In this document: piece after piece, positions 1 to 64,000 of the stretch | How the letters are laid out: each line of letters begins with the position of its first letter | Position numbering within the stretch: position 1 is the stretch's first letter | From: Sphaerisporangium sp. TRM90804 | Lineage (GTDB): Bacteria; Actinomycetota; Actinomycetes; Streptosporangiales; Streptosporangiaceae | Assembly (NCBI RefSeq): GCF_029846175.1 | Contig: NZ_JARWAC010000015.1 | Span: forward strand, 310,001 to 374,000 | Direction: 5' to 3' | Length of the DNA: 64,000 bases | Notes under the pieces: generated by a model | What the model saw: only the letters and a program-made list of their open reading frames with translations | The model's database searches: none | What the model was told of the DNA's origin: nothing | Program-made: the position numbers and the translations under genes

Positions 1-152
1 GTGTCGAACAGGCGCACCCCGGCCGCCCACGCCGCACCGACCGCCTCGACGGCCTGCTCGTCGCTGACGGCCGAGAACAGGTTGCCGATCGGCGCGCCGC
101 CGAACCCGAAGCGCGTCACCCGCGCCCCGCGGCCCACGATGGCGTCTTGCAC
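1..152 (-). CDS. Aldo/keto reductase, probable L-fucose dehydrogenase (N-terminus only)
   Basis: Only the first 50 codons are inside the window; the gene continues past base 1. The GTG start at 152 follows a GAGGAG ribosome site. The visible N-terminus has the start of an aldo/keto reductase barrel: TRFGFGGAPIGNLF followed by AVGAAWAAGVRLFDT, the strand leading to the cofactor pocket and the Asp of the catalytic tetrad region. This form is typical of the D-threo-aldose / L-fucose dehydrogenase branch. It is the last visible gene of the fucose operon, where an NAD(P)-dependent oxidation of L-fucose to the lactone would be the first catabolic step. Family assignment is good; the substrate is inferred from the neighbours. 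Confidence 0.75.
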   Translation of the reverse strand, partial: MQDAIVGRGARVTRFGFGGAPIGNLFSAVSDEQAVEAVGAAWAAGVRLFD

Positions 153-205
153 TGTCGTCTCCTCATGTCTCGGTGATCGCGGCGGCCCGCGCCGCCCCGA
201 CCCGC

Positions 206-508
206 CTACATCTTCCAGACCTCCCGCAGGCGGATCGCCGAGGGGTCGAAGTCTCTGTCCAGGAAGCGGTTCATGCGACTCTGCCAGGCCTGGTCGGCGG
301 CGCTGTCGCGCATCCGCTCCTGCATGGCCGCCCAGTCGTCCACCTCGACGACGTGGAACAGGTCGAGCCCGTCGCGCCAGATGGTCCACGAGCGCACTCC
401 GGCCTCGCGCATGTCGGCCTCGAGCTCGGCCGGGATGGTCGCGTGCTCGCGCTCGTAGGCCTCCTCGGCCCCGGGCTTGAGCCGGGTGCGCAGGGCGATC
501 CGCGGCAT
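206..508 (-). CDS. L-rhamnose/L-fucose mutarotase family protein (DUF718)
   Basis: A 100-residue protein of the RhaM family, small ferredoxin-like-fold enzymes that interconvert the alpha and beta anomers of deoxy-hexoses. It begins MPRIALRTRLKPG and contains WTIWRDGLDLFHVVE and a C-terminal REVWKM, all family hallmarks; the length matches. The ATG at 508 follows GGGAGG. It lies between the permease gene and the aldo/keto reductase, so it probably supplies the right anomer of the imported sugar to the dehydrogenase. The closest named enzyme is rhamnose mutarotase, but the operon points to L-fucose. Confidence 0.85.
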   Translation of the reverse strand: MPRIALRTRLKPGAEEAYEREHATIPAELEADMREAGVRSWTIWRDGLDLFHVVEVDDWAAMQERMRDSAADQAWQSRMNRFLDRDFDPSAIRLREVWKM

Positions 509-561
509 CAGCGACCGCCTCCCGCGTGCGCGGGATGCGGGGAACATAGGTGACTCATCAG

Positions 562-1602
562 CTACTCCTGTGCCTTTCCACTGGTCAGACGGGCGAGCAT
601 CAGCGCGATGAGGATGATGCCTCCGTAGATGGCCTGGATCCACTGGGCGGACACGCCGGCCAGGGTGAGGATGTTGTTGATCAGCCCGAGGACGAGCACG
701 CCGCACAGGGCGCCGAACAGCGTTCCCTTGCCGCCGTCCAGCACGACGCCGCCGATGACCGCAGCCGCGAACACGGTGAAGATCATGCCGTCGCCCTGCC
801 CCGCCGCGACCGAGCCCAGCCGGCCGGTCATGAGCAGGCCCGCGAGCGCGGCCAGCAGGCCGCCGATGACGAACACCGTCCACAGCACGCGGTCGGTGCG
901 CACGCCCGCCGCGCGGGCCGCGTCGACGTTGCCGCCGATCGCGTAGATCGACCGGCCGTGCCGGAAGTACCCCAGGGTGACGATGCCGACGGCGTAGGCG
1001 ACCGCGCAGATCCAGATGGACGCCGGCAGGCCGAGCCAGCGGGCGTTGCCCAGGTAGAGGAACGACTCGGGCAGCGCGAACAGGTTCTGGCCGCCGGTGA
1101 GGCCGATCTGCAGGCCGCGCAGCACGATCAGCATGCCGAGCGTCACGATGAACGCCGACAGCTTGAACCGCAGGATCAGCAGCCCGTTGAACGCCCCGAC
1201 GGCCGCCCCGATGAGCAGGCAGAGCGGGATGCCCAGGGCCGCGGGCCACTCGAAGCCGAGCCCGCCGGCCGAGACCGGGATGAGCAGCCCGACGGCCAGC
1301 GCGGGCGCCAGGCCGACGGTGGACTCCAGCGACAGGTCGAACTTGCCGGCGATCAGGATCAGCGCCTCGGCCAGCACCAGCAGCGACAGCTCGGTCTGCT
1401 GCTGGAGCACGTTGGTCAGGTTGTCGCCGCTGAGGAACGCCGGTTCGATCAGCGCGCCCACGATGACGAGCAGCACGATCGCGGGGACGAGGGCCAGGTC
1501 GCGGAAGCGCGCCAGCCGTACCGCCCCGCCGCCGGAGGTCCGGCCCTTCGGCGATCCGGGTGAGCCCGGGGAGCCCGGGGACGTCACTGTGGTCTGAGTC
1601 AT
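562..1602 (-). CDS. Sugar ABC transporter permease (RbsC type)
   Basis: A 346-residue integral membrane protein of the ribose/galactose-type permease family, with about ten hydrophobic segments. It carries the family motifs AGKFDLSLEST in the first third and AAAVIGGVVLDGGKGTLFGALCG near the end, the latter being the ATPase-contact region. Residues 1-30 are a Gly/Pro/Ser-rich cytoplasmic tail. Its ATG overlaps the stop of the ATPase gene as ATGA, so the two are translationally coupled. It forms the membrane channel of the importer encoded with the binding protein (3098-4153) and ATPase. The substrate is probably L-fucose or a related deoxysugar, judged from the catabolic genes. Confidence 0.9.
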   Translation of the reverse strand: MTQTTVTSPGSPGSPGSPKGRTSGGGAVRLARFRDLALVPAIVLLVIVGALIEPAFLSGDNLTNVLQQQTELSLLVLAEALILIAGKFDLSLESTVGLAPALAVGLLIPVSAGGLGFEWPAALGIPLCLLIGAAVGAFNGLLILRFKLSAFIVTLGMLIVLRGLQIGLTGGQNLFALPESFLYLGNARWLGLPASIWICAVAYAVGIVTLGYFRHGRSIYAIGGNVDAARAAGVRTDRVLWTVFVIGGLLAALAGLLMTGRLGSVAAGQGDGMIFTVFAAAVIGGVVLDGGKGTLFGALCGVLVLGLINNILTLAGVSAQWIQAIYGGIILIALMLARLTSGKAQE

Positions 1603-3101
1603 CGCGCGTCGACACCTTCCATGACCGCCACGAGGTCGGCGTCCGACCAGCCGCGTGGCACCTCCTTCACGACCTGACCGTGGAACATCACCAGCACGCG
1701 GTCGCAGATGCGCAGGTCGTCCAGCTCGTCGGAGACGAGCACGGCTCCCGCGCCGCGTTCGGCGGCGTCCTCGACGGCTCCCAGCAGTGCTTGCTTGGCC
1801 CGCACGTCCACCCCGGCGGTGGGGTCGATCACGACCAGCGCGCGGGGCTCGTCGGCCAGGGCGCGGGCCATGACGACCTTCTGCGCGTTGCCGCCGGACA
1901 GGTCGCCGACCGGCTGCGCCGGCCCGGTGGTCGCGATGGCCAGCTCCTCGATCATCCGCTCGCCCTTGGCGCGCCGCAGGGAGGGGGACACCGCCCCGAA
2001 CCGGCCCAGCTTGTGGGCGATCGGCAGGGTGGCGTTCTCGGCGATCGACAGCAGCGGCACGAAGCCCTCCTTGTGCCGGTCCCGGGGGACGAATCCCAGA
2101 CCGGCGCGCAGCGCCGAGGACACGTCCCCCGGGCGCGGCCGGGTGCCGTTGACCGTCACCGTGCCGCTGTCGGGGACGTGCAGCCCGACGAGCGTCTCCG
2201 CCAGCCCGACCTTGCCGCTGCTGCCCGACCCGGCCAGCCCCACGATCTCGCCCGCGCGGACGCTCAGGTCGACGTCGTGGTAGCGGCCGGCCAGGGTGAG
2301 CTTCTCGGCGCCGAGCACGACCGGGGCCCCGGCGTCGGTCGCGCGGGCGCGGGCCTGGTAGCCGGCCGCGGCCTCGCCGGTCATGGCCGACACCAGCTCG
2401 TCGTGCGGGAGCTCCGCCACGGCGCTGGTGAGCACGTGCCGGGCGTCGCGGAACACCGTGACCGACTGGCAGACGCGGTACACCTCGTCCAGGTGGTGCG
2501 AGATGAACATCATCGTCACGCCCTGCGCGCGCAGCGCCCTCATCCGCTCGAAGAGCCGCTCGATGGCGGGGCCGTCGAGCTGCGCCGTCGGCTCGTCCAG
2601 GATAATGAAGCGGGCGCCGAACGACAGGGCGCGCGCGATCTCCAGGAGCTGGCGCTGCTCGACGTCCAGGTCGCCGGCCATGCGTCCGGCGTCGACCCGC
2701 ACGCCGTACTGGTCGAGCAGGTCACGGGCCCTGGCGCGCAGGGCGCGCCAGTTGATCGCCCCGCGGCCGGCCTGGCGGTTGAGGAACAGGTTCTCCGCCA
2801 CCGTGAGCGTGGGGATGATCGTCGACCGCTGGTAGACGCAGGCGACGTTGCTCCGCCAGCCGTCCCGGTCGGCCGGTGCGGGCGCCGGGCGCCCGGCGAA
2901 GAGCACCCGGCCCGCGTCCGGGCGTTGCAGGCCGGTCAGGATGGAGACCAGCGTCGACTTGCCGGCCCCGTTGCGCCCGACGAGCGCGTGCGTCTCACCC
3001 TCGGCGATGGTGATCCCCGCGTCGTCGAGCGCCGTCGTGGGCCCGTAGCGTTTGGTGATGTTCCTGGCCTCGACGGCCGGGGACGAGGTGTCTGACATCA
3101 C
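1599..3101 (-). CDS. Sugar ABC transporter ATPase, two NBDs (RbsA type)
   Basis: A 500-residue ATPase with two nucleotide-binding domains, as usual for ribose-type importers. NBD1 has a Walker A GRNGAGKST near residue 42 and IILDEPTAQLD as Walker B, but its signature reads LDVEQRQLL rather than LSGGQ. NBD2 has a degenerate Walker A (GLAGSGSSGK) and an intact LSGGNAQK signature, so one composite ATP site is weakened; such asymmetry is common in this family. GTG at 3101 overlaps the stop of the binding-protein gene; the ATG at 3098 is an equally possible start. It is coupled to the permease gene downstream. Confidence 0.9.
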   Translation of the reverse strand: MMSDTSSPAVEARNITKRYGPTTALDDAGITIAEGETHALVGRNGAGKSTLVSILTGLQRPDAGRVLFAGRPAPAPADRDGWRSNVACVYQRSTIIPTLTVAENLFLNRQAGRGAINWRALRARARDLLDQYGVRVDAGRMAGDLDVEQRQLLEIARALSFGARFIILDEPTAQLDGPAIERLFERMRALRAQGVTMMFISHHLDEVYRVCQSVTVFRDARHVLTSAVAELPHDELVSAMTGEAAAGYQARARATDAGAPVVLGAEKLTLAGRYHDVDLSVRAGEIVGLAGSGSSGKVGLAETLVGLHVPDSGTVTVNGTRPRPGDVSSALRAGLGFVPRDRHKEGFVPLLSIAENATLPIAHKLGRFGAVSPSLRRAKGERMIEELAIATTGPAQPVGDLSGGNAQKVVMARALADEPRALVVIDPTAGVDVRAKQALLGAVEDAAERGAGAVLVSDELDDLRICDRVLVMFHGQVVKEVPRGWSDADLVAVMEGVDAR

Positions 3102-4153
3102 TTGACCTGGTTGCCCCAGAGCGCCGGGTCGTCGACGTTCTCCTTGGTGACGAGCGGGGCCGGAAGCTGGTCCTCCAGGCGACCGCCGCCGACGTCGACG
3201 ATCGTGCTGTCGTGGTCGGTCGGGCCGGGCGCGAAGGTCTTGCCCTCAAGCGCGGCCTTGGCGTAGAACAGCGCCCACTTGGCGTACAGGTCGGCGGGCT
3301 GGGAGACCGTGGCGTCGATCTGGCCGTCGCGGATGGCCTGGAACTCCTGCGGGATCCCGTCGTTGGAGACGATGAAGATGTGCTTGGGGTCGGTCGGCGG
3401 CACCAGCAGGTTCTTGGACTTCAGCACCTGCAGCGTCGGGGCGAGGAAGACGCCGCCGGCCTGCATGTAGATGCCGTTGATGTCGGGGTGCTGGGTGAGC
3501 CGGGTCTGCAGCGCGGCGGCGGCCTTGGTGCCCTCCCACTCGGTGGGCTCGGCGAAGACCTCGATCTCGGGGAACTTCGTCTTCATGCACTCGGCGAACG
3601 CCTCGGAGCGGTCGCGGCCGTTGACCGACGCCAGCGAGCCCTGGAACTCGACGACCTTGCCCTTGCCCTTGAGCTGCTCGCCGAGGAACTCACACGCTTT
3701 CTGCCCGTAGGCGCGGTTGTCGGCGCGGACCACCATGTACGTCTTGCCCTTGTCGGGCCGGGTGTCCACGGTGACCACCGGGATGTTCTTGGCGGCGAGC
3801 TGGTCGAGCGTAGTGGCGATGGCGCCGGTGTCCTGCGGCGCCATGACGATGGCCTTGGCGCCCTGGCTCACCATCGCCTGGGTGTTGGACACCAGCCTGG
3901 CGACGTCGTTCTGCGAGTTGGTGGGCGGCATCAGCTCGATGCCGAGCTCACCGGCCATCTGCGGCACGTACTTGTTGTAGGAGTTCCAGAAGTCGGAGTC
4001 GGCGCGCGGGAAGTCGACGCCGACCTTGCCGCCCGCCGCCGGTGCGGCGGCGCCGCCGGTGGAGGTGGAGGTGGGCGTGTCCGAGCCGCACGCGGACAGG
4101 GCCAGGGTGGCCGTGAACAGCGCGGCGAATATGGCCGACGATCGTGTTCTCAC
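3098..4153 (-). CDS. Sugar-binding lipoprotein of ABC importer
   Basis: A 351-residue periplasmic-binding-protein-like lipoprotein. The signal peptide ends in the lipobox LSAC (Cys near 22), followed by a Ser/Thr/Ala-rich linker. Two alpha/beta lobes of the ribose/galactose-binding type follow, with SNTQAMVSQGAKAIVMAPQD, IPVVTVDTRPDKG and FIVSNDGIPQEFQAI as recognisable family segments. It captures the sugar outside the membrane for the ATPase/permease pair encoded immediately downstream. GTG at 4153 follows GAGG. A 28-bp palindrome (4193-4220) separates it from the SDR gene and may set its expression apart from the enzymes. Confidence 0.9.
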   Translation of the reverse strand: MRTRSSAIFAALFTATLALSACGSDTPTSTSTGGAAAPAAGGKVGVDFPRADSDFWNSYNKYVPQMAGELGIELMPPTNSQNDVARLVSNTQAMVSQGAKAIVMAPQDTGAIATTLDQLAAKNIPVVTVDTRPDKGKTYMVVRADNRAYGQKACEFLGEQLKGKGKVVEFQGSLASVNGRDRSEAFAECMKTKFPEIEVFAEPTEWEGTKAAAALQTRLTQHPDINGIYMQAGGVFLAPTLQVLKSKNLLVPPTDPKHIFIVSNDGIPQEFQAIRDGQIDATVSQPADLYAKWALFYAKAALEGKTFAPGPTDHDSTIVDVGGGRLEDQLPAPLVTKENVDDPALWGNQVK

Positions 4154-4192
4154 TTACCGCCTCGTTTCAACGGGTCGTTCGGGGGGGTGCGT

Positions 4193-4220
4193 CCCCGGAC
4201 CCCCGCGCGGGGGTCCGGGG
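4193..4220. terminator. 28-bp perfect palindrome between SDR and binding-protein genes
   Basis: Two 14-bp arms (CCCCGGACCCCCGC and its complement) abut with no loop. It lies inside the operon just upstream of the binding-protein gene, so it may be an attenuating or mRNA-stabilising hairpin rather than a full terminator. No T-run follows. Confidence 0.6.
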
Positions 4221-4294
4221 TTCTGGTGGGGCTCGCCCGGCGGCGGAGCAGGCCGGGGGGTGAGCGGCGGACGGCGGACGTGCCGCCGACCGCG

Positions 4295-5037
<743 letters not shown>

Positions 5038-5041
<4 letters not shown>

Positions 5042-6336
5042 GGCGCACCACCGTTCCACACGGGACCGTCGGGGTAGGAGTACTCGGCGACGGATTCCGG
5101 GCGCATCGCGGCGCCGAAGCCCGGCGCCTCCGGCGCCCGGTAGCGACCGTCGCGGACGACCACCGGGTCGACGAAGTGCTCGTGCAGGTGGTCGACGTAC
5201 TCGATGACGCGGTCGTCGCGGCTGCCGCTGACGGCCACGTAGTCGAACATCGCCAGGTGCTGCACCAGCTCGCACAGCCCGACGCCGCCCGCGTGCGGGC
5301 AGACCGGGACGCCGAACTTGGCGGCCAGCAGCAGGATGGCGATGTTCTCGTTCACCCCGCCCACGCGCGCCGCGTCGAGCTGCAGGACCGACAGCGAGCC
5401 GGCCTGGAGCATCTGCTTGAACACCACGCGGTTCTGCACGTGCTCGCCGGTGGCGACCTTGATCGGCGCGACGGCCTCGGCGATGGCGGCGTGCCCGAGC
5501 ACGTCGTCGGGGCTGGTCGGCTCCTCGACCCAGTACGGGTCGAACTCGCCGAGCGCGCCGACCCAGGCGATGGCGGAGGCCACGTCCCAGCGCTGGTTGG
5601 CGTCGATGGCGATGCGGAAGCCGGGGCCGCAGACCTCGCGCGCGATGCGCATCCGCCGCCGGTCGTCCTCCAGGTCGGCGCCGACCTTCAGCTTGATCTG
5701 GGTGAAGCCGTCGTCCATGGCCTCCTTGCACAGGCGGCGCAGCTTGTCGTCGTCGTAGCCGAGCCAGCCGGGCGAGGTGGTGTAGGCCGGGTAGCCGCCG
5801 GCCCTGAGGGCGGCGACGCGCTCGGCGCGGCCGGGCTCGGCGCGCCGCAGGATCTCCAGCGCCTCCCCGGGGGTGAGGGCGTCGCTGAGGTAGCGGAAGT
5901 CGACCAGCGCGACGAGGTCCTCCGGGGAGGTCTCGCCGAGCAGCAGCCACAGCGGCTTGCCCTGGATCTTGGCCTCAAGGTCCCACAGCGCGTTCACGAC
6001 CGCCGACAGCGCCATGTGCATGACGCCCTTCTCGGGGCCGAGCCAGCGAAGCTGGGAGTCGTCGACCATCTCCCTGTACAGGGCGCCGAGGTCGCCGGTG
6101 TTCGCACCCACGACGAAGCGCTCCAGCGCCCTGATCGCGTGGGTCTGCACGTCGTTGCCCCGGCCGATGGTGAAGGCCAGGCCGTGCCCGTCGACGCCGG
6201 CGTCGGTCCGCAGGACGACGTAGGCGGCGGAGTAGTCGGGGTCGGGGTTCATCGCGTCGGAGCCGTCGAGCTCACGGGAGGTCGGGAAGCGCACGTCGTG
6301 CGTCTCCAGGGCGGTGATGACCGGCCGGTCGCTCAT
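5038..6336 (-). CDS. L-fuconate dehydratase (enolase superfamily)
   Basis: A 432-residue mandelate-racemase-group enolase-superfamily enzyme, which dehydrates L-fuconate to 2-keto-3-deoxy-L-fuconate. The N-terminal cap has the [20 protein letters not shown] segment typical of fuconate dehydratases (human ENOSF1-like). The barrel shows the KLKVG lysine strand, the metal ligands in [10 protein letters not shown] and [11 protein letters not shown], and the GEHVQNR and [11 protein letters not shown] segments. Start and stop both overlap their neighbours by 4 bp. Together with the SDR and FAH-fold genes it strongly identifies the operon as the non-phosphorylating L-fucose pathway. Confidence 0.92.
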
Positions 6337-7199
6337 GCCTGTCCCACGACCTGGCGCTGACGGCCGAGGCCGTCGATCTCCAGTTCCACCACGTCACCCT
6401 CGCGGAGGTACGGCTGCCCCGGCATTCCCAGCGCGACGCCGGCGGGCGTGCCGGTGTTGATCACGTCGCCCGGCTCCAGCACCATGAACCGGCTGAGGTA
6501 GCGAACGATCTCCGCCACCCCGAAGACCATGTCCTTGGTGCTGCCGTTCTGCCGGGCCTCGCCGTTCACCCACAGCCGCAGCCCGAGGTCCTGCGGGTCG
6601 GGCACCTCGTCGGCGGTCACCAGCCAGGGGCCGAGCGGGTTGAACGTCTCGCACGACTTGCCCTTGTCCCACTGGCCGCCGCGTTCGAGCTGGAACTCGC
6701 GCTCGGAGACGTCGTTGGCGACGGCGTACCCGGCGACGCAGGCCAGCGCCTCCTCCTCGGACTCCAGGTAGCGGGCGGTGCGGCCGATGACGACGGCGAG
6801 CTCGACCTCCCAGTCGGTCTTGACGCTGCCCCGGGGGATCAGCACCTGGTCGTCGGGGCCGACGACGGTGTTCGGCGCCTTCATGAAGACGATCGGCTCG
6901 GTGGGCAGCGGCGCGCCGGTCTCCTCGGCGTGGTCGCGGTAGTTGAGGCCGATGCAAACGATCTTGCCGGGACGCGCGATGGGCGCGCCCAGGCGCGGCG
7001 TCCCGCCCGCGGCCTCCAGAAGCGGCAGCTCGTCGGCGAGCAGCGCGTCGCGGACGCGCGCCACCCGCTCGGAGGCGAGGAAGGCCCCGTCGAGGTCGGC
7101 CCCCTGGCCGAGCAGGCCCCGCAGGTCACGCGGGTTCCCGGCGCCGTCCAGAACCGCGGGACGCTCGTGGCCGGGCGGCCCGACTCGCAGTAGCTTCAC
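6333..7199 (-). CDS. FAH-family hydrolase, probable 2,4-diketo-3-deoxy-L-fuconate hydrolase
   Basis: A 288-residue fumarylacetoacetate-hydrolase-fold protein: a short N-terminal domain, then the catalytic domain from about residue 75. It shows [16 protein letters not shown], the metal-binding [12 protein letters not shown] segment with its Glu and the later Asp in [10 protein letters not shown], and [13 protein letters not shown]. This family cleaves diketo acids; at the end of the L-fucose route it would give pyruvate and L-lactate. It is the first gene of the operon, with a GTG start at 7199 about 40 bp from the predicted promoter. The stop overlaps the dehydratase ATG. Confidence 0.85.
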
Positions 7200-7213
7200 G
7201 CGCCCCTCACATT

Positions 7214-7225
7214 CATCGGATGTCT
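7214..7225. promoter_or_regulatory. Operator-like site, downstream copy
   Basis: CATCGGATGTCT is the exact inverted copy of the site at 7287-7298. Each copy is itself a near-palindrome, CATC-S-GATG, of the kind bound by FadR-type GntR repressors. This copy lies just downstream of the predicted fucose promoter, where binding would block transcription. No GntR gene is in the window. Confidence 0.65.
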
Positions 7226-7235
7226 TGTGCAGAGA

Positions 7236-7263
7236 AGACTACGCGTAGATCTAACAGCGTCAA
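7236..7263 (-). promoter_or_regulatory. Predicted promoter of the fucose operon
   Basis: On the minus strand, TTGACG (7263-7258) and TAGTCT (7241-7236) are separated by 16 bp, a good housekeeping-sigma match. It points at the GTG of the first gene (7199) and is bracketed by the two operator-like sites. Confidence 0.6.
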
Positions 7264-7286
7264 GTCCCTCAAGGTCAGAACGGGTG

Positions 7287-7298
7287 AGACATCCGATG
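7287..7298. promoter_or_regulatory. Operator-like site, upstream copy
   Basis: AGACATCCGATG is inverted with respect to 7214-7225; the centres are 73 bp apart, about seven helical turns. It lies about 24 bp upstream of the -35 element. Two phased sites around one promoter suggest repression with looping. Confidence 0.65.
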
Positions 7299-7411
7299 CC
7301 TATCAAGGGCGTTTCGCCGGGCCTTAGTATCGGATCGGGCGTTGTGCACCGTTCCCCCGCGGCCCGCCTGACGACGGCGCGGCCTCGCTTGACGTGCCCG
7401 CACGCCCGTAA

Positions 7412-7425
7412 TAGAACACGTTTCA
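7412..7425. promoter_or_regulatory. KstR-like box upstream of P450
   Basis: TAGAACACGTTTCA matches the pattern TnnAACnnGTTnnA known for KstR, the TetR-family repressor of sterol-catabolism genes in mycobacteria and rhodococci. It is 45 bp upstream of the P450 start. No kstR gene is in the window. Confidence 0.6.
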
Positions 7426-7469
7426 CGCGGTCTCCTGCCAAGCGCTTGATCTGACAATCGGGTGGACAT

Positions 7470-8672
7470 ATGGAAATCAACCTCGTAGACCAGGATCAGT
7501 ACGCACGGCACGGCATTCCGCACGACCAGCTCAAGTGGCTTCGCGCCAACGACCCGGTGTTCTGGCACGAGGGCGACTCCGAGCGCGGCTGGCCCGGCTT
7601 CTGGGCGCTCACCAAGCACGAGGACGTCGTGCACGTCTCGCGCCACTCCGAGCTGTTCTCCTCCAACCGCAGGCTCGCGCTCTTCAACGAGATGCCCGAG
7701 GAGCAGATGGCGCTGCAGCGCCTGATGATGCTCAACCAGGACCCCCCGGAGCACACCCGCAAGCGCTCCCTGGTCAACCGGGGCTTCACCCCGCGCCAGA
7801 TCGGGACGCTGGAGGAGCACATCCGCACGATCTGCCACACGCTGGCCGACGAGGCCGCCGCCAAGGGCGACGTCGACTTCGTCACCGACATCGCCGCGCC
7901 GCTGCCGCTGTACGTGATCTGCGAGCTGCTGGGCGCCCCGGCGGAAGACCGCAACAAGCTCTTCGAGTGGTCGAACCGCATGATCGGCGCCGAGGACCCC
8001 GACTACAACACCACCCCCGAGCAGGGGCAGAACGCCGCGGCGGAGGTCTACGCCTACGCCAACCAGCTCGCGGCCGAGCGCCGTGAGCACCCCCGCCCCG
8101 ACATCGTCACCAAGCTGCTGCAGCCCGACGAGAACGGCGAGACGCTCAGCGAGCAGGAGTTCGACCTGTTCGTGCTGCTGCTCATCGTCGCCGGCAACGA
8201 GACCACGCGCAACGCCGCCTCCGGCGGCATGCTGGCGCTGTTCGAGCACCCCGAGCAGTGGGAGCGCCTGGTGCGCGACCAGTCGCTCGCGGCCACCGCG
8301 GCCGACGAGATCGTCCGGTGGGTGTCGCCGCTGAACCTCTTCCGGCGCACCGCCACGCAGGACACCGTCGTGCGCGGCAAGACGATCAAGGAGAACGACA
8401 AGGTCGTGGTGTTCTACTCCTCGGCCAACCGCGACGAGGACGTCTTCACCGCCCCGCAGTCCTTCGACGTCGGCCGCGACCCCAACCCGCACATCGGCTT
8501 CGGCGGCGGGGGCGCCCACTTCTGCCTGGGCAACCACCTGGCCAAGCTGGAGCTGCGCGTGCTGTTCGAGGTCCTGTCCCAGCGGCTGCCCGGCATCACC
8601 ATGACGGGTGACCCCAAGCGGCTGCGGTCCAACTTCGTCAACGGCATCAAGTCGCTGCCGGTGAAGGTCTGA
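7470..8672 (+). CDS. Cytochrome P450 (CYP125/124/142-like)
   Basis: A 400-residue soluble bacterial P450 monooxygenase. The I-helix has AGNETT (about 241-246, the oxygen-activating Glu/Thr pair), the K-helix ExxR is EIVR (280-283), and the heme loop is FGGGGAHFCLG with the thiolate Cys352. The overall pattern (QDPPEHTRKRSLVNRGFTP, VSPLNLFRRTA) resembles actinobacterial steroid/lipid-chain hydroxylases of the CYP125/CYP124/CYP142 group. A KstR-like box upstream supports a sterol or isoprenoid substrate. It needs a ferredoxin; one is encoded at 23758. The DUF574 methyltransferase gene starts 2 bp after its stop. The family is certain, the subfamily tentative. Confidence 0.9.
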   Translation: MEINLVDQDQYARHGIPHDQLKWLRANDPVFWHEGDSERGWPGFWALTKHEDVVHVSRHSELFSSNRRLALFNEMPEEQMALQRLMMLNQDPPEHTRKRSLVNRGFTPRQIGTLEEHIRTICHTLADEAAAKGDVDFVTDIAAPLPLYVICELLGAPAEDRNKLFEWSNRMIGAEDPDYNTTPEQGQNAAAEVYAYANQLAAERREHPRPDIVTKLLQPDENGETLSEQEFDLFVLLLIVAGNETTRNAASGGMLALFEHPEQWERLVRDQSLAATAADEIVRWVSPLNLFRRTATQDTVVRGKTIKENDKVVVFYSSANRDEDVFTAPQSFDVGRDPNPHIGFGGGGAHFCLGNHLAKLELRVLFEVLSQRLPGITMTGDPKRLRSNFVNGIKSLPVKV

Positions 8673-8674
8673 GA

Positions 8675-9475
8675 GTGCCGCACCGCCCGGCGCCGGAGGG
8701 GGTCGACCCGAACACTCCGAGCGCGGCGCGCATCTACGACTACGCGCTCGGCGGCAAGGACAACTACGCCGCCGACCGCGCCGTGGCCGAGAAGGTGTTC
8801 GCCATGGCCCCGGAGATGCCGGTGATGGCCCGGCAGAACCGCGAGTTCCTCGGCCGCGCGGTGCGTTACCTGGCGGCCGAGGCCGGCGTCCGCCAGTTCC
8901 TGGACATCGGCTCGGGGCTGCCGACCCAGCAGAACGTCCACCAGGTGGTCGAGGAGGCCGCGCCGGGGTCGTCGGTGGTCTACGTCGACTACGACCCCAT
9001 CGTGGTCGCGCACGGGGCGGCGCTGATCGGCACGAGGGACGACGTGGCGTTCGTCCGCGGCGACCTGCGCGAGCTCGACGCCGTCCTGGCCGCTCCCGAC
9101 CTTCGGCGGCTGATCGACTTCGACCGGCCGGTGGCCGTGCTGATGGTGGCCGTCCTGCACTTCGTGCCCGACGGCGACAAGCCGTACGAGGTGGTCTCCC
9201 GCCTGCGCGAGCTCATGGCGCCGGGCAGCTACCTGGCCGTGTCGCACGTGACGCCCGACCCGCACCCGGAGGAGACCGCCGAGCTCGCCGCGGTCTCCAC
9301 CCGGGCCGGCGCGCCCTGGATCGCCCGTTCCCGCGCCGAGATCATGCGGTTCCTCGACGGGTTCGACCTGGTCGAGCCCGGGCTGGTCACCCCGCCGGAA
9401 TGGCGGCCCGGCATCGCCCGCAGGGTCGACCCGGCCAAGATGTGGGTGCTGTCCGGGGTGGGCCGCAGGCGCTGA
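8675..9475 (+). CDS. SAM-dependent methyltransferase, DUF574 family
   Basis: A 266-residue protein of the actinobacterial DUF574 (Methyltransf_19) family. It has the diagnostic N-terminus NTPSAARIYDYALGGKDNYAADR, then a Rossmann methyltransferase core with FLDIGSGLPTQQNVHQ (SAM-binding glycine loop, about 75-90) and YVDYDPIVVAHG. These are abundant paralogues in filamentous actinomycetes and their substrates are mostly unknown. GTG at 8675 comes 2 bp after the P450 stop with no room for a separate promoter, so the two are cotranscribed. A shared modification role is possible but unproven. Confidence 0.88.
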   Translation: MPHRPAPEGVDPNTPSAARIYDYALGGKDNYAADRAVAEKVFAMAPEMPVMARQNREFLGRAVRYLAAEAGVRQFLDIGSGLPTQQNVHQVVEEAAPGSSVVYVDYDPIVVAHGAALIGTRDDVAFVRGDLRELDAVLAAPDLRRLIDFDRPVAVLMVAVLHFVPDGDKPYEVVSRLRELMAPGSYLAVSHVTPDPHPEETAELAAVSTRAGAPWIARSRAEIMRFLDGFDLVEPGLVTPPEWRPGIARRVDPAKMWVLSGVGRRR

Positions 9476-9480
9476 GCGTT

Positions 9481-9499
9481 CCCGGGCCGCCGGCCCGGG
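9481..9499. terminator. Hairpin between convergent genes
   Basis: CCCGGGCC and GGCCCGGG arms with a 3-nt loop sit between the convergent DUF574 and gmd genes; probably a bidirectional terminator. Confidence 0.5.
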
Positions 9500-9505
9500 G
9501 CCGGC

Positions 9506-10531
9506 TCACGGCCAGGAGGAGTCCTGCTCGGGGTCGCCGCCGTCGGTCAGCAGGCGGACGTCCGACTCGACCATCATCGCCACGAGCTCCTCGAAGGAGA
9601 CGACCGGCTCCCACCCGAGCTGCACGCGGGCCTTCTTGGGGTCGGCGCATAGCAGGTCGACCTCCGCGGGCCGGTGCAGCGACTGGTCGCCCACCACGTG
9701 GCGCTCCCAGTCGAGGCCGGCGGCCTCGAAGGCGGCGACCACGAGCTCGCGCACCGACCACGTGCGGCCGGTGCCGATGACGTAGTCCTCCGGGGCCGCC
9801 GCCTGGAGCATCAGGCGCATCGCCTTGACGTAGTCGCCGGCGTACCCCCAGTCGCGCCGCGCCTCCAGGTTGCCGAGCCGCAGCTCCGAGGCCAGGCCCA
9901 GCTTGATGCGCGCGGCGCCGAGCGTGACCTTGCGGGTGACGAACTCGGCGCCCCGCCGCGGCGACTCGTGGTTGAACAGGATGCCGGAGACCGCGTACAT
10001 CCCGTAGGACTCGCGGTAGTTCTGGGTGAGGAAGTGCCCGTACGCCTTGGCCACGCCGTACGGCGAGCGCGGGTGGAAGGGGGTCCTCTCGTTCTGCGGC
10101 GTCTCGCGCACCTGGCCGAACATCTCCGAGGACGACGCCTGGTAGAAGCGGATCTGGCCGGATCCGGCCGCCCGCGCGGACGTCACCCCGGAGCAGACCC
10201 TGATGGCCTCCAGCATGCGCAGCACGCCCATGCCGGTGACCTCGGCCGTCAGCTCGGCCTGCTCCCACGACATCGGGACGAACGAGATGGCTCCCAGGTT
10301 GTAGACCTCGTCGGGCTGGGCCCGCTCCACCGCCGAGATGAGCGACCCCTGGTCGAGCAGGTCGCCGCGGACCAGCCGCACGTCCTGCAGCAGACGGCGC
10401 ACCCGGGACACCCGGGGGTTCGCCTGCCCGCGCACCAGCCCCCACACCTCGTACCCCTCTTCGAGCAGGTGCTCGGCGAGATAGGAGCCGTCCTGGCCCG
10501 TGATGCCAGTGATCAGCGCGCGTTTGGCCAA
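9506..10531 (-). CDS. gmd: GDP-mannose 4,6-dehydratase
   Basis: A 341-residue extended-SDR sugar-nucleotide dehydratase that converts GDP-D-mannose to GDP-4-keto-6-deoxy-D-mannose, the precursor of GDP-fucose and GDP-rhamnose. It has TGITGQDGSYLAEHL at the N-terminus, SSSEMFG and YGVAKAYG (YxxxK catalytic pair), and the NHESPRRG and RDWGYAGDYV segments diagnostic of Gmd. The TTG at 10531 is chosen because an AGGAGG site sits 5 bp upstream; earlier in-frame starts have none. No reductase partner is next to it. It may serve the glycosyltransferase operon that diverges from it. Confidence 0.92.
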   Translation of the reverse strand: MAKRALITGITGQDGSYLAEHLLEEGYEVWGLVRGQANPRVSRVRRLLQDVRLVRGDLLDQGSLISAVERAQPDEVYNLGAISFVPMSWEQAELTAEVTGMGVLRMLEAIRVCSGVTSARAAGSGQIRFYQASSSEMFGQVRETPQNERTPFHPRSPYGVAKAYGHFLTQNYRESYGMYAVSGILFNHESPRRGAEFVTRKVTLGAARIKLGLASELRLGNLEARRDWGYAGDYVKAMRLMLQAAAPEDYVIGTGRTWSVRELVVAAFEAAGLDWERHVVGDQSLHRPAEVDLLCADPKKARVQLGWEPVVSFEELVAMMVESDVRLLTDGGDPEQDSSWP

Positions 10532-10855
10532 CGGGTCCTCCTGGTTCTTCGGGCATGCGTCCGGCATGCGACGCCCGAACTCGTGGCTACAAGACGCGAA
10601 TGTACCGTCATGTCACCCGGCAAGCGCTATGCGAGGGCCGGGATGGCGCGATCCAGCAGCGTAGAACGCGTTCTACCGAGCTGCGCTCGGTTCGGCTGAC
10701 TTCGCAGTTCGCGGCAGGTAGGAGTGATTTGAGGCACAATTTCATGTTAGCTACCCCTCCCCTGCTGGATGGTAGGGTTCGCGGCTAAGATCGGCCTTCG
10801 CGGTCCATGCCTCCTTACGGGTGGCTGCCGAGCACCGCTGTCGAAAGGGGTGTCC
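10532..10855. other. Intergenic region between gmd and glycosyltransferase operon
   Basis: 324 bp carrying the divergent promoters of gmd and the glycosyltransferase operon. The only clear element is the perfect palindrome at 10662-10675. No further ORF with a credible ribosome site is seen. Confidence 0.5.
10662..10675. promoter_or_regulatory. Perfect 14-bp palindrome matching the KstR box
   Basis: TAGAACGCGTTCTA is a perfect palindrome and fits TnnAACnnGTTnnA exactly. It sits between the divergent gmd and glycosyltransferase genes, 131 and 181 bp from their starts. It could control either. Confidence 0.6.
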
Positions 10856-12163
10856 GTGGCGAGTCCAGACGACGCGGGGGAACAGGCCGGCCGGCCCGGA
10901 GCCGGCGCACCCGGGGACGGCCCGCTGCGCGTGGCCCTCCTGTCGTACCGGAGCAAGCCGACCTGTGGCGGGCAGGGCGTCTACCTGCGCCATCTGAGCC
11001 GCGAGCTGGTCGCGCTCGGGCACCACGTGGAGGTCCTGTCCGGACAGCCCTATCCCGAGCTGGACGAGGGCGTCGCGCTCACCAAGGTGCCGAGCCTCGA
11101 CCTCTACCGCGACGAGGACCCGTTCCGCACCCCCGGCCTTCGCGAGTACCGCGACTGGATCGACCTGCTCGAGGTCGGGACGATGTGGACGGCCGGCTTC
11201 CCCGAGCCGCTGACCTTCAGCCTGCGCGCCCTGCGCGAGCTGCGGAGCCGCCAGGGCGACTTCGACGTCGTCCAGGACAACCAGACGCTCGGCTACGGCC
11301 TGCTCGGCATCCAGAAGCTCTTCCCGGTGGTGGGCACGATCCACCACCCCATCAGCGTGGACCGGCGCATCGAGCTCAAGGCGGCGTCCGGGCTCAAGCG
11401 GCTCTCGATGCGCCGCTGGTACGGCTTCGTGCGCATGCAGAGCATGGTCGCACCGCGCCTGAACCCGATCCTCACGGTGAGCGAGTCGAGCCTCGCCGAC
11501 ATCCACCGCGACTTCAACGTGCCGCAGCGCAACATGCGGCTGATCCCGCTGGGCGTCGACACCCGCTACTTCCACCCCCGCCCCCACCTGGCGCGGCGCA
11601 AGGGCTCGATCGTCGCGGTCGCCAGCGCCGACTCCCCCATGAAGGGCGTCGCCACGCTGCTGCGCGCCGTCGCCAAGCTCGCCACCGAACGCGACGTGCA
11701 CCTCACCGTCGTCAGCAGGCCCACCCCGGGCGGGCCCACCGAGAAGCTCGTCCAGGAGCTGGCCCTGGGCGACCGGGTGACCTTCGTGCACGGCATCTCC
11801 GACGAGGCCCTCGGCGAGCTGATCGCCACCTCCGAGATGTCCGTCGTGCCCTCGCTGTACGAGGGGTTCTCGCTGCCGGCCGTCGAGCACATGGCCAGCG
11901 CCACCCCGCTGGTGGCCAGCCGCACCGGGGCGCTGCCCGAGGTCGTCGGCGACGCCGCCGTGCAGGTCACGCCCGGCGACGCCGAGGAGCTGGCCGGCGT
12001 GCTGCGCCGCCTGCACGACTCCCCCGAGGAGCGCGAGCGTGTCGGCAGGGCCGGATACGACCGGGCGATGGAGCGGTACACCTGGCGCGTGGTGGCCATG
12101 CGGACCGTCGAGGCGTACCGCGAGGCCATCCAGGCGCGCGGGAAGGCGAAAGGGGAGCGGTAA
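10856..12163 (+). CDS. GT4-family glycosyltransferase
   Basis: A 435-residue GT-B glycosyltransferase of family 4. The N-terminal domain has LLSYRSKPTCGGQGVYLRHLSREL with the acceptor-side glycine loop. The C-terminal domain has LIPLGVDTRYFHP, then YEGFSLPAVEHMA (the E-x7-E nucleotide-sugar motif) and ASRTGALPEVVGDAA. The GTG at 10856 follows AAAGGGG by 5 bp; the upstream in-frame ATG has no ribosome site. Its stop directly abuts the GTG of the methyltransferase gene. The donor could be GDP-mannose or a product of the divergent gmd, which is inference only. Confidence 0.88.
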   Translation: MASPDDAGEQAGRPGAGAPGDGPLRVALLSYRSKPTCGGQGVYLRHLSRELVALGHHVEVLSGQPYPELDEGVALTKVPSLDLYRDEDPFRTPGLREYRDWIDLLEVGTMWTAGFPEPLTFSLRALRELRSRQGDFDVVQDNQTLGYGLLGIQKLFPVVGTIHHPISVDRRIELKAASGLKRLSMRRWYGFVRMQSMVAPRLNPILTVSESSLADIHRDFNVPQRNMRLIPLGVDTRYFHPRPHLARRKGSIVAVASADSPMKGVATLLRAVAKLATERDVHLTVVSRPTPGGPTEKLVQELALGDRVTFVHGISDEALGELIATSEMSVVPSLYEGFSLPAVEHMASATPLVASRTGALPEVVGDAAVQVTPGDAEELAGVLRRLHDSPEERERVGRAGYDRAMERYTWRVVAMRTVEAYREAIQARGKAKGER

Positions 12164-12877
12164 GTGCTGACGGTGGACTTCGGGAGGCTGCCGGTCGGCC
12201 CCGGCCAGCGTGTGCTCGACCTGGGTTGCGGCGGCGGCCGCCACGCCTTCGAGGTGCTGCGGCGCGGCGCCGACGTGGTCGCGTTCGACCAGGACGCGGC
12301 CGAGCTGGAGAGCGTCGGGTCGATGTTCGCCGCCATGGACAAGGCCGGCGAGGTGCCGAAGGGCGCCACCGGCGAGACCGTGACCGGCGACGCGCTGGCC
12401 ATGCCGTTCCCCGACGCGTCGTTCGACCGTGTGATCGCGGCGGAGGTGCTGGAGCACATCCCCGACGACACCGCCGCCATGCGCGAGATCGTCCGCGTGC
12501 TCAAGCCGGGCGGCCTGGTGGCCGTCACCGTGCCGAGCTTCCTGCCCGAGCGCATCTGCTGGGCGCTGTCGGAGGAGTACCACACCGCGCCGGGCGGCCA
12601 CATCCGCATCTACACGCTCGCCGAGCTGGCCGCCAAGCTGAAGGCCACCGGCCTGGTGGTGGGCCCGCACCACCACGCGCACGGCCTGCACTCCCCGTAC
12701 TGGTGGATCAAGTGCGCCGTCGGGGTGGACAACGACACCCACCCGCTCGCCAAGGCCTACCACGAGCTGCTGGTCTGGGACATCATGAAGCGCCCGGCCG
12801 CGACCCGCCTCGCCGAGGCCGTGCTCAACCCCCTGATCGGCAAGAGCGTGGTGGTCTACGCCCGGAAGCCCGCATGA
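12164..12877 (+). CDS. Class I SAM-dependent methyltransferase
   Basis: A 237-residue methyltransferase with motif I VLDLGCGGGRHAFEVLRRG, acidic motif II AFDQD, GDALAMPFPDASFDRVIAAEVLEHIPD (post-I/IV) and VLKPGGLVAVTVPS. It has a C-terminal extension with a His-rich HHHAHGLHSPYWW segment that could line the acceptor site. The GTG start immediately follows the stop of the glycosyltransferase gene, and its TGA overlaps the next ATG. It probably methylates the glycosylated product of the operon. Confidence 0.88.
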   Translation: MLTVDFGRLPVGPGQRVLDLGCGGGRHAFEVLRRGADVVAFDQDAAELESVGSMFAAMDKAGEVPKGATGETVTGDALAMPFPDASFDRVIAAEVLEHIPDDTAAMREIVRVLKPGGLVAVTVPSFLPERICWALSEEYHTAPGGHIRIYTLAELAAKLKATGLVVGPHHHAHGLHSPYWWIKCAVGVDNDTHPLAKAYHELLVWDIMKRPAATRLAEAVLNPLIGKSVVVYARKPA

Positions 12878-13956
12878 CGGGAGGGGGCACGATCCCCTCG
12901 GTCCCCGGGGTCATCACGGCTGAGCAGGTCGTCGCCACGGCGCGCAGCATCGCGGCGGTCCAGGAGCCCGACGGCGGGGTGCCCTGGCCGGACGGCCACG
13001 TCGACGCCTGGAACCACGTCGAGTGCCTGATGGCGCTCACCACCGCCGGGCTGACCGGCCCGGCACGGCGCGGCTACGCGTGGCTGGCCTCGCACCAGCG
13101 CGACGACGGCTCCTGGCCGATGAAGATCGTCCGGGGCCGGGCCACCGAGGCGAACGGCGAGAGCAACCACGCCGCGTACGCCGCCGTGGGCGTCTGGCAC
13201 GAGCTGCTGGTCACCGGGGACGAGACGTTCGCGCGGTCGATGTGGCCGGTGGTGCGCCGGGCGCTCGACTTCGTCGTGGGGCTGCAGACGGCGCGCGGCG
13301 AGATCGTCTGGGAGCGCTCGGCGGCGGGCCTGGCGGCCCAGTACGCCCTGCTCACCGGCTGCGCCTCGATCTACCAGGGGCTGCGCTGCGGCGTGCTGCT
13401 CGGCGAGCACCTGGGCGAGCCGCAGCCCGACTGGGAGCTGGCCGCCGACCTGCTCGGCCACGCGCTCGCCGCCCACCCCGAGGCGTTCGCCGACAAGAGC
13501 CGGTTCTCGATGGACTGGTACTACCCCGTGCTCGGCGGCGCCGTGCGCGGCCCCGCCGGGGCCGACCGGCTGGCGCGGGAGTGGGACACGTTCGTCGTAC
13601 CGGGGCTGGGGATCCGCTGCGTCTCCGACCAGCCGTGGGTCACCGGCGCCGAGTCGTGCGAGCTGGTGATGGCACTCGACGCGCTGGGCGACACCGCGCG
13701 GGCGCTGGCCGTGTACCAGGACATGCAGCACCTCAGGCACGAGGACGGCTCCTACTGGACGGGCTGGCAGTTCGTGAACCGCAAGTGGTTCCCGCACGAG
13801 CAGTCGGCCTACACCGCCGCCGCCGTGGTCCTGGCCGCCGACGCGCTGTCGGGCGCCACGCCCGCCTCCGGCCTGTTCCGCGACGCCGGCCGCTCGACGG
13901 TCCCGGCGTCCGACCCCGCCGCCTGCGGCTGCTCCACCGCCCCCACCCGCACCTGA
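12874..13956 (+). CDS. Terpenoid-cyclase/prenyltransferase-barrel protein
   Basis: A 360-residue alpha/alpha-barrel protein resembling the C-terminal half of squalene/oxidosqualene cyclases and usually annotated as a prenyltransferase. It carries repeated QW-like turns: EPDGGVPWPDG, HQRDDGSWPMK and HEDGSYWTGWQ. No DxDD proton-donor motif was found, so cyclase activity cannot be assumed; the barrel may act on a glycan or lipid instead. The ATG overlaps the methyltransferase stop (ATGA). The operon glycosyltransferase - methyltransferase - barrel protein suggests a glycolipid or glyco-terpenoid product. The fold call is fair, the function unknown. Confidence 0.7.
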   Translation: MTGGGTIPSVPGVITAEQVVATARSIAAVQEPDGGVPWPDGHVDAWNHVECLMALTTAGLTGPARRGYAWLASHQRDDGSWPMKIVRGRATEANGESNHAAYAAVGVWHELLVTGDETFARSMWPVVRRALDFVVGLQTARGEIVWERSAAGLAAQYALLTGCASIYQGLRCGVLLGEHLGEPQPDWELAADLLGHALAAHPEAFADKSRFSMDWYYPVLGGAVRGPAGADRLAREWDTFVVPGLGIRCVSDQPWVTGAESCELVMALDALGDTARALAVYQDMQHLRHEDGSYWTGWQFVNRKWFPHEQSAYTAAAVVLAADALSGATPASGLFRDAGRSTVPASDPAACGCSTAPTRT

Positions 13957-13969
13957 GCGCGCCCCCGCC

Positions 13970-15193
13970 TCAGCCCTCGTAGTCCTTCAGCCGGACGGCG
14001 TCGTGCAGGTACGCGCCGCGCCGCTGGAGCGCCAGCAGCCCGCGCGACACGCTGACGGGGAGCAGCCCGAACAGCCGCCCCGCCTGGGCCTGCGCCCGCG
14101 CCTGGAAGCGGGTGCAGGGCATGAGCTTCCTGACGGCGCCCATGCCGGCCTCCCGGGTGCGCAGGACGTACTCCCGCAGCTCCGCCTCGTAGGCGGGAAA
14201 GGCCCTGCGATGGTCGCCGCCGGCCGCCTTGAGCTCGCCGGCCAGCACGTAGGCGCCCACGGCGGCGAGGGTGGTGCCGCCGCCGACGGCGGGCCCCGGG
14301 CTGTAGCCGGCGTCGCCGACCAGCGTCACCCGCCCGCGCGACCAGGTGTCCATGCGGATCTGGGTGATCGAGTCGAAGTAGAACGCGGGGGCGTGCTCCA
14401 GCTCCTTCAGCAGCAGGGGCACGTGCCACCCGTCCCCCGCGAACGCCTCGCGCAACAGCGCCTTCTGCCGCTCGACGTCCCGGTGGCCGTACCGCAGCTC
14501 CGTGGGCCGCCTGAACAGGAAGACGGCCCTGGCCTCGGCGTCGCGCCCCGCGGCGTAGACGGCGACGGCCTTGCCCGCGCCGCTGTAGGCCAGCATGCGG
14601 CGCTCCAGCCCGAAGTGGTTGGGCAGGGAGAAGACGGCGAGGTAGGCCCCGCTGTGGTGCGCGTGGTCGCGTTCGTCGCCGAACCGGAGGCGCCGGACGG
14701 TGGAGTGCAGGCCGTCCGCGCCGGCCACCAGGTGGAACCGGCGGGGCGGGCCCTTCTCGAAGGTCGCCGTCACCCCGCCGGCGTCCTCGTCGAGGCTCTC
14801 GATCGAGTCGCCGAACACGTACTCGACGTCGTGCCGGGTGCGCTGGTAGAGGATCTCGGCGAGGTCGTCGCGCATGATCTCGACGTGGCGGCCGGACGCC
14901 GCCGCCATGAGCCGCTCGACGTCGATGTCGACCGGTCGCCCGCCGTCCCCCGTGACGAGGGAGACGACCCGCGTCGTCGTCCGCATGGCCTCGATCTCGG
15001 GCAGGACGCCCATGCGCTCGGCGACGTCCACGGCGGGCCGGAAGAGGTCGACCGCGTGACCGCCGGTCCGCCGCGGCGCCGGGGCTCGCTCGACCACGGT
15101 GGGGGTGAGGCCGTGACGCCGGAGCCAGTAGGCCAGGACGGGCCCGGCCACGCTCGCGCCGGAGATCAGGACGTCGGTGTTCGCTGCTGTCAT
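13970..15193 (-). CDS. Class A FAD-dependent monooxygenase
   Basis: A 407-residue aromatic-hydroxylase-type flavoprotein. Its N-terminal dinucleotide-binding strand reads LISGASVAGPVLAYWLRRHG with VVERA as the ribose-binding acid. Mid-protein AGADGLHSTVR is the second FAD/NADPH motif, and VTLVGDAGYSPGPAVGGGTTLA the third. It is related to TetX and rifamycin-type monooxygenases, so inactivation of a small aromatic or antibiotic is possible. It is divergent from a TetR regulator with two operators between them, suggesting substrate induction. Confidence 0.85.
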   Translation of the reverse strand: MTAANTDVLISGASVAGPVLAYWLRRHGLTPTVVERAPAPRRTGGHAVDLFRPAVDVAERMGVLPEIEAMRTTTRVVSLVTGDGGRPVDIDVERLMAAASGRHVEIMRDDLAEILYQRTRHDVEYVFGDSIESLDEDAGGVTATFEKGPPRRFHLVAGADGLHSTVRRLRFGDERDHAHHSGAYLAVFSLPNHFGLERRMLAYSGAGKAVAVYAAGRDAEARAVFLFRRPTELRYGHRDVERQKALLREAFAGDGWHVPLLLKELEHAPAFYFDSITQIRMDTWSRGRVTLVGDAGYSPGPAVGGGTTLAAVGAYVLAGELKAAGGDHRRAFPAYEAELREYVLRTREAGMGAVRKLMPCTRFQARAQAQAGRLFGLLPVSVSRGLLALQRRGAYLHDAVRLKDYEG

Positions 15194-15228
15194 CGGAGCC
15201 CTCCGCGGTCCGCTGCGCCGGTTTGTTT

Positions 15229-15246
15229 ACTTAACGGAAGGTAAGT
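15229..15246. promoter_or_regulatory. TetR-type operator 1
   Basis: ACTTAA-N6-GTAAGT, one base from symmetric. The spacing and half-sites match operator 2 (15270-15287); centres are 41 bp apart, about four turns. It lies 36 bp upstream of the monooxygenase start. Confidence 0.75.
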
Positions 15247-15269
15247 CATCGGGTCGGGCCGCCTCAAGT

Positions 15270-15287
15270 ACTTACTCACCGGTAAGT
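15270..15287. promoter_or_regulatory. TetR-type operator 2
   Basis: ACTTAC-N6-GTAAGT is a perfect 6-6-6 inverted repeat in the divergent promoter region, 81 bp upstream of the tetR-type start. It is the probable binding site of the protein encoded at 15369-15911. Confidence 0.8.
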
Positions 15288-15368
15288 CAGTAAACTCGGC
15301 GACGCCCGGACCGCCAGCCGGATCACCGGCGCGCGGGCTCCACGACGGGCCGGGCCGACGGAGGGACG

Positions 15369-15911
15369 ATGCCGAGGAGACCGAGCGGCACGAGGGAACG
15401 CATCCAGGCGGCCGCCCTGGAGCTGTTCGGCGCCCAGGGCATCCAGCAGACGTCCCTGCGCGAGATCGCCGACCGGCTCGGCATCACCAAGCCCGCGCTC
15501 TACTACCACTTCGCGTCGAGGGAGGACCTCGTCCGCAGCCTCGTGCAGCCGCTGATCGACCAGGTCGAGGAGCTGCTGGCCGAGCAGGAGTCCGCCGGGC
15601 GGGTCGACCCGCGGCGGCTGCTGGAGAGGTACTTCGACCTGTACTACCAGCAGCGCGAGGTCACGCTGCTGGTCGTGCGCGAGCTGAGCGCGCTGGCCTA
15701 CCTCGACCTGGCGTCCAGGACCGCCGGCTGGCGGCAGCGGCTGGTGACGCTGCTGGTGGGGCCGGCGCCCGCGCTCGCCGACCAGGCGCGCGCCGTGGTG
15801 GCCGTCGGAGGGCTGGCCGACTGCACCGTCATGTTCGCCCATCTGCCCGCCGACGAGCTGCGCCCGGCCGCCGTGGACGCCGCCTGCGGCGCGCTGGGGA
15901 TCCCCGGCTGA
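15369..15911 (+). CDS. TetR-family transcriptional regulator
   Basis: A 180-residue repressor. Residues 8-55 form the canonical TetR helix-turn-helix: RERIQAAALELFGAQGIQQTSLREIADRLGITKPALYYHFASREDLV. The C-terminal ligand domain is not recognisable by eye. It is divergent from the FAD monooxygenase, and two ACTTAM-N6-GTAAGT operators lie in the 175-bp gap. Most likely it represses the monooxygenase and itself until a ligand, perhaps the monooxygenase substrate, binds. Confidence 0.92.
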   Translation: MPRRPSGTRERIQAAALELFGAQGIQQTSLREIADRLGITKPALYYHFASREDLVRSLVQPLIDQVEELLAEQESAGRVDPRRLLERYFDLYYQQREVTLLVVRELSALAYLDLASRTAGWRQRLVTLLVGPAPALADQARAVVAVGGLADCTVMFAHLPADELRPAAVDAACGALGIPG

Positions 15912-16062
15912 GCGAGCGCCCCGGGTGCCCGGGAAGCGGCGGAACGCGGCCTCGTAGATCGCTTGACACCCATCTCGCGAGCCTCCTTAATGGCGGCATA
16001 TCGCACTGATAGGCAAGCGTCGGGTTTCTTCGCGTTCGTCCTATACGGGAGGTGCAAGGCCT

Positions 16063-17487
16063 TTGACGACGACGTCAAGGGCCCGGCCGGTCCTCCGGGG
16101 CCCGGCTCGCGCGGGGCCCGGCGGGCAGGCGAGGGGCGGCGCGGTGCCCGCGCGCATCCGGCTCATCTCCGGCGTCACGGTGGCCGCGCTGGTGCTGCTG
16201 TTCGCCACGCTCGCCGTCATCACCCAGGGCGCCCGCACCGGACTGCGCGCCATCGGCCACGACGCGGGGCCGCAGGTGGTGGCCACCGCGGGGCTGTACC
16301 TGGCCCTGAGCGACATGGACGGCCAGGTCGCACTCCTGCTGCTGATGGGCGGCGGGCGCGATGAGCGGCGCGCCGAGGCGCTCCTGCGGTACGAGCGCAG
16401 CCGCACCGAGGCCGGGCGCGCGCTGCTGAGGGCCTCCGCGCTCGCCGGCGACGACGCCCGGGAGGGCCGGACGGTCCAGGCCGTCCTGGACGGGCTCGGC
16501 CGGTACGAGCGGACGGCCGCGCGGGCCCTGCTGCTGGCCGAACAGGCGGGGTACGACGCCGGCCCGCCTCCGGAGCGGGTGCTGCGGACCTACCGCGCCG
16601 CCACCGACCTGATGCGCGAGGAGCTGCTCCCCCAGGCGTACAACCTCACCCTGGAGAGCGGCACGACCGTCCGGCGGGTGCACGACGAGACCCGCTCCTC
16701 CCTCACCACCGGGCGCGCGGTCGTGGCCGCCGCCGGCGTGCTGGCGTTGGGCTGCCTGGTGGCGCTGCAGGTGTACCTGGCCCGGCGGTTCCGGCGGCTG
16801 TTCGGCCCCGCGCTCGTGCTCGCCTCGGCCGTCACCGCGATGTACGTCCTCACCGGCCTGCACGTCTCGGCCCGCGAGGCGGACGCCCTGGTCGCCGCCA
16901 AGCGCGACGGGTTCGACGCGGTGCTGCTGCTGGCGAGGGCGCGCGCCATCGGCAACGGCATGCACGCCGACCAGACCCGCTACCTGCTCGACCCCGAGCG
17001 CGCCGACACCTACGAGCACACCTACCTGGACGCCGCGCAGTCGGTGCTGTACCTGGAGGCGACCAGCGTGCACGCCTACCACGAGCGGGTGGCCGCGGCC
17101 GCCGCCGCGCCCGAGGGCGGGCGGCGGCCCGCGTTCGCCGGGTTCCTCGGCTCCGCCCTGGCCATGCGGGACGCGTCCGGGACGCGGCCCGTGCTCGCCG
17201 CCTACGACCGTCTCCAGCGGTCGGACGCCGACCTGCGCCGCCGGGCCTCCGGCGGCGAGACCGGGCAGGCCCTGAGCGTGCTGCTCGGCCCGCTGACCTC
17301 GGACTTCGACCGCTACGACGCGACGCTGCTGGACCTGGCCGGGCAGCACCGCACCTCCTTCGAGCGGTCGATCGCGCGGGGCGAGGACGCCCTGGCCGAC
17401 CTGTGGTTCCTGCTGCCGGTGGCGATGGTGTCCATCGCCGTGCTGGTCGTCGCCGGCATCTGGCCGCGGCTCGACGAGTACCGCTGA
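16063..17487 (+). CDS. glnX: GlnX-like membrane protein
   Basis: A 474-residue integral membrane protein with four predicted membrane segments, near residues 33-55, 222-243, 246-267 and 450-468. Two large extracytoplasmic helical regions (about 60-215 and 270-445) lie between them. The layout, and the amino-acid-binding lipoprotein right after it, match GlnX of the mycobacterial/corynebacterial GlnX-GlnH-PknG amino-acid sensing system. The TTG at 16063 has GGGAGG 9-10 bp upstream; GTG at 16144 with GAGGGG is a serious alternative. PknG is missing here. Confidence 0.7.
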   Translation: MTTTSRARPVLRGPARAGPGGQARGGAVPARIRLISGVTVAALVLLFATLAVITQGARTGLRAIGHDAGPQVVATAGLYLALSDMDGQVALLLLMGGGRDERRAEALLRYERSRTEAGRALLRASALAGDDAREGRTVQAVLDGLGRYERTAARALLLAEQAGYDAGPPPERVLRTYRAATDLMREELLPQAYNLTLESGTTVRRVHDETRSSLTTGRAVVAAAGVLALGCLVALQVYLARRFRRLFGPALVLASAVTAMYVLTGLHVSAREADALVAAKRDGFDAVLLLARARAIGNGMHADQTRYLLDPERADTYEHTYLDAAQSVLYLEATSVHAYHERVAAAAAAPEGGRRPAFAGFLGSALAMRDASGTRPVLAAYDRLQRSDADLRRRASGGETGQALSVLLGPLTSDFDRYDATLLDLAGQHRTSFERSIARGEDALADLWFLLPVAMVSIAVLVVAGIWPRLDEYR

Positions 17488-17499
17488 GAGGGGGAGGGC

Positions 17500-18312
17500 A
17501 TGTCCGTGCGCGCGCTGCCGGCGGCCGTCGCGCTGGCCGTCCTGCTCGCGGGGGCCTGCGGCGCGCCCGAGCGCGAGTCGGTCGCGGGAAAGCGGACCGT
17601 GGTGGTCGGCGTACGGCCCGACCTGCCGGGGCTCGGCCTGCGCCTGCCCGACGGCGGCTTCGAGGGTTACGACGTCGACGTCGCCCGATACCTGGTGCGC
17701 AAGCTCGGGGCGGGCATCCGCCTGATCCCCGTCCTCGCCGCCGAGCGCGAGCGGGTGCTGCTCGACGGGCGGGCCGACCTGGTGCTCGCCACGTTCTCCG
17801 TCACCCAGGAACGCAAGTCGCGGGTCGCCTTCGCGGGCCCGTACCACGTCTCCTACCAGGACATCATGGTGCGCGCCGACCGTGAGGGGATCGCCGGCGT
17901 GCGCGACCTGGAGGGGAAGGGCATCTGCGCCGTCGAGGGGTCCAACGCGGCCGAGCGGGTCGTGGAGGAGCGCGGGGTCAAGGCCCGGCTCGTCCCGGCC
18001 GCCGACTACGACCGCTGCGTGGCCCTGCTCAAGGAGGGCGAGCTCGACGCGATCACCACCAACGACGTCATCCTCGCCGGCCTGGCCGCCCGCGAGAAGG
18101 GCCGGCTGCGCCTGGTGAACGCGCGCTTCAACGAGCAGCGCACCGGCGTCGGCATCCGCAAGGGCGACCTGGACGGCTGCGAGGCGATCAACCGCGCGAT
18201 CACCGACATGTACCAGGACGGCACGGCCGCCCGCCTGATCGCCAAGTGGTTCGACGGCACCGGCCTGGACCTGACGTCCGTCCACGTGCCGCGCTTCGAG
18301 GGCTGCGAATGA
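17500..18312 (+). CDS. glnH: GlnH-like amino-acid-binding lipoprotein
   Basis: A 270-residue extracellular solute-binding protein, family 3. The signal peptide ends in a lipobox with Cys near residue 20 (LLAGACG). The mature part has two lobes with GYDVDVARYLVRKLG, LATFSVTQERKSRVAFAGPY and LITNDV-type hinge segments (AITTNDVILAGLA). In mycobacteria GlnH binds Asp/Glu/Asn and signals through GlnX to PknG. ATG follows GGGGGAGG 12 bp after the glnX stop. Its TGA overlaps a 17-codon micro-ORF leading to the MFS gene. Confidence 0.82.
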   Translation: MSVRALPAAVALAVLLAGACGAPERESVAGKRTVVVGVRPDLPGLGLRLPDGGFEGYDVDVARYLVRKLGAGIRLIPVLAAERERVLLDGRADLVLATFSVTQERKSRVAFAGPYHVSYQDIMVRADREGIAGVRDLEGKGICAVEGSNAAERVVEERGVKARLVPAADYDRCVALLKEGELDAITTNDVILAGLAAREKGRLRLVNARFNEQRTGVGIRKGDLDGCEAINRAITDMYQDGTAARLIAKWFDGTGLDLTSVHVPRFEGCE

Positions 18313-18362
18313 CGGCGGCCTCCGGCGCGCCCCGGCGGGAGCGGCGGGAGCGGCGGGCATGA
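18309..18362 (+). CDS. 17-codon Arg-rich micro-ORF, possible coupling peptide
   Basis: It begins with an ATG overlapping the glnH stop (ATGA) and ends with a TGA overlapping the MFS ATG (ATGA at 18359-18362). It encodes MTAASGAPRRERRERRA. The Arg/Glu part comes from a repeated CGGGAGCGG. Both ends fit translational coupling exactly, so ribosomes could pass from glnH to the transporter through it. It may equally be an accident of G+C-rich sequence. Confidence 0.3.
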   Translation: MTAASGAPRRERRERRA

Positions 18363-19615
18363 CGACGGCCGCGCGGTCGCGCAAGGTCGTCCTGGCCTGC
18401 CTGCTCGGCACGTCGCTGGAGTGGTACGACTTCTTCCTGTACGGCACCGCCGCCGCGCTCGTCTTCGGCCGGCTGTTCTTCCCCGGCGCCGACCCGCTGA
18501 CCGGCACGCTGCTGGCCTTCGCCACCTACGGGGCCGGCTTCGTCGCCCGGCCGATCGGCGGCGTGCTGTTCGGCCACTTCGGCGACCGGGTGGGCCGCAG
18601 GAACGTGCTGGCGGTCACGCTGCTGGTGATGGGGATGGGCACGTTCCTCATCGGCCTGCTGCCCACCTACGCGACCATCGGCGTGGCCGCGCCCGTGCTG
18701 CTGGTCGTGCTGCGCTTCGTGCAGGGCCTGAGCCTCGGCGGGCAGTGGGGCGGCGCGGTGCTGCTGTCGATGGAGCACGGCCGCCCCGACCGGCGCGGCC
18801 TGGACGCGAGCTGGGTGCAGGCCGGCGTGCCCGCCGGGAACCTGCTGGCGGCCGGGGCGCTCGCGCTGGGCGAGCTGGCGCTGTCGGACGACGCGTTCCT
18901 GACCTGGGGCTGGCGGGTCCCGTTCCTGCTCTCCGGGCTGCTCGCCCTGGTCGGCCTCTGGATCCGGGCCGGCATCGCCGAGTCCCCGTTGTTCACCGAG
19001 GTGGCGGCGCGCTCGCGCAGGCCGCTGGCCGAGGTCGTCCGCACCCACCCCCGCGCCCTGGCGGCGGCGTTCTGCGCGCGCATCGGGGTGGACGTCGCGT
19101 TCTACGTCTTCACCCTGTACGTGCTCACCTACCTGACCGGCACCGTGGGCGTCTCGCGGAACACCGGCCTGAGCGCGCTCTCGATCGCCTCGGCCGCCCA
19201 GCTCGTGCTGATCCCGCTCTTCGGCCACCTCTCCGACCGCGCCGGACGCCGCGTCGTCCCGCTGGCGGGCGCGGCCGGCGCGGCCGTCTGGGCCTTCGTG
19301 TTCTTCCCGCTGCTCGACCAGGGGAGCTTCCCCGCCATCGTGCTGGCGGTGGGCGTCGCCCTGCTGTTCCACGCCGCCATGTACGGCCCCCAGGCGGCGT
19401 TCATCGCCGAGCTGTTCGCCACGCGCGTGCGCTACAGCGGCACCTCGCTCGGCTACCAGCTCGCCGGGGTGGCGGGCGGCGCGCTCGCCCCGATCGTCGC
19501 CATCGTCCTGCTCGACCGCTTCGGCAGCACGACCGCCGTCTCCCTGTACGTGGTGGCCGCCCTGGCGGTCACCGTGGCGGGCCTGGCCATCGCGCCGAGG
19601 CCCGCCGCGTCGTAG
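18359..19615 (+). CDS. MFS transporter, metabolite:H+ symporter (MHS) type
   Basis: A 418-residue transporter with 12 predicted membrane segments. The N-terminal GTSLEWYDFFLYGTAAA and the loop GHFGDRVGRR are signatures of the MHS group, which includes shikimate, proline/betaine and citrate symporters. The second half repeats the loop as GHLSDRAGRR. QGLSLGGQWGGAVLL in the fifth segment is also typical. It is cotranscribed with glnX and glnH, so an amino or organic acid is a plausible substrate. Confidence 0.88.
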   Translation: MTTAARSRKVVLACLLGTSLEWYDFFLYGTAAALVFGRLFFPGADPLTGTLLAFATYGAGFVARPIGGVLFGHFGDRVGRRNVLAVTLLVMGMGTFLIGLLPTYATIGVAAPVLLVVLRFVQGLSLGGQWGGAVLLSMEHGRPDRRGLDASWVQAGVPAGNLLAAGALALGELALSDDAFLTWGWRVPFLLSGLLALVGLWIRAGIAESPLFTEVAARSRRPLAEVVRTHPRALAAAFCARIGVDVAFYVFTLYVLTYLTGTVGVSRNTGLSALSIASAAQLVLIPLFGHLSDRAGRRVVPLAGAAGAAVWAFVFFPLLDQGSFPAIVLAVGVALLFHAAMYGPQAAFIAELFATRVRYSGTSLGYQLAGVAGGALAPIVAIVLLDRFGSTTAVSLYVVAALAVTVAGLAIAPRPAAS

Positions 19616-19657
19616 CGGCGTGACCGGAATGTCGTACCGCCCTGGTAGACGTGGGCC

Positions 19658-20002
19658 ATGGGTGTGAGCATCGACGACTTCCTGGCCATGGTGACGAGCC
19701 TCCCGGAGGTCACGCAGCACGAGGGCCCCGAGTGGACGGGCATCAAGGTGCGCGGCAAGGGCTTCGGCTACCTGTGGGAGCGCACCGCCACCGTCGGCCT
19801 CAAGGCCACCATCGAGGAGCAGATCGCCCTGGTGGCCGAGCGGCCCGACGTCTTCGAGAAGCAGTACACCTCCGGCCGCTTCGGCTGGGTCGTCGTCCAC
19901 CTCGACCGGGTCGATCCCGAGGAGCTGCGCGAGCTCGTCACCGAGGCCTGGTGCCTGACCGCGCCCAAGAGGCTGGTCGACGCCCTGGAGTCCGCCCGCT
20001 GA
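19658..20002 (+). CDS. MmcQ/YjbR family protein
   Basis: A 114-residue protein of the MmcQ/YjbR family (CyaY-like fold): SIDDFLAMVTSLPEVTQHEGPEW, then GFGYLWERTATVGLKATIEEQ and a C-terminal LVTEAWCLTAPKRLVDAL. The family is often labelled DNA-binding, but no molecular role is established. It stands alone, 42 bp after the MFS stop. The length is normal for the family. Confidence 0.85.
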   Translation: MGVSIDDFLAMVTSLPEVTQHEGPEWTGIKVRGKGFGYLWERTATVGLKATIEEQIALVAERPDVFEKQYTSGRFGWVVVHLDRVDPEELRELVTEAWCLTAPKRLVDALESAR

Positions 20003-20046
20003 CTCCGGGCGGCGCTCCGTCCCGCGTTCTCGTCTCGCACCGGGAG

Positions 20047-20087
20047 ATGTAAAGAAAAGTAGACATCATGTCCGCGTTGCTTTACAT
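20047..20087. promoter_or_regulatory. Nested 41-bp symmetric operator over a leaderless promoter
   Basis: The outer arms ATGTAAAG (20047-20054) and CTTTACAT (20080-20087) and inner arms GACAT and ATGTC are placed symmetrically about base 20067 with equal 7-bp spacers. It overlaps TAGACA (20060) - 17 bp - TACATT (20083), which would start transcription at the ATG at 20095. The HTH protein encoded at 20520 is the likely ligand. Confidence 0.75.
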
Positions 20088-20094
20088 TCACGGT

Positions 20095-20520
20095 ATGGCA
20101 CCCGAAGAGAAGCGCGCGTGGATCTTAGGCGTGGTCGCGATCGTCGCGTACGCCGTCTACGTCGCCGTCGTCCTGGGGCGTGCCGGAGACACGCCGCTCG
20201 CCGAGGTGCCGTACCAGGCTCCGCTGCTGTGGAGCGTGGGCGGCGCCATCGCCGTCTCGATCGTGCTGAACATGGCGCTGGGCATCGCCTCGCCCCGGGA
20301 CGCCGGCAGGAAGGACGAGCGCGACCGGGAGATCCATCGGTTCGGCGGGTTCATCGGGCAGTCGTTCGTCGTCATCGGCGGCGTCGCGGCGTTGGTCATG
20401 GCGATGGCGCGGCTGCCGCACTTCTGGATCGCCAACGCCATGTACCTGGGTTTCGTCCTGTCGGCCATCCTCCAGTCCATCGCGAAGGTCGCCGCCTACC
20501 GCCGGGGCTTCCAGCGGTGA
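20095..20520 (+). CDS. Small integral membrane protein
   Basis: A 141-residue membrane protein with four predicted helices: WILGVVAIVAYAVYVAVVLG, LLWSVGGAIAVSIVLNMALGI, SFVVIGGVAALVMAMARL and WIANAMYLGFVLSAILQSI. A charged cytoplasmic loop, DAGRKDERDREIHRFG, lies in the middle. ATG at 20095 is chosen over 20068 because the latter lies at the centre of a symmetric operator and neither has a ribosome site; a leaderless message from 20095 fits the -10 hexamer. The HTH gene overlaps its stop. Function unknown. Confidence 0.75.
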   Translation: MAPEEKRAWILGVVAIVAYAVYVAVVLGRAGDTPLAEVPYQAPLLWSVGGAIAVSIVLNMALGIASPRDAGRKDERDREIHRFGGFIGQSFVVIGGVAALVMAMARLPHFWIANAMYLGFVLSAILQSIAKVAAYRRGFQR

Positions 20521-20738
20521 TGGCGACCAGGGTCACCAACAGGATCCGCGTCCTGCGCTTCACGTGCGGGGAGATGACGCAGGCCGCGCTGGCCGACCGG
20601 CTCGGCGTGACCCGCCAGACCGTCATCGCCATCGAGCAGGGCCGTTACTCGCCTTCCCTGGAGATGGCGTTCCAGATCGCCCGGGTGTTCGGCGTCTCGC
20701 TCGACGAGGTTTTCCAGTACCCCGACGCCGAGGCGTGA
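20520..20738 (+). CDS. Small HTH (Xre/Cro type) regulator
   Basis: A 72-residue one-domain DNA-binding protein: NRIRVLRFTCGEMTQAALADRLGVTRQTVIAIEQGRYSPSLEMAFQIARVFGVSLDEVFQY is the classic helix-turn-helix_3 fold. The ATG shares one base with the membrane-protein stop (TGATG), so they are coupled. Such short regulators paired with a membrane protein usually repress their own operon; the nested 41-bp operator upstream is the obvious target. Confidence 0.9.
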   Translation: MATRVTNRIRVLRFTCGEMTQAALADRLGVTRQTVIAIEQGRYSPSLEMAFQIARVFGVSLDEVFQYPDAEA

Positions 20739-20799
20739 CCGCCTCCGCGTCCCCCGCGCGGGGCCCCCGGCCCCCGCCCCACGATCACAGGAGACCATC

Positions 20800-21768
20800 A
20801 TGAAGGCGATCGTCCAGGACACCTACGGCTCAGCCGACGTCCTCCGGCTCAGAGACGTCGACACCCCGGTTCCCGGGGACGACGAGGTGCTGTTACAGGT
20901 GCGCGCGGCAGGCGTCGACCAGGGCGTCCGGCACTCCATGACCGGCACGCCCTACCTCATGCGCGTCATGGGCTTCGGGCTCCGCGCGCCCAAGGCGCGT
21001 CCCGGCTCGGACGTCGCCGGGCGGGTGGAGGCCGTCGGCGCGGGCGTGACCCGGTTCAAGCCCGGCGACGAGGTCTTCGGCTCCTGCGGCGGCTCCTTCG
21101 CCGAGTTCGCGTGCGCGAAGCAGGGCAGGCTGGCGGCCAAGCCGGCGAACCTCACCTTCGAGCAGGCGGCGGCCGTCCCGGTGTCGGCCTGCACCGCCCT
21201 GCAGGGGCTGCGCGCGGGGCGCCTGGCCCACGGGCAGCGGGTGCTGGTGATCGGCGCGTCGGGCGGCGTGGGGACGTTCGCGGTGCAGATCGCCAAGGCG
21301 CTCGGGGCGCACGTCACCGGCGTGTGCGGCACGGCCAAGACCGGCCTGGTGCGCTCGATCGGCGCGGACGAGGTCATCGACTACTCGCGCGAGGACTTCG
21401 CGGACCGGCCGGCACGCTACGACCTCATCCTGGACATCGGGGGCGTCCGCCCGCTGGCGCACCTGCGGCGCGCCCTCACGCCCAAGGGCACCCTGGTCAT
21501 GGTCGGCGGCGAGGACTCCGGCATGTGGGTCGGCGGCGCGGTCCTGCGCACCCTGCGCGCGCTGGTGATGTCGCCGTTCATCGGCCACGACCTGCGGGGC
21601 GTGTTCGCGACGGTGCGGGAGGAGGACCTGCGGCACCTGACCGAGCTGATCGAGGCCGGGAAGGTCACCCCCGCCGTCGACAGGACGTACCCGCTGGTGG
21701 AGGTGCCCGACGCCATCCGCTACCTGAGCGACGGGCACGCGCGCGGCAAGCTCGTCATCACCGTGTGA
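20800..21768 (+). CDS. Zinc-independent MDR oxidoreductase (quinone-oxidoreductase-like)
   Basis: A 322-residue medium-chain reductase. The GroES-like half shows GSDVAGRVEAVGAGVTRFKPGDEVFG, and the Rossmann half LVIGASGGVGTFAVQIAKALGAHVTGV (GxSGGVG NADPH site). No catalytic or structural zinc cysteines are present. The C-terminal DAIRYLSDGHARGKLVITV is characteristic. Alkenal/quinone reduction is the usual activity. ATG at 20800 follows AGGAGA. A strong hairpin ends the transcript. Confidence 0.88.
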   Translation: MKAIVQDTYGSADVLRLRDVDTPVPGDDEVLLQVRAAGVDQGVRHSMTGTPYLMRVMGFGLRAPKARPGSDVAGRVEAVGAGVTRFKPGDEVFGSCGGSFAEFACAKQGRLAAKPANLTFEQAAAVPVSACTALQGLRAGRLAHGQRVLVIGASGGVGTFAVQIAKALGAHVTGVCGTAKTGLVRSIGADEVIDYSREDFADRPARYDLILDIGGVRPLAHLRRALTPKGTLVMVGGEDSGMWVGGAVLRTLRALVMSPFIGHDLRGVFATVREEDLRHLTELIEAGKVTPAVDRTYPLVEVPDAIRYLSDGHARGKLVITV

Positions 21769-21773
21769 CCACG

Positions 21774-21805
21774 AGCCGCCCGGCCGGGTGACCGGCCGGG
21801 CGGCT
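21774..21805. terminator. Bidirectional terminator hairpin
   Basis: Perfect 14-bp arms (AGCCGCCCGGCCGG and complement) with loop GTGA, between the convergent MDR and NTF2-like genes. Confidence 0.8.
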
Positions 21806-21891
21806 GCCCCTCGTCCGGCGCCCCCGCGCCACGGCTCGCGCGTCAGGCGCGCCGGCGTGGCCCGGTGCCACCGTGTTTCCGCGCCGTGAGA

Positions 21892-22353
21892 CTAGAAGCC
21901 GAGGTCGCTCAGTCCGGGATGGCCGTCGGGGCGCCGCCCTAGCGGCCAGTGGTAGGCGCGGTCGGCCGCCGCGATGGGCAGGTCGTTGATGCAGGCGTGC
22001 CTGGCCGGCATGAGCCCGTCCTCGGTGAACTCCCAGTTCTCGTTGCCGTACGAACGGAACCAGTTGCCGGAGTCGTCGTGGCACTCATAGGCGAAGCGGA
22101 CGGCGATCCGGTTCCCCTCGAACGCCCACAGCTCCTTGATCAGCCGGTAGTTCAGCTCCCTGACCCACTTGCGCGCGAGGAAGGCGACGATCGCGTCCCG
22201 CCCCCGGACGAACTCCGCCCGGTTGCGCCACCGGGAGTCCAGCGTGTACCCCCCGGCCACCGTCTCGGGATCCCGGCTGTTCCAGGCGTCCTCGGCCAGC
22301 CGGACCTTCTCGAGGGCGCTCTCACGGGTGAACGGCGGGAACGGCGGTGCCAT
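21892..22353 (-). CDS. NTF2-like protein, DUF1348 family
   Basis: A 153-residue SnoaL/NTF2-fold protein of family DUF1348: [32 protein letters not shown], then [22 protein letters not shown] and [25 protein letters not shown], and the end [18 protein letters not shown]. The ATG at 22353 follows AGGGGAA; the longer reading frame upstream lacks a ribosome site. No catalytic role is known for the family. Confidence 0.85.
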
Positions 22354-22451
22354 GGCGCTTCCCCTGGTCGCGCGGCGGGTACGAAGGACGCGATCCCCGG
22401 TACCCCGGCACGGCAAACCCCGGCGTCAGCCTTCGACGCCTTACGCCCGGC

Positions 22452-23099
22452 TCAGCCGCCGGAGGGTTCCACGCGCTCCATGACGCGGATGGAGCCCTCC
22501 GCGCGCACCTCCCGGAAGGCGCCCGAGGCCAGCGCCCGCTGGTAGACGCGGTACGGGGCCTGGCCGCCCTGCTTGGGGTCGGGGTAGATGTCGTGGAAGA
22601 CCAGGGCTCCCCCGGGCATGACGTGCGGCGACCATCCCTCGTAGTCCTGGGTGACCGGGTCCTCCGCGTGGCCGCCGTCGATGAACAGCATCGCCAGCGG
22701 GGTGTTCCAGTGGCGGGCGACGGTGGCGGAGCGGCCCACGATCGCGATCACGTGCTCCTCCAGCCCGGCCGAGGCGATCGCCGTGCGGAAGAAGGGCAGG
22801 GAGTCCATCTTGCCGAAGCGGGGATCCATCAGGGTGGGGTCGTGATGCGCCCAGCCGGGCTGGATCTCCTCCGACCCCCGGTGGTGGTCGACGGTGAAGA
22901 CTACCGAGCCGGTCATGCGGGCGGCGGCTCCGAGGTAGATCGCGGACTTGCCGCAGTAGCTGCCGATCTCGCAGATGGGGCCGCGGGGACCGTACGCGCG
23001 TGCGACGTCGAAGAGGATCATCCCCTCCTCGCGCGGCATGAACCCCTTCGCGCGCTCGGCCACGTAGCGCAGGTCCGCCGGTAAGGACGCATCAGTCAT
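22452..23099 (-). CDS. Class I SAM methyltransferase (Methyltransf_24 type)
   Basis: A 215-residue enzyme with ICEIGSYCGKSAIYLGAAA as the SAM loop, FTVDHHRGSEE as the acidic strand, and LAMLFIDGGHAEDPVTQDYEGWSPHVMPGGALVFHDIYPDP, the metal/active-site region typical of O-methyltransferases acting on sugars or catechols. It is divergent from the F420-type oxidoreductase across a 149-bp gap containing a KstR-like box. Substrate unknown. Confidence 0.85.
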   Translation of the reverse strand: MTDASLPADLRYVAERAKGFMPREEGMILFDVARAYGPRGPICEIGSYCGKSAIYLGAAARMTGSVVFTVDHHRGSEEIQPGWAHHDPTLMDPRFGKMDSLPFFRTAIASAGLEEHVIAIVGRSATVARHWNTPLAMLFIDGGHAEDPVTQDYEGWSPHVMPGGALVFHDIYPDPKQGGQAPYRVYQRALASGAFREVRAEGSIRVMERVEPSGG

Positions 23100-23226
23100 G
23101 ATTTTTCCTTTATGTACGGCGATGCGGGTGAACCTTACCCGCCCCTCCTCGACCTGCCCACCGCCGACCCCGTTCGTAGATCCATAGGGGGCCGAACAGC
23201 ATTACAGGGGCCCTTGTCGGCCCTGG

Positions 23227-23240
23227 TGGAACATGTTCTA
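23227..23240. promoter_or_regulatory. KstR-like box upstream of F420-oxidoreductase operon
   Basis: TGGAACATGTTCTA fits TnnAACnnGTTnnA; the core GAACATGTTC is a perfect 10-bp palindrome. A TACTTT -10-like hexamer (23239-23244) overlaps its end, so binding would block transcription of 23249-25052. The divergent methyltransferase may also respond. Confidence 0.65.
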
Positions 23241-23248
23241 CTTTGCAG

Positions 23249-23716
23249 GTGAACCAGCGTGCTCGCATAGCGATGTCCGAGCCTGAGGTGGCGGCGTTCC
23301 TGCGGGACGCGCGCAAGCTGCAGCTCGGCACGATCAACCCCGACGGCACGCCCCACATGGTCACCATGTTCTACGCGCTCGTCGACGGCCGCATCGTCTT
23401 CTGGACGTACGGCAAGGCGCAGAAGACGCGCAACATGGAGCGCGACCCCCGCGTGAGCTGCCTGATCGAGACTGGGGAGGACTACTCCGAGCTGCGCGGC
23501 GTGCTGGTGTACGGCACCGCGCGCCTGATCGACGCGCCGGAGGAGGTCCTGGAGGCCGGGATGGCGATCACCGGGCGGATGGCCGGCGCCGAGGCCGCGG
23601 GCGAGCTTCGCGACTACGTGGAGATCACCGCCCGTAAGCGGGTCGCCTACTCCGTGGAGGCGACACGCGTGGTCTCTTGGGATCATCGCAAGATGGCAGC
23701 CCCCGCTTCCGCCTAA
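23249..23716 (+). CDS. PPOX-class, probably F420-dependent, oxidoreductase
   Basis: A 155-residue split-barrel flavin/deazaflavin protein: NQRARIAMSEPEVAAFLRDARKLQLGTINPDGTPHMVTMFYALVDGRIVFWTYGKAQKTRNMERDPRVSCLIE. This N-terminus is typical of actinobacterial F420-dependent enzymes. GTG at 23249 keeps the conserved NQR segment and would be the 5' end of a leaderless message; TTG 23243 and ATG 23273 are alternatives. It heads a run with a ferredoxin and an alcohol dehydrogenase and sits behind a KstR-like box, suggesting lipid or sterol redox chemistry. Confidence 0.82.
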   Translation: MNQRARIAMSEPEVAAFLRDARKLQLGTINPDGTPHMVTMFYALVDGRIVFWTYGKAQKTRNMERDPRVSCLIETGEDYSELRGVLVYGTARLIDAPEEVLEAGMAITGRMAGAEAAGELRDYVEITARKRVAYSVEATRVVSWDHRKMAAPASA

Positions 23717-23757
23717 TCTCGCACTTATCCGTACTCACGCGAGAAGGGCACTCCCCG

Positions 23758-23949
23758 ATGAGGATCAAGGTCGACTACGACGTCTGCGAAGCCAACGCCG
23801 TCTGCATGGGCCTGGCTCCCGAAGTCTTCGAAGTGGACGACGACGACAACCTGCACGTCCTTCTCCCCGAACCCCCGCCGCAGGAGCTCGACCGCGTGCG
23901 TCACGCGGTCAGGTCCTGCCCCAAAGCCGCCCTCTCCCTGGAGGAGTAG
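23758..23949 (+). CDS. P450-type [3Fe-4S] ferredoxin
   Basis: A 63-residue ferredoxin. The cluster ligands are in VCEANAVCMGLAPEVF (C-x5-C) and the C-terminal CPKAAL. The missing fourth Cys is normal for the 3Fe-4S ferredoxins that feed bacterial P450s. ATG follows AGAAGGG. It lies 41 bp after the oxidoreductase and 17 bp before the dehydrogenase, in one operon. The P450 at 7470, also behind a KstR-like box, is a candidate electron acceptor. Confidence 0.92.
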   Translation: MRIKVDYDVCEANAVCMGLAPEVFEVDDDDNLHVLLPEPPPQELDRVRHAVRSCPKAALSLEE

Positions 23950-23966
23950 GGCCCCTAGGAGGTCCC

Positions 23967-25052
23967 ATGCGAGCCGCGCTGCTGCACGCCGTAGGCGACG
24001 AGAAACTCGACATCCGCGACGACTTCACCCTCACCCCGCTGCGTCCCACCGACGTGCGGGTGAAGGTCAAGGCGACGGGTGTGTGCCACTCGGACCTGTC
24101 GGTGATGACCGGCGTCCTGCCCATGCCGCTGCCGGTGATCCTCGGTCACGAGGGCGCCGGCGTGGTCGTCGAGGTGGGTGAGCACGTGAGCACCGTCCAG
24201 CCGGGCGACCACGTGATCCTCAACTGGACGCCGGCGTGCGGGGCATGCCCCAACTGCATCGGGGGCCAGCCGTTCCTCTGCATGACCTACGTCATGGAGA
24301 GCTTCACGCTGGCCAGGTTCCGCTACGGCGCGGACACCCCGGCGTACGGCATGGCCGGGTGCGGCACGTGGGCCGAGGAGATCGCGGTGCCCTGGCAGGG
24401 CGCGATCAAGGTCGACCCCGACGTCCCGTTCGAGGTCGCGGCGCTGATCGGCTGCGGCATCACCACGGGCGTGGGCGCCGCGATCAACACGGCGAAGGTC
24501 AGGCCGGGCTCCACCGCGGTCGTGATCGGGTGCGGCGGCGTCGGGCTGTCGGTGATCCAGGGCGCGCGGGTGTCCGGCGCCACGACGATCCTGGCGGTCG
24601 ACCCGCTGGAGTCCAAGCACGCGCTGGCCAAGAAGGTCGGCGCGACGGACACCTGCGTCCCCGACCAGCTCATGGAGGCCATCGGCTCGCTGACCGGGGG
24701 CCAGGGGTTCGACTACGGCTTCGAGGCGGTCGGCAGGTCGGCCACCATCATGGCCGCCTGGCAGGCCACCCGCCGCGGCGGCGACGTGGTCGTGGTCGGC
24801 GCGGGCGCGGCGGACGACGTGGTGCCGCTGTCGGCCTTCAACCTGCTGTTCGAGGGCAAGAACCTGCTCAGCTCGCTGTACGGCGGCAGCGACGTGCGGC
24901 GCGACTTCCCGTTCCTCGCCGGCCTGTGGAAGGCCGGCAGGCTCGACCTGGAGAGCATGATCAGCTCCAGGATCCGCCTGGCCGACCTGAACGACGCCGT
25001 GGCGGCGCTCCGGGGCGGCGAGGTGCTGCGCCAGGTCGTCATGTTCGACTGA
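23967..25052 (+). CDS. Zn-dependent alcohol dehydrogenase (NDMA-dependent-like, AdhD type)
   Basis: A 361-residue MDR alcohol dehydrogenase. Catalytic zinc ligands are Cys40 (GVCHSD) and His61-Glu62 (GHEGAG); the structural zinc loop is C91-x2-C94-x2-C97-x7-C105. The cofactor site is VIGCGGVGLSVIQGARVSGATTILAVD, with Asp favouring NAD(H). It resembles mycobacterial AdhD/NDMA-dependent class III enzymes with tightly bound cofactor. Cotranscribed with the ferredoxin and F420-type oxidoreductase, it may oxidise an alcohol made by a P450. Confidence 0.9.
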   Translation: MRAALLHAVGDEKLDIRDDFTLTPLRPTDVRVKVKATGVCHSDLSVMTGVLPMPLPVILGHEGAGVVVEVGEHVSTVQPGDHVILNWTPACGACPNCIGGQPFLCMTYVMESFTLARFRYGADTPAYGMAGCGTWAEEIAVPWQGAIKVDPDVPFEVAALIGCGITTGVGAAINTAKVRPGSTAVVIGCGGVGLSVIQGARVSGATTILAVDPLESKHALAKKVGATDTCVPDQLMEAIGSLTGGQGFDYGFEAVGRSATIMAAWQATRRGGDVVVVGAGAADDVVPLSAFNLLFEGKNLLSSLYGGSDVRRDFPFLAGLWKAGRLDLESMISSRIRLADLNDAVAALRGGEVLRQVVMFD

Positions 25053-25057
25053 GGCCC

Positions 25058-25089
25058 GCCGGGGGCGTCCTCCCCTGGACGCCCCCGGC
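25058..25089. terminator. Terminator hairpin between convergent genes
   Basis: 13-bp perfect arms (GCCGGGGGCGTCC and complement) with a 6-nt loop, between the alcohol dehydrogenase and the FAD monooxygenase. Confidence 0.75.
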
Positions 25090-25111
25090 ACGCCCGGGGG
25101 CCGCGCCCGCC

Positions 25112-26470
25112 TCAGCCGAGGCGGGCGGCCACCCGCTCCGGCTCCTGCCGCGTCTCGTCCGTCCAGCGGGTGCCGAAGCTCATGCGCTTCAGCGGGCCGG
25201 CGACGGCGCAGGCGCGGAGCCAGCCCTTGGCCACGTTCCGCACGAGAGGGCTGCCCGCGATGAGCAGGTCGGTCATGCGCCCGGCCGTCCGCACCGCGCC
25301 GAACCCGTAGTCGAGCATCTCCTTCTCGTACGACCGGACGGCGGACGTCAGCGTGTCCTCGCCCCGGTGGACGGCGGCGATCACGCTGGACAGCAGGGCG
25401 GCGTCGCGCATGGCGACGTTGGCGCCGAACCCCATGACGGGCGGCATGCTGTGCACCGCGTCCCCGAGCAGCGTGACGGCGGTGGTCGGCCACGCGGGCA
25501 CCGGGGTCGAGGTCTTGAACGGCATGAGCTGCACGGTGGCGGGGTCGGCCTCGGCGACCATCCTGCGGACGCCGGGGTGCCAGCCGGGCGTCATGCCCGC
25601 CACGAGGCTCTTCAGCCCCTCGCCGTCCAGGCCCGCCGCGCCGGGCGGGATGGCGCGCCTGTGGGCGATGACGGCGAGCAGGACGTAGTCCTCCAGGTCG
25701 TCGGTGAGCGAGGCCAGGTCGAGCCCGTAGGGGGCCAGGTCGCGGTCGAGCCGTTCGGCGCCCTGGTAGCCGAGGGCCTGGCGGCGCCCGGTGAACGACG
25801 CGGTGAACATGGCGCACCCCCGGGACGGCAGGACGAGGTTCAGCCCCGCCTGGAAGCCGGCCGGCACCCACTTCCTTGTCGCCTCGGTGAGGGGCAGGCG
25901 GGCGCCGAACCCGACGGCGTCGGTGACCACCCTGCCGGGCCCGGGAAGGTACTGCCGGCGCACCGCCGAGTTCGCGCCGTCGGCGCCCACGAGCAGGTCG
26001 CCGGTGGCCGAGGTGCCGTCGGAGAACCGCGCCGTGACGCGGCCGTCCGGCTCGGTCTCGTACCGCTCGAAGACCTTGCCGAAGCGCACCACGCCGTCCA
26101 GGCCCGCCAGCAGGAGCCGCCGCAGCGCGGCGCGGCTCGCCGCGTGGTGGACGTCGGCGGGGGCGGTGGAGCCGCCGCTCATCAGCGCCTCTTCGACGAA
26201 GAGCAGCTCGCGCAGCCGCTCGTCCTGGAACCGGAAGCCCGGCCCGGGGTGCCCGGCGGTGGCCAGGAACGCCTCCCACAGCGGCGCGGGCAGGCACTGG
26301 CGCAGCGACCTGCTGCCCATCTGGTTGACGTGGATGCGGTACCCGCGCACCGGGTCGTCCGGGTCGCGGTCGCGCTCGTACACGCGGACGGCGACGCCCG
26401 CGCCGCGCAGCGCGTGCGCCAGGCACAGCCCGCCGATGCCGCCGCCCACGACGATCACCTTAGGCGCCAT
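25112..26470 (-). CDS. FAD-dependent monooxygenase
   Basis: A 452-residue class A flavoprotein: VIVVGGGIGGLCLAHALRGAGVAVRVYERD at the N-terminus, LLVGADGANSAVRRQYLPG in the middle, and VTLLGDAVHSMPPVMGFGANVAMRDA for FAD. The C-terminal 80 residues are helical. The ATG at 26470 overlaps the padR stop by 11 bp, so it is under PadR control. PadR-linked monooxygenases commonly detoxify phenolics or natural products, but the substrate here is unknown. Confidence 0.87.
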   Translation of the reverse strand: MAPKVIVVGGGIGGLCLAHALRGAGVAVRVYERDRDPDDPVRGYRIHVNQMGSRSLRQCLPAPLWEAFLATAGHPGPGFRFQDERLRELLFVEEALMSGGSTAPADVHHAASRAALRRLLLAGLDGVVRFGKVFERYETEPDGRVTARFSDGTSATGDLLVGADGANSAVRRQYLPGPGRVVTDAVGFGARLPLTEATRKWVPAGFQAGLNLVLPSRGCAMFTASFTGRRQALGYQGAERLDRDLAPYGLDLASLTDDLEDYVLLAVIAHRRAIPPGAAGLDGEGLKSLVAGMTPGWHPGVRRMVAEADPATVQLMPFKTSTPVPAWPTTAVTLLGDAVHSMPPVMGFGANVAMRDAALLSSVIAAVHRGEDTLTSAVRSYEKEMLDYGFGAVRTAGRMTDLLIAGSPLVRNVAKGWLRACAVAGPLKRMSFGTRWTDETRQEPERVAARLG

Positions 26471-27047
26471 CGGACACCTCCGCGCCGGTCGCGCCGTCCA
26501 CACCGGCCGCGCCTTCCGGGACGGGCAGCGCCGCGAGCAGCTTCTCGTGCCAGGCCACCTCGGTCTCCAGCCGCATGAGCGTGTGGTCGAAGCCCAGGGC
26601 CTCCAGCGTCGTGAGGTGCGGCGTGGCCACCTCCCTCAGCCGCGCCCACCGGGCCAGCTCGGCCGCCAGGGCGCCCAGCCGGTCGCGGACCGCGGCGGTC
26701 AGCACCGGGGTGGGGACGTCCTGGCTGAGCTGCAGGGCGAGGTCGACCGGGTCGGTGGCCAGCCGGGTGTCGCGGAGCGCGGCGTCGCGCAGGGACGCCA
26801 GCTCCAGGCGGCCGTCGTCGGTGATCCCGTAGATGGTGCGCGCGGGCAGGTTCCCCTCCTGCTCGGTGCGTATCTCCTCGATCACCCCTTCGGCCGCCAT
26901 GCGGTGCAGTGCGCCGTACAGGGAGCCGACCTTGATGTCGGTCCACAGCTCGGTGCGGTCGGTCTGCGCGGTCTGCCGGATCTGATGGCCGTGCATGGGC
27001 CCTCCCCTGGCGAGCGCGCCGAGAACGAATAGACGGGTACTACTCAT
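26460..27047 (-). CDS. PadR-family transcriptional regulator
   Basis: A 195-residue regulator with an N-terminal winged helix: RLFVLGALARGGPMHGHQIRQTAQTDRTELWTDIKVGSLYGALHRMAAEGVIEE, then a long C-terminal helical dimerisation domain. ATG at 27047 is the first start that gives the family N-terminus; it lies inside the cluster of ACTC/GAGT repeats, consistent with autorepression. It is cotranscribed with the FAD monooxygenase, its probable target. Confidence 0.9.
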   Translation of the reverse strand: MSSTRLFVLGALARGGPMHGHQIRQTAQTDRTELWTDIKVGSLYGALHRMAAEGVIEEIRTEQEGNLPARTIYGITDDGRLELASLRDAALRDTRLATDPVDLALQLSQDVPTPVLTAAVRDRLGALAAELARWARLREVATPHLTTLEALGFDHTLMRLETEVAWHEKLLAALPVPEGAAGVDGATGAEVSDGA

Positions 27048-27072
27048 GCGAGTACTCTCACACGAGTACTCG
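27043..27072. promoter_or_regulatory. Repeated GAGTACTC elements at padR start
   Basis: Two identical 8-bp palindromes GAGTACTC at 27050-27057 and 27064-27071 are spaced 14 bp, and ACTC-N4-GAGT overlaps the ATG (27043-27054). Probable PadR operator; binding would cover the start of its own transcript. Confidence 0.65.
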
Positions 27073-27104
27073 CACATAGTCAACCGCCCGCCTTCCGGCG
27101 GGCC

Positions 27105-27140
27105 GGCGGGTGCCGGAGGGGGAAGCTCACGGCACCCGCC
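27105..27140. terminator. Terminator-like hairpin after isomerase gene
   Basis: GGCGGGTGCCG pairs with CGGCACCCGCC across a 14-nt loop, 40 bp beyond the isomerase stop at 27180. Confidence 0.55.
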
Positions 27141-27179
27141 AGGTGCTGGCGACCGCCCGTCAGGGAGACGGCGGCCGGG

Positions 27180-28187
27180 TCAGTCGGAGGAGAAGGCCGC
27201 GTCGAAGGACGCCGTGGGCGGGGTGATGGCGTTGAGGCCGCGCACGAAGGCGAGGGCCTCGGGAGCGCCGGACAGGCGGTCCATGCCCGCGTCCTCCCAC
27301 TCGATGGAGATCGGGCCGTCGTAGCCGATCGAGTTGAGGGCGCGGAAGCAGTCCTCCCAGGGCACGTCTCCCCTGCCGGTGGAGACGAAGTCCCAGCCGC
27401 GGCGCAGGTCGGCCCAGGGCAGGTGGGACGACAGGCGGCCGCGCCGGCCGTCGCCGGAGCGCACCTTGGCGTCCTTGCAGTCCACGTGGTAGACGCGGTC
27501 GGCGAAGTCCAGGATGAACCCCACCGGGTCGAGCTCCTGCCACACCATGTGGGAGGGGTCCCAGTTGAGGCCGAACGCGGGGCGGTGGCCGATGGCCTCC
27601 AGGGTGCGCACGGTCGTGTGGTAGTCGTAGGCGATCTCGCTCGGGTGCACCTCGTGGGCGAAGCGCACCCCCACCTCGTCGAACACGTCGAGGATCGGGT
27701 TCCACCGGTCGGCGAAGTCCTGGTAGCCCGCCTCGATCATCGACGGGGAGACCGGCGGGAACATCGCCACGGTGTGCCAGATGGACGACCCGGTGAAGCC
27801 GACCACCGTGCTGACGCCGAGCTTGGCGGCGGCGCGCGCGGTGTCCTTCATCTCCTCGGCGGCCGCGAGGCGCACCTGCTCGGGGTCTCCGGAGCCCCAG
27901 ATGCGCGCCGGCAGGATGCCCTTGTGGCGCTCGTCGATGGGGCTGTCGCAGACGGCCTGCCCGACGAGGTGGTTGGAGATGGTCCACACCTTCAGGCCGT
28001 GCTTGTCGAGGATCTCCAGCTTGCGGGGGATGTAGTCGTCGTCCGACAGCGCCTTGTCGACCTCGAAGTGATCGCCCCAGCAGGCGAGCTCCAGGCCGTC
28101 GTACCCCCAGTCGCCGGCCAGGCGGCAGACCTCCTCGAACGGGAGGTCGGCCCACTGGCCGGTGAACAGGGTGATCGGTCGCGTCAT
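27180..28187 (-). CDS. Sugar phosphate isomerase/epimerase (TIM barrel)
   Basis: A 335-residue AP-endonuclease-2-type TIM barrel: [50 protein letters not shown] (metal Glu), [13 protein letters not shown], and [14 protein letters not shown] with [12 protein letters not shown] (final Glu). This metal-site set is seen in ketose 3-epimerases and inosose enzymes. ATG at 28187 follows AAGGAG by 5 bp. It is the last gene of the second sugar operon and probably acts after the Gfo/Idh dehydrogenase. The exact sugar is not determinable. Confidence 0.85.
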
Positions 28188-28255
28188 GTCCACTCCTTCG
28201 TGCTTACGGGCCCAAGGGTCTCGGGGTTAGATGCTTGACGAGCGGTGTGCGGCGG

Positions 28256-29437
28256 TCAACCGGCGATGGGCGTCCAGCGGGCCTCGTTGTCCGCGCTCTC
28301 CTGGACCGCCGCCAGCACCCGCTGCACCCGCAGCCCGTCGGCGAACGACGGCGCCGGGTCGGTGCCCGCGCCGATCGCCTCCAGGAAGTCCTTCACCTCG
28401 TGGGTGAAGGTGTGCTCGTACCCGAGCCCGTGCCCCGGCGGCCACCACGCTCCCGCGTACGGGTGGCCCGCCTCGGTGACCAGGATGCGCCGGAACCCGG
28501 CGTCCTCGGCGGGGATCGTGTGGTCGTGGTACCACAGCTCGTTCATCGACTCGAAGTCGAAGTGCAGGCTGCCCAGGGAGCCGTTGACCTCGATGCGCAT
28601 GGCGTTCTTGCGGCCGGTCGCGAAGCGGGTCGCCTCGAACGACGCGAGCCCGCCGCCGGACAGGCGGCCCATGAACACGGCCGCGTCGTCGACGGTGACC
28701 GTCCCCGTCGTCTCCGAGTGGCCGGCCGCGGCCAGCCCCGCGGAGTCCTCCGCGACCGGGCGGTCCTTGACGAAGGTCTCGGTGAGGCCCGAGACGCCCG
28801 TCAGCCGCTGCCCGGTGACGAACTCGGCGGTGTCCACGATGTGGGAGCCGATGTCACCCAGCGCCCCGGACCCCGCCTTGTCCTTCTGCAGCCGCCACAC
28901 CAGCGGGAACTCCGGGTCGACGATCCAGTCCTGGAGGTACTGCGCGCGGACGTGCCGCACCTCCCCCAGCCGGCCCTCGGCCACCATGCGCTGGGCCAGC
29001 GAGACCGCGGGCACCCTGCGGTAGTTGAAGGCCACCATGCTGCGCACGCCGCGCCCGGCGGCCCGCTCGGCCGCCTTCGCCATGGCCTCGGCCTCGGCGA
29101 CGGTGTTGGCCAGCGGCTTCTCGCACAGCACGTGCTTGCCCGCGTCCAGCGCGGCGATGGCGATCTCCGCGTGGGAGTCGCCCGGCGTGCAGATGTCGAC
29201 GATGTGCACGTCGTCGCGCTTGATGAGCTCCTTCCAATCGGTCTCCACCGCCGCCCAGCCCATCTGGGCGGCGGCGGCGGCCGTACGGTCCGGCGACCTT
29301 CCGGACAGTACGGCCATGGCCGGCACGACCGGCAGGTCGAAGAACGCGCCGGCGCTGCGCCACGCCTGGGAATGGACGCGCCCCATGAACGCGTATCCGA
29401 CCATCCCGACCCCGAGTGCCGGCCTGGTGTCACTCAT
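28256..29437 (-). CDS. Gfo/Idh/MocA-family dehydrogenase
   Basis: A 393-residue NAD(P)-dependent sugar dehydrogenase: VGMVGYAFMGRVHSQAW is the cofactor loop, VDICTPGDSHAEIAIAALDAGKHVLCEKPLANT carries the catalytic-pocket EKP Lys, and GALGDIGSHIVDTAEFVTG holds the GxxxDxxxH catalytic Asp/His motif. It is encoded between the binding lipoprotein and the isomerase, so it probably oxidises the imported sugar or polyol, as in inositol-type pathways. Confidence 0.9.
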   Translation of the reverse strand: MSDTRPALGVGMVGYAFMGRVHSQAWRSAGAFFDLPVVPAMAVLSGRSPDRTAAAAAQMGWAAVETDWKELIKRDDVHIVDICTPGDSHAEIAIAALDAGKHVLCEKPLANTVAEAEAMAKAAERAAGRGVRSMVAFNYRRVPAVSLAQRMVAEGRLGEVRHVRAQYLQDWIVDPEFPLVWRLQKDKAGSGALGDIGSHIVDTAEFVTGQRLTGVSGLTETFVKDRPVAEDSAGLAAAGHSETTGTVTVDDAAVFMGRLSGGGLASFEATRFATGRKNAMRIEVNGSLGSLHFDFESMNELWYHDHTIPAEDAGFRRILVTEAGHPYAGAWWPPGHGLGYEHTFTHEVKDFLEAIGAGTDPAPSFADGLRVQRVLAAVQESADNEARWTPIAG

Positions 29438-29453
29438 TGGATAAACCCCCGAT

Positions 29454-30512
29454 TCAGGATTCGAAGCCCAGCGGCAGGTACTGCGCCACGTTCTCCTTGG
29501 TGATGGTCTCCGAGGCGAGCGTGATGGACTGCGGTACCTGGTTCTCGACCAGGTCGCTCATACCCTTACCCTGGGCGATCAGCCTGGCCAGCTTGATGGC
29601 GGAGGACGCCATGGTGGGGCTGTAGGTCACCGTGGCCTCCAGGACGCCGCTGCCCGCCTGGATGTCCCGCATGGCGTTGGCCGAGCCCGCGCCGCCGACC
29701 ATGAAGAACTCGCTGCGGTTGGCTTCCTTGATCGCCGCGAGCACGCCGATGCCCTGGTCGTCGTCGTGGTTCCAGATGGCGTCGATCTTCGCGTGCGCCT
29801 GGAGCAGGTTGCTGGCGACCGCGGTGCCCGACTCGACGGTGAACTTGGCGTCCTGCTTCGCGGTGACGCTGAAGCCGTAGGTCTTGAGCGCGTCGGCGAA
29901 GCCCTTGCTGCGGTCCTGGGTCAGCGGCAGGGTCGCGATGCCCTGGATCTCCAGGATGACCGGGTTGGACGCGCCCGCGTCCTTGAGCTTCTTGCCGATG
30001 TAGGTGCCGGCGGCCACGCCCATGCCGTAGTTGTCGCCGCCGATCCAGGTGCGGTACGACAGCTTGTCCGGGAAGACGCGGTCCAGGTTGATCACCGGGA
30101 TGCCGGCGTCCATGGCCCGGCGGCCGATCTGGTTGAGCTGCTCGCCGTCGTTCGGGAGGATCACCAGCGCGCCGACCTTGGCGGCGATGAGCGACTCGAC
30201 CGCGGAGATCTGCTGGTTGATGTCGTTGGTCGGCTCGACCGGCTTGAACTCGACATCGGTGTACTGCTTGGCCTGCGTCTCGGCGTTCTTGGCGATGGCC
30301 GCGATCCAGCCGTGGTCCGCGGCGGGAGCGGAGAAGCCGATGACGACCGAGGTGCCGGCCTTGTCGTTGTCGGTGCCGGCCGTCGCGGCCTGCGGGGCGG
30401 CCGCGCTCGGGGCGGCCGCGGGCTCGTTGCCGGTGCAGGCGGTGACCAGGGCCCCCGCGCCGAGAACGGCTCCGCCGGCGAGGAATCCTCGCCTGGCGAC
30501 ACGCTTTTCCAT
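29454..30512 (-). CDS. Sugar-binding lipoprotein of second ABC importer
   Basis: A 352-residue binding protein of the Peripla_BP_4 type. The N-terminus MEKRVARRGFLAGGAVLGAG has a twin-Arg and a lipobox LVTAC (Cys26), so Tat export as a lipoprotein is possible. The mature lobes have IVLPNDGEQLNQ-type, GIPVINLDRVFPDK, IGGDNYGMGVAAG, and AIWNHDDDQGIGVLAAI. Two hairpins upstream (30550-30574, 30640-30688) separate it from the permease gene. It supplies substrate to the ATPase/permease at 30691-33260. Confidence 0.9.
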   Translation of the reverse strand: MEKRVARRGFLAGGAVLGAGALVTACTGNEPAAAPSAAAPQAATAGTDNDKAGTSVVIGFSAPAADHGWIAAIAKNAETQAKQYTDVEFKPVEPTNDINQQISAVESLIAAKVGALVILPNDGEQLNQIGRRAMDAGIPVINLDRVFPDKLSYRTWIGGDNYGMGVAAGTYIGKKLKDAGASNPVILEIQGIATLPLTQDRSKGFADALKTYGFSVTAKQDAKFTVESGTAVASNLLQAHAKIDAIWNHDDDQGIGVLAAIKEANRSEFFMVGGAGSANAMRDIQAGSGVLEATVTYSPTMASSAIKLARLIAQGKGMSDLVENQVPQSITLASETITKENVAQYLPLGFES

Positions 30513-30549
30513 GGTGACTGTCTCCTTCTTTTCATGGGGGGTACCGGGC

Positions 30550-30574
30550 CTCGGCGGAGCGCCGCTCCGCCGAG
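30550..30574. terminator. Hairpin in the leader of the binding-protein gene
   Basis: CTCGGCGGAGC pairs with GCTCCGCCGAG across a GCC loop; on the plus strand CCGGG and six T follow, so it would terminate antisense transcription. On the gene strand it is a stable leader hairpin. Confidence 0.65.
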
Positions 30575-30639
30575 CCGGGTTTTTTGAGCAGGGACGCCAG
30601 GACCGCGGGGCCGGCGGCCCGGCGGCGTGGCCGGTTTTC

Positions 30640-30688
30640 GGGCCCCGGGCCCGCGGTCCCCCGAGGGGGCGCCGCGGGCCCGGGGCCC
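30640..30688. terminator. Very strong 17-bp-stem hairpin after permease gene
   Basis: The 17-bp all-G/C arms (30640-30656, 30672-30688) are perfectly complementary, and the loop itself folds through CCCCC/GGGGG. It begins 2 bp after the permease stop codon, inside the operon. It should cause strong attenuation or protect the 3' end of the permease message. Confidence 0.8.
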
Positions 30689-30690
30689 GG

Positions 30691-31755
30691 TCAGGTTCGT
30701 GTCTCCAGGCTGCGGCGCTGGAGGAGAACGGCGATCACGATGATCAGCCCCTTGGCGATGAGCTGGTCGCTGGTGTTGAGGCCGTTCAGGATGAACAGGT
30801 TGGTGATGAGCGTGAAGATCAGCAGTCCGAGGATCGAGCCGATGATCGTGCCCCGGCCGCCGGTGAGCAGCGTGCCTCCGATGATGACGGCGGCGATGGC
30901 GTCCAGCTCGTAGAGGTCACCGTGGGTGCTGGAGCCCGTGGTGGTACGGGCCATGATGATCACCGCGGCGATGCCGCAACACAGGCCGGACAGCGCGTAC
31001 AGCATCATCGTGTGGCGCCGCACGTCGATGCCCGCCAGCCGGGCGGCCTCCGGGTTGCCGCCCACCGCGTAGGTGCGCCTGCCGAAGGTCGTGCGGTTCA
31101 GCACGATCCACCCGATGATGACCACGAACGCGAAGATGTACACCAGCAGCGGCAGCCCCAGCACCCGCGTGGTCGACAGCTCGACGATCGCGTTGTTGTC
31201 CGGCTGGACGAGCTGGGTCCTGCGGTCGGACATGCGCTGGGCGAGCCCTCGGGCGGCGACCAGCATCGCCAGCGTGGCGATGAACGGCACCATCCTCCCG
31301 TAGGAGATCAGGAAGCCGTTGAGCAGCCCGGCGCCGGTGCCGACCAGGATGGCGCAGATCGACATGACCCACGGCCCGTACGACTGGGTGGCGAGGGTCG
31401 TCGCCCACACCGACGCCAGAGCCATGATGGCGCCGACCGACAGGTCGATGCCGCCGCCGATGATGACGAAGGTCATGCCGACGGTGATGACGCCGATCGT
31501 CGAGGCCAGCGCCAGGATGCTGACGAGGTTCGACGAGGTGGCGAAGCTGCCCGGGGTGGTGACCAGGCCCACCACGGCCAGCAGCACCAGAGCCACCACC
31601 AGGCCGAGGTGGCGGGCCTCGCCCACCCGTCCCAGGATGCCCGCCCCATTGGGCCGGCCGCCGCCCTTCCCCGGGGCCGCCTCGACCCTGGCGTGCTCGT
31701 CGACCGGTGGAGGCGTGCTCTGCGAGCCGCCGCCCGACGCGCGTGCGTCCGTCAC
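30691..31755 (-). CDS. Sugar ABC transporter permease, second system
   Basis: A 354-residue RbsC-type permease with about ten hydrophobic segments after a 45-residue hydrophilic N-terminus. Family motifs: IIGGGIDLSVGAIMALA, FGRRTYAVGGNPEAARLAGIDV (cytoplasmic coupling region), and AVIIGGTLLTGGRGTIIGSILG. The GTG at 31755 overlaps the ATPase stop (GTGA) and has GGGAG 6 bp upstream; a longer upstream frame is out-of-frame reading through the ATPase gene. It forms the channel with the ATPase encoded before it. Confidence 0.9.
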   Translation of the reverse strand: MTDARASGGGSQSTPPPVDEHARVEAAPGKGGGRPNGAGILGRVGEARHLGLVVALVLLAVVGLVTTPGSFATSSNLVSILALASTIGVITVGMTFVIIGGGIDLSVGAIMALASVWATTLATQSYGPWVMSICAILVGTGAGLLNGFLISYGRMVPFIATLAMLVAARGLAQRMSDRRTQLVQPDNNAIVELSTTRVLGLPLLVYIFAFVVIIGWIVLNRTTFGRRTYAVGGNPEAARLAGIDVRRHTMMLYALSGLCCGIAAVIIMARTTTGSSTHGDLYELDAIAAVIIGGTLLTGGRGTIIGSILGLLIFTLITNLFILNGLNTSDQLIAKGLIIVIAVLLQRRSLETRT

Positions 31756-33260
31756 AACGCGCTCCCTTCCATGATCATGTCTAGTACGCGTGACTCGTCG
31801 AGATCGCGTGCGTCCGACTGGTGGATGACCTTGCCCTCGCGCAGCACGAGGACCCGATCGGCGAGGCCGAGGACCTCGGGGACCTCGCTGGAGACCAGCA
31901 GCACGCCCACGCCCTCGTCCGCGAGCCGCCGGATCACCGCGTACAGCTCCGCCCGCGCGCCCACGTCGACGCCCCGGGTGGGTTCGTCGAGCAGCAGCAG
32001 CTTGCGGCCCTCCACCAGCCAGCGGGCGAAGACCGCCTTCTGCTGGTTGCCGCCGGACAGGGTCCTGATCGGGCGGCGCGAGTCGGGGGGCCGGATGTCG
32101 AGCGTCTTGACCAGGCGGTCGGCGGCCTCGCGCTCCGCGCGGCGGTCGACCCACCCGAACCTGGCGTACCTGCCGAGCCCGGCGATCGTGATGTTGCGGC
32201 CGACGCTCTCGTTCATCAGCAGGGCCTGCGACTTGCGCTCCTCGGGCGCCAGCCCCATGCCCAGCCGGACCGACCTGGTGGTGCTTCCCGTGCGCACCGT
32301 CTCGCCGGAGAGCACGACGCGCCCGGTGCTGGGGCGGCGCGCGCCGTAGACGGCCTCGACGATCTCCGAGCGCCCGGAGCCGACCAGACCGGCCAGGCCG
32401 ACGATCTCGCCCTCGCGCACGGAGAAGGAGACGTCGGCGAAGTGGCCGGCCACCGTCAGGCCCTCCACCTTCAGCACCTCGGGGCGGCCCTCGTGGGAGC
32501 CGGGCGCGGGGCGCTGGGGGAAGACGTACTCGACGTCGCGGCCGGTCATCAGCGAGACGACCGTGGAGGTGGGCGTCTCGCGGGCCGGGAGCCCGACCGC
32601 CGCCGTCCTGCCGTCCTTGAGCACGGTGACCCGGTCGCCGATCTCGCGGATCTCCTCCAGCCGGTGCGAGATGTACACGACCGCCACGCCCTGGGCGGTG
32701 AGGTCCCTGATGACCCGGAACAGGTTGCCCACCTCGTCGTGGGCCAGGGCCGCCGAGGGCTCGTCCATGACGATCAGCCGCGTCTCGTGGGAGAGCGCGC
32801 GGGCCATGCTGACGATCTGCTTCCCCGCAGAGGAGAGCCGTCCCACCTCCCTGGTGGGGCGGATCTCGCCGTGGCCGAGGCGCCCGAGCAGCTTGGAGGC
32901 CTCCTTGTTCATCTCGCCGCGGCGGGTGAAGCCGTAGGCCGCCTGCTCGTGGCCGAGGAAGATGTTCTCGGCCACCGACAGGCCGTCGACCAGGTCGAGC
33001 TCCTGGTAGATGGTCGAGATGCCCGACTTGATGGCGGCGATCGGGTTGGCGAACCGCACCTCCTCGCCGCCGAGGGTGATGGTGCCCTCGTCCGGCCGGT
33101 GCGCGCCCGCGAGGATCTTGATGAGCGTGGACTTGCCCGCGCCGTTCTGGCCGAGCAGGCAGTGGACCTCGCCGGCGCGGACGTCGAGGTCGACGCCGTC
33201 GAGGGCGCGCACGCCGGGGAACTGCTTGACGATCCCTCGCATGACGAGCAGGTCGCTCAC
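31752..33260 (-). CDS. Sugar ABC transporter ATPase, two NBDs, second system
   Basis: A 502-residue RbsA/MglA-type ATPase. NBD1 has Walker A GQNGAGKST, Q-loop YQELDLV, and Walker B LIVMDEPSAAL, but its signature reads LSSAGKQ. NBD2 has a degenerate Walker A (GLVGSGRSE) and a good signature LSGGNQQK followed by LLLLDEPTRGVD. The GTG at 33260 follows GGAGG. It is the first gene of the transport operon, downstream of the ROK regulator. Confidence 0.92.
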   Translation of the reverse strand: MSDLLVMRGIVKQFPGVRALDGVDLDVRAGEVHCLLGQNGAGKSTLIKILAGAHRPDEGTITLGGEEVRFANPIAAIKSGISTIYQELDLVDGLSVAENIFLGHEQAAYGFTRRGEMNKEASKLLGRLGHGEIRPTREVGRLSSAGKQIVSMARALSHETRLIVMDEPSAALAHDEVGNLFRVIRDLTAQGVAVVYISHRLEEIREIGDRVTVLKDGRTAAVGLPARETPTSTVVSLMTGRDVEYVFPQRPAPGSHEGRPEVLKVEGLTVAGHFADVSFSVREGEIVGLAGLVGSGRSEIVEAVYGARRPSTGRVVLSGETVRTGSTTRSVRLGMGLAPEERKSQALLMNESVGRNITIAGLGRYARFGWVDRRAEREAADRLVKTLDIRPPDSRRPIRTLSGGNQQKAVFARWLVEGRKLLLLDEPTRGVDVGARAELYAVIRRLADEGVGVLLVSSEVPEVLGLADRVLVLREGKVIHQSDARDLDESRVLDMIMEGSAL

Positions 33261-33291
33261 GGGGCCTCCGGTGGTGGTTCTACGCGCGGTC

Positions 33292-33329
33292 GGGGGGCAG
33301 TGGGGGCTGTCGGGATGGGGGATGGGGGG
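33292..33329 (+). promoter_or_regulatory. G-run cluster (G-quadruplex potential) upstream of ABC operon
   Basis: Five runs of 6, 5, 3, 5 and 6 G separated by 4, 5, 2 and 2 bases on the plus strand lie in the 152-bp gap before the ATPase start. This fits G3+N1-7 quadruplex rules on the non-coding side of the promoter region. Confidence 0.5.
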
Positions 33330-33412
33330 TTCAGCGGGCGGACGCGGCGAATCGCTCGCGAAGACGGCGGGGCGGGGTCGTTGGGCGGGACGGATCGTTC
33401 ACGGATGCGGGG

Positions 33413-34594
33413 TCATGGGGCGGAGAACACGTGGTCGCTGATGAGCCGGGCTCCCCCGATCACACCCGCGGTGTCCCCCAACTCGGAGAGCACGATGGGC
33501 AGGTTGCCCGTGGCCAGGGGAAGCGACCGCCGGTAGACGACGCTCCTGATCTCCGCGAGCAGGACGTGGCCCAGGCGCGCCACGCCGCCGGCGATGATCA
33601 CCAGACCGGGGTTGAAGAAGCTGACCAGGCTGGCGAGCACCTGGCCGGCCTGCCGGCCCCCGTCACGTATCAGCTGGATCGCCCCGGGGTCGCCCAGTAC
33701 CGCCGCCGCGGCGACGTCCTCGGCCGTCAGCCGGCCCGCCACGGCCAGGCGCTCGGCGAGGTAGACCGAGCGCGGGGCGATGCGCATCGCCTCCCTGGCC
33801 AGCGCGGCGCCGCCGAAGTAGGCCTCCAGGCACCCGGTGTTGCCGCAGGTGCACGTGGGGCCCTGGTCGTCGACCCGCATGTGGCCGATGTCGCCGGCGC
33901 TGCCCGACACGCCCCGGTAGATCTTGCCGTCGACCACGATGCCGCAGCCGATTCCGGTGCCGATCTTGATGAGCAGGAAGTCGTCCACCTGCCGTGCCAG
34001 GCCGGCGTGCAGCTCCCCCATGGCCATGAGGTTGACGTCGTTGTCCACCATGGCGGGGCAGCCGAGCTCCTGGCTGACCGCCTCCTTGACCGGATAGCGG
34101 TCCCAGCCCGGCATGATCGGCGGCGCCACGGGGACGCCCTCCCTGAAGCTGACCGGGCCGGGCACCCCGATGCCGGCGCCGTGCAACTGGGTGAAGTGCC
34201 CCTGCTGGCGCAGCTTGCCGAGCAGCTCCATCGCCCTGCCCAGCACCTCCACGGGGCCCTGTCGTACGTCGCACGCCTCGCTCACGTGCCCGCAGACCCG
34301 CAGCTCGCCGTCGGTGACCGCGACGTCCACCGAGGTGGCGCCGATGTCGATGCCGGCGAAGCGCATGTGGGGCGACAGCCGCACCATGCCCGACCGCCGG
34401 CCGCCGCGCGAGGCGGCGAGCCCGGCCTGGTGGACCAGGCTCAGCTCGATGAGGCGGTCGAGTTCGAGGTTCAGCTTGGAACGCGACAGCTCGACGTCGT
34501 CACCGAGTTCGGCACGCGACCGGGCCCCGTCGCGCAGCAGGCGCAGCAAGGTGGCCTGATGCACGTTCTCGGGGCGTACGGGCAGTCGCTTCAC
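33413..34594 (-). CDS. ROK-family transcriptional regulator
   Basis: A 393-residue NagC/XylR-like regulator. The N-terminal winged helix reads NVHQATLLRLLRDGARSRAELGDDVELSRSKLNLELDRLIELSLV. The ROK domain starts at FAGIDIGATSVDVAVTD; zinc ligands are in GHMRVDDQGPTCTCGNTGCLEAYFGG (His and three Cys). The GTG at 34594 follows GGAGG by 4 bp. Members usually repress adjacent sugar genes until the sugar binds the ROK domain; here the ABC operon directly downstream is the natural target. Confidence 0.9.
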   Translation of the reverse strand: MKRLPVRPENVHQATLLRLLRDGARSRAELGDDVELSRSKLNLELDRLIELSLVHQAGLAASRGGRRSGMVRLSPHMRFAGIDIGATSVDVAVTDGELRVCGHVSEACDVRQGPVEVLGRAMELLGKLRQQGHFTQLHGAGIGVPGPVSFREGVPVAPPIMPGWDRYPVKEAVSQELGCPAMVDNDVNLMAMGELHAGLARQVDDFLLIKIGTGIGCGIVVDGKIYRGVSGSAGDIGHMRVDDQGPTCTCGNTGCLEAYFGGAALAREAMRIAPRSVYLAERLAVAGRLTAEDVAAAAVLGDPGAIQLIRDGGRQAGQVLASLVSFFNPGLVIIAGGVARLGHVLLAEIRSVVYRRSLPLATGNLPIVLSELGDTAGVIGGARLISDHVFSAP

Positions 34595-34675
34595 AGGGCC
34601 TCCGGGAACGGAGTGATGTGAGGCCGAAGCTAGTTCACTTCCGCCGCCCCGGGAAGCCCTTTTCGATGACAATTC

Positions 34676-34701
34676 ATAACTTTCGCCGTTATAAACGAAA
34701 G
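34676..34701. promoter_or_regulatory. AT-rich overlapping inverted repeats upstream of ROK gene
   Basis: ATAAC-N7-GTTAT (34676-34692) and CTTTCG-N10-CGAAAG (34680-34701) overlap in an unusually A+T-rich patch about 90 bp upstream of the regulator start. ROK operators are typically AT-rich palindromes, so this may be the autoregulatory site. Confidence 0.5.
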
Positions 34702-34749
34702 CCTGTGCGGATGCTCACCGGCGGGCGTCGCCGCCGGTGAGGCGACCGG

Positions 34750-35646
34750 CTAAAGCATCGCCTTCATGGACGCGCTGGCCTGCTCGCCGAGGGTGGTGGG
34801 GGTCAGGTGCGGCTCCTCGGCGCAGATGGCGTCCCAGTTGTCGCGGATCGACTCCATGGTGAGGTCGTCGGTGCGCCACCCCGGCCCCTCGGCCACGAAC
34901 ACGCGCGACACCCGCCCCGCGCCGACGCTGAACACCTCGCCGCTGGTCTCGCAGCTCTCGTGTGCCAGGAAGGCCACCAGGGGGCTCACCCGGTCGGCGG
35001 TGAACCGCTGCTCGAACTCGGCGGGCAGCAGCGCCTCGGTCATGCGCGTCCAGGCGATCGGCGCGATGGCGTTGGCCTTGATGCCGGCGCGGGCGCCCTC
35101 GATGCCGAGCGTCTTGGTCAGACCGACCAGGCCCATCTTGGCGGTGGAGTAGTTGGCCTGGCCGAAGTTGCCGAACAGCCCGGCCGGCGAGGAGGTGTTC
35201 ACGATGCGGCCGTACCGCTGCTCCTTCATGTGGCCGAACGCGGCCCTGCTCATCAGGAAGGACCCGCGGACGTGGACGGCCAGCACGGCGTCGAACTCCT
35301 CGACCGTCATCTTGCCGAACGACTTGTCGCGCAGGATGCCCGCGTTGTTCACGAGGATGTCCAGCCGCCCGAACGTGTCCACCGCGGCACGCACCACGGC
35401 CTCGGCGCCCTCGGGCGTCGCGACGCTGTCGGCGTTGGCCAGCGCCTCGCCGCCGTTCTTGGTGATCATCTCGGCGACCTCCGCGGCCGGGCCCGTGGAG
35501 GACCCGGTGCCGTCCAGGGCCCCGCCCAGGTCGTTCACGACCACCCTGGCGCCGCGCTCGGCGAGCAGCAACGCGTGCGACCTGCCGAGACCGTGGCCGG
35601 CACCCGTGACGATCGCGACCTTCCCATCGAACCTGAGCTCCGACAC
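34750..35646 (-). CDS. SDR dehydrogenase, HSD17B4/FabG-like
   Basis: A 298-residue SDR of the multifunctional-enzyme-2 type: VAIVTGAGHGLGRSHALLLAERGARVVVNDLGG, NNAGILRDKSFGKM, and SSPAGLFGNFGQANYSTAKMGLVG with the YxxxK pair. The 50-residue C-terminal tail with FVAEGPGWR and the tail ESIRDNWDAI are typical of 3-hydroxyacyl-CoA / 17beta-hydroxysteroid dehydrogenases. GTG at 35646 follows AAGGAG by 9 bp. It could act in beta-oxidation of lipid or sterol side chains, in line with the KstR-like boxes elsewhere in the window. Confidence 0.85.
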   Translation of the reverse strand: MSELRFDGKVAIVTGAGHGLGRSHALLLAERGARVVVNDLGGALDGTGSSTGPAAEVAEMITKNGGEALANADSVATPEGAEAVVRAAVDTFGRLDILVNNAGILRDKSFGKMTVEEFDAVLAVHVRGSFLMSRAAFGHMKEQRYGRIVNTSSPAGLFGNFGQANYSTAKMGLVGLTKTLGIEGARAGIKANAIAPIAWTRMTEALLPAEFEQRFTADRVSPLVAFLAHESCETSGEVFSVGAGRVSRVFVAEGPGWRTDDLTMESIRDNWDAICAEEPHLTPTTLGEQASASMKAML

Positions 35647-35851
35647 TGCCGCCCACTCCTTCGAGGAGAACATCATTCTGGAGCTCACACGATAACCGCG
35701 CCGCCGGGGGCCGGTACAGGACGGCCGCTTGTGCGGTTTCGGATAGTGATCAGACGGGAGAAGAACTGCTATAGTTTCCACCCCGCATGGGCGTGGTCAG
35801 CGTCGACCCCCCTTCCATGGCCCCGTCCGAAACCCGGGCTGGAGGCCCAGC

Positions 35852-36910
35852 ATGCGCGCACAGCCGCCCCTCCGTGTCATCCAGTGGGCCACGGGCGCCG
35901 TCGGAAGCTATGCGTTGCGCAGCCTGATCACCCGCCCGGAGTTCCAGCTTTCCGCCGTGCTCGTCTACGACCCCGACAAGGTGGGCCTGGACGCCGGGGC
36001 GCTGGTGGGGCTCGACGAGGCGGGCGTGCTCTGCGACGACGACGTCGACCGCGTGCTCGCCGCCGAGGCCGACTGCGTGCTGCACATGCCGCTGCCCGCC
36101 GCGTACTTCGGCGGCGACTACACCAGCGACCTGGAGACCGTCTGCGCGCTGCTCTCCTCCGGCAAGAACGTGATCACCACCACCGGCTTCATCTACCCCC
36201 AGGTGTACGGGCGCGGGGTGGTCGACCGCCTGGAGACCGCCTGCCGTGAGGGCGGCACCTCCGTGTACGGCACGGGCATCAACCCGGGCTTCATGAGCGA
36301 CCTGCTGCCGCTGGCCCTGTCCGGCCTCTCCGCCCGGCTCGACCACATCTACGTGCGCGAGTGCTCCGACTTCGTCGGCCACCCGTCGCGGCAGATCGTC
36401 ATGGACCTGATCGGCTTCGGCCGCGCGCCCAAGGACTACGCCACGGCGGTGCGGCCCTTCCGCAGCGTGCAGCGGGCGCTGTTCTCCGAGAGCGTCCAGC
36501 TCGTCGCGGGCGCGCTCGGCGTCGACCTGGACGAGGTCGAGGAGAGCGACGAGTACGAGCTGGCCACCGAGGAGCTCACGATCAACGCCGGCGTCGTGCC
36601 GCCGGGCACGGTGTGCGCCTCCCGCTGGGTGTTCACCGGGCTCATCCGCGGCCGGCCCTTCATGACGGTGGAGTGCGTGTACAAGTCGGACGCCTCGCGG
36701 GTGAAGCGATGGCCCACGCCGGGCTTCGCCATCCACATGGAGGGCCGTCCGCAGATGATGATCACCATTGACGAGGTCTCCCACGGGCTGGCGGGGGCCG
36801 CCGCGCACGCGGTCAACTCCATCGCCTCGGTGTGCGCGGCGCCGCCGGGCATCCGCACCGTGCTCGACCTCCCGCTGGCCACCGGCCGGGGCGCGGTGCG
36901 CCTGGCCTGA
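35852..36910 (+). CDS. DapB-fold NAD(P)-dependent dehydrogenase
   Basis: A 352-residue oxidoreductase with an N-terminal Rossmann domain, RVIQWATGAVGSYALRSLITRPEFQLSAVLVYDPDKVG, and a dihydrodipicolinate-reductase-like C-terminal domain (TGINPGFMSDLLPLALSG, and YVRECSDFVGHPS). Homologues are labelled amine dehydrogenase or dihydrodipicolinate reductase-like, without proven substrates, and are frequent near acyl-CoA and steroid genes in actinobacteria. ATG follows GGAGG. Divergent from the SDR at 34750. Confidence 0.82.
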   Translation: MRAQPPLRVIQWATGAVGSYALRSLITRPEFQLSAVLVYDPDKVGLDAGALVGLDEAGVLCDDDVDRVLAAEADCVLHMPLPAAYFGGDYTSDLETVCALLSSGKNVITTTGFIYPQVYGRGVVDRLETACREGGTSVYGTGINPGFMSDLLPLALSGLSARLDHIYVRECSDFVGHPSRQIVMDLIGFGRAPKDYATAVRPFRSVQRALFSESVQLVAGALGVDLDEVEESDEYELATEELTINAGVVPPGTVCASRWVFTGLIRGRPFMTVECVYKSDASRVKRWPTPGFAIHMEGRPQMMITIDEVSHGLAGAAAHAVNSIASVCAAPPGIRTVLDLPLATGRGAVRLA

Positions 36911-36926
36911 GCCGCGCGGGGCGGGC

Positions 36927-37035
36927 CCGGGACGAGCGCGCGTCCGGGACGAGCGCGCGTCCGGGACGACCGCTTATACGGGACGATCACGCGTCCGGGA
37001 CGATCGCGTCTCCGGATGATCACACGTCCGGGGCG
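36927..37035. repeat. 17-bp degenerate tandem repeat, about 6.5 copies
   Basis: Units begin at 36927, 36944, 36961, 36978, 36995 and 37012 (the last is 16 bp), then a partial unit. The first two are identical, CCGGGACGAGCGCGCGT; later ones keep CSGGACGA and drift. It fills the gap between two convergent genes. Confidence 0.85.
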
Positions 37036-37047
37036 CCGCCGGCGGTG

Positions 37048-37650
37048 TCAGGACACGCGGGCGGTGATCTCCTCCACCTGGGCGCGCTGGGCCGCGGCGG
37101 CCGTGCGCGCCAGGTCCACGGTGGCGCGGTCCTTGCCCTCGGCCTCGGCCTTGTCGGCGAGCAGCACGCCGTAGTGCGCGTGCCGGGCCAGCGTGGTGAG
37201 CCACAGCCGGTCGAAGCCGGGGCCCGACTCGCGCTCCAGCAGCAGCAACTGCGCCGGGGACAGCATGCCGGGCATCTCGTGCTTGGGCGGGTTCTTCGGG
37301 TCGGGCACCGGGAACTCCCACGCCCTCAGCCGCCCGGCCAGCACCTCGGCCTTGGCCGGCTCCTCGGCGAGGATCCTCGCCGCGAGGCTCTTGACGTACG
37401 CGTCCCGGCCGCGCCCGCCGGCCAGCCGCGCCAACGCGGCCGACTGCCGGTAGTGCAGCATCATCTCCCGCGCGAACAGGACGTCGGTGAGGTTGTAGGG
37501 GATGTCGGCCTCGCTGATGCCGTACCCGGCGCCGGACACCGCCATCGGCGCGTTCGCCGCCCGGCCGGGCACGGAGGCGCACCCCGCCGCGGTGAGCAGC
37601 GCGAGCAGCGCGCCCAGGACGGCCGCCGGGATGCTGAAACCCTTGCCCAT
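37048..37650 (-). CDS. DUF305-like secreted lipoprotein
   Basis: A 200-residue protein with a signal peptide and lipobox LTAAGC (Cys near 24). The body follows the DUF305 ferritin-like four-helix pattern: DVLFAREMMLHYRQSAALARLAGG, then MPGMLSPAQLLLLERESGPGFDRLWLTTLARHAHYGVLLADKA. The usual His-His of the first helix (MIxHHxxA) is His-Tyr here, and the second is HAHYG. DUF305 proteins are often linked to metal handling; the altered residues make that uncertain. Confidence 0.8.
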   Translation of the reverse strand: MGKGFSIPAAVLGALLALLTAAGCASVPGRAANAPMAVSGAGYGISEADIPYNLTDVLFAREMMLHYRQSAALARLAGGRGRDAYVKSLAARILAEEPAKAEVLAGRLRAWEFPVPDPKNPPKHEMPGMLSPAQLLLLERESGPGFDRLWLTTLARHAHYGVLLADKAEAEGKDRATVDLARTAAAAQRAQVEEITARVS

Positions 37651-37798
37651 CGGCGTCCTCGTCCCCTCGGCGGCGTCCTCGCGCGGGCCCGCCCGGGCCC
37701 GCCCCTTCGCCGGGGGATACGCGCGCCGGGCCCGCGGCGTTCACCGTCGCGCCCGATCGGCCCGTGGCGGCCCGGACGCCGGGCAGTCGCGGGGGCGG

Positions 37799-38305
37799 TC
37801 AGGGGTGCGGCGTGAACCGGCCGAAGCGGCCCTGGTGGTAGAGCAGGGGGCGTCCGGCGGTGCCGATCAGCGTGCCGGTGACCAGCCCGACCACCAGGAT
37901 GTGGTCGCCGATCTCGATCGTCGCGTGCGGGGCGCAGAGCAGGTGGGCGCAGACGCCGTCGAGCAGCGGGACGCCGTCGGCCCCGGGCGTCCACCGGGTC
38001 GGCGCGGCGAACCGGTCGACGCCCTTGCGGGCGAACCGGGCCGCGACGTCGGCCTGGTCGCCGGCCAGGACGTTGACCGCGAAGCCGTCGGCCTGGCGCA
38101 GCCTCGGCCACGTCGTGGAGGCCTGGTCGACATAGAACGACACCAGCGGCGGGGCGAGGCTGACCGACGAGAAGGAGGTCGCGGTCAGGCCGACCGGCAC
38201 CCCCTGGGAACCGGCGGTCACCACGACGACGCCCGCCGCGTGATGGGCCAGCGCGCGCCGGAACCGGTCGCCGTCCACCGCCCTCTCGGGAAGCGTCTCG
38301 GTCAT
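37799..38305 (-). CDS. Flavin reductase family protein
   Basis: A 168-residue FMN-binding split-barrel protein: DGDRFRRALAHHAAGVVVVTAGSQGVPVGLTATSFSSVSLAPPLVSFYVDQASTTWPRLR, then FAVNVLAGDQADVAARFA and the GDHILVVGLV strand. Such proteins give reduced flavin to two-component monooxygenases. ATG at 38305 overlaps the stop of the upstream reductase gene by 4 bp. No partner oxygenase is next to it. Confidence 0.88.
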   Translation of the reverse strand: MTETLPERAVDGDRFRRALAHHAAGVVVVTAGSQGVPVGLTATSFSSVSLAPPLVSFYVDQASTTWPRLRQADGFAVNVLAGDQADVAARFARKGVDRFAAPTRWTPGADGVPLLDGVCAHLLCAPHATIEIGDHILVVGLVTGTLIGTAGRPLLYHQGRFGRFTPHP

Positions 38306-38817
38306 GCGCTCACCCCTTCCGTAAGCGCGATCTGAGGCGACACCCGATCCGCCCACGGGCCGAGCACCTCCTCCAGCGAGGCGATCTCGGACTCCAGCAG
38401 CGCCAGGCCGGGCGTCGGCACCGTGGCGCCCAGCTCGACCAGCAGGGGCCGCAGGTGGGTCTCGACCGCCAGGGCGTGCCGGGGGTCGCCCATCACCAGG
38501 AGGGGCAGGGCCGTCGTGCCGGCGAGCGCCTGGGTGGGGAGCCGGTCGAGGAAGACCTTGAGCAGGCCGGTGTAGGTGCCCTTGTACGTCGGGCTCGCGA
38601 CGAGCAGGACGCGCGCGCGTCCCACCAGTTCGAGGGCCCTGCCGGCCTCGGCCGGCGGCGGGGAGGCCAGCAACCCGGGCGCGAGGCCGGCGAGGTCCAC
38701 GACCTCGCGCTCCCCCGTGTATCCGATGCGCCCGGCCACCAGGTCCGTGGCGCGTTCGGCCGCCGTCCTGGTGCGCGAGCCCGGGCGGGGGTTGGCGACC
38801 AACGTCACGAAGCTCAT
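38302..38817 (-). CDS. NADPH-dependent FMN reductase (SsuE/MsuE-like)
   Basis: A 171-residue flavodoxin-fold reductase: LVANPRPGSRTRTAAERATDLVAG is the phosphate loop, and VASPTYKGTYTGLLKVFLDRLP the flavin-binding segment diagnostic of SsuE/MsuE. It supplies FMNH2, typically for sulfonate monooxygenases. Cotranscribed with a second flavin reductase from a near-consensus promoter at 38931-38959. No sulfonate monooxygenase is in the window. Confidence 0.88.
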   Translation of the reverse strand: MSFVTLVANPRPGSRTRTAAERATDLVAGRIGYTGEREVVDLAGLAPGLLASPPPAEAGRALELVGRARVLLVASPTYKGTYTGLLKVFLDRLPTQALAGTTALPLLVMGDPRHALAVETHLRPLLVELGATVPTPGLALLESEIASLEEVLGPWADRVSPQIALTEGVSA

Positions 38818-38930
38818 CTGCCGCTCACCATTCGTCCTCTCCGTTCCCGTGAGGCGCCGCCGCCGCCGGTCGGAGCGAGGTCGCTCGGCGGTGCCGACGC
38901 CCGGTGGGGGTGACCCGGTCGATGTCCTCG

Positions 38931-38959
38931 ACGCTACGGAGGCCCGTCCGTAATGTCAA
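38931..38959 (-). promoter_or_regulatory. Near-consensus promoter of the flavin reductase pair
   Basis: On the minus strand TTGACA (38959-38954), 17 bp, TAGCGT (38936-38931). The best sigma-70-type match in the window; about 113 bp upstream of the SsuE-like start. Confidence 0.65.
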
Positions 38960-38974
38960 TATTTCCTACCCGGA

Positions 38975-40084
38975 TTACATGGAATGTCCCGAGTGCCACA
39001 GATCCGGCTCGCCGGGCACGTGACGGACCCGGTCACGGGCCTTCAGGTAGACCAGGTGGGCCAGGGTCTCGTTCGAGGCCGCCCGCCGCATGAACGCCGG
39101 GATCTCCTCCCACGGCCGCGACCAAGTAAGCCTCGTGGCGACGTCCCAGCACGCGACGCCGTCCGCGGCGCGCACCACCGCCTCGATCTCCGCCAGGCGC
39201 TCCGCGTGGTGCGCCATGACGTAGTCGACGCGGTCGGCGAGCTCCAGGAAGCGGTACTCGTGCGCGGGCAGCACCTCGTCGACCTCCAGGTCGCGGACGG
39301 CCGCCAGGGCGTCCAGGTAGTCGGCCAGCGGGTTCGGCGCCGACTGGGGGTGCACGGCGACGATCGGCGTGATCCTCGCCAGCACGTGGTCGCCGGAGAA
39401 CAGCACCCGCCGCGAGGGGGAGACGAAGCACAGGTGCCCGGGCGAGTGGCCGGGCGTCCAGATCGCGCGAAGGTCCCAGCCCGGCAGGCCGAGGGAGGCG
39501 CCGTCCTCGATCAGCCGGTCGGGCGCGGCCATCGTCACGTAGTGGCGGATCATCATGGAGGCCGTGCTCAGCTCGTCGAGCTGCAGCGGCGGCGCGCCCG
39601 AGCGCAGCAGCATCGCGCGCTCCCGCGCGACCAGCGTGTCGATCGCCGAGTCGTCGTAGCGCTCGCGCAGCAGGCCGGCGTCCGCCGGGTGCAGGCCGAT
39701 CCAGGCGTCCGACGCCTCGCGGACCCGTCCGGCCAGCCCGTAGTGGTCGGGGTGGATGTGGGTCACCAGCACCGCCCGCACGTCGGCCATCGTGTACCCG
39801 GCCACCCCCAGCCCCGCGTCCAGCGCCGCGTACGCCTCGTCGGTGTTCCAGCCCGCGTCCACGATGGCCACGCCGTCCGGCAGCTCCAGCGCGTACACCA
39901 GCACGTACCTCAGCGGGTTGATCGGGATCGGCACCGGTATGGACCACAGCCCCGGGCGCACCCGCTCGACCTCGGGCAGCGTCCCGCCGTGCCACGCCGC
40001 CCGCTGCTCCTCGTTGGCCGGCGTCACCCTGCGTCCCGCCTTCGCCGTCGCGCTCACGGCCGGTCTCGCCACCTGGTCGGTCAT
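38975..40084 (-). CDS. Metallo-beta-lactamase-fold hydrolase
   Basis: A 369-residue MBL-fold enzyme. The zinc motif is THIHPDHYG (H109-x-H111-x-D113-H114), followed by the later ligands in TPGHSPGHLCF and LFSGDHVL and the C-terminal LPAHEYRF. A 35-residue N-terminal tail and a helical C-terminal domain suggest the glyoxalase-II/thioesterase-like branch. ATG at 40084 follows GAAGGGAG by 5 bp. Substrate unknown; it stands alone. Confidence 0.87.
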   Translation of the reverse strand: MTDQVARPAVSATAKAGRRVTPANEEQRAAWHGGTLPEVERVRPGLWSIPVPIPINPLRYVLVYALELPDGVAIVDAGWNTDEAYAALDAGLGVAGYTMADVRAVLVTHIHPDHYGLAGRVREASDAWIGLHPADAGLLRERYDDSAIDTLVARERAMLLRSGAPPLQLDELSTASMMIRHYVTMAAPDRLIEDGASLGLPGWDLRAIWTPGHSPGHLCFVSPSRRVLFSGDHVLARITPIVAVHPQSAPNPLADYLDALAAVRDLEVDEVLPAHEYRFLELADRVDYVMAHHAERLAEIEAVVRAADGVACWDVATRLTWSRPWEEIPAFMRRAASNETLAHLVYLKARDRVRHVPGEPDLWHSGHSM

Positions 40085-40140
40085 CCCCGCTCCCTTCGGC
40101 ATGGACGCAACCGATTGTGCACCGCTCACCGAATGTTGTT

Positions 40141-41541
40141 CTACTCGGGGTGGGTCCGGCGCGGAAGCCGCAGGAACAGCGCCGAGGACAGCGCGATGAC
40201 GCCGGCGACCACCCACCAGGCCGGGGCCGGGCCCGCGCGGGTCGCCAGCCAGCCCAGGCCGAGCGCGGCCGCCATGGCGCCGAACTGGAGCTGGAGCGAG
40301 TCGACCGACATCAGCGTCGCCCGCCGTGCGGCGTCCACGCGCCCGTGCATCATCTCGGCGCGCAGCACGCCCGTCACGGCCAGCCCGGCGAACATCAGCG
40401 TGTACGACGCCGCCGCGGCCGCGATGCCCGCGAGCCCCGTCAAAGCCGAGGAGCCGGCGAGCGCGCCGAACGCCAGCGCGGTGACCAGCACGCCCGCCAC
40501 GGCGGCCCGGGTCGAGCTTCGCAGCAGCCGAGCGGCCCCGGGGGCCAGCCAGCTACCGAGAGCACTGGCGGCGAACCCGGCGGCTGCGACCACGGCATAA
40601 GCCGAGCTGCCCGACTCCGCCTCTCCGGTGAGTGCGGCGAGCCTTCCCGGAGTGAGCATCTCGATCGCGCTGAGCCCGGCGCCCAGCGGCAGGGCGATCA
40701 GCAGCAGCCGGCCGAGGGCCGCGTCCCGCAGGCCGAGCCGCAGGCCGGTCCCGATGGTGACCGGCACGTCGCGCAGCACCTCGCGGGCCGAGGGGCGGGG
40801 GCGGGGCGGCTCGGGCATCGCCACCAGCACCACGACGAACAGCACCGCGCCGGCGGCCGCGCCCGCGACCACCGGGGCCGCCAGGCCGCCGGGCGCGACC
40901 AGCGGCAGGAACCCGCCGGCCAGCACCGCCGCGGACAGCGAGAACGAGCCCGCGGCCTCCCCTCTGGACAGGCCGGGCTTGAGGTCGGCGCCGGGCCCCT
41001 CGGCCGCGTGCAGCGTGTCGACGTACCAGGCCTGGGCGGGCCCGCTGGACAGGGCCCTCGCCACGCCCTTCAGGACCGCCGAGACGACGAACGGCCACAT
41101 GGAGGTCGCGACGGCCATCAGGCCGAGGGCGGCCACGGTCACCAGGCCCGAGATCGCGAGCACCGCCCGCCGCCCGACCACGTCGGCGAGGCCGCCCGTC
41201 GGCAGCTCCAGCACCACGACGACGGTCGAGAAGACGGCGATCACCACGCCGACCTGCGCCAGGCTGAGCCCGCGCGAGGTCATGAGCAGCACCATCGGCG
41301 CCATCATCAGCCCCGGCGGCAGCCACGTCAGCGCGCTGATCAGCGCGTACCGCCGCCGCGCGGCGGCGGCCGAGAGCAGGTGCCGGCCGTGCCCCGGTGG
41401 GCCGGCGTGCCCGCCGGACGGCCGGCCCGGGTGGACTCCGGCGGTCGCGGGCCCTCCGCCGGAGGGCTTCGTGCCCGGCACGGGCCGATCGGAGGGCTGG
41501 GAGGGATCCGCCGGCGCGGACGGCCCGGTGTGGGCGGTCAT
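40141..41541 (-). CDS. MFS transporter
   Basis: A 466-residue major-facilitator protein with about 12 hydrophobic segments after a 60-residue Pro/Gly-rich cytoplasmic tail. LELPTGGLADVVGRRAVLAISG is the conserved loop between helices 2 and 3. LPRRTHPE is the C-terminal tail. ATG overlaps the ArsR stop (ATGA), so the two are a regulator-efflux pair; export of a drug or metabolite is likely. Confidence 0.87.
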   Translation of the reverse strand: MTAHTGPSAPADPSQPSDRPVPGTKPSGGGPATAGVHPGRPSGGHAGPPGHGRHLLSAAAARRRYALISALTWLPPGLMMAPMVLLMTSRGLSLAQVGVVIAVFSTVVVVLELPTGGLADVVGRRAVLAISGLVTVAALGLMAVATSMWPFVVSAVLKGVARALSSGPAQAWYVDTLHAAEGPGADLKPGLSRGEAAGSFSLSAAVLAGGFLPLVAPGGLAAPVVAGAAAGAVLFVVVLVAMPEPPRPRPSAREVLRDVPVTIGTGLRLGLRDAALGRLLLIALPLGAGLSAIEMLTPGRLAALTGEAESGSSAYAVVAAAGFAASALGSWLAPGAARLLRSSTRAAVAGVLVTALAFGALAGSSALTGLAGIAAAAASYTLMFAGLAVTGVLRAEMMHGRVDAARRATLMSVDSLQLQFGAMAAALGLGWLATRAGPAPAWWVVAGVIALSSALFLRLPRRTHPE

Positions 41542-42110
41542 GCGGTGTACCCCCTCGTCGGGAAGGCGGCGAGATGGATCGCGACCCGCTCGGTGCCGGG
41601 CAGGCCCTCGTCGGCGGCCTCCAGCTCGCGCACCAGGTCGAAGACGCGGTCGAACAGCAGGGAGAGCGAGGCGGGGGTGAGGCGCCCGATGTCGTCGGAC
41701 ATGCCGCCCGCCTCCCTCCACTCCGGCCCCCATGCCTCCCGCTCGCGCTCGAACCGCTCGCGGTCGCGCGTCAGCACCTCGAACTGGCGCTCGCGCATGA
41801 ACCCGGCCGCCTCCCGCCCCTCCGGGCTGGCGCCGAGCTCCGACTCGCTCCACGCGGTGTAGCGGTGGACCGCGCGCCAGCGGCGCTCGCGGGCGTCGCG
41901 CGGCTCAGGATCGGGCTCGACGAAGCCGTACCTGGCGAGTTGGCGCAGGTGGTAGCTGGTGGAGCCGGAGCTCTCTCCGAACCTGGCCGCCAGTTCGGTC
42001 GCGGTGGCGGGCCCGTCCATGCGCAGCGAGCCGAGCAGACGCACCCGCAGGGGGTGGGCCACGGCTTTGAGTGCCTGAGGGTCCTTCAGGCGGTAGACGT
42101 CGTCGCTCAT
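41538..42110 (-). CDS. ArsR-family winged-helix regulator
   Basis: A 190-residue regulator: LKDPQALKAVAHPLRVRLLGSLRMDGPATATELAARFGESSGSTSYHLRQLARYGFVEPD is an ArsR/HTH_20 winged helix. The C-terminal half is an arginine/glutamate-rich helix likely to dimerise. No metal-binding Cys cluster is present, so it is not a classic arsenic sensor. The ATG at 42110 lies 4 bp from an operator with 18-bp arms. It controls itself and the MFS gene coupled to it. Confidence 0.9.
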   Translation of the reverse strand: MSDDVYRLKDPQALKAVAHPLRVRLLGSLRMDGPATATELAARFGESSGSTSYHLRQLARYGFVEPDPEPRDARERRWRAVHRYTAWSESELGASPEGREAAGFMRERQFEVLTRDRERFEREREAWGPEWREAGGMSDDIGRLTPASLSLLFDRVFDLVRELEAADEGLPGTERVAIHLAAFPTRGYTA

Positions 42111-42114
42111 ATGG

Positions 42115-42156
42115 CAAAGGTAGCTTTGCAAAGTTGCTTTTGCAAAGCTACCTTTG
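42115..42156. promoter_or_regulatory. Operator with perfect 18-bp arms upstream of arsR-type gene
   Basis: Arms 42115-42132 and 42139-42156 are exact reverse complements with a 6-bp spacer. Each arm ends in the 8-bp palindrome TTTGCAAA (42125, 42139). Its A+T content stands out from the surroundings. Probable autoregulatory site, or two adjacent dimers. Confidence 0.85.
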
Positions 42157-42329
42157 GAATATCCGCGAGCTGAAACTTTCATCTCCCGGGCGCCCGTCCC
42201 CGGCCCGCACGACGCACCCACGGGCCATGGCGCGCCCATGCGCCTCCGGCGGCGCGGCGGGACGACGGCCGGCATTGACGGCCCCCTGACCCGTTGGAAC
42301 CATGCGGAAACCGTCGCTTCCGGCGGATT

Positions 42330-42343
42330 TGGGAGCGCTCCCA
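42330..42343. promoter_or_regulatory. CelR/CebR operator
   Basis: TGGGAGCGCTCCCA is a perfect 14-bp palindrome identical to the CelR site described for cellulase genes in Thermobifida and Streptomyces (LacI-family repressor released by cellobiose). It is 48 bp upstream of the cellulase start. Confidence 0.9.
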
Positions 42344-42390
42344 CTCACCCGGGCTCCCGCTGGCGCAGCATCGCACCCTTGAGGAATCGC

Positions 42391-45018
42391 GTGATCAGAC
42401 CATTCCGGCGGTGGACGGCCTCACTCGCCGTCACCGCGGCGGCCACGCTGGCCGCCTCCCTCCTGTCCGCCCCGGCCGAGGCCCGCGACACGACGGCGGC
42501 CGGCGCCGCGGGCGCGTCCGCGACGGCCGCCGAGCCGGAAGGGCCCGAGCAGATCCGCAACGGGACCTTCGACGACGGGGTCACCACCCCCTGGTGGCAC
42601 ACCGCCAACATCGCCTTCGACGCCGCCGACGGGCGCCTGTGCGCCGACATCCCCGGCGGGACGATCAACCCGTGGGACGTCATCATCGGCCAGGACGACA
42701 TCCCGCTCGTCCAGGACGAGACCTACGCCTTCGCGTTCTCCGGCGCCGCCGACCCGTCCAGGGTCGTCAGGGCCCTGGTGCAGCTCCCCGTCGACCCGTA
42801 CACGGCGTACCTGGCGGCCAACCCGCAGCTCACCCCGGAGACCACCTCCCACTCGTTCACGTTCACCTCGCCCGTGAGCCTCCCGAACGGCCAGGTGGTG
42901 TTCCAGCTCGGCGGCAGCGCCACGCCGTGGCGGTTCTGCGTCGACGACATCAGCCTGCGCGGCGGGGCCGAGCCCGAGGAGTACGAGCCCGACACCGGCC
43001 CGCGGGTCCGGGTCAACCAGGTGGCCTACCTGCCCAAGGGCCCCAAGGACGCGACCGTCGTCACCGACGCCGAGGCCGCGCTCCCCTGGCAGCTGAAGAA
43101 CGCCGGCGGCACCGTCGTCGCGTCCGGCACCTCCACGCCGCGCGGCCTGGACGCCAGCTCCGGCCAGAACGTCCACTCGATCGACTTCGGCTCCTACACC
43201 ACGGCGGGCACCGGCTACACCCTCACCGCCGACGGCGAGACCAGCCGGCCCTTCGACATCAGCCCGGCCGCCTACCAGACGCTTCGCACCGACGCGCTGA
43301 AGTTCTACTACACCCAGCGCAGCGGCGTGGCCATCCGCGACGACCTGCGCCCCGGGTACGGCCGGCCCGCCGGCCACGTCGGGGTCGCGCCCAACCAGGG
43401 CGACACCGACGTGCCCTGCCAGCCGGGCGTGTGCGACTACCGCCTCGACGTCTCCGGCGGCTGGTACGACGCCGGCGACCACGGCAAGTACGTCGTCAAC
43501 GGCGGCATCTCGGTCGCCCAGCTCATGAGCGAGTTCGAGCGCACCAAGAACGCCGCCACCGCGGCGCCGCTGGGCGACGGCATGCTGGCGCTGCCCGAGA
43601 GCGGCAACGGCGTCCCCGACATCCTGGACGAGGCCCGGTGGGAGCAGGAGTTCCTGCTCAAGATGCAGGTGCCCGCCGGCAAGCCGTACGCGGGCATGGC
43701 GCACCACAAGATCCACGACCAGAACTGGACCGGGCTGCCGCTGATGCCCCACCTGGACCCGCAGAAGCGCGAGCTGCACCCGGTGTCCACGGCCGCCACG
43801 CTGAACCTGGCCGCCACCGCCGCGCAGGCCGCGCGGCTGTACGCCCCGTACGACGCGGCGTTCGCCGCCGCCAACCTGAGCGCCGCGCGCAGGGCGTGGG
43901 CCGCCGCCAAGGCCAACCCGGCCATCCTGGCCTCGCCGTCCGACGCGACCGGCGGCGGCGCCTACAACGACGACAACGTCGCCGACGAGTTCTACTGGGC
44001 CGCCGCCGAGCTGTTCATCACCACCGGCGAGAGGGAGTTCAAGGACTACGTGCTGGCCTCGCCGCAGCACACGGCCGACATCTTCGGCGAGCGCGGCTTC
44101 GACTGGGGCAGCGTCGCCGCTCTCGGCAGGCTCGACCTGGCCACCGTCCCTAACGACCTGCCCGGCCGCGCCGACGTGCGCGCGTCGGTCGTCGAGGGCG
44201 CCGACGCCTACCTCGCCGCGGTGGAGGCCCACCCGTACGGCACGCCGTACAACCCGGCCCAGTACGACTGGGGCTCCAACAACCTGGTGCTCAACATGAT
44301 GGTGGTGATGGCCTCCGCCTACGACATCACCGGCACACCCAAGTACCGGAACGGGGTGCTGGAAGGCATCGGGTACATCTTCGGCCGCAACGCGCTCAAC
44401 CAGTCGTACGTCACCGGTTACGGCGAGGTGGCCTCGCGCAACCAGCACAGCCGGTGGTACGCCAACCAGCTCGACCCCGCCCTGCCCAACCCGCCCGCCG
44501 GCACCCTGGCGGGCGGCCCGAACTCCTTCCTCCAGGACCCGACGGCCGCGGAGAAGCTGCAGGGCTGCCGGCCGCAGTTCTGCTACATCGACGACATCGA
44601 GTCCTGGTCCACCAACGAGCTGACCATCAACTGGAACTCGCCGCTCGCGTGGATCTCGGCGTTCGTCGCCGGCCAGGGCGACGGCACCGCGCGGGCGGCC
44701 GGTCGCTGTGACGTCACCTACACCACCCACGGCCAGTGGCCTTCGGGCTTCACCACCCAGGTCACGATCAAGAACACCGGGACCACGGCGATCAACGGCT
44801 GGTCGCTGGTGTGGTCCTTCCTCGGCGGCCAGAAGACCGAGGCGCCCTGGAACGTGTCCCTCAGCCAGAGCGGCGCGACCGTGACCGCGAAGAACCTGTC
44901 GCACAACGCGCGCATCCAGCCGGGGAGCTCGATCACGTTCGGCTTCAACGGCAAGGGCGGCGTCGGCGCCAACCCGGCGCCCGACCTGATCACCCTCAAC
45001 GGCGCGGCCTGCGCCTGA
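42391..45018 (+). CDS. Secreted GH9 endoglucanase with CBM4-like, Ig-like and CBM2 domains
   Basis: An 875-residue secreted cellulase. A signal peptide spans about residues 1-33. A CBM4/9-like domain (about 50-200, [18 protein letters not shown]) and an Ig-like CelD_N domain ([17 protein letters not shown]) precede the GH9 catalytic domain. That domain has [20 protein letters not shown] (catalytic Asp pair), [14 protein letters not shown] and the C-terminal [21 protein letters not shown] with the proton-donor Glu. A CBM2 ends the protein ([23 protein letters not shown]). GTG at 42391 follows GAGGA. The CelR site upstream implies cellobiose induction. Confidence 0.95.
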
Positions 45019-45025
45019 CCCCCGA

Positions 45026-45055
45026 GCCCGGCCCGCCGCGTACGGCGGGCCGGGC
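45026..45055. terminator. Terminator hairpin of cellulase gene
   Basis: 13-bp perfect arms (GCCCGGCCCGCCG and complement), loop CGTA, 8 bp after the stop codon. Confidence 0.85.
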
Positions 45056-45105
45056 CCCCGGCCGCGGGCTCCGCGAGACCCGCGGGCCGCGGTTAGGGTT
45101 GGCGC

Positions 45106-45771
45106 GTGATCGAAGCCATCTGGATCGACGAGGCGGTCGCCGCCCTGCGCCCCGACTTCCGGGTGCTGGCCGTCGCCGCGTACGGGCTGCGCAACGGGCC
45201 GTCCGACGCCGCCTCCCGGGAGCTGCTGGCCGAGGCCGGCGCCGCGGGGGTGACCCCCGCCCACGAGCACATCGTCGCCTGGCAGGACGCCTACCGCGCG
45301 TTCGGCGCCAAGCCGCAGCGCACCCGCCCGTCGGTGGACGCCCTGGTGCGCCGCACGCCGCCGCCCGAGGTCAACCTGATCGTCGACGCCTACAACTCCG
45401 TCAGCGTCCGCCACGCCCTGCCCGTCGGCGGGGAGGACCTCACCCGCTACGAGGGCCCCGCCCGCCTCATCCGGGCGACCGGCGACGAGCCGTTCGACAC
45501 CACCGACAAGGGCGAGCCGGTCGTCGACCACCCCGAGATCGGCGAGGTGGTCTGGCGGGACGACCGCGGGGTGACCTGCCGGCGGTGGAACTGGCGCCAG
45601 TGCGTGCGCACGCGCATCACCGAGGACACCGTGGACGCGCTCTTCCTGCTCGAACGGCTGGCGCCGATGCCGCTGGAGGCCCTCTCGGCGGCGGGCGAGG
45701 AGCTCGCGGGGTTGCTGCGGACGATCAGCCCCCTGGTGCGCATCGAGTCGCGCCTGGTCAGCCCCGCCTGA
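45106..45771 (+). CDS. B3/B4-domain protein
   Basis: A 221-residue stand-alone B3/B4 domain, the tRNA-binding/editing-like fold of the phenylalanyl-tRNA synthetase beta chain: FGAKPQRTRPSVDALVRRTPPPEVNLIVDAYNSVSVRHALPVGGEDL, with LIRATGDEPFDTTDKGEPVVDHPEIGEVVWRDDRGVTCRRWNWRQC. Free-standing copies are proposed to clear mischarged tRNA or modified amino acids, but this is unproven. GTG at 45106 lies right after the cellulase terminator. Confidence 0.85.
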   Translation: MIEAIWIDEAVAALRPDFRVLAVAAYGLRNGPSDAASRELLAEAGAAGVTPAHEHIVAWQDAYRAFGAKPQRTRPSVDALVRRTPPPEVNLIVDAYNSVSVRHALPVGGEDLTRYEGPARLIRATGDEPFDTTDKGEPVVDHPEIGEVVWRDDRGVTCRRWNWRQCVRTRITEDTVDALFLLERLAPMPLEALSAAGEELAGLLRTISPLVRIESRLVSPA

Positions 45772-46083
45772 CCGCCTGAACGCGCCATCACCACAGCCCC
45801 CACGCGCCCGGCGGCGGGCCGGGTGTCCATCACGCCGGACGGCCCTCCGCGCCGAAGGGCCCCGGGGGCGTGACCATGGCGTTGGAGCGATACAGAACGG
45901 GCTCCCGGGTAAGCAGGCCCTCACCCCCCGGAGTGACCACCCCGGCGTGACCAGTTTGAATGGTCCTGGGAGGATCGGGCGAAGAGCAAGCCCGAGAGCG
46001 CACACGTCACTGTTTTCGGCGAGTAGCCTTGGACAGGTTCTCTAATCAACAACGCCGATCTGCGGAAGAGGGCGATTTCGGCC
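45772..46083. other. Intergenic region upstream of kgd
   Basis: 312 bp without a credible gene. It holds the promoter and leader of kgd. No recognisable riboswitch or repeat is seen. Confidence 0.5.
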
Positions 46084-49000
46084 GTGTCGTCAGAGTCGTC
46101 GCGGACAAACCCGCTGGCCAGCTTTGGGCAGAACGAGTGGCTTGTCGACGAGCTTTACCAGAAGTACCTCCAGGACCCCGAGTCGGTCGACCGCGCCTGG
46201 TGGCACTTCTTCGCTGACTACAACCCCGATTCCGGAACGAGCCGCGTGCCGGCGCCCGGGGGGGTCAACGGAGCGACCGCCGACGCCGCACCCGCGACCT
46301 CCGAAGCGCCCGCGCCACCGCCTGCCGCCGAGGCCAAGCCGGCCCCACGGGACACCGCTCCCGCGGCGGTCGCGCCTCCGGCGCCCGAGCAGCCCGCGCG
46401 GCCCGCGCGGCCCGCCCCGGCCGCCGCCGAGGCCAAGCCCGCCGCCGCGAAGCCCGCGACGGGGGCCGAGGAGGTTCGGCTGCGCGGCGCCGCCGCCCGC
46501 ACCGCCGCCAACATGGATCTCAGCCTCGCCGTCCCCACCGCCACCAGCGTGCGCGCGGTGCCGGCCAAGCTGCTGATCGACAACCGCATCGTCATCAACA
46601 ACCACCTGTCGCGCGGGCGCGGCGGCAAGGTGTCGTTCACGCACATCATCGGGTACGCCATCGTCAAGGCGCTGGCCGCGATGCCCGACATGAACCACTC
46701 CTACGCCGAGGTCGACGGCAAGCCCACCCTGGTCAAGCCCGAGCACGTCGGCCTGGGTCTCGCGATCGACGTGCAGAAGAGCGACGGCAGCCGCCAGCTC
46801 CTGGTTCCGTCGATCAAGACCGCCGAGTCGCTCGACTTCCGCCAGTTCTGGATGGCGTACGAGGAGGTCGTCCGCAAGGCGCGCGCCGGCAAGCTCGGCG
46901 TCGACGACTTCCAGGGCACCACGATCAGCCTCACCAACCCCGGCACGATCGGCACCGTGCACTCGGTGCCGCGCCTGATGCCCGGCCAGGGCACGATCAT
47001 CGGCGTCGGCGCGATGGAGTACCCCGCCGAGTACCAGGGCGCCTCCCCCGAGACGCTCACCCGGCTGGCCGTCAGCAAGGTCATGACGATCACCAGCACC
47101 TACGACCACCGCATCATCCAGGGCGCGCAGTCCGGGGAGTTCCTTCGCCGCATCCACCAGCTCCTGCTCGGTGAGGACGGCTTCTACGACGAGATCTTCC
47201 AGGCGCTGCGCATCCCGTACGAGCCGGTGCGCTGGGTGGCCGACATCTCCGCCAGCCACGACGACGACGTCGCCAAGTCGGCCAGGGTCATCGAGCTGAT
47301 CCACGCCTACCGCGTGCGCGGCCACCTCATGGCCGACACCGACCCGCTGGAGTACAACCAGCGCAAGCACCCCGACCTCGACATCAAGTCGCACGGCCTG
47401 ACCCTGTGGGATCTCGAGCGCGAGTTCCCCACCGGCGGGTTCGGCGGCAGGCCGCTGATGAAGCTGCGCGAGATCCTCGGCGTGCTGCGCGACTCCTACT
47501 GCCGCACGGTCGGCATCGAGTACATGCACATCCAGAACCCCGAGGAGCGGGCCTGGATCCAGAGCCGGGTCGAGCGGCCGCACGTCCGCCCCACCCGCGA
47601 GGAGCAGCTGCACATCCTGCACCGGCTCAACACCGCCGAGGCGTTCGAGACCTTCCTGCAGACCAAGTACGTCGGGCAGAAGCGCTTCTCGCTGGAGGGC
47701 GGCGAGTCCCTCATCCCGCTGCTCGACTCGGTGATGTCCTCCGCGGCCGAGGAGGAGCTCGACGAGGTCGTGATCGGCATGGCCCACCGCGGCCGCCTCA
47801 ACGTCCTCGCCAACATCGTCGGCAAGTCCTACGCCCAGGTGTTCGGCGAGTTCGAGGGCAACCTCGACCCCCGCAGCGCCCACGGCTCGGGTGACGTCAA
47901 GTACCACCTCGGCGCCTCCGGCGACTTCACCGCCCCCGGCGGGCAGACGATCGCGGCGTCCGTCGTGGCCAACCCCTCCCACCTGGAGGCCGTCGACCCC
48001 GTCCTGGAGGGCGTGGTCCGCGCCAAGCAGGACCTCCTGGAGCGCGGCGAGGAGGGCTTCACCGTCCTGCCCGTCCTGGTGCACGGCGACGCCGCCTTCG
48101 CCGGCCAGGGCGTGGTCGCCGAGACGCTGCACCTGTCGCAGCTTCGCGGCTACCGCACCGGCGGCACCGTCCACGTCGTGGTCAACAACCAGGTGGGCTT
48201 CACCACCTCGCCCGCCTCCTCGCGGTCGAGCGTGTACGCCACCGACGTCGCCCGCATGATCCAGGCGCCGATCTTCCACGTCAACGGCGACGACCCCGAG
48301 GCCGTCGTCCGGGTGGGCAAGCTCTCGTACGAGTACCGCCAGGCGTTCCGCAAGGACGTCGTCATCGACCTGGTCTGCTACCGGCGCCGCGGCCACAACG
48401 AGGCCGACAACCCCAGCTTCACCCAGCCGCTGATGTACGACCTGATCGACGCCAAGCGGTCCATCCGCAAGCTCTACACCGAGGCGCTCATCGGCCGCGG
48501 CGACATCACGGTGGAGGAGGCCGAGCAGGCGCTCCGCGACTACCAGGAGCAGCTCGAACGGGCCTTCACCGAGACCCGCGAGGCGGCCAAGAAGCCCCTG
48601 GAGCCCGGCGCGGTCGTCAAGCCCGCCCCCGACGAGCTCGTGCCCTGGTCGCACGACGACACCCCGTCGGCGATCAGCGAGGAGACGGTCAAGCGGGTCG
48701 TCGAGACCCAGCTCACCCTGCCCGACGGCTTCACGGTGCATCCCCGTCTCGCCCCGGTGCTCCAGCGCCGCGGCCAGATGGTCACCGAGGACGCCATCGA
48801 CTGGGCCATGGGCGAGACCCTCGCGTTCGGCTCCCTGCTGATCGACGGCCACCCCGTGCGCCTCGTCGGCCAGGACTCCCGGCGCGGCACCTTCGGGCAG
48901 CGGCACTCCGTGCTGGTCGACCGCAACACCGGCGAGGACCACACGCCGCTGAAGTCCTTCAACGAGGGCATCACGAAGTTCTACGTCTACGACTCCCTGC

Positions 49001-49824
49001 TGTCGGAGTTCGCGGCGATGGGCTTCGAGTACGGCTACAGCGTCGTGCGGCCGGACGCCCTGGTGGCCTGGGAGGCGCAGTTCGGCGACTTCGCCAACGG
49101 CGCGCAGTCGATCATCGACGAGTTCATCTCCTCGGGTGAGCAGAAGTGGGGCCAGCGGTCCTCGGTGGTGCTGCTGCTGCCGCACGGCTACGAGGGCCAG
49201 GGCCCCGACCACTCCTCGGCCCGCATCGAGCGCTTCCTGCAGATGTGCGCCCTGGACAACATGACGGTGGCCCAGCCGACAACCCCGGCCAACTACTTCC
49301 ACCTGCTGCGCTGGCAGGTGCTGTCGAACCGCCGCAGGCCGTTGATCGTCTTCACGCCGAAGTCGCTGCTGCGGCACCGCGCGGCGGCCTCCGCGGCGGC
49401 CGAGTTCACCTCCGGCGCGTTCCGGCCGGTGATCGGCGACTCCACGGTCAACCCGTCCGACGTGCGGCGGGTGGTGCTGTGCTCGGGCAAGGTCTACTAC
49501 GACCTGGCGGCCGGCCGCGACAAGCAGGAGCGCACGGACGTCGCGGTCGTGCGGCTGGAGCGGCTCTACCCGTTCCCGGCCGAGGAGCTGCGGGCCGAGC
49601 TGTCGCGCTACGGTCTGGACACCGAGCTGGTCTGGGCGCAGGACGAGCCGATCAACATGGGCCCGTGGCCCTACCTCACGCTGAAGCTCGCCGAAGACCC
49701 CGGGCTGCTGGGCGGCCGGGGCCTGCGCCGGGTGTCCCGTGCGGCCAACTCCTCGCCGGCGGTCGGCTCGCACGCCGCCCACGACGCGGAGCTGGAGCAC
49801 ATCGTCAGCGAGAGCCTCACCTAG
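46084..49824 (+). CDS. kgd: Multifunctional 2-oxoglutarate decarboxylase/dehydrogenase E1-E2
   Basis: A 1246-residue fused enzyme of the actinobacterial TCA cycle. Residues 1-40 ([30 protein letters not shown]) are the SucA-type N-terminus; 45-145 a Pro/Ala-rich linker; about 155-385 an E2-like acyltransferase core with [10 protein letters not shown] (His342); and 390-1246 the ThDP-dependent E1, including [10 protein letters not shown] and [10 protein letters not shown] for Mg-ThDP. Length and layout match mycobacterial Kgd. It decarboxylates 2-oxoglutarate and, with E3, makes succinyl-CoA. In relatives it is inhibited by the FHA protein GarA/OdhI, which is not encoded here. Confidence 0.96.
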
Positions 49825-49863
49825 CGTCCGCCCGGCGCGGGTCGCCGGGTCCGCGTGACCGAG

Positions 49864-49897
49864 GAAGTCCCCCACGGGCGGTTCCGTGGGGGGCTTC
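49864..49897. terminator. Hairpin after kgd
   Basis: GAAGTCCCCCACGG pairs with CCGTGGGGGGCTTC (one G-T pair) across a 6-nt loop; 14-bp stem 39 bp after the kgd stop. Confidence 0.8.
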
Positions 49898-49928
49898 TCC
49901 ATATTTCGTGTTGTGTCCTGGAGATGCG

Positions 49929-50105
49929 ATGTACTTCACCGACAGGGGTATCGAGGAGCTGGTCGAGCGGCGCGGGGAGGAGGAGGTCGGCATCACCTGG
50001 CTGGCCGAGCGGCTGCGCGAGTTCGTCGACCTGAACCCCGAGTTCGAGACCCCGGTCGAGCGCCTCGCCACCTGGCTGGCCCGCCTGGACGACGAGGAGG
50101 AGTAG
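49929..50105 (+). CDS. Small conserved acidic protein (DUF6104-like)
   Basis: A 58-residue protein beginning MYFTDRGIEELVERRGEEEVGITWLAERLREFVDLNPEFETPVERLATWLARLDDEEE-type sequence: helical, strongly acidic, no Cys. It matches the small DUF6104 proteins commonly found just after kgd in actinomycetes. ATG at 49929 follows GGAG. It comes after a hairpin, so it may have its own transcript. Function unknown; a link to 2-oxoglutarate dehydrogenase is only suggested by the recurrent neighbourhood. Confidence 0.75.
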   Translation: MYFTDRGIEELVERRGEEEVGITWLAERLREFVDLNPEFETPVERLATWLARLDDEEE

Positions 50106-50138
50106 CCTTACGCGTCCGCGGACCATACGCGATACATC

Positions 50139-50166
50139 TTGACTTTTCGCCAACGCGACATATCGT
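50139..50166 (+). promoter_or_regulatory. Predicted promoter of the DUF4097/padR pair
   Basis: TTGACT (50139-50144), 16 bp, TATCGT (50161-50166). Copies of ACGCGA followed by ACAT or CATAT lie on both sides (50127, 50154), possibly a PadR target. Confidence 0.5.
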
Positions 50167-50210
50167 GTTCTGTGTAGGCAACCGCGTAAGAGCCGTCGAA
50201 GGGCGAGCCC

Positions 50211-51005
50211 ATGCCCAAGTGGACCATCGAGAAGCCGGAACAACTCAGGTTCGGCGACGTCAGCGCGCTGAGCGTGCGCATCGTGGCCGGCCGCCTGGCC
50301 GTCCTGGCGAGCGATGGCCCGCCGACGCTGGAGGTGAGCGACATCGGAACGCCTCCCCTGCTGGTCGAGCACGACGAGAACGGCCGCCTGACGATCGCCT
50401 ACAAGGACCTCACCTGGGACGGCGTGCTGGGCTGGCTCCGCCCCGGCCGGCGGGACACCACGCTGACGATCACCGTGCCGAAGGACTGCCCGGTGCAGGC
50501 GGGAGTGATCTCCGCCTCCGCGGTCGTCGCCGGCTTCGAACGGCGCACCAACGTAAAGAGCGTCTCGGGCGAGATCGTGCTCGACGGCGTGAGCGGCGAG
50601 ATCGAGGCCGAGACGGTGTCCGGCGCCGTCGAGAGCCGGGGCCTGGCGGGCGACCTGTCCTTCACCAGCGTCGCGGGCGAGCTGACGGTGGCCGGCGGCA
50701 CGCCGCGACGGCTGCGCGCCAACACCGTCTCCGGCCGCATCACCGCCGACCTCGAACTGCCGCCCACCGGGCACGTCAGCCTGCACAGCGTGTCGGGCGA
50801 GATCGTCATCTGCCTGCCCGACTCCGTCGACACCGACGTGACCCTGCGCTCGACGTCGGGCCGCCTGACGGCCGCCTTCCCCGGCCTGGACGGCAGCGAT
50901 CGTCCCGGCCAGAAGGCCCTGTCGGGCAGACTCGGCGGCGGGATGGCCTCCGTGTCCGCCACCACCATCTCCGCCGACGTGACCCTTCTGAGGAGAGACC
51001 AGTGA
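50211..51005 (+). CDS. DUF4097 beta-helix-like protein
   Basis: A 264-residue protein of the DUF4097/adhesin-like family. After an N-terminal region, residues 110-260 are a series of short strands built on repeats of SVSGEI: NVKSVSGEIVLDGVSGEIEAETVSGAVES, then ANTVSGRITAD and LHSVSGEIVI. This predicts a right-handed beta-solenoid. There is no signal peptide or membrane segment. Its TGA overlaps the padR GTG, a pairing that suggests PadR controls it. Role unknown. Confidence 0.85.
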   Translation: MPKWTIEKPEQLRFGDVSALSVRIVAGRLAVLASDGPPTLEVSDIGTPPLLVEHDENGRLTIAYKDLTWDGVLGWLRPGRRDTTLTITVPKDCPVQAGVISASAVVAGFERRTNVKSVSGEIVLDGVSGEIEAETVSGAVESRGLAGDLSFTSVAGELTVAGGTPRRLRANTVSGRITADLELPPTGHVSLHSVSGEIVICLPDSVDTDVTLRSTSGRLTAAFPGLDGSDRPGQKALSGRLGGGMASVSATTISADVTLLRRDQ

Positions 51006-51775
51006 GCCCCGTTTTCGCCCATGGACGGCTCCGCCTGTACCTGCTGAAGCTGCTGGAGGAGAGCCCCCGGCACGGCTACGAGGTGATCCGCCTGCTTCAG
51101 GACCGTTTCCTCGGCGTGTACTCCCCCTCACCCGGCACGATCTACCCCCGCCTCGCCCGCCTGGAGGAGGAGGGCCTGGTCACCCACGAGGTCGTGGACG
51201 GCAAGAAGGTGTTCACCATCTCCGACCGCGGCCGGGCCGAGCTGGAGGCCCGGCTGGACGAGCTGGCGGAGCTGGAGCAGGAGATCTCCGACTCCGTCCG
51301 CGACATCGCGCGGGAGGTCAAGGAGGACGTGCGCGACACCGTGCGCTCCCTGCGCGACGAGCTGACGCAGATGGCCCGCGACGTGCGCCAGAACACCAAG
51401 GATCAGCACGACGCCAAGGACGGTGTCCGCGCCGCCAAGGAGGAGCTGCGGGCCGCCAAGGACGAGTCCCGCAGGATCTGGCGCGAGCAGAAGCGCACCT
51501 GGCAGGAGCACAAGCAGGAGCTCCAGCGCCAGCGGCGCGCCTGGCGGGACGACGCCCAGCGCTGGAAGACCGACTGGCTGCACAGCGTCTGGGGCGAGAC
51601 CTTCGAAGGCGGGGGGTCGCGCGACCACGACACCGAGCTGGGAACCATGCTCGCCGAGTTCGTGCACGAGATCCGCGGCGCCGCGGCGTCGTCGTCGGTG
51701 ACCGAGGAGACCCTGGCGACCGCGCAGGACGCGTTGTACGACGCCGCGGCCCGCATCCGGGCGGCGCTGCGATGA
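51002..51775 (+). CDS. PadR-family regulator with long coiled coil
   Basis: A 257-residue regulator. The winged helix is RLRLYLLKLLEESPRHGYEVIRLLQDRFLGVYSPSPGTIYPRLARLEEEGLVTHEV. After residue 80 a very long charged helix runs to about 200 (heptad-like LDELAELEQEISDSVRDIAREVKEDVRDTVRSL, then Lys/Gln/Arg-rich), predicted coiled coil and much longer than the usual PadR C-terminal domain. GTG at 51002 overlaps the DUF4097 stop and follows GAGGAGA. Probably represses the pair. Confidence 0.88.
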   Translation: MSPVFAHGRLRLYLLKLLEESPRHGYEVIRLLQDRFLGVYSPSPGTIYPRLARLEEEGLVTHEVVDGKKVFTISDRGRAELEARLDELAELEQEISDSVRDIAREVKEDVRDTVRSLRDELTQMARDVRQNTKDQHDAKDGVRAAKEELRAAKDESRRIWREQKRTWQEHKQELQRQRRAWRDDAQRWKTDWLHSVWGETFEGGGSRDHDTELGTMLAEFVHEIRGAAASSSVTEETLATAQDALYDAAARIRAALR

Positions 51776-52045
51776 TGATGGGCCAGTACGGCCTGCGCCC
51801 CCCGCTGCTGCGAGGCTCACCGGCCGGGCCGGCCCTGCCGGTCGAGCCCGCCCCGGCGGGGCCGGTCTCCGCACCGGCCCCGCCGATCGCCTCGCCGCCG
51901 CCGGCGGTCTTCCCGGCGGCGTCACTCCCGGCGGCCCCGCGGCCGGAGGCGGCGCGGGCGGGCCGGGGTCACCACACGCGCAGGGCGTGCCCCGGGCGGG
52001 CCCGGGCCGCCGGGCGGGCGCGGTACGCCACCGGGCGGGCGGCGA

Positions 52046-53017
52046 TCACTCCCCGCCCACGGTGAAGACGACCTTCCCGAAGACCTCGCCTCGCCGCATC
52101 GCCGCGAATCCCTCCGCGGCCTCGGTCAGCGGCAGCACGCGGTCGACGAGCGGCCGCACGCCCGTCTGCCCCAGCAGGACGGCCAGCCGTCCGAGCTGCT
52201 CGCGGGTGCCCATCGTCGAACCGATCACCGACAGCTGCAGGAAGTACACCCGCGCGAGGTCGGCGGGCGGCACCGCGCCGCTGGTCGCGCCGCAGACGAC
52301 GATTCTCCCGCCCGGGCGCAGCGACTTCAGCGAGTGGGCCCAGGTGGCCTCGCCCACGGTCTCCATGACGGCGTCCACCCGCTCGGGCAGCCGGGCGCCG
52401 GGCTCGAACGCCTGGTCGGCGCCGAGTTCGAGCGCCTTGGCGCGCTTGTCCTCCGAGCGGCTGGTGACCCACACCCGGTAGCCGCCGGCCCGGCCGAGCG
52501 CGATGAGCGCGGTCGCCACGCCGCCCCCGGCGCCCTGGACGAGCACGGTGGACCCCGGCTCCAGCCCGGCCTTGTCGAAGAGCATGCGGTAGGCGGTCAG
52601 CCACGCCGTCGGCAGGCAGGCCGCGTGCTCGAACGACAGCGCCGCCGGTTTGGGCACCAGGTTCGCGCGCGGCACCGCGACCTTCTCGGCGAACGTGCCG
52701 TCGTGGACCTCCGAGAGCAGGGAGCGGCGGGGGTCGAGGGTCTCGTCCCCGTGTACGGGGGTGCCGATCACCGAGTGGACGATCACCTCGTTGCCGTCCT
52801 CGTCGACGCCGGCCGCGTCGCAGCCGAGGACGATCGGCAGCCGGTCCTGGCGGATGCCGACGCCCTTGAGCGTCCACAGGTCGTGGTGGTTGAGGGCCGC
52901 GGCCCTGACCGACACCGTGGTCCACCCGCCGGAGGGGGCGGGGTCGGGGACCTCGCCGAGCGTGAGGCCGGCGAGCGGGTTGTCGGCGTCGGTGCGTGTG
53001 CAGGTTACGGCGAACAT
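52046..53017 (-). CDS. MDR-family oxidoreductase (quinone oxidoreductase-like)
   Basis: A 323-residue medium-chain reductase: ALNHHDLWTLKGVGIRQDRLPIVLGCDAAGVDEDGNEV, then VLVQGAGGGVATALIALGRAGGYRVWVTSRSEDK as the NADPH site (GxGGGV). No structural zinc loop. The end is EAAEGFAAMRRGEVFGKVVFTV. It stands alone and is divergent from the secreted Ig-like gene across a 549-bp gap. Substrate unknown. Confidence 0.87.
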   Translation of the reverse strand: MFAVTCTRTDADNPLAGLTLGEVPDPAPSGGWTTVSVRAAALNHHDLWTLKGVGIRQDRLPIVLGCDAAGVDEDGNEVIVHSVIGTPVHGDETLDPRRSLLSEVHDGTFAEKVAVPRANLVPKPAALSFEHAACLPTAWLTAYRMLFDKAGLEPGSTVLVQGAGGGVATALIALGRAGGYRVWVTSRSEDKRAKALELGADQAFEPGARLPERVDAVMETVGEATWAHSLKSLRPGGRIVVCGATSGAVPPADLARVYFLQLSVIGSTMGTREQLGRLAVLLGQTGVRPLVDRVLPLTEAAEGFAAMRRGEVFGKVVFTVGGE

Positions 53018-53566
53018 GCCGGAACCCTATCTCCGCGCCCCGCGGCCGTCCGGGGCGGCGCCGCCGGCTCCCGCGGTGAGCGCGCCCCGGCGGCGCGGCC
53101 CCCGGGCACGGGTTTCGCGTCGCCGCCGTTCTTCGTGGCGGCGCCGGCAGTGACCCGGTCTCCCGTTTTCCGCGGCTCGCGCGAGCCGGGATTCCCCCGC
53201 ATCCCGGCGATTATTGGAATAATCCCGCAAACCCGGCTAAATCCGCCCGCCACCCCACGCCGACACGCCGTCGGCTAATGCGACTTCGAAAAACATCGCT
53301 GATTACCTGTAGTCGCGGCGGGATCGCGCAGGTGAGGCCGTATGCCCAGCGTGGCCAGGAGATTCCGGCGATTCGGGTCATCTCACATATCCGATTTAAA
53401 GGGATATAGCACCGACTAGCGATCGCCTATTTTTTGCCTGCTAGCGCGAATCTCCCGCATGTCGGACAACGGTACGGACGTCGACCATGAGTAAGGTCGA
53501 ATACGCAGGCGCGCCAGCTTCGAGGTGCTCCTTTACTTTGAACTGCAAAAAGAAAAGGACCGCTTT
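53018..53566. other. 549-bp intergenic region, moderately A+T-rich
   Basis: No credible ORF. The last 250 bp are less G+C-rich than the genome, with an A-run-rich leader (53545-53560) before the Ig-like gene and a GCGATCGC palindrome near 53418. It probably holds a long regulated promoter/leader; no known riboswitch could be matched. Confidence 0.5.
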
Positions 53567-54502
53567 ATGATAGACGTCGGTCATCTCCGCTCTCACCACC
53601 GTAACGTCGGTCGTTCGTGGCTGACAGCAGCTGTCACGGGCGCCCTCGCGATGGGCGTGGTCGCGGCGGCCCCAGGCAGCGCCGGCGCTGTCGCGGCACC
53701 GCAAGGCCTCGGTACGAAGGCAGCAGTCGTGCTTCCGGGCGCGCCCGTGACGGCGACGTTCGCCGTCCGGGTCCGGCAGCCGTACACCACGACCACGACC
53801 GTGTCCTCCTCGCTGAACCCCTCCAAGGAGGGTCAGTGCGTGACGTTCACCGCCACGGTGGCCGCCACCGGAACCGCGATCCTGCCGACCGGAGCCGTCG
53901 TGTTCCGCAGCGGCACGCGGGACCTGGGCACCGCCCAGCTCCAGGGGTCCGGCCAGGCCACCCTCACCACGTGTGAGCTCAGCGAGGGCACCCACACCAT
54001 CACCGCTGTCTTCCAGGGCAACGGCAGCTTCCTCACCAGCACGTCCGCGGGCGTCGTCCAGACCGTCCTCGACAGGGACCGCCACGACAAGAACCGGGAT
54101 CGGGACGACGAGGTCGTCGAAGAGGACGACGATGAGGACACCACCGTCATCCACGACGACGACGACAACCTCGCCCACCGTTGCCGCCACTTCAGGCACG
54201 ACCACGGCGACGAGGGCGGCGACGGGGGCGGCATCACCGAGTCGCGCGGCCGCGAGTGGGAGAAGCTGCGCCGTCGTTGCGAGAAGTACTGGCACAAGCG
54301 TGACAACGACTGGATCACGCTCGTCGACAAGGGCATCCGCCGCCACATCGAGGGCCACCACGACACGGGCGGCGGCGGTCGCGAGTACTGGGACCACCGC
54401 AAGCAGCGGTGGGTCCCCGAGGAGCGCCACCACTACAGGAAGCCGCACCACAAGAAGCACTACCACAAGCCCGTCGTGAAGCACTTCGCAGTGACCGGCT
54501 GA
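53567..54502 (+). CDS. Secreted Ig-like (Big_3-type) protein with acidic and His-rich tail
   Basis: A 311-residue exported protein. A long signal peptide (WLTAAVTGALAMGVVAAAPGSAGAVA) precedes one bacterial Ig-like domain (about 75-165: TTTVSSSLNPSKEGQCVTFTATV, TGAVVFRSGTRDLGTAQLQGSGQATLTTCELSEGTHTITAVFQGNGSF), with a probable Cys-Cys bond. Then come an acidic stretch (EEDDDEDTT, DDDDN), a charged helical part, and a C-terminal tail rich in His and Lys (HHYRKPHHKKHYHK). Ca2+, metal or polyanion binding is possible. ATG follows AAAAGGA. No function is known. Confidence 0.8.
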   Translation: MIDVGHLRSHHRNVGRSWLTAAVTGALAMGVVAAAPGSAGAVAAPQGLGTKAAVVLPGAPVTATFAVRVRQPYTTTTTVSSSLNPSKEGQCVTFTATVAATGTAILPTGAVVFRSGTRDLGTAQLQGSGQATLTTCELSEGTHTITAVFQGNGSFLTSTSAGVVQTVLDRDRHDKNRDRDDEVVEEDDDEDTTVIHDDDDNLAHRCRHFRHDHGDEGGDGGGITESRGREWEKLRRRCEKYWHKRDNDWITLVDKGIRRHIEGHHDTGGGGREYWDHRKQRWVPEERHHYRKPHHKKHYHKPVVKHFAVTG

Positions 54503-54519
54503 CCACAGCACGACGCCCA

Positions 54520-54550
54520 GAGGGCCCGCCCGATCTTCCGGCGGGCCCTC
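54520..54550. terminator. Terminator of the Ig-like gene
   Basis: GAGGGCCCGCC and GGCGGGCCCTC, an 11-bp perfect stem with a 9-nt loop, 18 bp after the stop. Confidence 0.85.
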
Positions 54551-54734
54551 AGGCTCTTCCCCCCCGGCAAGCCCGAACGTCCCACACCGCGCCCACCGGT
54601 GCGTTCGACCTCCACACCGAGCGCCCGGGCTCGGCGACGAAGGCCTTCCTCCACGAGCGGCAGGCCCGCGCGGCACCTGCGCCCGCCGCCACCCACCCAG
54701 TCCCGACGCAGCCGGCAGCATCCCGGGGGGTCAC

Positions 54735-55574
54735 ATGTACGTCCGCCGTCAGTCAGTACGCACTATCGCCATCATCGCCGCGGCGGTCGCCGCCGTGGTC
54801 GCCGTCCTGGCGGTGATCGTGTACTTCACCGTCAGAAAGGCCGACCGCGAGCTGGCCGCGCCACCTGCGCCGCCGAAGCCGGTCATCCCGGTCGCGCTCA
54901 CCAAGAAGCAGATCGCCGCCCTCCCCCGCGCGACCACCTACGGCAAGCTGAGCGAAGCGAGCGTCGACACCGCACCCACGTCCGGCGGGGACGGCCGGAT
55001 CCTGCACCCCACGGCCGCCAAGGTCGTGTACGCCGAGCCGGGCGGCCCGCCCATCGCGGTGCTGCCGGTCAAGCAGCTCGGCAACCCGACCTGGGTCCCG
55101 GTGATCGAGACCCGCCCCGAGTGGACGCGCGTCCTGCTGCCGACCCGCCCCAACGGCGCGACCGGCTGGATCCACACCGGCGGCGGCGGTGTGAAGCAGG
55201 ACCGCAGCCCCTACCAGGTGCGCGTCAACCTGACCCAACGCCGCCTCACCCTGCTCAAGGACGGCCACGAGACGGGTTCCTGGCCGGTGGCCATCGGCGC
55301 CCCCGCCACCCCCACCCCCGTGGGCCGCACCTTCCTGCTCGCCTCCCTGACCCCGCCCGAGGTCACCTACAGCCCGCTGATCCTCCCCCTGGGCTCCCAC
55401 TCGGAGAAGCTCGAGACCTACGAGGGCGGCCCCGGCACCATCGGCCTCCACGGCTGGCCCGACGACAGCACCTTCGGCAAAGCGGTCTCCCACGGCTGCG
55501 TCCGCCTCCCCAAACCAGCCCTCAACGCCGTCTCCCGCACCCCCCTGGGCACCATGATCGTCATAACCAAGTAG
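54735..55574 (+). CDS. L,D-transpeptidase (YkuD domain), membrane-anchored
   Basis: A 279-residue cell-wall enzyme that forms 3-3 peptidoglycan cross-links or related bonds. A transmembrane anchor spans residues 9-32; an SH3-like segment (about 85-150, VVYAEPGGPPIAVLPVKQLGNPTWVPVIETRPEWTRVLLP) precedes the YkuD domain (157-279). Catalytic residues are in IGLHGW and SHGCVRLP (His and Cys). The ATG at 54735 follows GGGGGG. A 14-bp-stem terminator ends it. Confidence 0.93.
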   Translation: MYVRRQSVRTIAIIAAAVAAVVAVLAVIVYFTVRKADRELAAPPAPPKPVIPVALTKKQIAALPRATTYGKLSEASVDTAPTSGGDGRILHPTAAKVVYAEPGGPPIAVLPVKQLGNPTWVPVIETRPEWTRVLLPTRPNGATGWIHTGGGGVKQDRSPYQVRVNLTQRRLTLLKDGHETGSWPVAIGAPATPTPVGRTFLLASLTPPEVTYSPLILPLGSHSEKLETYEGGPGTIGLHGWPDDSTFGKAVSHGCVRLPKPALNAVSRTPLGTMIVITK

Positions 55575-55576
55575 GC

Positions 55577-55608
55577 AAGCGGTCCCGGCCACCTGGCCGG
55601 GACCGCTT
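55577..55608. terminator. Terminator of the L,D-transpeptidase gene
   Basis: AAGCGGTCCCGGCC and its exact complement, 14 bp, loop ACCT, starting 2 bp after the stop codon. Confidence 0.9.
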
Positions 55609-55744
55609 CAGGTTCTTACTCGGGGCATCGGTTGGCGACGCGGAGAGCACGCGCGCGGAGCCGCACCAGCGAGCCGGCCGAGGTCGCCGGCTGGTGGTCG
55701 CCGGCCGGGGGGCGCCCAGCCGACGGCCCCCTGCGCGTGGCGGG

Positions 55745-56668
55745 TCAGGGCGTGGGGGCCGCTTGCCGGTAGGCGCCGGGGGTCACGCCGTAGTAGCGGG
55801 TGAACCAGCGGGTGAGGTGGCTCTGGTCGGTGAAGCCGGTCATGGCGGCGACGTCCGCGAGGGAGCGGCCCTCGGCCACGAGGCGCCGGGCCTCGCGCAG
55901 GCGGACCTGGCGCTGGTAGTCGCTGGGGGCCATGCCGTAGACCGCCTGGAACGACCGGTAGACGGCGAAGCGGCTGCGCCCGGCGGCCGAGGCGAGGTCG
56001 GCGGCCGAGAGGTCCCGGTCGTCGGAGTAGTGCAGCACCTCCCGCACCACCCGGGCCGCGCCGACGTCCACCCGCCCTCCCTCGACCGCCCACCCGTCCA
56101 GCCGTCCCGGTCTCGCGCCCCCCGCCTTCGAGGCGCTCCCGGCGGACGTGTCCCCCACCCCGTCCAGCCGAGGGAGACGCGCAGACGCCGGCACACGGGC
56201 GGAGGCCCGTCGAGCGGCCGCCAGGACGACGGCGTCCAGCAGCTCGTCCCGGTGCAGCGGGGTCGCGTCGCCGAGCAGCGCCTCGTGCAGGGCGCGCAGG
56301 CTGCGCGCCAGCTCCGGGTCGTGGATGACGGGCTCGGTGAACAGGGGCAGCCCCACCTCGCGCCCGGCGGCCTCGCCGAGCACCTCGGCCACCAGTTCGG
56401 GCCCGACGTGCACCATGCGGTAGGTGAACCCCCGCTCGTTGGTCGCGTGCCCGTCGTGCGGGTCGTCGGGGTTGAACGCCATGATCATGCCCGCCGCACT
56501 CGTGTGCGCCGCCCCCCGGCAGGTGAAGCTCTGCGCCCCTTCCTCGGTCATGCCGAACGAGTACGCCTCGTGGCTGTGCCGGTGATAGACGTGCCGCTCG
56601 AAGTGCGCGTACATCGCCTCCAGCGACCGATCCGGAGAACGCCAGTACCGCGACCAGTCCCGAGCCAT
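55745..56668 (-). CDS. AraC-family transcriptional regulator
   Basis: A 307-residue regulator. The N-terminal cupin-like sensor has YHRHSHEAYSFGMTEEGAQSFTCRGAAHTSAAGMIMAFNPDDPHDGH. The C-terminal double helix-turn-helix reads DLSAADLASAAGRSRFAVYRSFQAVYGMAPSDYQRQVRLREARRLVAEGRSLADVAAMTGFTDQSHLTRWFTRYYGVTPGAYR. A 45-residue Gly/Ala/Arg-rich insert precedes the DNA-binding part. It is divergent from the DUF2000 gene, its likely target. Confidence 0.93.
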   Translation of the reverse strand: MARDWSRYWRSPDRSLEAMYAHFERHVYHRHSHEAYSFGMTEEGAQSFTCRGAAHTSAAGMIMAFNPDDPHDGHATNERGFTYRMVHVGPELVAEVLGEAAGREVGLPLFTEPVIHDPELARSLRALHEALLGDATPLHRDELLDAVVLAAARRASARVPASARLPRLDGVGDTSAGSASKAGGARPGRLDGWAVEGGRVDVGAARVVREVLHYSDDRDLSAADLASAAGRSRFAVYRSFQAVYGMAPSDYQRQVRLREARRLVAEGRSLADVAAMTGFTDQSHLTRWFTRYYGVTPGAYRQAAPTP

Positions 56669-56696
56669 ACCCCATTCTCCCCACCCACCCGGCCAG

Positions 56697-56739
56697 ACGC
56701 GGCGCACGCCGGCCCGCCACACGCGGCGCACGCCGGCCC
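56697..56739. repeat. 24-bp direct repeat, two copies
   Basis: Copies starting at 56697 and 56721 share ACGCGGCGCACGCCGGCCC without mismatch. They lie between the divergent AraC and DUF2000 genes; tandem sites are typical for AraC proteins. Confidence 0.65.
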
Positions 56740-56839
56740 CGCCGCGCGCGGCGAATGGCCCGCCGGCCCGCGTGCGGCGGACGACCGCCCGCGCACCGGC
56801 GTACAAGACCCACGGCGCGTGCCCCGCCAACCTGGTCGC

Positions 56840-57250
56840 ATGCGTTTCGACACCAAGATCGGCATCGTCGTCCGAGAGGACCTGGCCGACTGGCAGAAGC
56901 TCAACGTGACCGCGTTCCTGGCGAGCGCCATAGCGGGCGGAGCCGAGGACGTCATGGGCGAGCCCTACGCCGACGCGGCGGGCAACACCTACCTCGCCAT
57001 GATCCGTCAGCCCATCCTCGTCTACTCCGCCGACGCCGAGGCCCTGGCCCGCACCCACACCCGCGCCCTGAGCAGAGACCTGCCCACGGCCGTCTACATA
57101 GAGGACATGTTCAAGACCACCCACGACGAGGCCAACCGCGCCGCCGTCCTGGAAGCCCCCGCCGACGCCCTCCCCCTGGTGGGCCTGGCCGTCTACGGCC
57201 CCCGCACCCAGCTGGACAAAACCCTCAAGGGCCTGACCCTCCACACCTGA
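56840..57250 (+). CDS. DUF2000 family protein
   Basis: A 136-residue protein matching DUF2000: RFDTKIGIVVREDLADWQKLNVTAFLASAIAGG, GEPYADAAGNTYLAMIRQPILVYSADAEALARTHTRALSRDLPTAVYIEDMFKTTHDEANRA and LVGLAVYGPRTQLDKTLKGLTLHT. DUF2000 genes are usually next to AraC regulators, as here. The ATG at 56840 has no ribosome site upstream, suggesting a leaderless message. Function unknown. Confidence 0.88.
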   Translation: MRFDTKIGIVVREDLADWQKLNVTAFLASAIAGGAEDVMGEPYADAAGNTYLAMIRQPILVYSADAEALARTHTRALSRDLPTAVYIEDMFKTTHDEANRAAVLEAPADALPLVGLAVYGPRTQLDKTLKGLTLHT

Positions 57251-57261
57251 CACCCGCCCCG

Positions 57262-57282
57262 GGCCCAGGCTCGCCCTGGGCC
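57262..57282. terminator. Hairpin between convergent DUF2000 and Uma2 genes
   Basis: GGCCCAGG and CCTGGGCC with a 5-nt loop; its last base touches the Uma2 stop codon. Confidence 0.55.
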
Positions 57283-57908
57283 TAACGCGGCCGGCGGGCC
57301 CCCGCGAGCGCGGCCGGTTCGAACTCGATGGGGAACGGCTCGGCGACGGACAACGACCGGCCCGCCCGGGCCTCGGCCAGCGGCTCGTACTTGCCGTCGC
57401 GCTCCCGGAACACCTCCACCAGGGGCCGGACGCCACGCCCGTGCGACTCGACACGCATGAACACCGGAACACCGGCCTCTGCATAAGACGGAGGCTTCAC
57501 CACGTAGTCGCGCTTACCGTTCCCCGGACCGACGATCTCGACGACCATCAGCACGTCGTCCGCGCCCAGCACGACGGATCCCCGCGCGATCGGCTCCGCC
57601 CGGCCCACGACCACGTCAGGGATGAACCCCTCCTCGCCCACCTGGACGTTCGCCGCCTCTACCACCTCGACGTCATCCGGCGCCGCGTCGAGAAGAATGC
57701 GGACGAGCCGCTGCGCGCAAAGGGCGTGGTCGGTGGCGGGGGCAGGACTCACCACAAAACTCCCGTCGATCAACTCGACACGCTCCTCGGTTTCCGGAAG
57801 CGCGAGCCAGTCTTCGACGGTGTAAGGCCCGGGATGATCAGGAAGCAGCACGAGATGAGCCCGCCCGCCACGTGGCACGAGCCATCCCTCCTGGGGAAGC
57901 GCGCTCAC
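57282..57908 (-). CDS. Uma2-family (DUF820) putative nuclease-fold protein
   Basis: A 208-residue Uma2 protein: GPYTVEDWLALPETEERVELIDGSFVVSPAPATDHALCAQRLVRIL, then GFIPDVVVGRAEP and DDVLMVVEIVGPGNGKRDYVVKPPSYAEAGVPVFMRVE with the D-ExK-like residues of the PD-(D/E)XK fold. These families are expanded in actinomycetes and cyanobacteria; function unclear. GTG at 57908 follows AAGGAG by 5 bp. Confidence 0.88.
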   Translation of the reverse strand: MSALPQEGWLVPRGGRAHLVLLPDHPGPYTVEDWLALPETEERVELIDGSFVVSPAPATDHALCAQRLVRILLDAAPDDVEVVEAANVQVGEEGFIPDVVVGRAEPIARGSVVLGADDVLMVVEIVGPGNGKRDYVVKPPSYAEAGVPVFMRVESHGRGVRPLVEVFRERDGKYEPLAEARAGRSLSVAEPFPIEFEPAALAGARRPR

Positions 57909-58031
57909 CCGGTCTCCTTCCACACCAGCAGTCTGCACCGTCTCAGCATGACGAGCCAGTCAGCGCGACGACCATAGCCCGATCGCGATGCGTATGCGGA
58001 AGAACACCTAAGGTGATCAACGACTGTGTGT

Positions 58032-58685
58032 TCAGAAGTCGAAGACGGCTCCGGTGTAGGCGCGGAGTTCGCAGGGGTTGCCGAAGGTGCGTTCGTAGGA
58101 GAGGCGGCTGCCGCCCCATAGGCCCGCGCCGAAGACGGTGACGGGGTTGTACTCCTTGGTGCAGCGGGCGTCCGGGGAGACGTGCAGGTCGTTGAGGTTG
58201 GCGGAGACACGGTCCAGTTGGCGGCAGGCCTCGTCGGCCTTGGTGTGGGTGCCGCCTTTGGGCGTGCACTGGAGGTAGGCGACGCGGTCGGCGGGGGTGG
58301 CGTTCTCGCCCCGCGCGATGGTGAGCAGGAGGACGCGGCTCACGGGCTGGCGCTTGGGGACGCCGGCTTCGCCGTGGTGCGCATGGGCGGCGTCGCGCAG
58401 GGACTCGGTGCCGGGAGCGTGCGGCGCCGCTTTGACGTTCGCCCGCTTCGCTTTCAGCTCGGCCAGCCGGGTCAGCTCGGCCAGCCGGACGCTGGGCATG
58501 GACAGCCGGGCGCCGGGGGCCGAAGGCTGGGCGCCCGCCGGCGCGAACGACGGCGCGAGGAACGGGCGCGCGGGCGTGACCGCGGAGGCGGGCCGGGACG
58601 TCGGCGTGGCGGCGGTGGCGGGTGGGGCTCCGGTGACGCCAAGGGACAGGGCCGCGGTGCTCAGGACGGTGAAGAGGTGTCGCAT
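58032..58685 (-). CDS. SSI-type secreted protease inhibitor, N-terminally extended
   Basis: A 217-residue secreted inhibitor of the Streptomyces subtilisin inhibitor family. A signal peptide (about 1-26), a Pro/Ala-rich extension (27-105), then the SSI domain: LQCTPKGGTHTKADEACRQL, the reactive loop RCTKEYNPVTVFGAGLWGG, and YERTFGNPCELRAYTGAVFDF. All four disulfide Cys are present. By alignment to SSI (CPMVYDPV) the P1 residue is Lys, typical of trypsin-directed inhibitors. Divergent from three secreted proteases, its plausible targets. Canonical members are about 145 residues, so the extension is unusual. Confidence 0.92.
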   Translation of the reverse strand: MRHLFTVLSTAALSLGVTGAPPATAATPTSRPASAVTPARPFLAPSFAPAGAQPSAPGARLSMPSVRLAELTRLAELKAKRANVKAAPHAPGTESLRDAAHAHHGEAGVPKRQPVSRVLLLTIARGENATPADRVAYLQCTPKGGTHTKADEACRQLDRVSANLNDLHVSPDARCTKEYNPVTVFGAGLWGGSRLSYERTFGNPCELRAYTGAVFDF

Positions 58686-58900
58686 TCGGATCCCCCGATC
58701 TCGCTGGACGGTGAGTGGCCGCCGGTTTCCCGTGCGTCCGCTCGCCGATCAGCGACGGTCCCCTGATCGCGAAGCGAAGTTGGACGCACCAGTTACATCT
58801 CCGGTTCCGCCCGTTTCATAACAAGCCGGTAACGGACTGTGAGTTTTGTCCACTTTCGTAACGTGTGACCAAGATCGCCGGAGTACGGTCTCAGGTGTCT

Positions 58901-58917
58901 CTTTACGTACGCATGGG
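58901..58917 (+). promoter_or_regulatory. Element shared by protease genes 1 and 3
   Basis: CTTTACGTACGCATGGG, 15 of 17 bases identical to 62386-62402 upstream of the third protease, 36 bp before the start here and 38 there. Both copies also have AAGATC 29-30 bp upstream. Probable common promoter or leader element. Confidence 0.7.
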
Positions 58918-58953
58918 ACCTTCCCGGGCATCCCATGACAAAGAAGGAGTGCA

Positions 58954-60462
58954 ATGAACCCCCGAGCCAAGCGTCTGATCCTGCCCCTAGGCGGCGCACT
59001 CGTCGTCACGGGCATGATCGGCGTCACCCTCACCACCCCCGCCGGCGCGCAGGCCAAACCCGTTCCCCTGGAGTCGGGCAAGCTCGCCAGCAGCGGGATC
59101 GACGCGAAGGCCATCGCGGGATCCTGGACGCCGAGCAAGCTGAAGTCCGCCAAGAACTACCTTGAGGACTCCACGCTCTCCGGCAAGCTGAAGAAGAGCA
59201 CCAGCAAGGCGTCCGCGGACGGCAAGGCCGGTTCGGTCGCGCCGATCGGCGCCGGCGGCAAGACGGCCGGAGTCTCCAAGAACGTCAACCTGCCCACCAA
59301 CGTGGGCAAGGTGTTCTTCAACGTCGACGGCAAGCCCTACTGGTGCTCCGGCACGTCGATCCAGTCGAAGTACCGCAACCTGGTCGCGACGGCCGCGCAC
59401 TGCGTGTACGACACCGACAAGAACCGGTTCGTCGACAACTTCGTCTTCATCCCCGGCTACTACAAGGGGAAGGCGAACTGGGGCGTCTACGTCGGCGCGA
59501 AGGTCAACCTCCACGACGACTTCAAGGTCTACGAGGACTACGACTACGACTACGCGTTCGTCAACGTCTACAACGGTGTGAAGCAGACGGGTGACAAGGT
59601 CGTCGACAAGACCACCTACGACGCCGCCAAGGGCCCGAAGTGGGCCAAGGACGTCGAGATCACCAAGGACGAGTACCAGAAGTGCTTCGACGAGCACGGC
59701 GGCGAGACCGCCGACTGCTGGTCGAAGACGACGGGCGCCGAAGTCGTCCTCCCCTGGGGCACCGCCGGCGGCGAGCGGGTCGTCAAGGAGGTCTCCAAGG
59801 ACGTCTACGACGCGGCGCCCGCGGCCAACTCCAAGAAGAACTACGCCAAGGCCCCCGGCAAGACCGCCACGGAGATCGTGGACGAGGTCACGTACAAGAA
59901 CTACAAGGGCCTCGGCTACAAGAAGATGGTCGACAGCGCCTACACGATCACCCACTACTACGTGAAGTACTGGGTGAAGAAGTCGACGTCGGTCAAGTAC
60001 TACAAGACCGTCTTCTACCTCAAGACCTTCGTGGACGCCGGCCGCCTCGGCGACAACGTCGGCGGCCAGGGCTTCACCTGGAACCGCAGCACGAAGGCCA
60101 AGCAGTTCAGCTTCGGCTACCCGACCGCGGCGCACCTCGACGGCAACAAGGCTTACACCGGCGAGACCATGAAGTGGTGCTACGGCCAGACGGCCGCCGC
60201 CCCCGCGGTCAGCAAGTACAAGGCCGAGGAGCAGCTCGCCATCAAGTGCGCCTTCACGCCCGGCGCCACCGGCGGTCCGTTCCTGATCGTGTACAAGAGC
60301 AGCTCGCGGACCGGCTACCTCAACGGCGTCGTGAGCCTGACCCTCGACACCGACGGCAACAAGCGCTACGACCGCATCACCACGCCGTACTTCAACAGCG
60401 ACACGTACGGCATCTACAAGTACGCCGCCAACCAGTGGACCGGCAAGTTTACGAGCAGCTGA
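58954..60462 (+). CDS. Secreted chymotrypsin-fold protease homologue with Ser-to-Thr change and insertion
   Basis: A 502-residue exported protein. Signal peptide about 1-34, a pro-region to about 110, then a chymotrypsin-like fold. His149 (ATAAHC) and Asp199 (DYDYAFV) are in place, but the nucleophile motif reads GAT439GGP where the two paralogues have GASGGP and GSSGGP; ACC instead of AGC/TCC. Residues about 209-365 contain an insertion with repeated (E/K)hTKxxYD-like motifs. Cys pairs flank His149 and T439. Whether Thr supports catalysis is unknown; an inactive decoy or regulator is possible. Divergent from the SSI inhibitor. Confidence 0.85.
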   Translation: MNPRAKRLILPLGGALVVTGMIGVTLTTPAGAQAKPVPLESGKLASSGIDAKAIAGSWTPSKLKSAKNYLEDSTLSGKLKKSTSKASADGKAGSVAPIGAGGKTAGVSKNVNLPTNVGKVFFNVDGKPYWCSGTSIQSKYRNLVATAAHCVYDTDKNRFVDNFVFIPGYYKGKANWGVYVGAKVNLHDDFKVYEDYDYDYAFVNVYNGVKQTGDKVVDKTTYDAAKGPKWAKDVEITKDEYQKCFDEHGGETADCWSKTTGAEVVLPWGTAGGERVVKEVSKDVYDAAPAANSKKNYAKAPGKTATEIVDEVTYKNYKGLGYKKMVDSAYTITHYYVKYWVKKSTSVKYYKTVFYLKTFVDAGRLGDNVGGQGFTWNRSTKAKQFSFGYPTAAHLDGNKAYTGETMKWCYGQTAAAPAVSKYKAEEQLAIKCAFTPGATGGPFLIVYKSSSRTGYLNGVVSLTLDTDGNKRYDRITTPYFNSDTYGIYKYAANQWTGKFTSS

Positions 60463-60480
60463 CGCGTCCCGCGCCAGAGT

Positions 60481-60508
60481 GTGGGGGTCGGCACCGCCCG
60501 GCCCCCAC
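60481..60508. terminator. Hairpin after protease gene 1
   Basis: GTGGGGGTCGG and CCGGCCCCCAC (one G-T pair), loop CACCGC, 18 bp after the stop. Confidence 0.75.
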
Positions 60509-60653
60509 CGGCGTACCACCAGCGATCACTCACCACACACGCCTCATAACGATGTGAGTCCAGCTCCGGCCAAGGCGCTGCCATCCCGCTGTTGATCTGG
60601 AAAAATCGCCCTTCACCCCTGTCTGCTCGACTTATCACCTGCGGAAGGTTCTG

Positions 60654-61874
60654 ATGCTCCCCCGAGCGAAGCGGATCGCGCTCACACTCAGCGGCGCCCT
60701 GGCGGCCGCCGCCGTGATGCTGTCCGCCCTTCCGGGGCCGGCACAGGCGCAGAGCCGGGAGCTGCCGGCGCCCGCCGGGATCACCTCGATTCCGCTCGCG
60801 CAGAGCCAGGCAGACAAGCAGAAGGTCCTCGACTGGTGGACTCCGGAGCGGCTGAACCAGGCGAGCAGCTACGAGCCGAGGACCACCACCAGCGCGGTGC
60901 CCTCCCCCAGCGGGAGCGCGACCGCCGGCGCCACCGCCCCGGGCTCGGCCCTCGCCACCGCGGCGGCCGGCGCGCGAGCGTCGTCGTCGACCGGCGCGGC
61001 ACGGGCGGGAGAGGCCAGGGCCGTGGACGGCTCCGTCCCGCCGAAGGCCGCCCCCCGGACGCTCACCTCCAAGAACGTGAACCTGCCCCCGACCGTGGGC
61101 AAGGTCTTCTTCCGCATCGGCGACGCCGAGTACTGGTGCTCGGCGTCCTCCCTGCACTCCAAGAAGTACGGGAACCTCGTGGCCACGGCGGCCCACTGCG
61201 CGTTCGACGTCAAGACCGCCAAGCCGGTCGAGTACTGGGTCTTCATCCCGTCGTACACCGCCGGCGACCGGGCGACGCCGTACGGCGTCTTCGTCGGCCA
61301 CACGCTGAACCTCAGCGAGAAGTTCGCGGTCATGGGCGACTTCGACTACGACTACGCGTTCGTCACCGTCCACCACGGCTACCGCTGGGACCCGTACAAG
61401 GACGCGAACGGCGTCGTCAAGAAGGACCTCAAGGGCCTGCCCATGTACAAGGGCGTCGACACCGGTCGCCTGGAGGGCAACGTCGGCGGCCAGGGCTTCG
61501 CCTGGAACCGGGGGGCGGTGGTCGCGGCCTACGCCTTCGGGTACCCGGCCGGCCCCCATCCCGACGGAACACGGCCCTTCACCGGCCGGAAGATGGAGTC
61601 CTGCCTGACCACGGCCACCAGCAAGGTCGCCTCGGCGAAGTGGTCGCTGGAGAACGGCGTGCTCTTCAAGAAGTGCGCCTTCACGGCCGGGGCGAGCGGC
61701 GGCCCATGGGTGATCAAGTACAGCGGCGCCAAGCGCATCGGGTACCTCAACGGCGTCAACAGCCTGACGTGGGACCTCAACGGCGACGGCCGCTACGACG
61801 GGGTGTCCTCCCCGTACTTCACCACCTCGACCTACCAGGTCTACGCGTACGCCGCCCGGCAGAAGACCGACTAA
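60654..61874 (+). CDS. Secreted chymotrypsin-fold serine protease, short form
   Basis: A 406-residue exported protease. Signal peptide about 1-33 (ALAAAAVMLSALPGPAQAQ), a low-complexity Ser/Ala/Thr-rich pro-region (75-130), then the catalytic domain. The triad is complete: His181 (ATAAHC), Asp233 (DYDYAFV) and Ser348 (GASGGPW). It lacks the insertion of its neighbours; only 45 residues separate Asp233 from GGQGF, against about 170 in the others. The residues before the Ser (FTAG) resemble S1B/V8-type enzymes more than trypsin. ATG at 60654 follows GGAAGG. Confidence 0.92.
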   Translation: MLPRAKRIALTLSGALAAAAVMLSALPGPAQAQSRELPAPAGITSIPLAQSQADKQKVLDWWTPERLNQASSYEPRTTTSAVPSPSGSATAGATAPGSALATAAAGARASSSTGAARAGEARAVDGSVPPKAAPRTLTSKNVNLPPTVGKVFFRIGDAEYWCSASSLHSKKYGNLVATAAHCAFDVKTAKPVEYWVFIPSYTAGDRATPYGVFVGHTLNLSEKFAVMGDFDYDYAFVTVHHGYRWDPYKDANGVVKKDLKGLPMYKGVDTGRLEGNVGGQGFAWNRGAVVAAYAFGYPAGPHPDGTRPFTGRKMESCLTTATSKVASAKWSLENGVLFKKCAFTAGASGGPWVIKYSGAKRIGYLNGVNSLTWDLNGDGRYDGVSSPYFTTSTYQVYAYAARQKTD

Positions 61875-61910
61875 GGCCCGCGCGCGTGATCACCTGAGAC
61901 AGACCCTTCG

Positions 61911-61940
61911 CTGAGGGCCCGGCACCCGCCGGGCCCTCAG
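61911..61940. terminator. Terminator of protease gene 2
   Basis: CTGAGGGCCCGGC and exact complement, 13 bp, loop ACCC, 37 bp after the stop. Confidence 0.85.
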
Positions 61941-62146
61941 TCGTCTCCGGGGCCGCCGGGGTGCCGCCGGCCCGCCCTCCGGCCGTCGAGCACCGCTGTG
62001 GCCTGGTCGCGCCTCCGGCTCGTCCATGCGGAAACCGTTGTTCCGTTCCAGGGGGGACGATGCTCCACCTCCGTCCGTTATGTCCGCTTCTCACCGCGGG
62101 TGAGGGCGTTAGACGTAACGACCCCCGCCATCGGCTCCATGGTTTC

Positions 62147-62166
62147 GGTGTGATCTGCGTCACACC
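62147..62166. promoter_or_regulatory. Crp-type site
   Basis: GGTGTGA-N6-TCACACC, containing the full TGTGA-N6-TCACA Crp/FNR consensus, 275 bp upstream of protease 3. Streptomyces and mycobacterial Crp use the same half-site. Distance suggests an upstream promoter or long leader. Confidence 0.7.
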
Positions 62167-62385
62167 CACCCTTCGGACGTTACCGAACGGTTCACTCCCG
62201 TCACAGTGATCCCCTCGGCCCCACTCCGGCTCTGATCTGGGTGGATATCCCCGCGTTGGGGCGACTTGACAGGAGATGTTCACCGAACGAGCGATCACGA
62301 CAAGATCACGGCCGGACGAAGGCGTAAAAATCGCATCGTTTCCGGTTACCGCGGACAAGATCTTGTCGGTATGTTCTGGCTATCC

Positions 62386-62402
62386 CTTTACTGACGCATG
62401 GG
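62386..62402 (+). promoter_or_regulatory. Second copy of shared protease element
   Basis: CTTTACTGACGCATGGG, 38 bp before the TTG of protease 3; partner of 58901-58917. Confidence 0.7.
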
Positions 62403-62440
62403 GCGCAAGATGCGTTCCACGTCCAGCCCAAGGAGCTTTC

Positions 62441-63976
62441 TTGAACACCCGAGTCAAGCGTCTCGCCCTCCCCATCGGTGGCGCCATCGCCGCCACCAGC
62501 ATGATCGGCGCCACCCTGGTCACGTCGGCCAACGCGACCACCGCCCCCGTCAAGAAGACCGTGTCGCTCGCGTCGGCGAGCACCGCGCAGAAGACCGCGG
62601 ACTTCTGGCAGAGCAACCGTGGCGCCAACCTCAGGGCCGCCGCGCAGTTCACCGGCGACCAGCAGACCTCCGGCAAGGTCAAGCTGGGCGGCGGCGACGC
62701 TGAGCCCGACGGCAAGACCGGCACCGTTCCCCCCACCGGTCTTGAGAAGGTCACCCCGACCAAGGTCAAGAACGTCAACCTGCCCAAGACCATCGGCAAG
62801 GTGTTCTTCACCGTCGGTGACAAGGAGTACTGGTGCTCCGCGTCGTCGGTGCAGGCCAAGTACCGCAACCTGGTCGCCACCGCCGCGCACTGCGTGTTCG
62901 ACGAGAACGTCCAGGAAGGCGCCCTCGACAACTGGGTGTTCATCCCCGGCTACTACCAGGGCAAGTCCCCCTGGGGCATCTACGTCGGCAAGACCGCGTA
63001 CACCCACTACGACTTCGCGGTGTACGAGGACTACGACAGCGACTACGCCTTCGTCACGGTCTACAACGGCATCTCCTACGCCGGCGAGAAGGTCGTCACC
63101 AAGGACGCCTACGACAAGTGGCAGGGCTACAAGTACGCCAAGGACACCGAGATCACGAAGGTCGAGTACGACAAGCTCGTCGACGAGTTCGGTTCCAAGG
63201 CGCCGGTCTGGACCAAGACCACCGGCAGCGAGACGATCGTCCCCTGGACGACCGCCGACGCCGACATCGCCACCAAGGAAGTCACGAAGGAAGAGTTCGA
63301 CAAGGCTCCCGCTGCGGGCTCCAACGTCAACTTCCAGAAGGCCCCCGCTCTGACGAACACCGAGATCGTCGACGAGGAGACCTACACCAAGTACGCCGGT
63401 CCCGGCTACAAGAAGATCGTCGACTCCGCGTACACGATCACGCACTACTTCGTGCAGTACAAGGTGAAGACGGGCAGCAGCACCAAGTACTACAAGATCA
63501 CCTACGTGATCGAGCTGTACAAGGACGCCGGTCGCCTGGGCGACAACGTCGGTGGCCAGGGCTTCACCTGGAACCAGAAGGTCGGCCAGCCGGTCTTCGC
63601 GTTCGGCTACCCCGCGGCCCCGCACCCCGACGGTGACAAGCCGTTCACCGGCCTCACGCCGAAGTGGTGCTACGGCAAGACCTTCGCCGCCAAGGCCGCC
63701 GCGAAGTTCAAGGCCGAGGCCCAGATCGGCCTCAAGTGCTCGATGACCGCCGGCTCCTCCGGTGGCCCGTGGCTGCTCAAGTACAGCAGCACCAAGCGTC
63801 TCGGCTACATCAACGGTGTCTCCAGCCTCATCGGTGACGCTGACGCCAATGGCCGGATCGACTTCAGCACCTCGCCGTACTTCGACAGCGAGACCTACGC
63901 GATCTACAAGTCGGCCGCCAGCCTCTGGTCCGGCAAGATCGTGGCCGGCGACGGCGACCTCGTCACCAAGGCCTGA
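62441..63976 (+). CDS. Secreted chymotrypsin-fold serine protease, long form with repeat insertion
   Basis: A 511-residue exported protease. Signal peptide about 1-32 (GGAIAATSMIGATLVTSANA), pro-region to about 105, then the catalytic domain with His150 (ATAAHC), Asp201 (SDYAFV) and Ser440 (GSSGGPW), all present. About 210-365 is the insertion shared with protease 1; it shows four spaced motifs: VTKDAYDK, ITKVEYDK, VTKEEFDK and IVDEETYTK. The TTG at 62441 has AAGGAG 5 bp upstream and gives the same N-terminus as the paralogues; earlier in-frame starts do not. Confidence 0.92.
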   Translation: MNTRVKRLALPIGGAIAATSMIGATLVTSANATTAPVKKTVSLASASTAQKTADFWQSNRGANLRAAAQFTGDQQTSGKVKLGGGDAEPDGKTGTVPPTGLEKVTPTKVKNVNLPKTIGKVFFTVGDKEYWCSASSVQAKYRNLVATAAHCVFDENVQEGALDNWVFIPGYYQGKSPWGIYVGKTAYTHYDFAVYEDYDSDYAFVTVYNGISYAGEKVVTKDAYDKWQGYKYAKDTEITKVEYDKLVDEFGSKAPVWTKTTGSETIVPWTTADADIATKEVTKEEFDKAPAAGSNVNFQKAPALTNTEIVDEETYTKYAGPGYKKIVDSAYTITHYFVQYKVKTGSSTKYYKITYVIELYKDAGRLGDNVGGQGFTWNQKVGQPVFAFGYPAAPHPDGDKPFTGLTPKWCYGKTFAAKAAAKFKAEAQIGLKCSMTAGSSGGPWLLKYSSTKRLGYINGVSSLIGDADANGRIDFSTSPYFDSETYAIYKSAASLWSGKIVAGDGDLVTKA

Positions 63977-64000
63977 TCGTCTAGCCAGCTAGAGCACGAC

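Follow-up and report, generated by a model that had tools for sequence, protein, structure and literature searches.

The SMIPP-S of scabies mites (PDB 3h7o), inactivated paralogues of the trypsin fold, constitute a multigene family. The serine protease homologues of snake venoms have lost catalytic residues several times, and the excerpted account (PMC3123349) gives one Ser195Thr and five Ser195Asn replacements among them. In bacteria, the closest precedent that we have found for the coexistence of an active and an inactive member is the MamO/MamE pair of magnetotactic bacteria, in which, according to the consulted portion of PMC4794232, an inactive trypsin-fold protein stands beside an active one and the triad has been lost repeatedly. 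Here we compare with these systems a gene of the soil actinomycete Sphaerisporangium sp. TRM90804, hereafter P1, which lies in a stretch of 64,000 nucleotides (the window) and encodes a long trypsin-fold protein with threonine at the position of the nucleophile. The finding is broader than this single Ser-to-Thr substitution. We consider it somewhat probable that P1 is a selected pseudoprotease whose intact cleft binds without cutting, the bound partner probably being a divergently encoded inhibitor (SSI), or substrates on behalf of a short neighbouring paralogue (P2).

P1 (58954..60462, plus strand) starts with ATG at 58954 and ends with a stop codon at 60460-60462, as read from the sequence and its translation; its product of 502 residues has a signal-peptide-like N-terminus and is presumably secreted. 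Re-reading of the coordinates and the codon bore out that ACC at 60268-60270 encodes Thr439 in a GATGGP motif (GGC GCC ACC GGC GGT CCG, 60262..60279, plus strand), and the positions of the catalytic histidine and aspartate are, as had been claimed, occupied by His149 (59398..59400) and Asp199 (59548..59550), both on the plus strand. The predicted fold is that of a two-barrel chymotrypsin, specifically of an Anisep/AL20-type trypsin. His149 and Asp199 are kept in all ten of the Thr-bearing P1 genes described below, together with Gly437 (the oxyanion, Gly193-type glycine), the Ser214-type residue and the cysteines of the 42-58-type disulfide, Cys131 and Cys150. The bacterial chymotrypsin-fold proteases Anisep (PDB 3wy8) and AL20 (PDB 3cp7) have a serine nucleophile where P1 aligns Thr439, and because of this threonine we group P1 with the relatives of this fold that lack Ser and do not class it as a serine protease; its score against the Pfam Trypsin family PF00089 (19.6 bits) is below the gathering cut-off of 20.6.

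Anisep and AL20, with about 218 residues, are also devoid of the arm of some 150 residues (residues 209-360; 59578..60033, plus strand) that is inserted in P1 and absent from P2, and a structure comparison of the arm yielded no convincing match. In genome G006, the P1 insert is unusually diverged (42%), and a multicopper-oxidase-like protein of 1561 residues (L139:4004-8686, minus strand) of the same genome contains a piece of about 40 residues that matches a portion of the P1 arm at 68-70% identity. The distance to the described pseudoproteases can be seen at the active site as well. MamO and MamE belong to the Deg/HtrA branch, of which P1 is not claimed to be a member, and MamO has a residue other than glycine at position 193 and a degenerate triad, whereas P1 keeps Gly437, His and Asp. 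In the snake venom homologues, as far as the excerpts of PMC3123349 go, His57 is the residue most often replaced and the single threonine is sporadic, whereas the P1 family keeps the histidine and the threonine of P1 is fixed in a clade.

That clade comprises the P1 genes of 10 of the 11 Sphaerisporangium genomes, the window's own included; P1 was not found in the eleventh, G008, a 170-contig draft that is 99% complete. Threonine is present in all 10 genes, and also in the four closest protein-database clusters (73-85% identical to P1), which may overlap with the counted genomes; six named Sphaerisporangium contigs (S. corydalis, S. fuscum, S. melleum, S. album, S. perillae and a MAG) were not counted again. 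A sequencing error, previously considered as a source of the threonine, is contradicted by the ten separate assemblies, that of the window among them, which all have Thr. Codon 439 is ACC in every one of these genes while neighbouring synonymous codons differ, and in a tree of 40 rows, built with column 439 removed, the Thr genes form one clade (support 100/99). Since all ten genes have threonine and form a single clade, Thr439 is real.

Beside this clade, the same tree places 24 Ser and one Asn positional orthologues from other genera, their orthology being supported by gene order and by the divergent SSI gene. In the alignment of orthologues that the sequence-only reading had proposed as a check, the threonine is conserved within Sphaerisporangium and not outside it, where the orthologues with Ser are what that reading had named as a refutation; the Ser and Asn of the other genera make Thr a clade-specific derived state. 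The ancestral AGC serine codon would have been changed to ACC before the sampled Sphaerisporangium P1 genes diverged. Members of the Thr clade are closely related, with a mean core identity of 0.90 and 187 of 247 core columns invariant, so that fixation of the threonine is by itself weak evidence of selection; the family-wide pattern considered below is the stronger evidence. The gene is nonetheless free of stops and frameshifts in the window and intact in all ten orthologues, and the constraint ascribed to it is reflected in a median NG86 dN/dS of 0.30, a rough measure with GC-rich codons, as compared to 0.23 for P2 (45 pairs each).

By its sequence, P1 fits a pseudoprotease: the fold is that of a protease, a canonical catalytic residue is missing, and the gene is intact and constrained. 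The same residues also fit, on paper, the layout of a threonine protease, with Thr at the equivalent of position 195 and His and Asp kept, and the retention of every catalytic requirement except the serine counts against the pseudoprotease reading, being compatible with a Thr nucleophile as well. P1 could accordingly be a slow or specialised threonine protease that uses Thr439 with His149 and Asp199, perhaps by way of acyl intermediates that persist for long or with activity towards a single special substrate, an option that we regard as rather unlikely. It draws on the invariance, in 10 of 10 Thr genes, of the other catalytic elements checked and on the small number of replacements that separate Thr from Ser P1 genes within residues 107-500, namely T116N, Q378R, S439T and G482S (agreement of at least 90% within each group, with G482S in nine of the ten Thr genes), gap columns 268 and 326 also separating the groups. 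That threonine rarely functions as a nucleophile in the trypsin fold, as the sequence-only reading held, agrees with the greatly compromised activity of engineered S195T trypsin and thrombin in the consulted part of PMC8695361. For trypsin, a clash with the 42-58 disulfide has been proposed, and removal of this disulfide helps somewhat (PMC8695361, PMC3835919, both in excerpt) and is reported, in the available text of PMC3835919, to yield a threonine-using trypsin; for thrombin, the former source stresses that the methyl group clashes with the substrate and notes that S195T thrombin is still covalently bound by a chloromethylketone (PMC8695361), which leaves room for a slow Thr enzyme. The relief of removing the 42-58 disulfide is, however, absent from P1, both cysteines being kept in 10 of 10 genes, and the Asp, Asn and Ala found at this position in paralogues, as well as the Asn in one P1 orthologue, are no such nucleophiles. 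Given that sister lineages have Asp, Asn or Ala there, P1 is best read as having a non-catalytic role and has presumably lost its cutting activity.

The extent of these replacements can be judged from the GTDB family, in which 115 of 315 genomes match P1 at E <= 1e-95. From among the places listed, 80 loci were fetched from 79 of the 115 matching genomes, with six more listed genomes left out, and yielded 346 family genes after two weaker hits had been dropped by score; as the loci were chosen by similarity to P1, the sample leans to relatives of P1. The nucleophile position is occupied by Ser in 148 genes (one of them the broken, misaligned gene of L060), Asp in 151, Asn in 11, Thr in 10, Ala in nine, Gly in two, and Leu and Ile in five each, and was unread in five. 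Aspartate, present in 151 of 193 scored non-Ser genes, is therefore by far the commonest replacement. Both His and Asp persist in 179 of the 183 genes with Asp, Asn, Thr, Ala or Gly and in 147 of the 148 Ser genes (in the exception, nothing aligns with the His position), as compared to only 3 of 10 genes with Leu or Ile. Among genes of the Asp type, each of the two residues is found in 150 of 151, a conservation that is strong but not unique, being matched by 21% of core columns. Outside Sphaerisporangium, Ser is absent from 135 of 167 scored long genes and present in 82 of 125 short ones.

The predominance of aspartate, with His and Asp kept, together with the binding of a metal by the bacterial trypsin-fold pseudoprotease MamO (PMC4794232, in excerpt), would suit the notion that the Asp, Asn, Thr and Ala forms have acquired a new chemistry or ligand, such as a metal held by His-Asp-Asp or an ion pair in which His and Asp are locked, with Thr as a lineage variant. 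Thr, Ala and Gly are poor metal ligands or none, and we deem this very improbable. Two other replacements deserve mention. Where the position is occupied by Asn, for example in L092:6026-7582 and also in L094, L095 and L114, Gly follows directly, and the Asn-Gly sequence is prone to deamidation to Asp. In L062, L063, L064, L068 and L069, all from Sphaerisporangium genomes, Ala occupies the position in the short gene that comes last in the array, a separate loss within this genus in five genomes.

An active site released from constraint is exemplified by the Leu/Ile clade, in which His is kept in 4 of 10 genes, Asp199 in 5 of 10, and Ser461 (the Ser214-type residue), Gly441 and Pro442 in none. 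The fetched stretches of this clade (L121, L126, L127, L129, L132-L137) contain one family gene each, with a decayed active site; the Ser214-type residue is Ile in 10 of 10, and the clade provides a natural control for the loss of constraint. This control bears on the view that the Ser-to-Thr change was neutral or slightly harmful in a redundant paralogue heading to decay. Each array indeed contains several paralogues, loss of the nucleophile has taken place at least several times, a Sphaerisporangium genome (L060) has a broken array gene, and fixation of the threonine says little in itself; yet the ten Thr orthologues are intact, their dN/dS is close to the P2 value, and the active site of P1, unlike that of the Leu/Ile clade, is kept, which makes decay improbable in our opinion.

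A tree of 90 rows implies at least 19 state changes at the nucleophile position, 11 if only Ser and non-Ser are distinguished. Parsimony with equal costs gives 6-11 losses of Ser and 3-5 regains, and with the cost of a regain set threefold, 13-16 losses and one regain, the ranges being unchanged without the broken gene. Both serine codon families are represented at the site (AGY in 118 genes and TCN in 30, the broken gene counted), and the codon reconstruction puts Thr one step from AGY. A tentative idea, possible in our view, is that the catalytic serine has been switched off and then on again over evolution, in arrays that keep active sites complete in all else, by single codon steps among Ser (AGY), Thr (ACC), Asn (AAC), Asp (GAC), Ala (GCC) and Ser (TCN), that inactive members can regain the protease state, and that the Thr form of P1 is a living intermediate between the serine codon families. 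Ser genes nested among Asp genes are seen in L103, L111, L070-L073 and L131; these are possible cases of either regain or gene conversion, and the apparent regains in general may stem from gene conversion between tandem copies.

The tandem arrangement is evident in the window itself, where P1 is followed by the short P2 (60654..61874, plus strand; GASGGP, Ser348 encoded by AGC at 61695-61697) and the long P3 (62441..63976, plus strand; GSSGGP, Ser encoded by TCC at 63758-63760); a fourth paralogue just past the window (G000:C8:374333-375421) has Ser too. The contrast originally drawn between P1 and its serine-bearing paralogues is therefore correct for P2 and P3 and does not extend to the long genes of the family. 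P2-type genes have kept their serine, in 30 of 30 tree representatives and in 63 of 63 genes assigned by the nearest representative, and His-Asp-Ser is found in 120 of 120 proteins made up of P2 and 119 of its best 120 of 425 database matches. Ser and non-Ser members occur together in 66 of 80 loci, non-Ser members only in 13 (10 of which are the Leu/Ile loci) and Ser only in one, with some arrays ending at contig ends or at the edges of the fetched stretch.

On the other side of P1, the minus strand carries a gene for a subtilisin-inhibitor-like protein (SSI, PF00720; 58032..58685), divergent from P1 and with Lys at the putative reactive site. Further upstream of SSI there is a zinc-type quinone oxidoreductase gene (52046-53017, minus strand), relatives of which occur in 17 of the 80 loci. 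The divergent SSI gene recurs in 30 of 35 P1 loci, adjoining P1 in 29 and separated from it by another family gene in L084, whereas no SSI gene was found in the five that remain; of the other 45 loci, five have one, next to a short Ser gene. The association of SSI with P1 loci (Fisher p = 1e-11) is to be read with the reservation that the loci are not independent and are confounded by common ancestry. At the reactive site, which we take to be residue three of the conserved Cys motif, nine of 10 Thr loci have Lys or Arg and one has His, and the 20 SSI-containing loci whose P1 has Ser or Asn show R (5), M (5), L (4), A (2), T (2), H (1) and E (1). Such variety (K, R, H, M, L, A, T, E) argues against taking the binding of SSI by P1 as established; from the gene adjacency and the kept cleft we infer that P1 may bind SSI, or substrates for P2.

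Under the favoured reading of P1 as a selected pseudoprotease, the fold, the oxyanion loop, the cleft and the pair of His and Asp would have been retained for binding instead of cutting. The tandem array is one in which the short P2 remains an active-looking protease, whereas loss of the nucleophile recurs among the long, arm-bearing paralogues. Most probably, the cleft and arm of P1 would bind the divergently encoded SSI and/or substrates and would thereby tune the activity of P2. The proposal that P1 is a pseudoprotease is strengthened by the fixation of Thr in the genus, the intact gene and the preserved site, and limited by the Ser in orthologues of other genera; the decoy role suggested along with it is conceivable.

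P1 thus presents a natural, clade-fixed threonine in an otherwise complete site, with Ser orthologues in neighbouring genera, and the two forms make a natural pair for the question of why the nucleophile is serine and not threonine. With its many replacements, a partner type that keeps the serine, both serine codon families and an adjacent inhibitor gene, the family offers a bacterial system for asking why active and inactive proteases coexist and whether the loss of a nucleophile is reversible.
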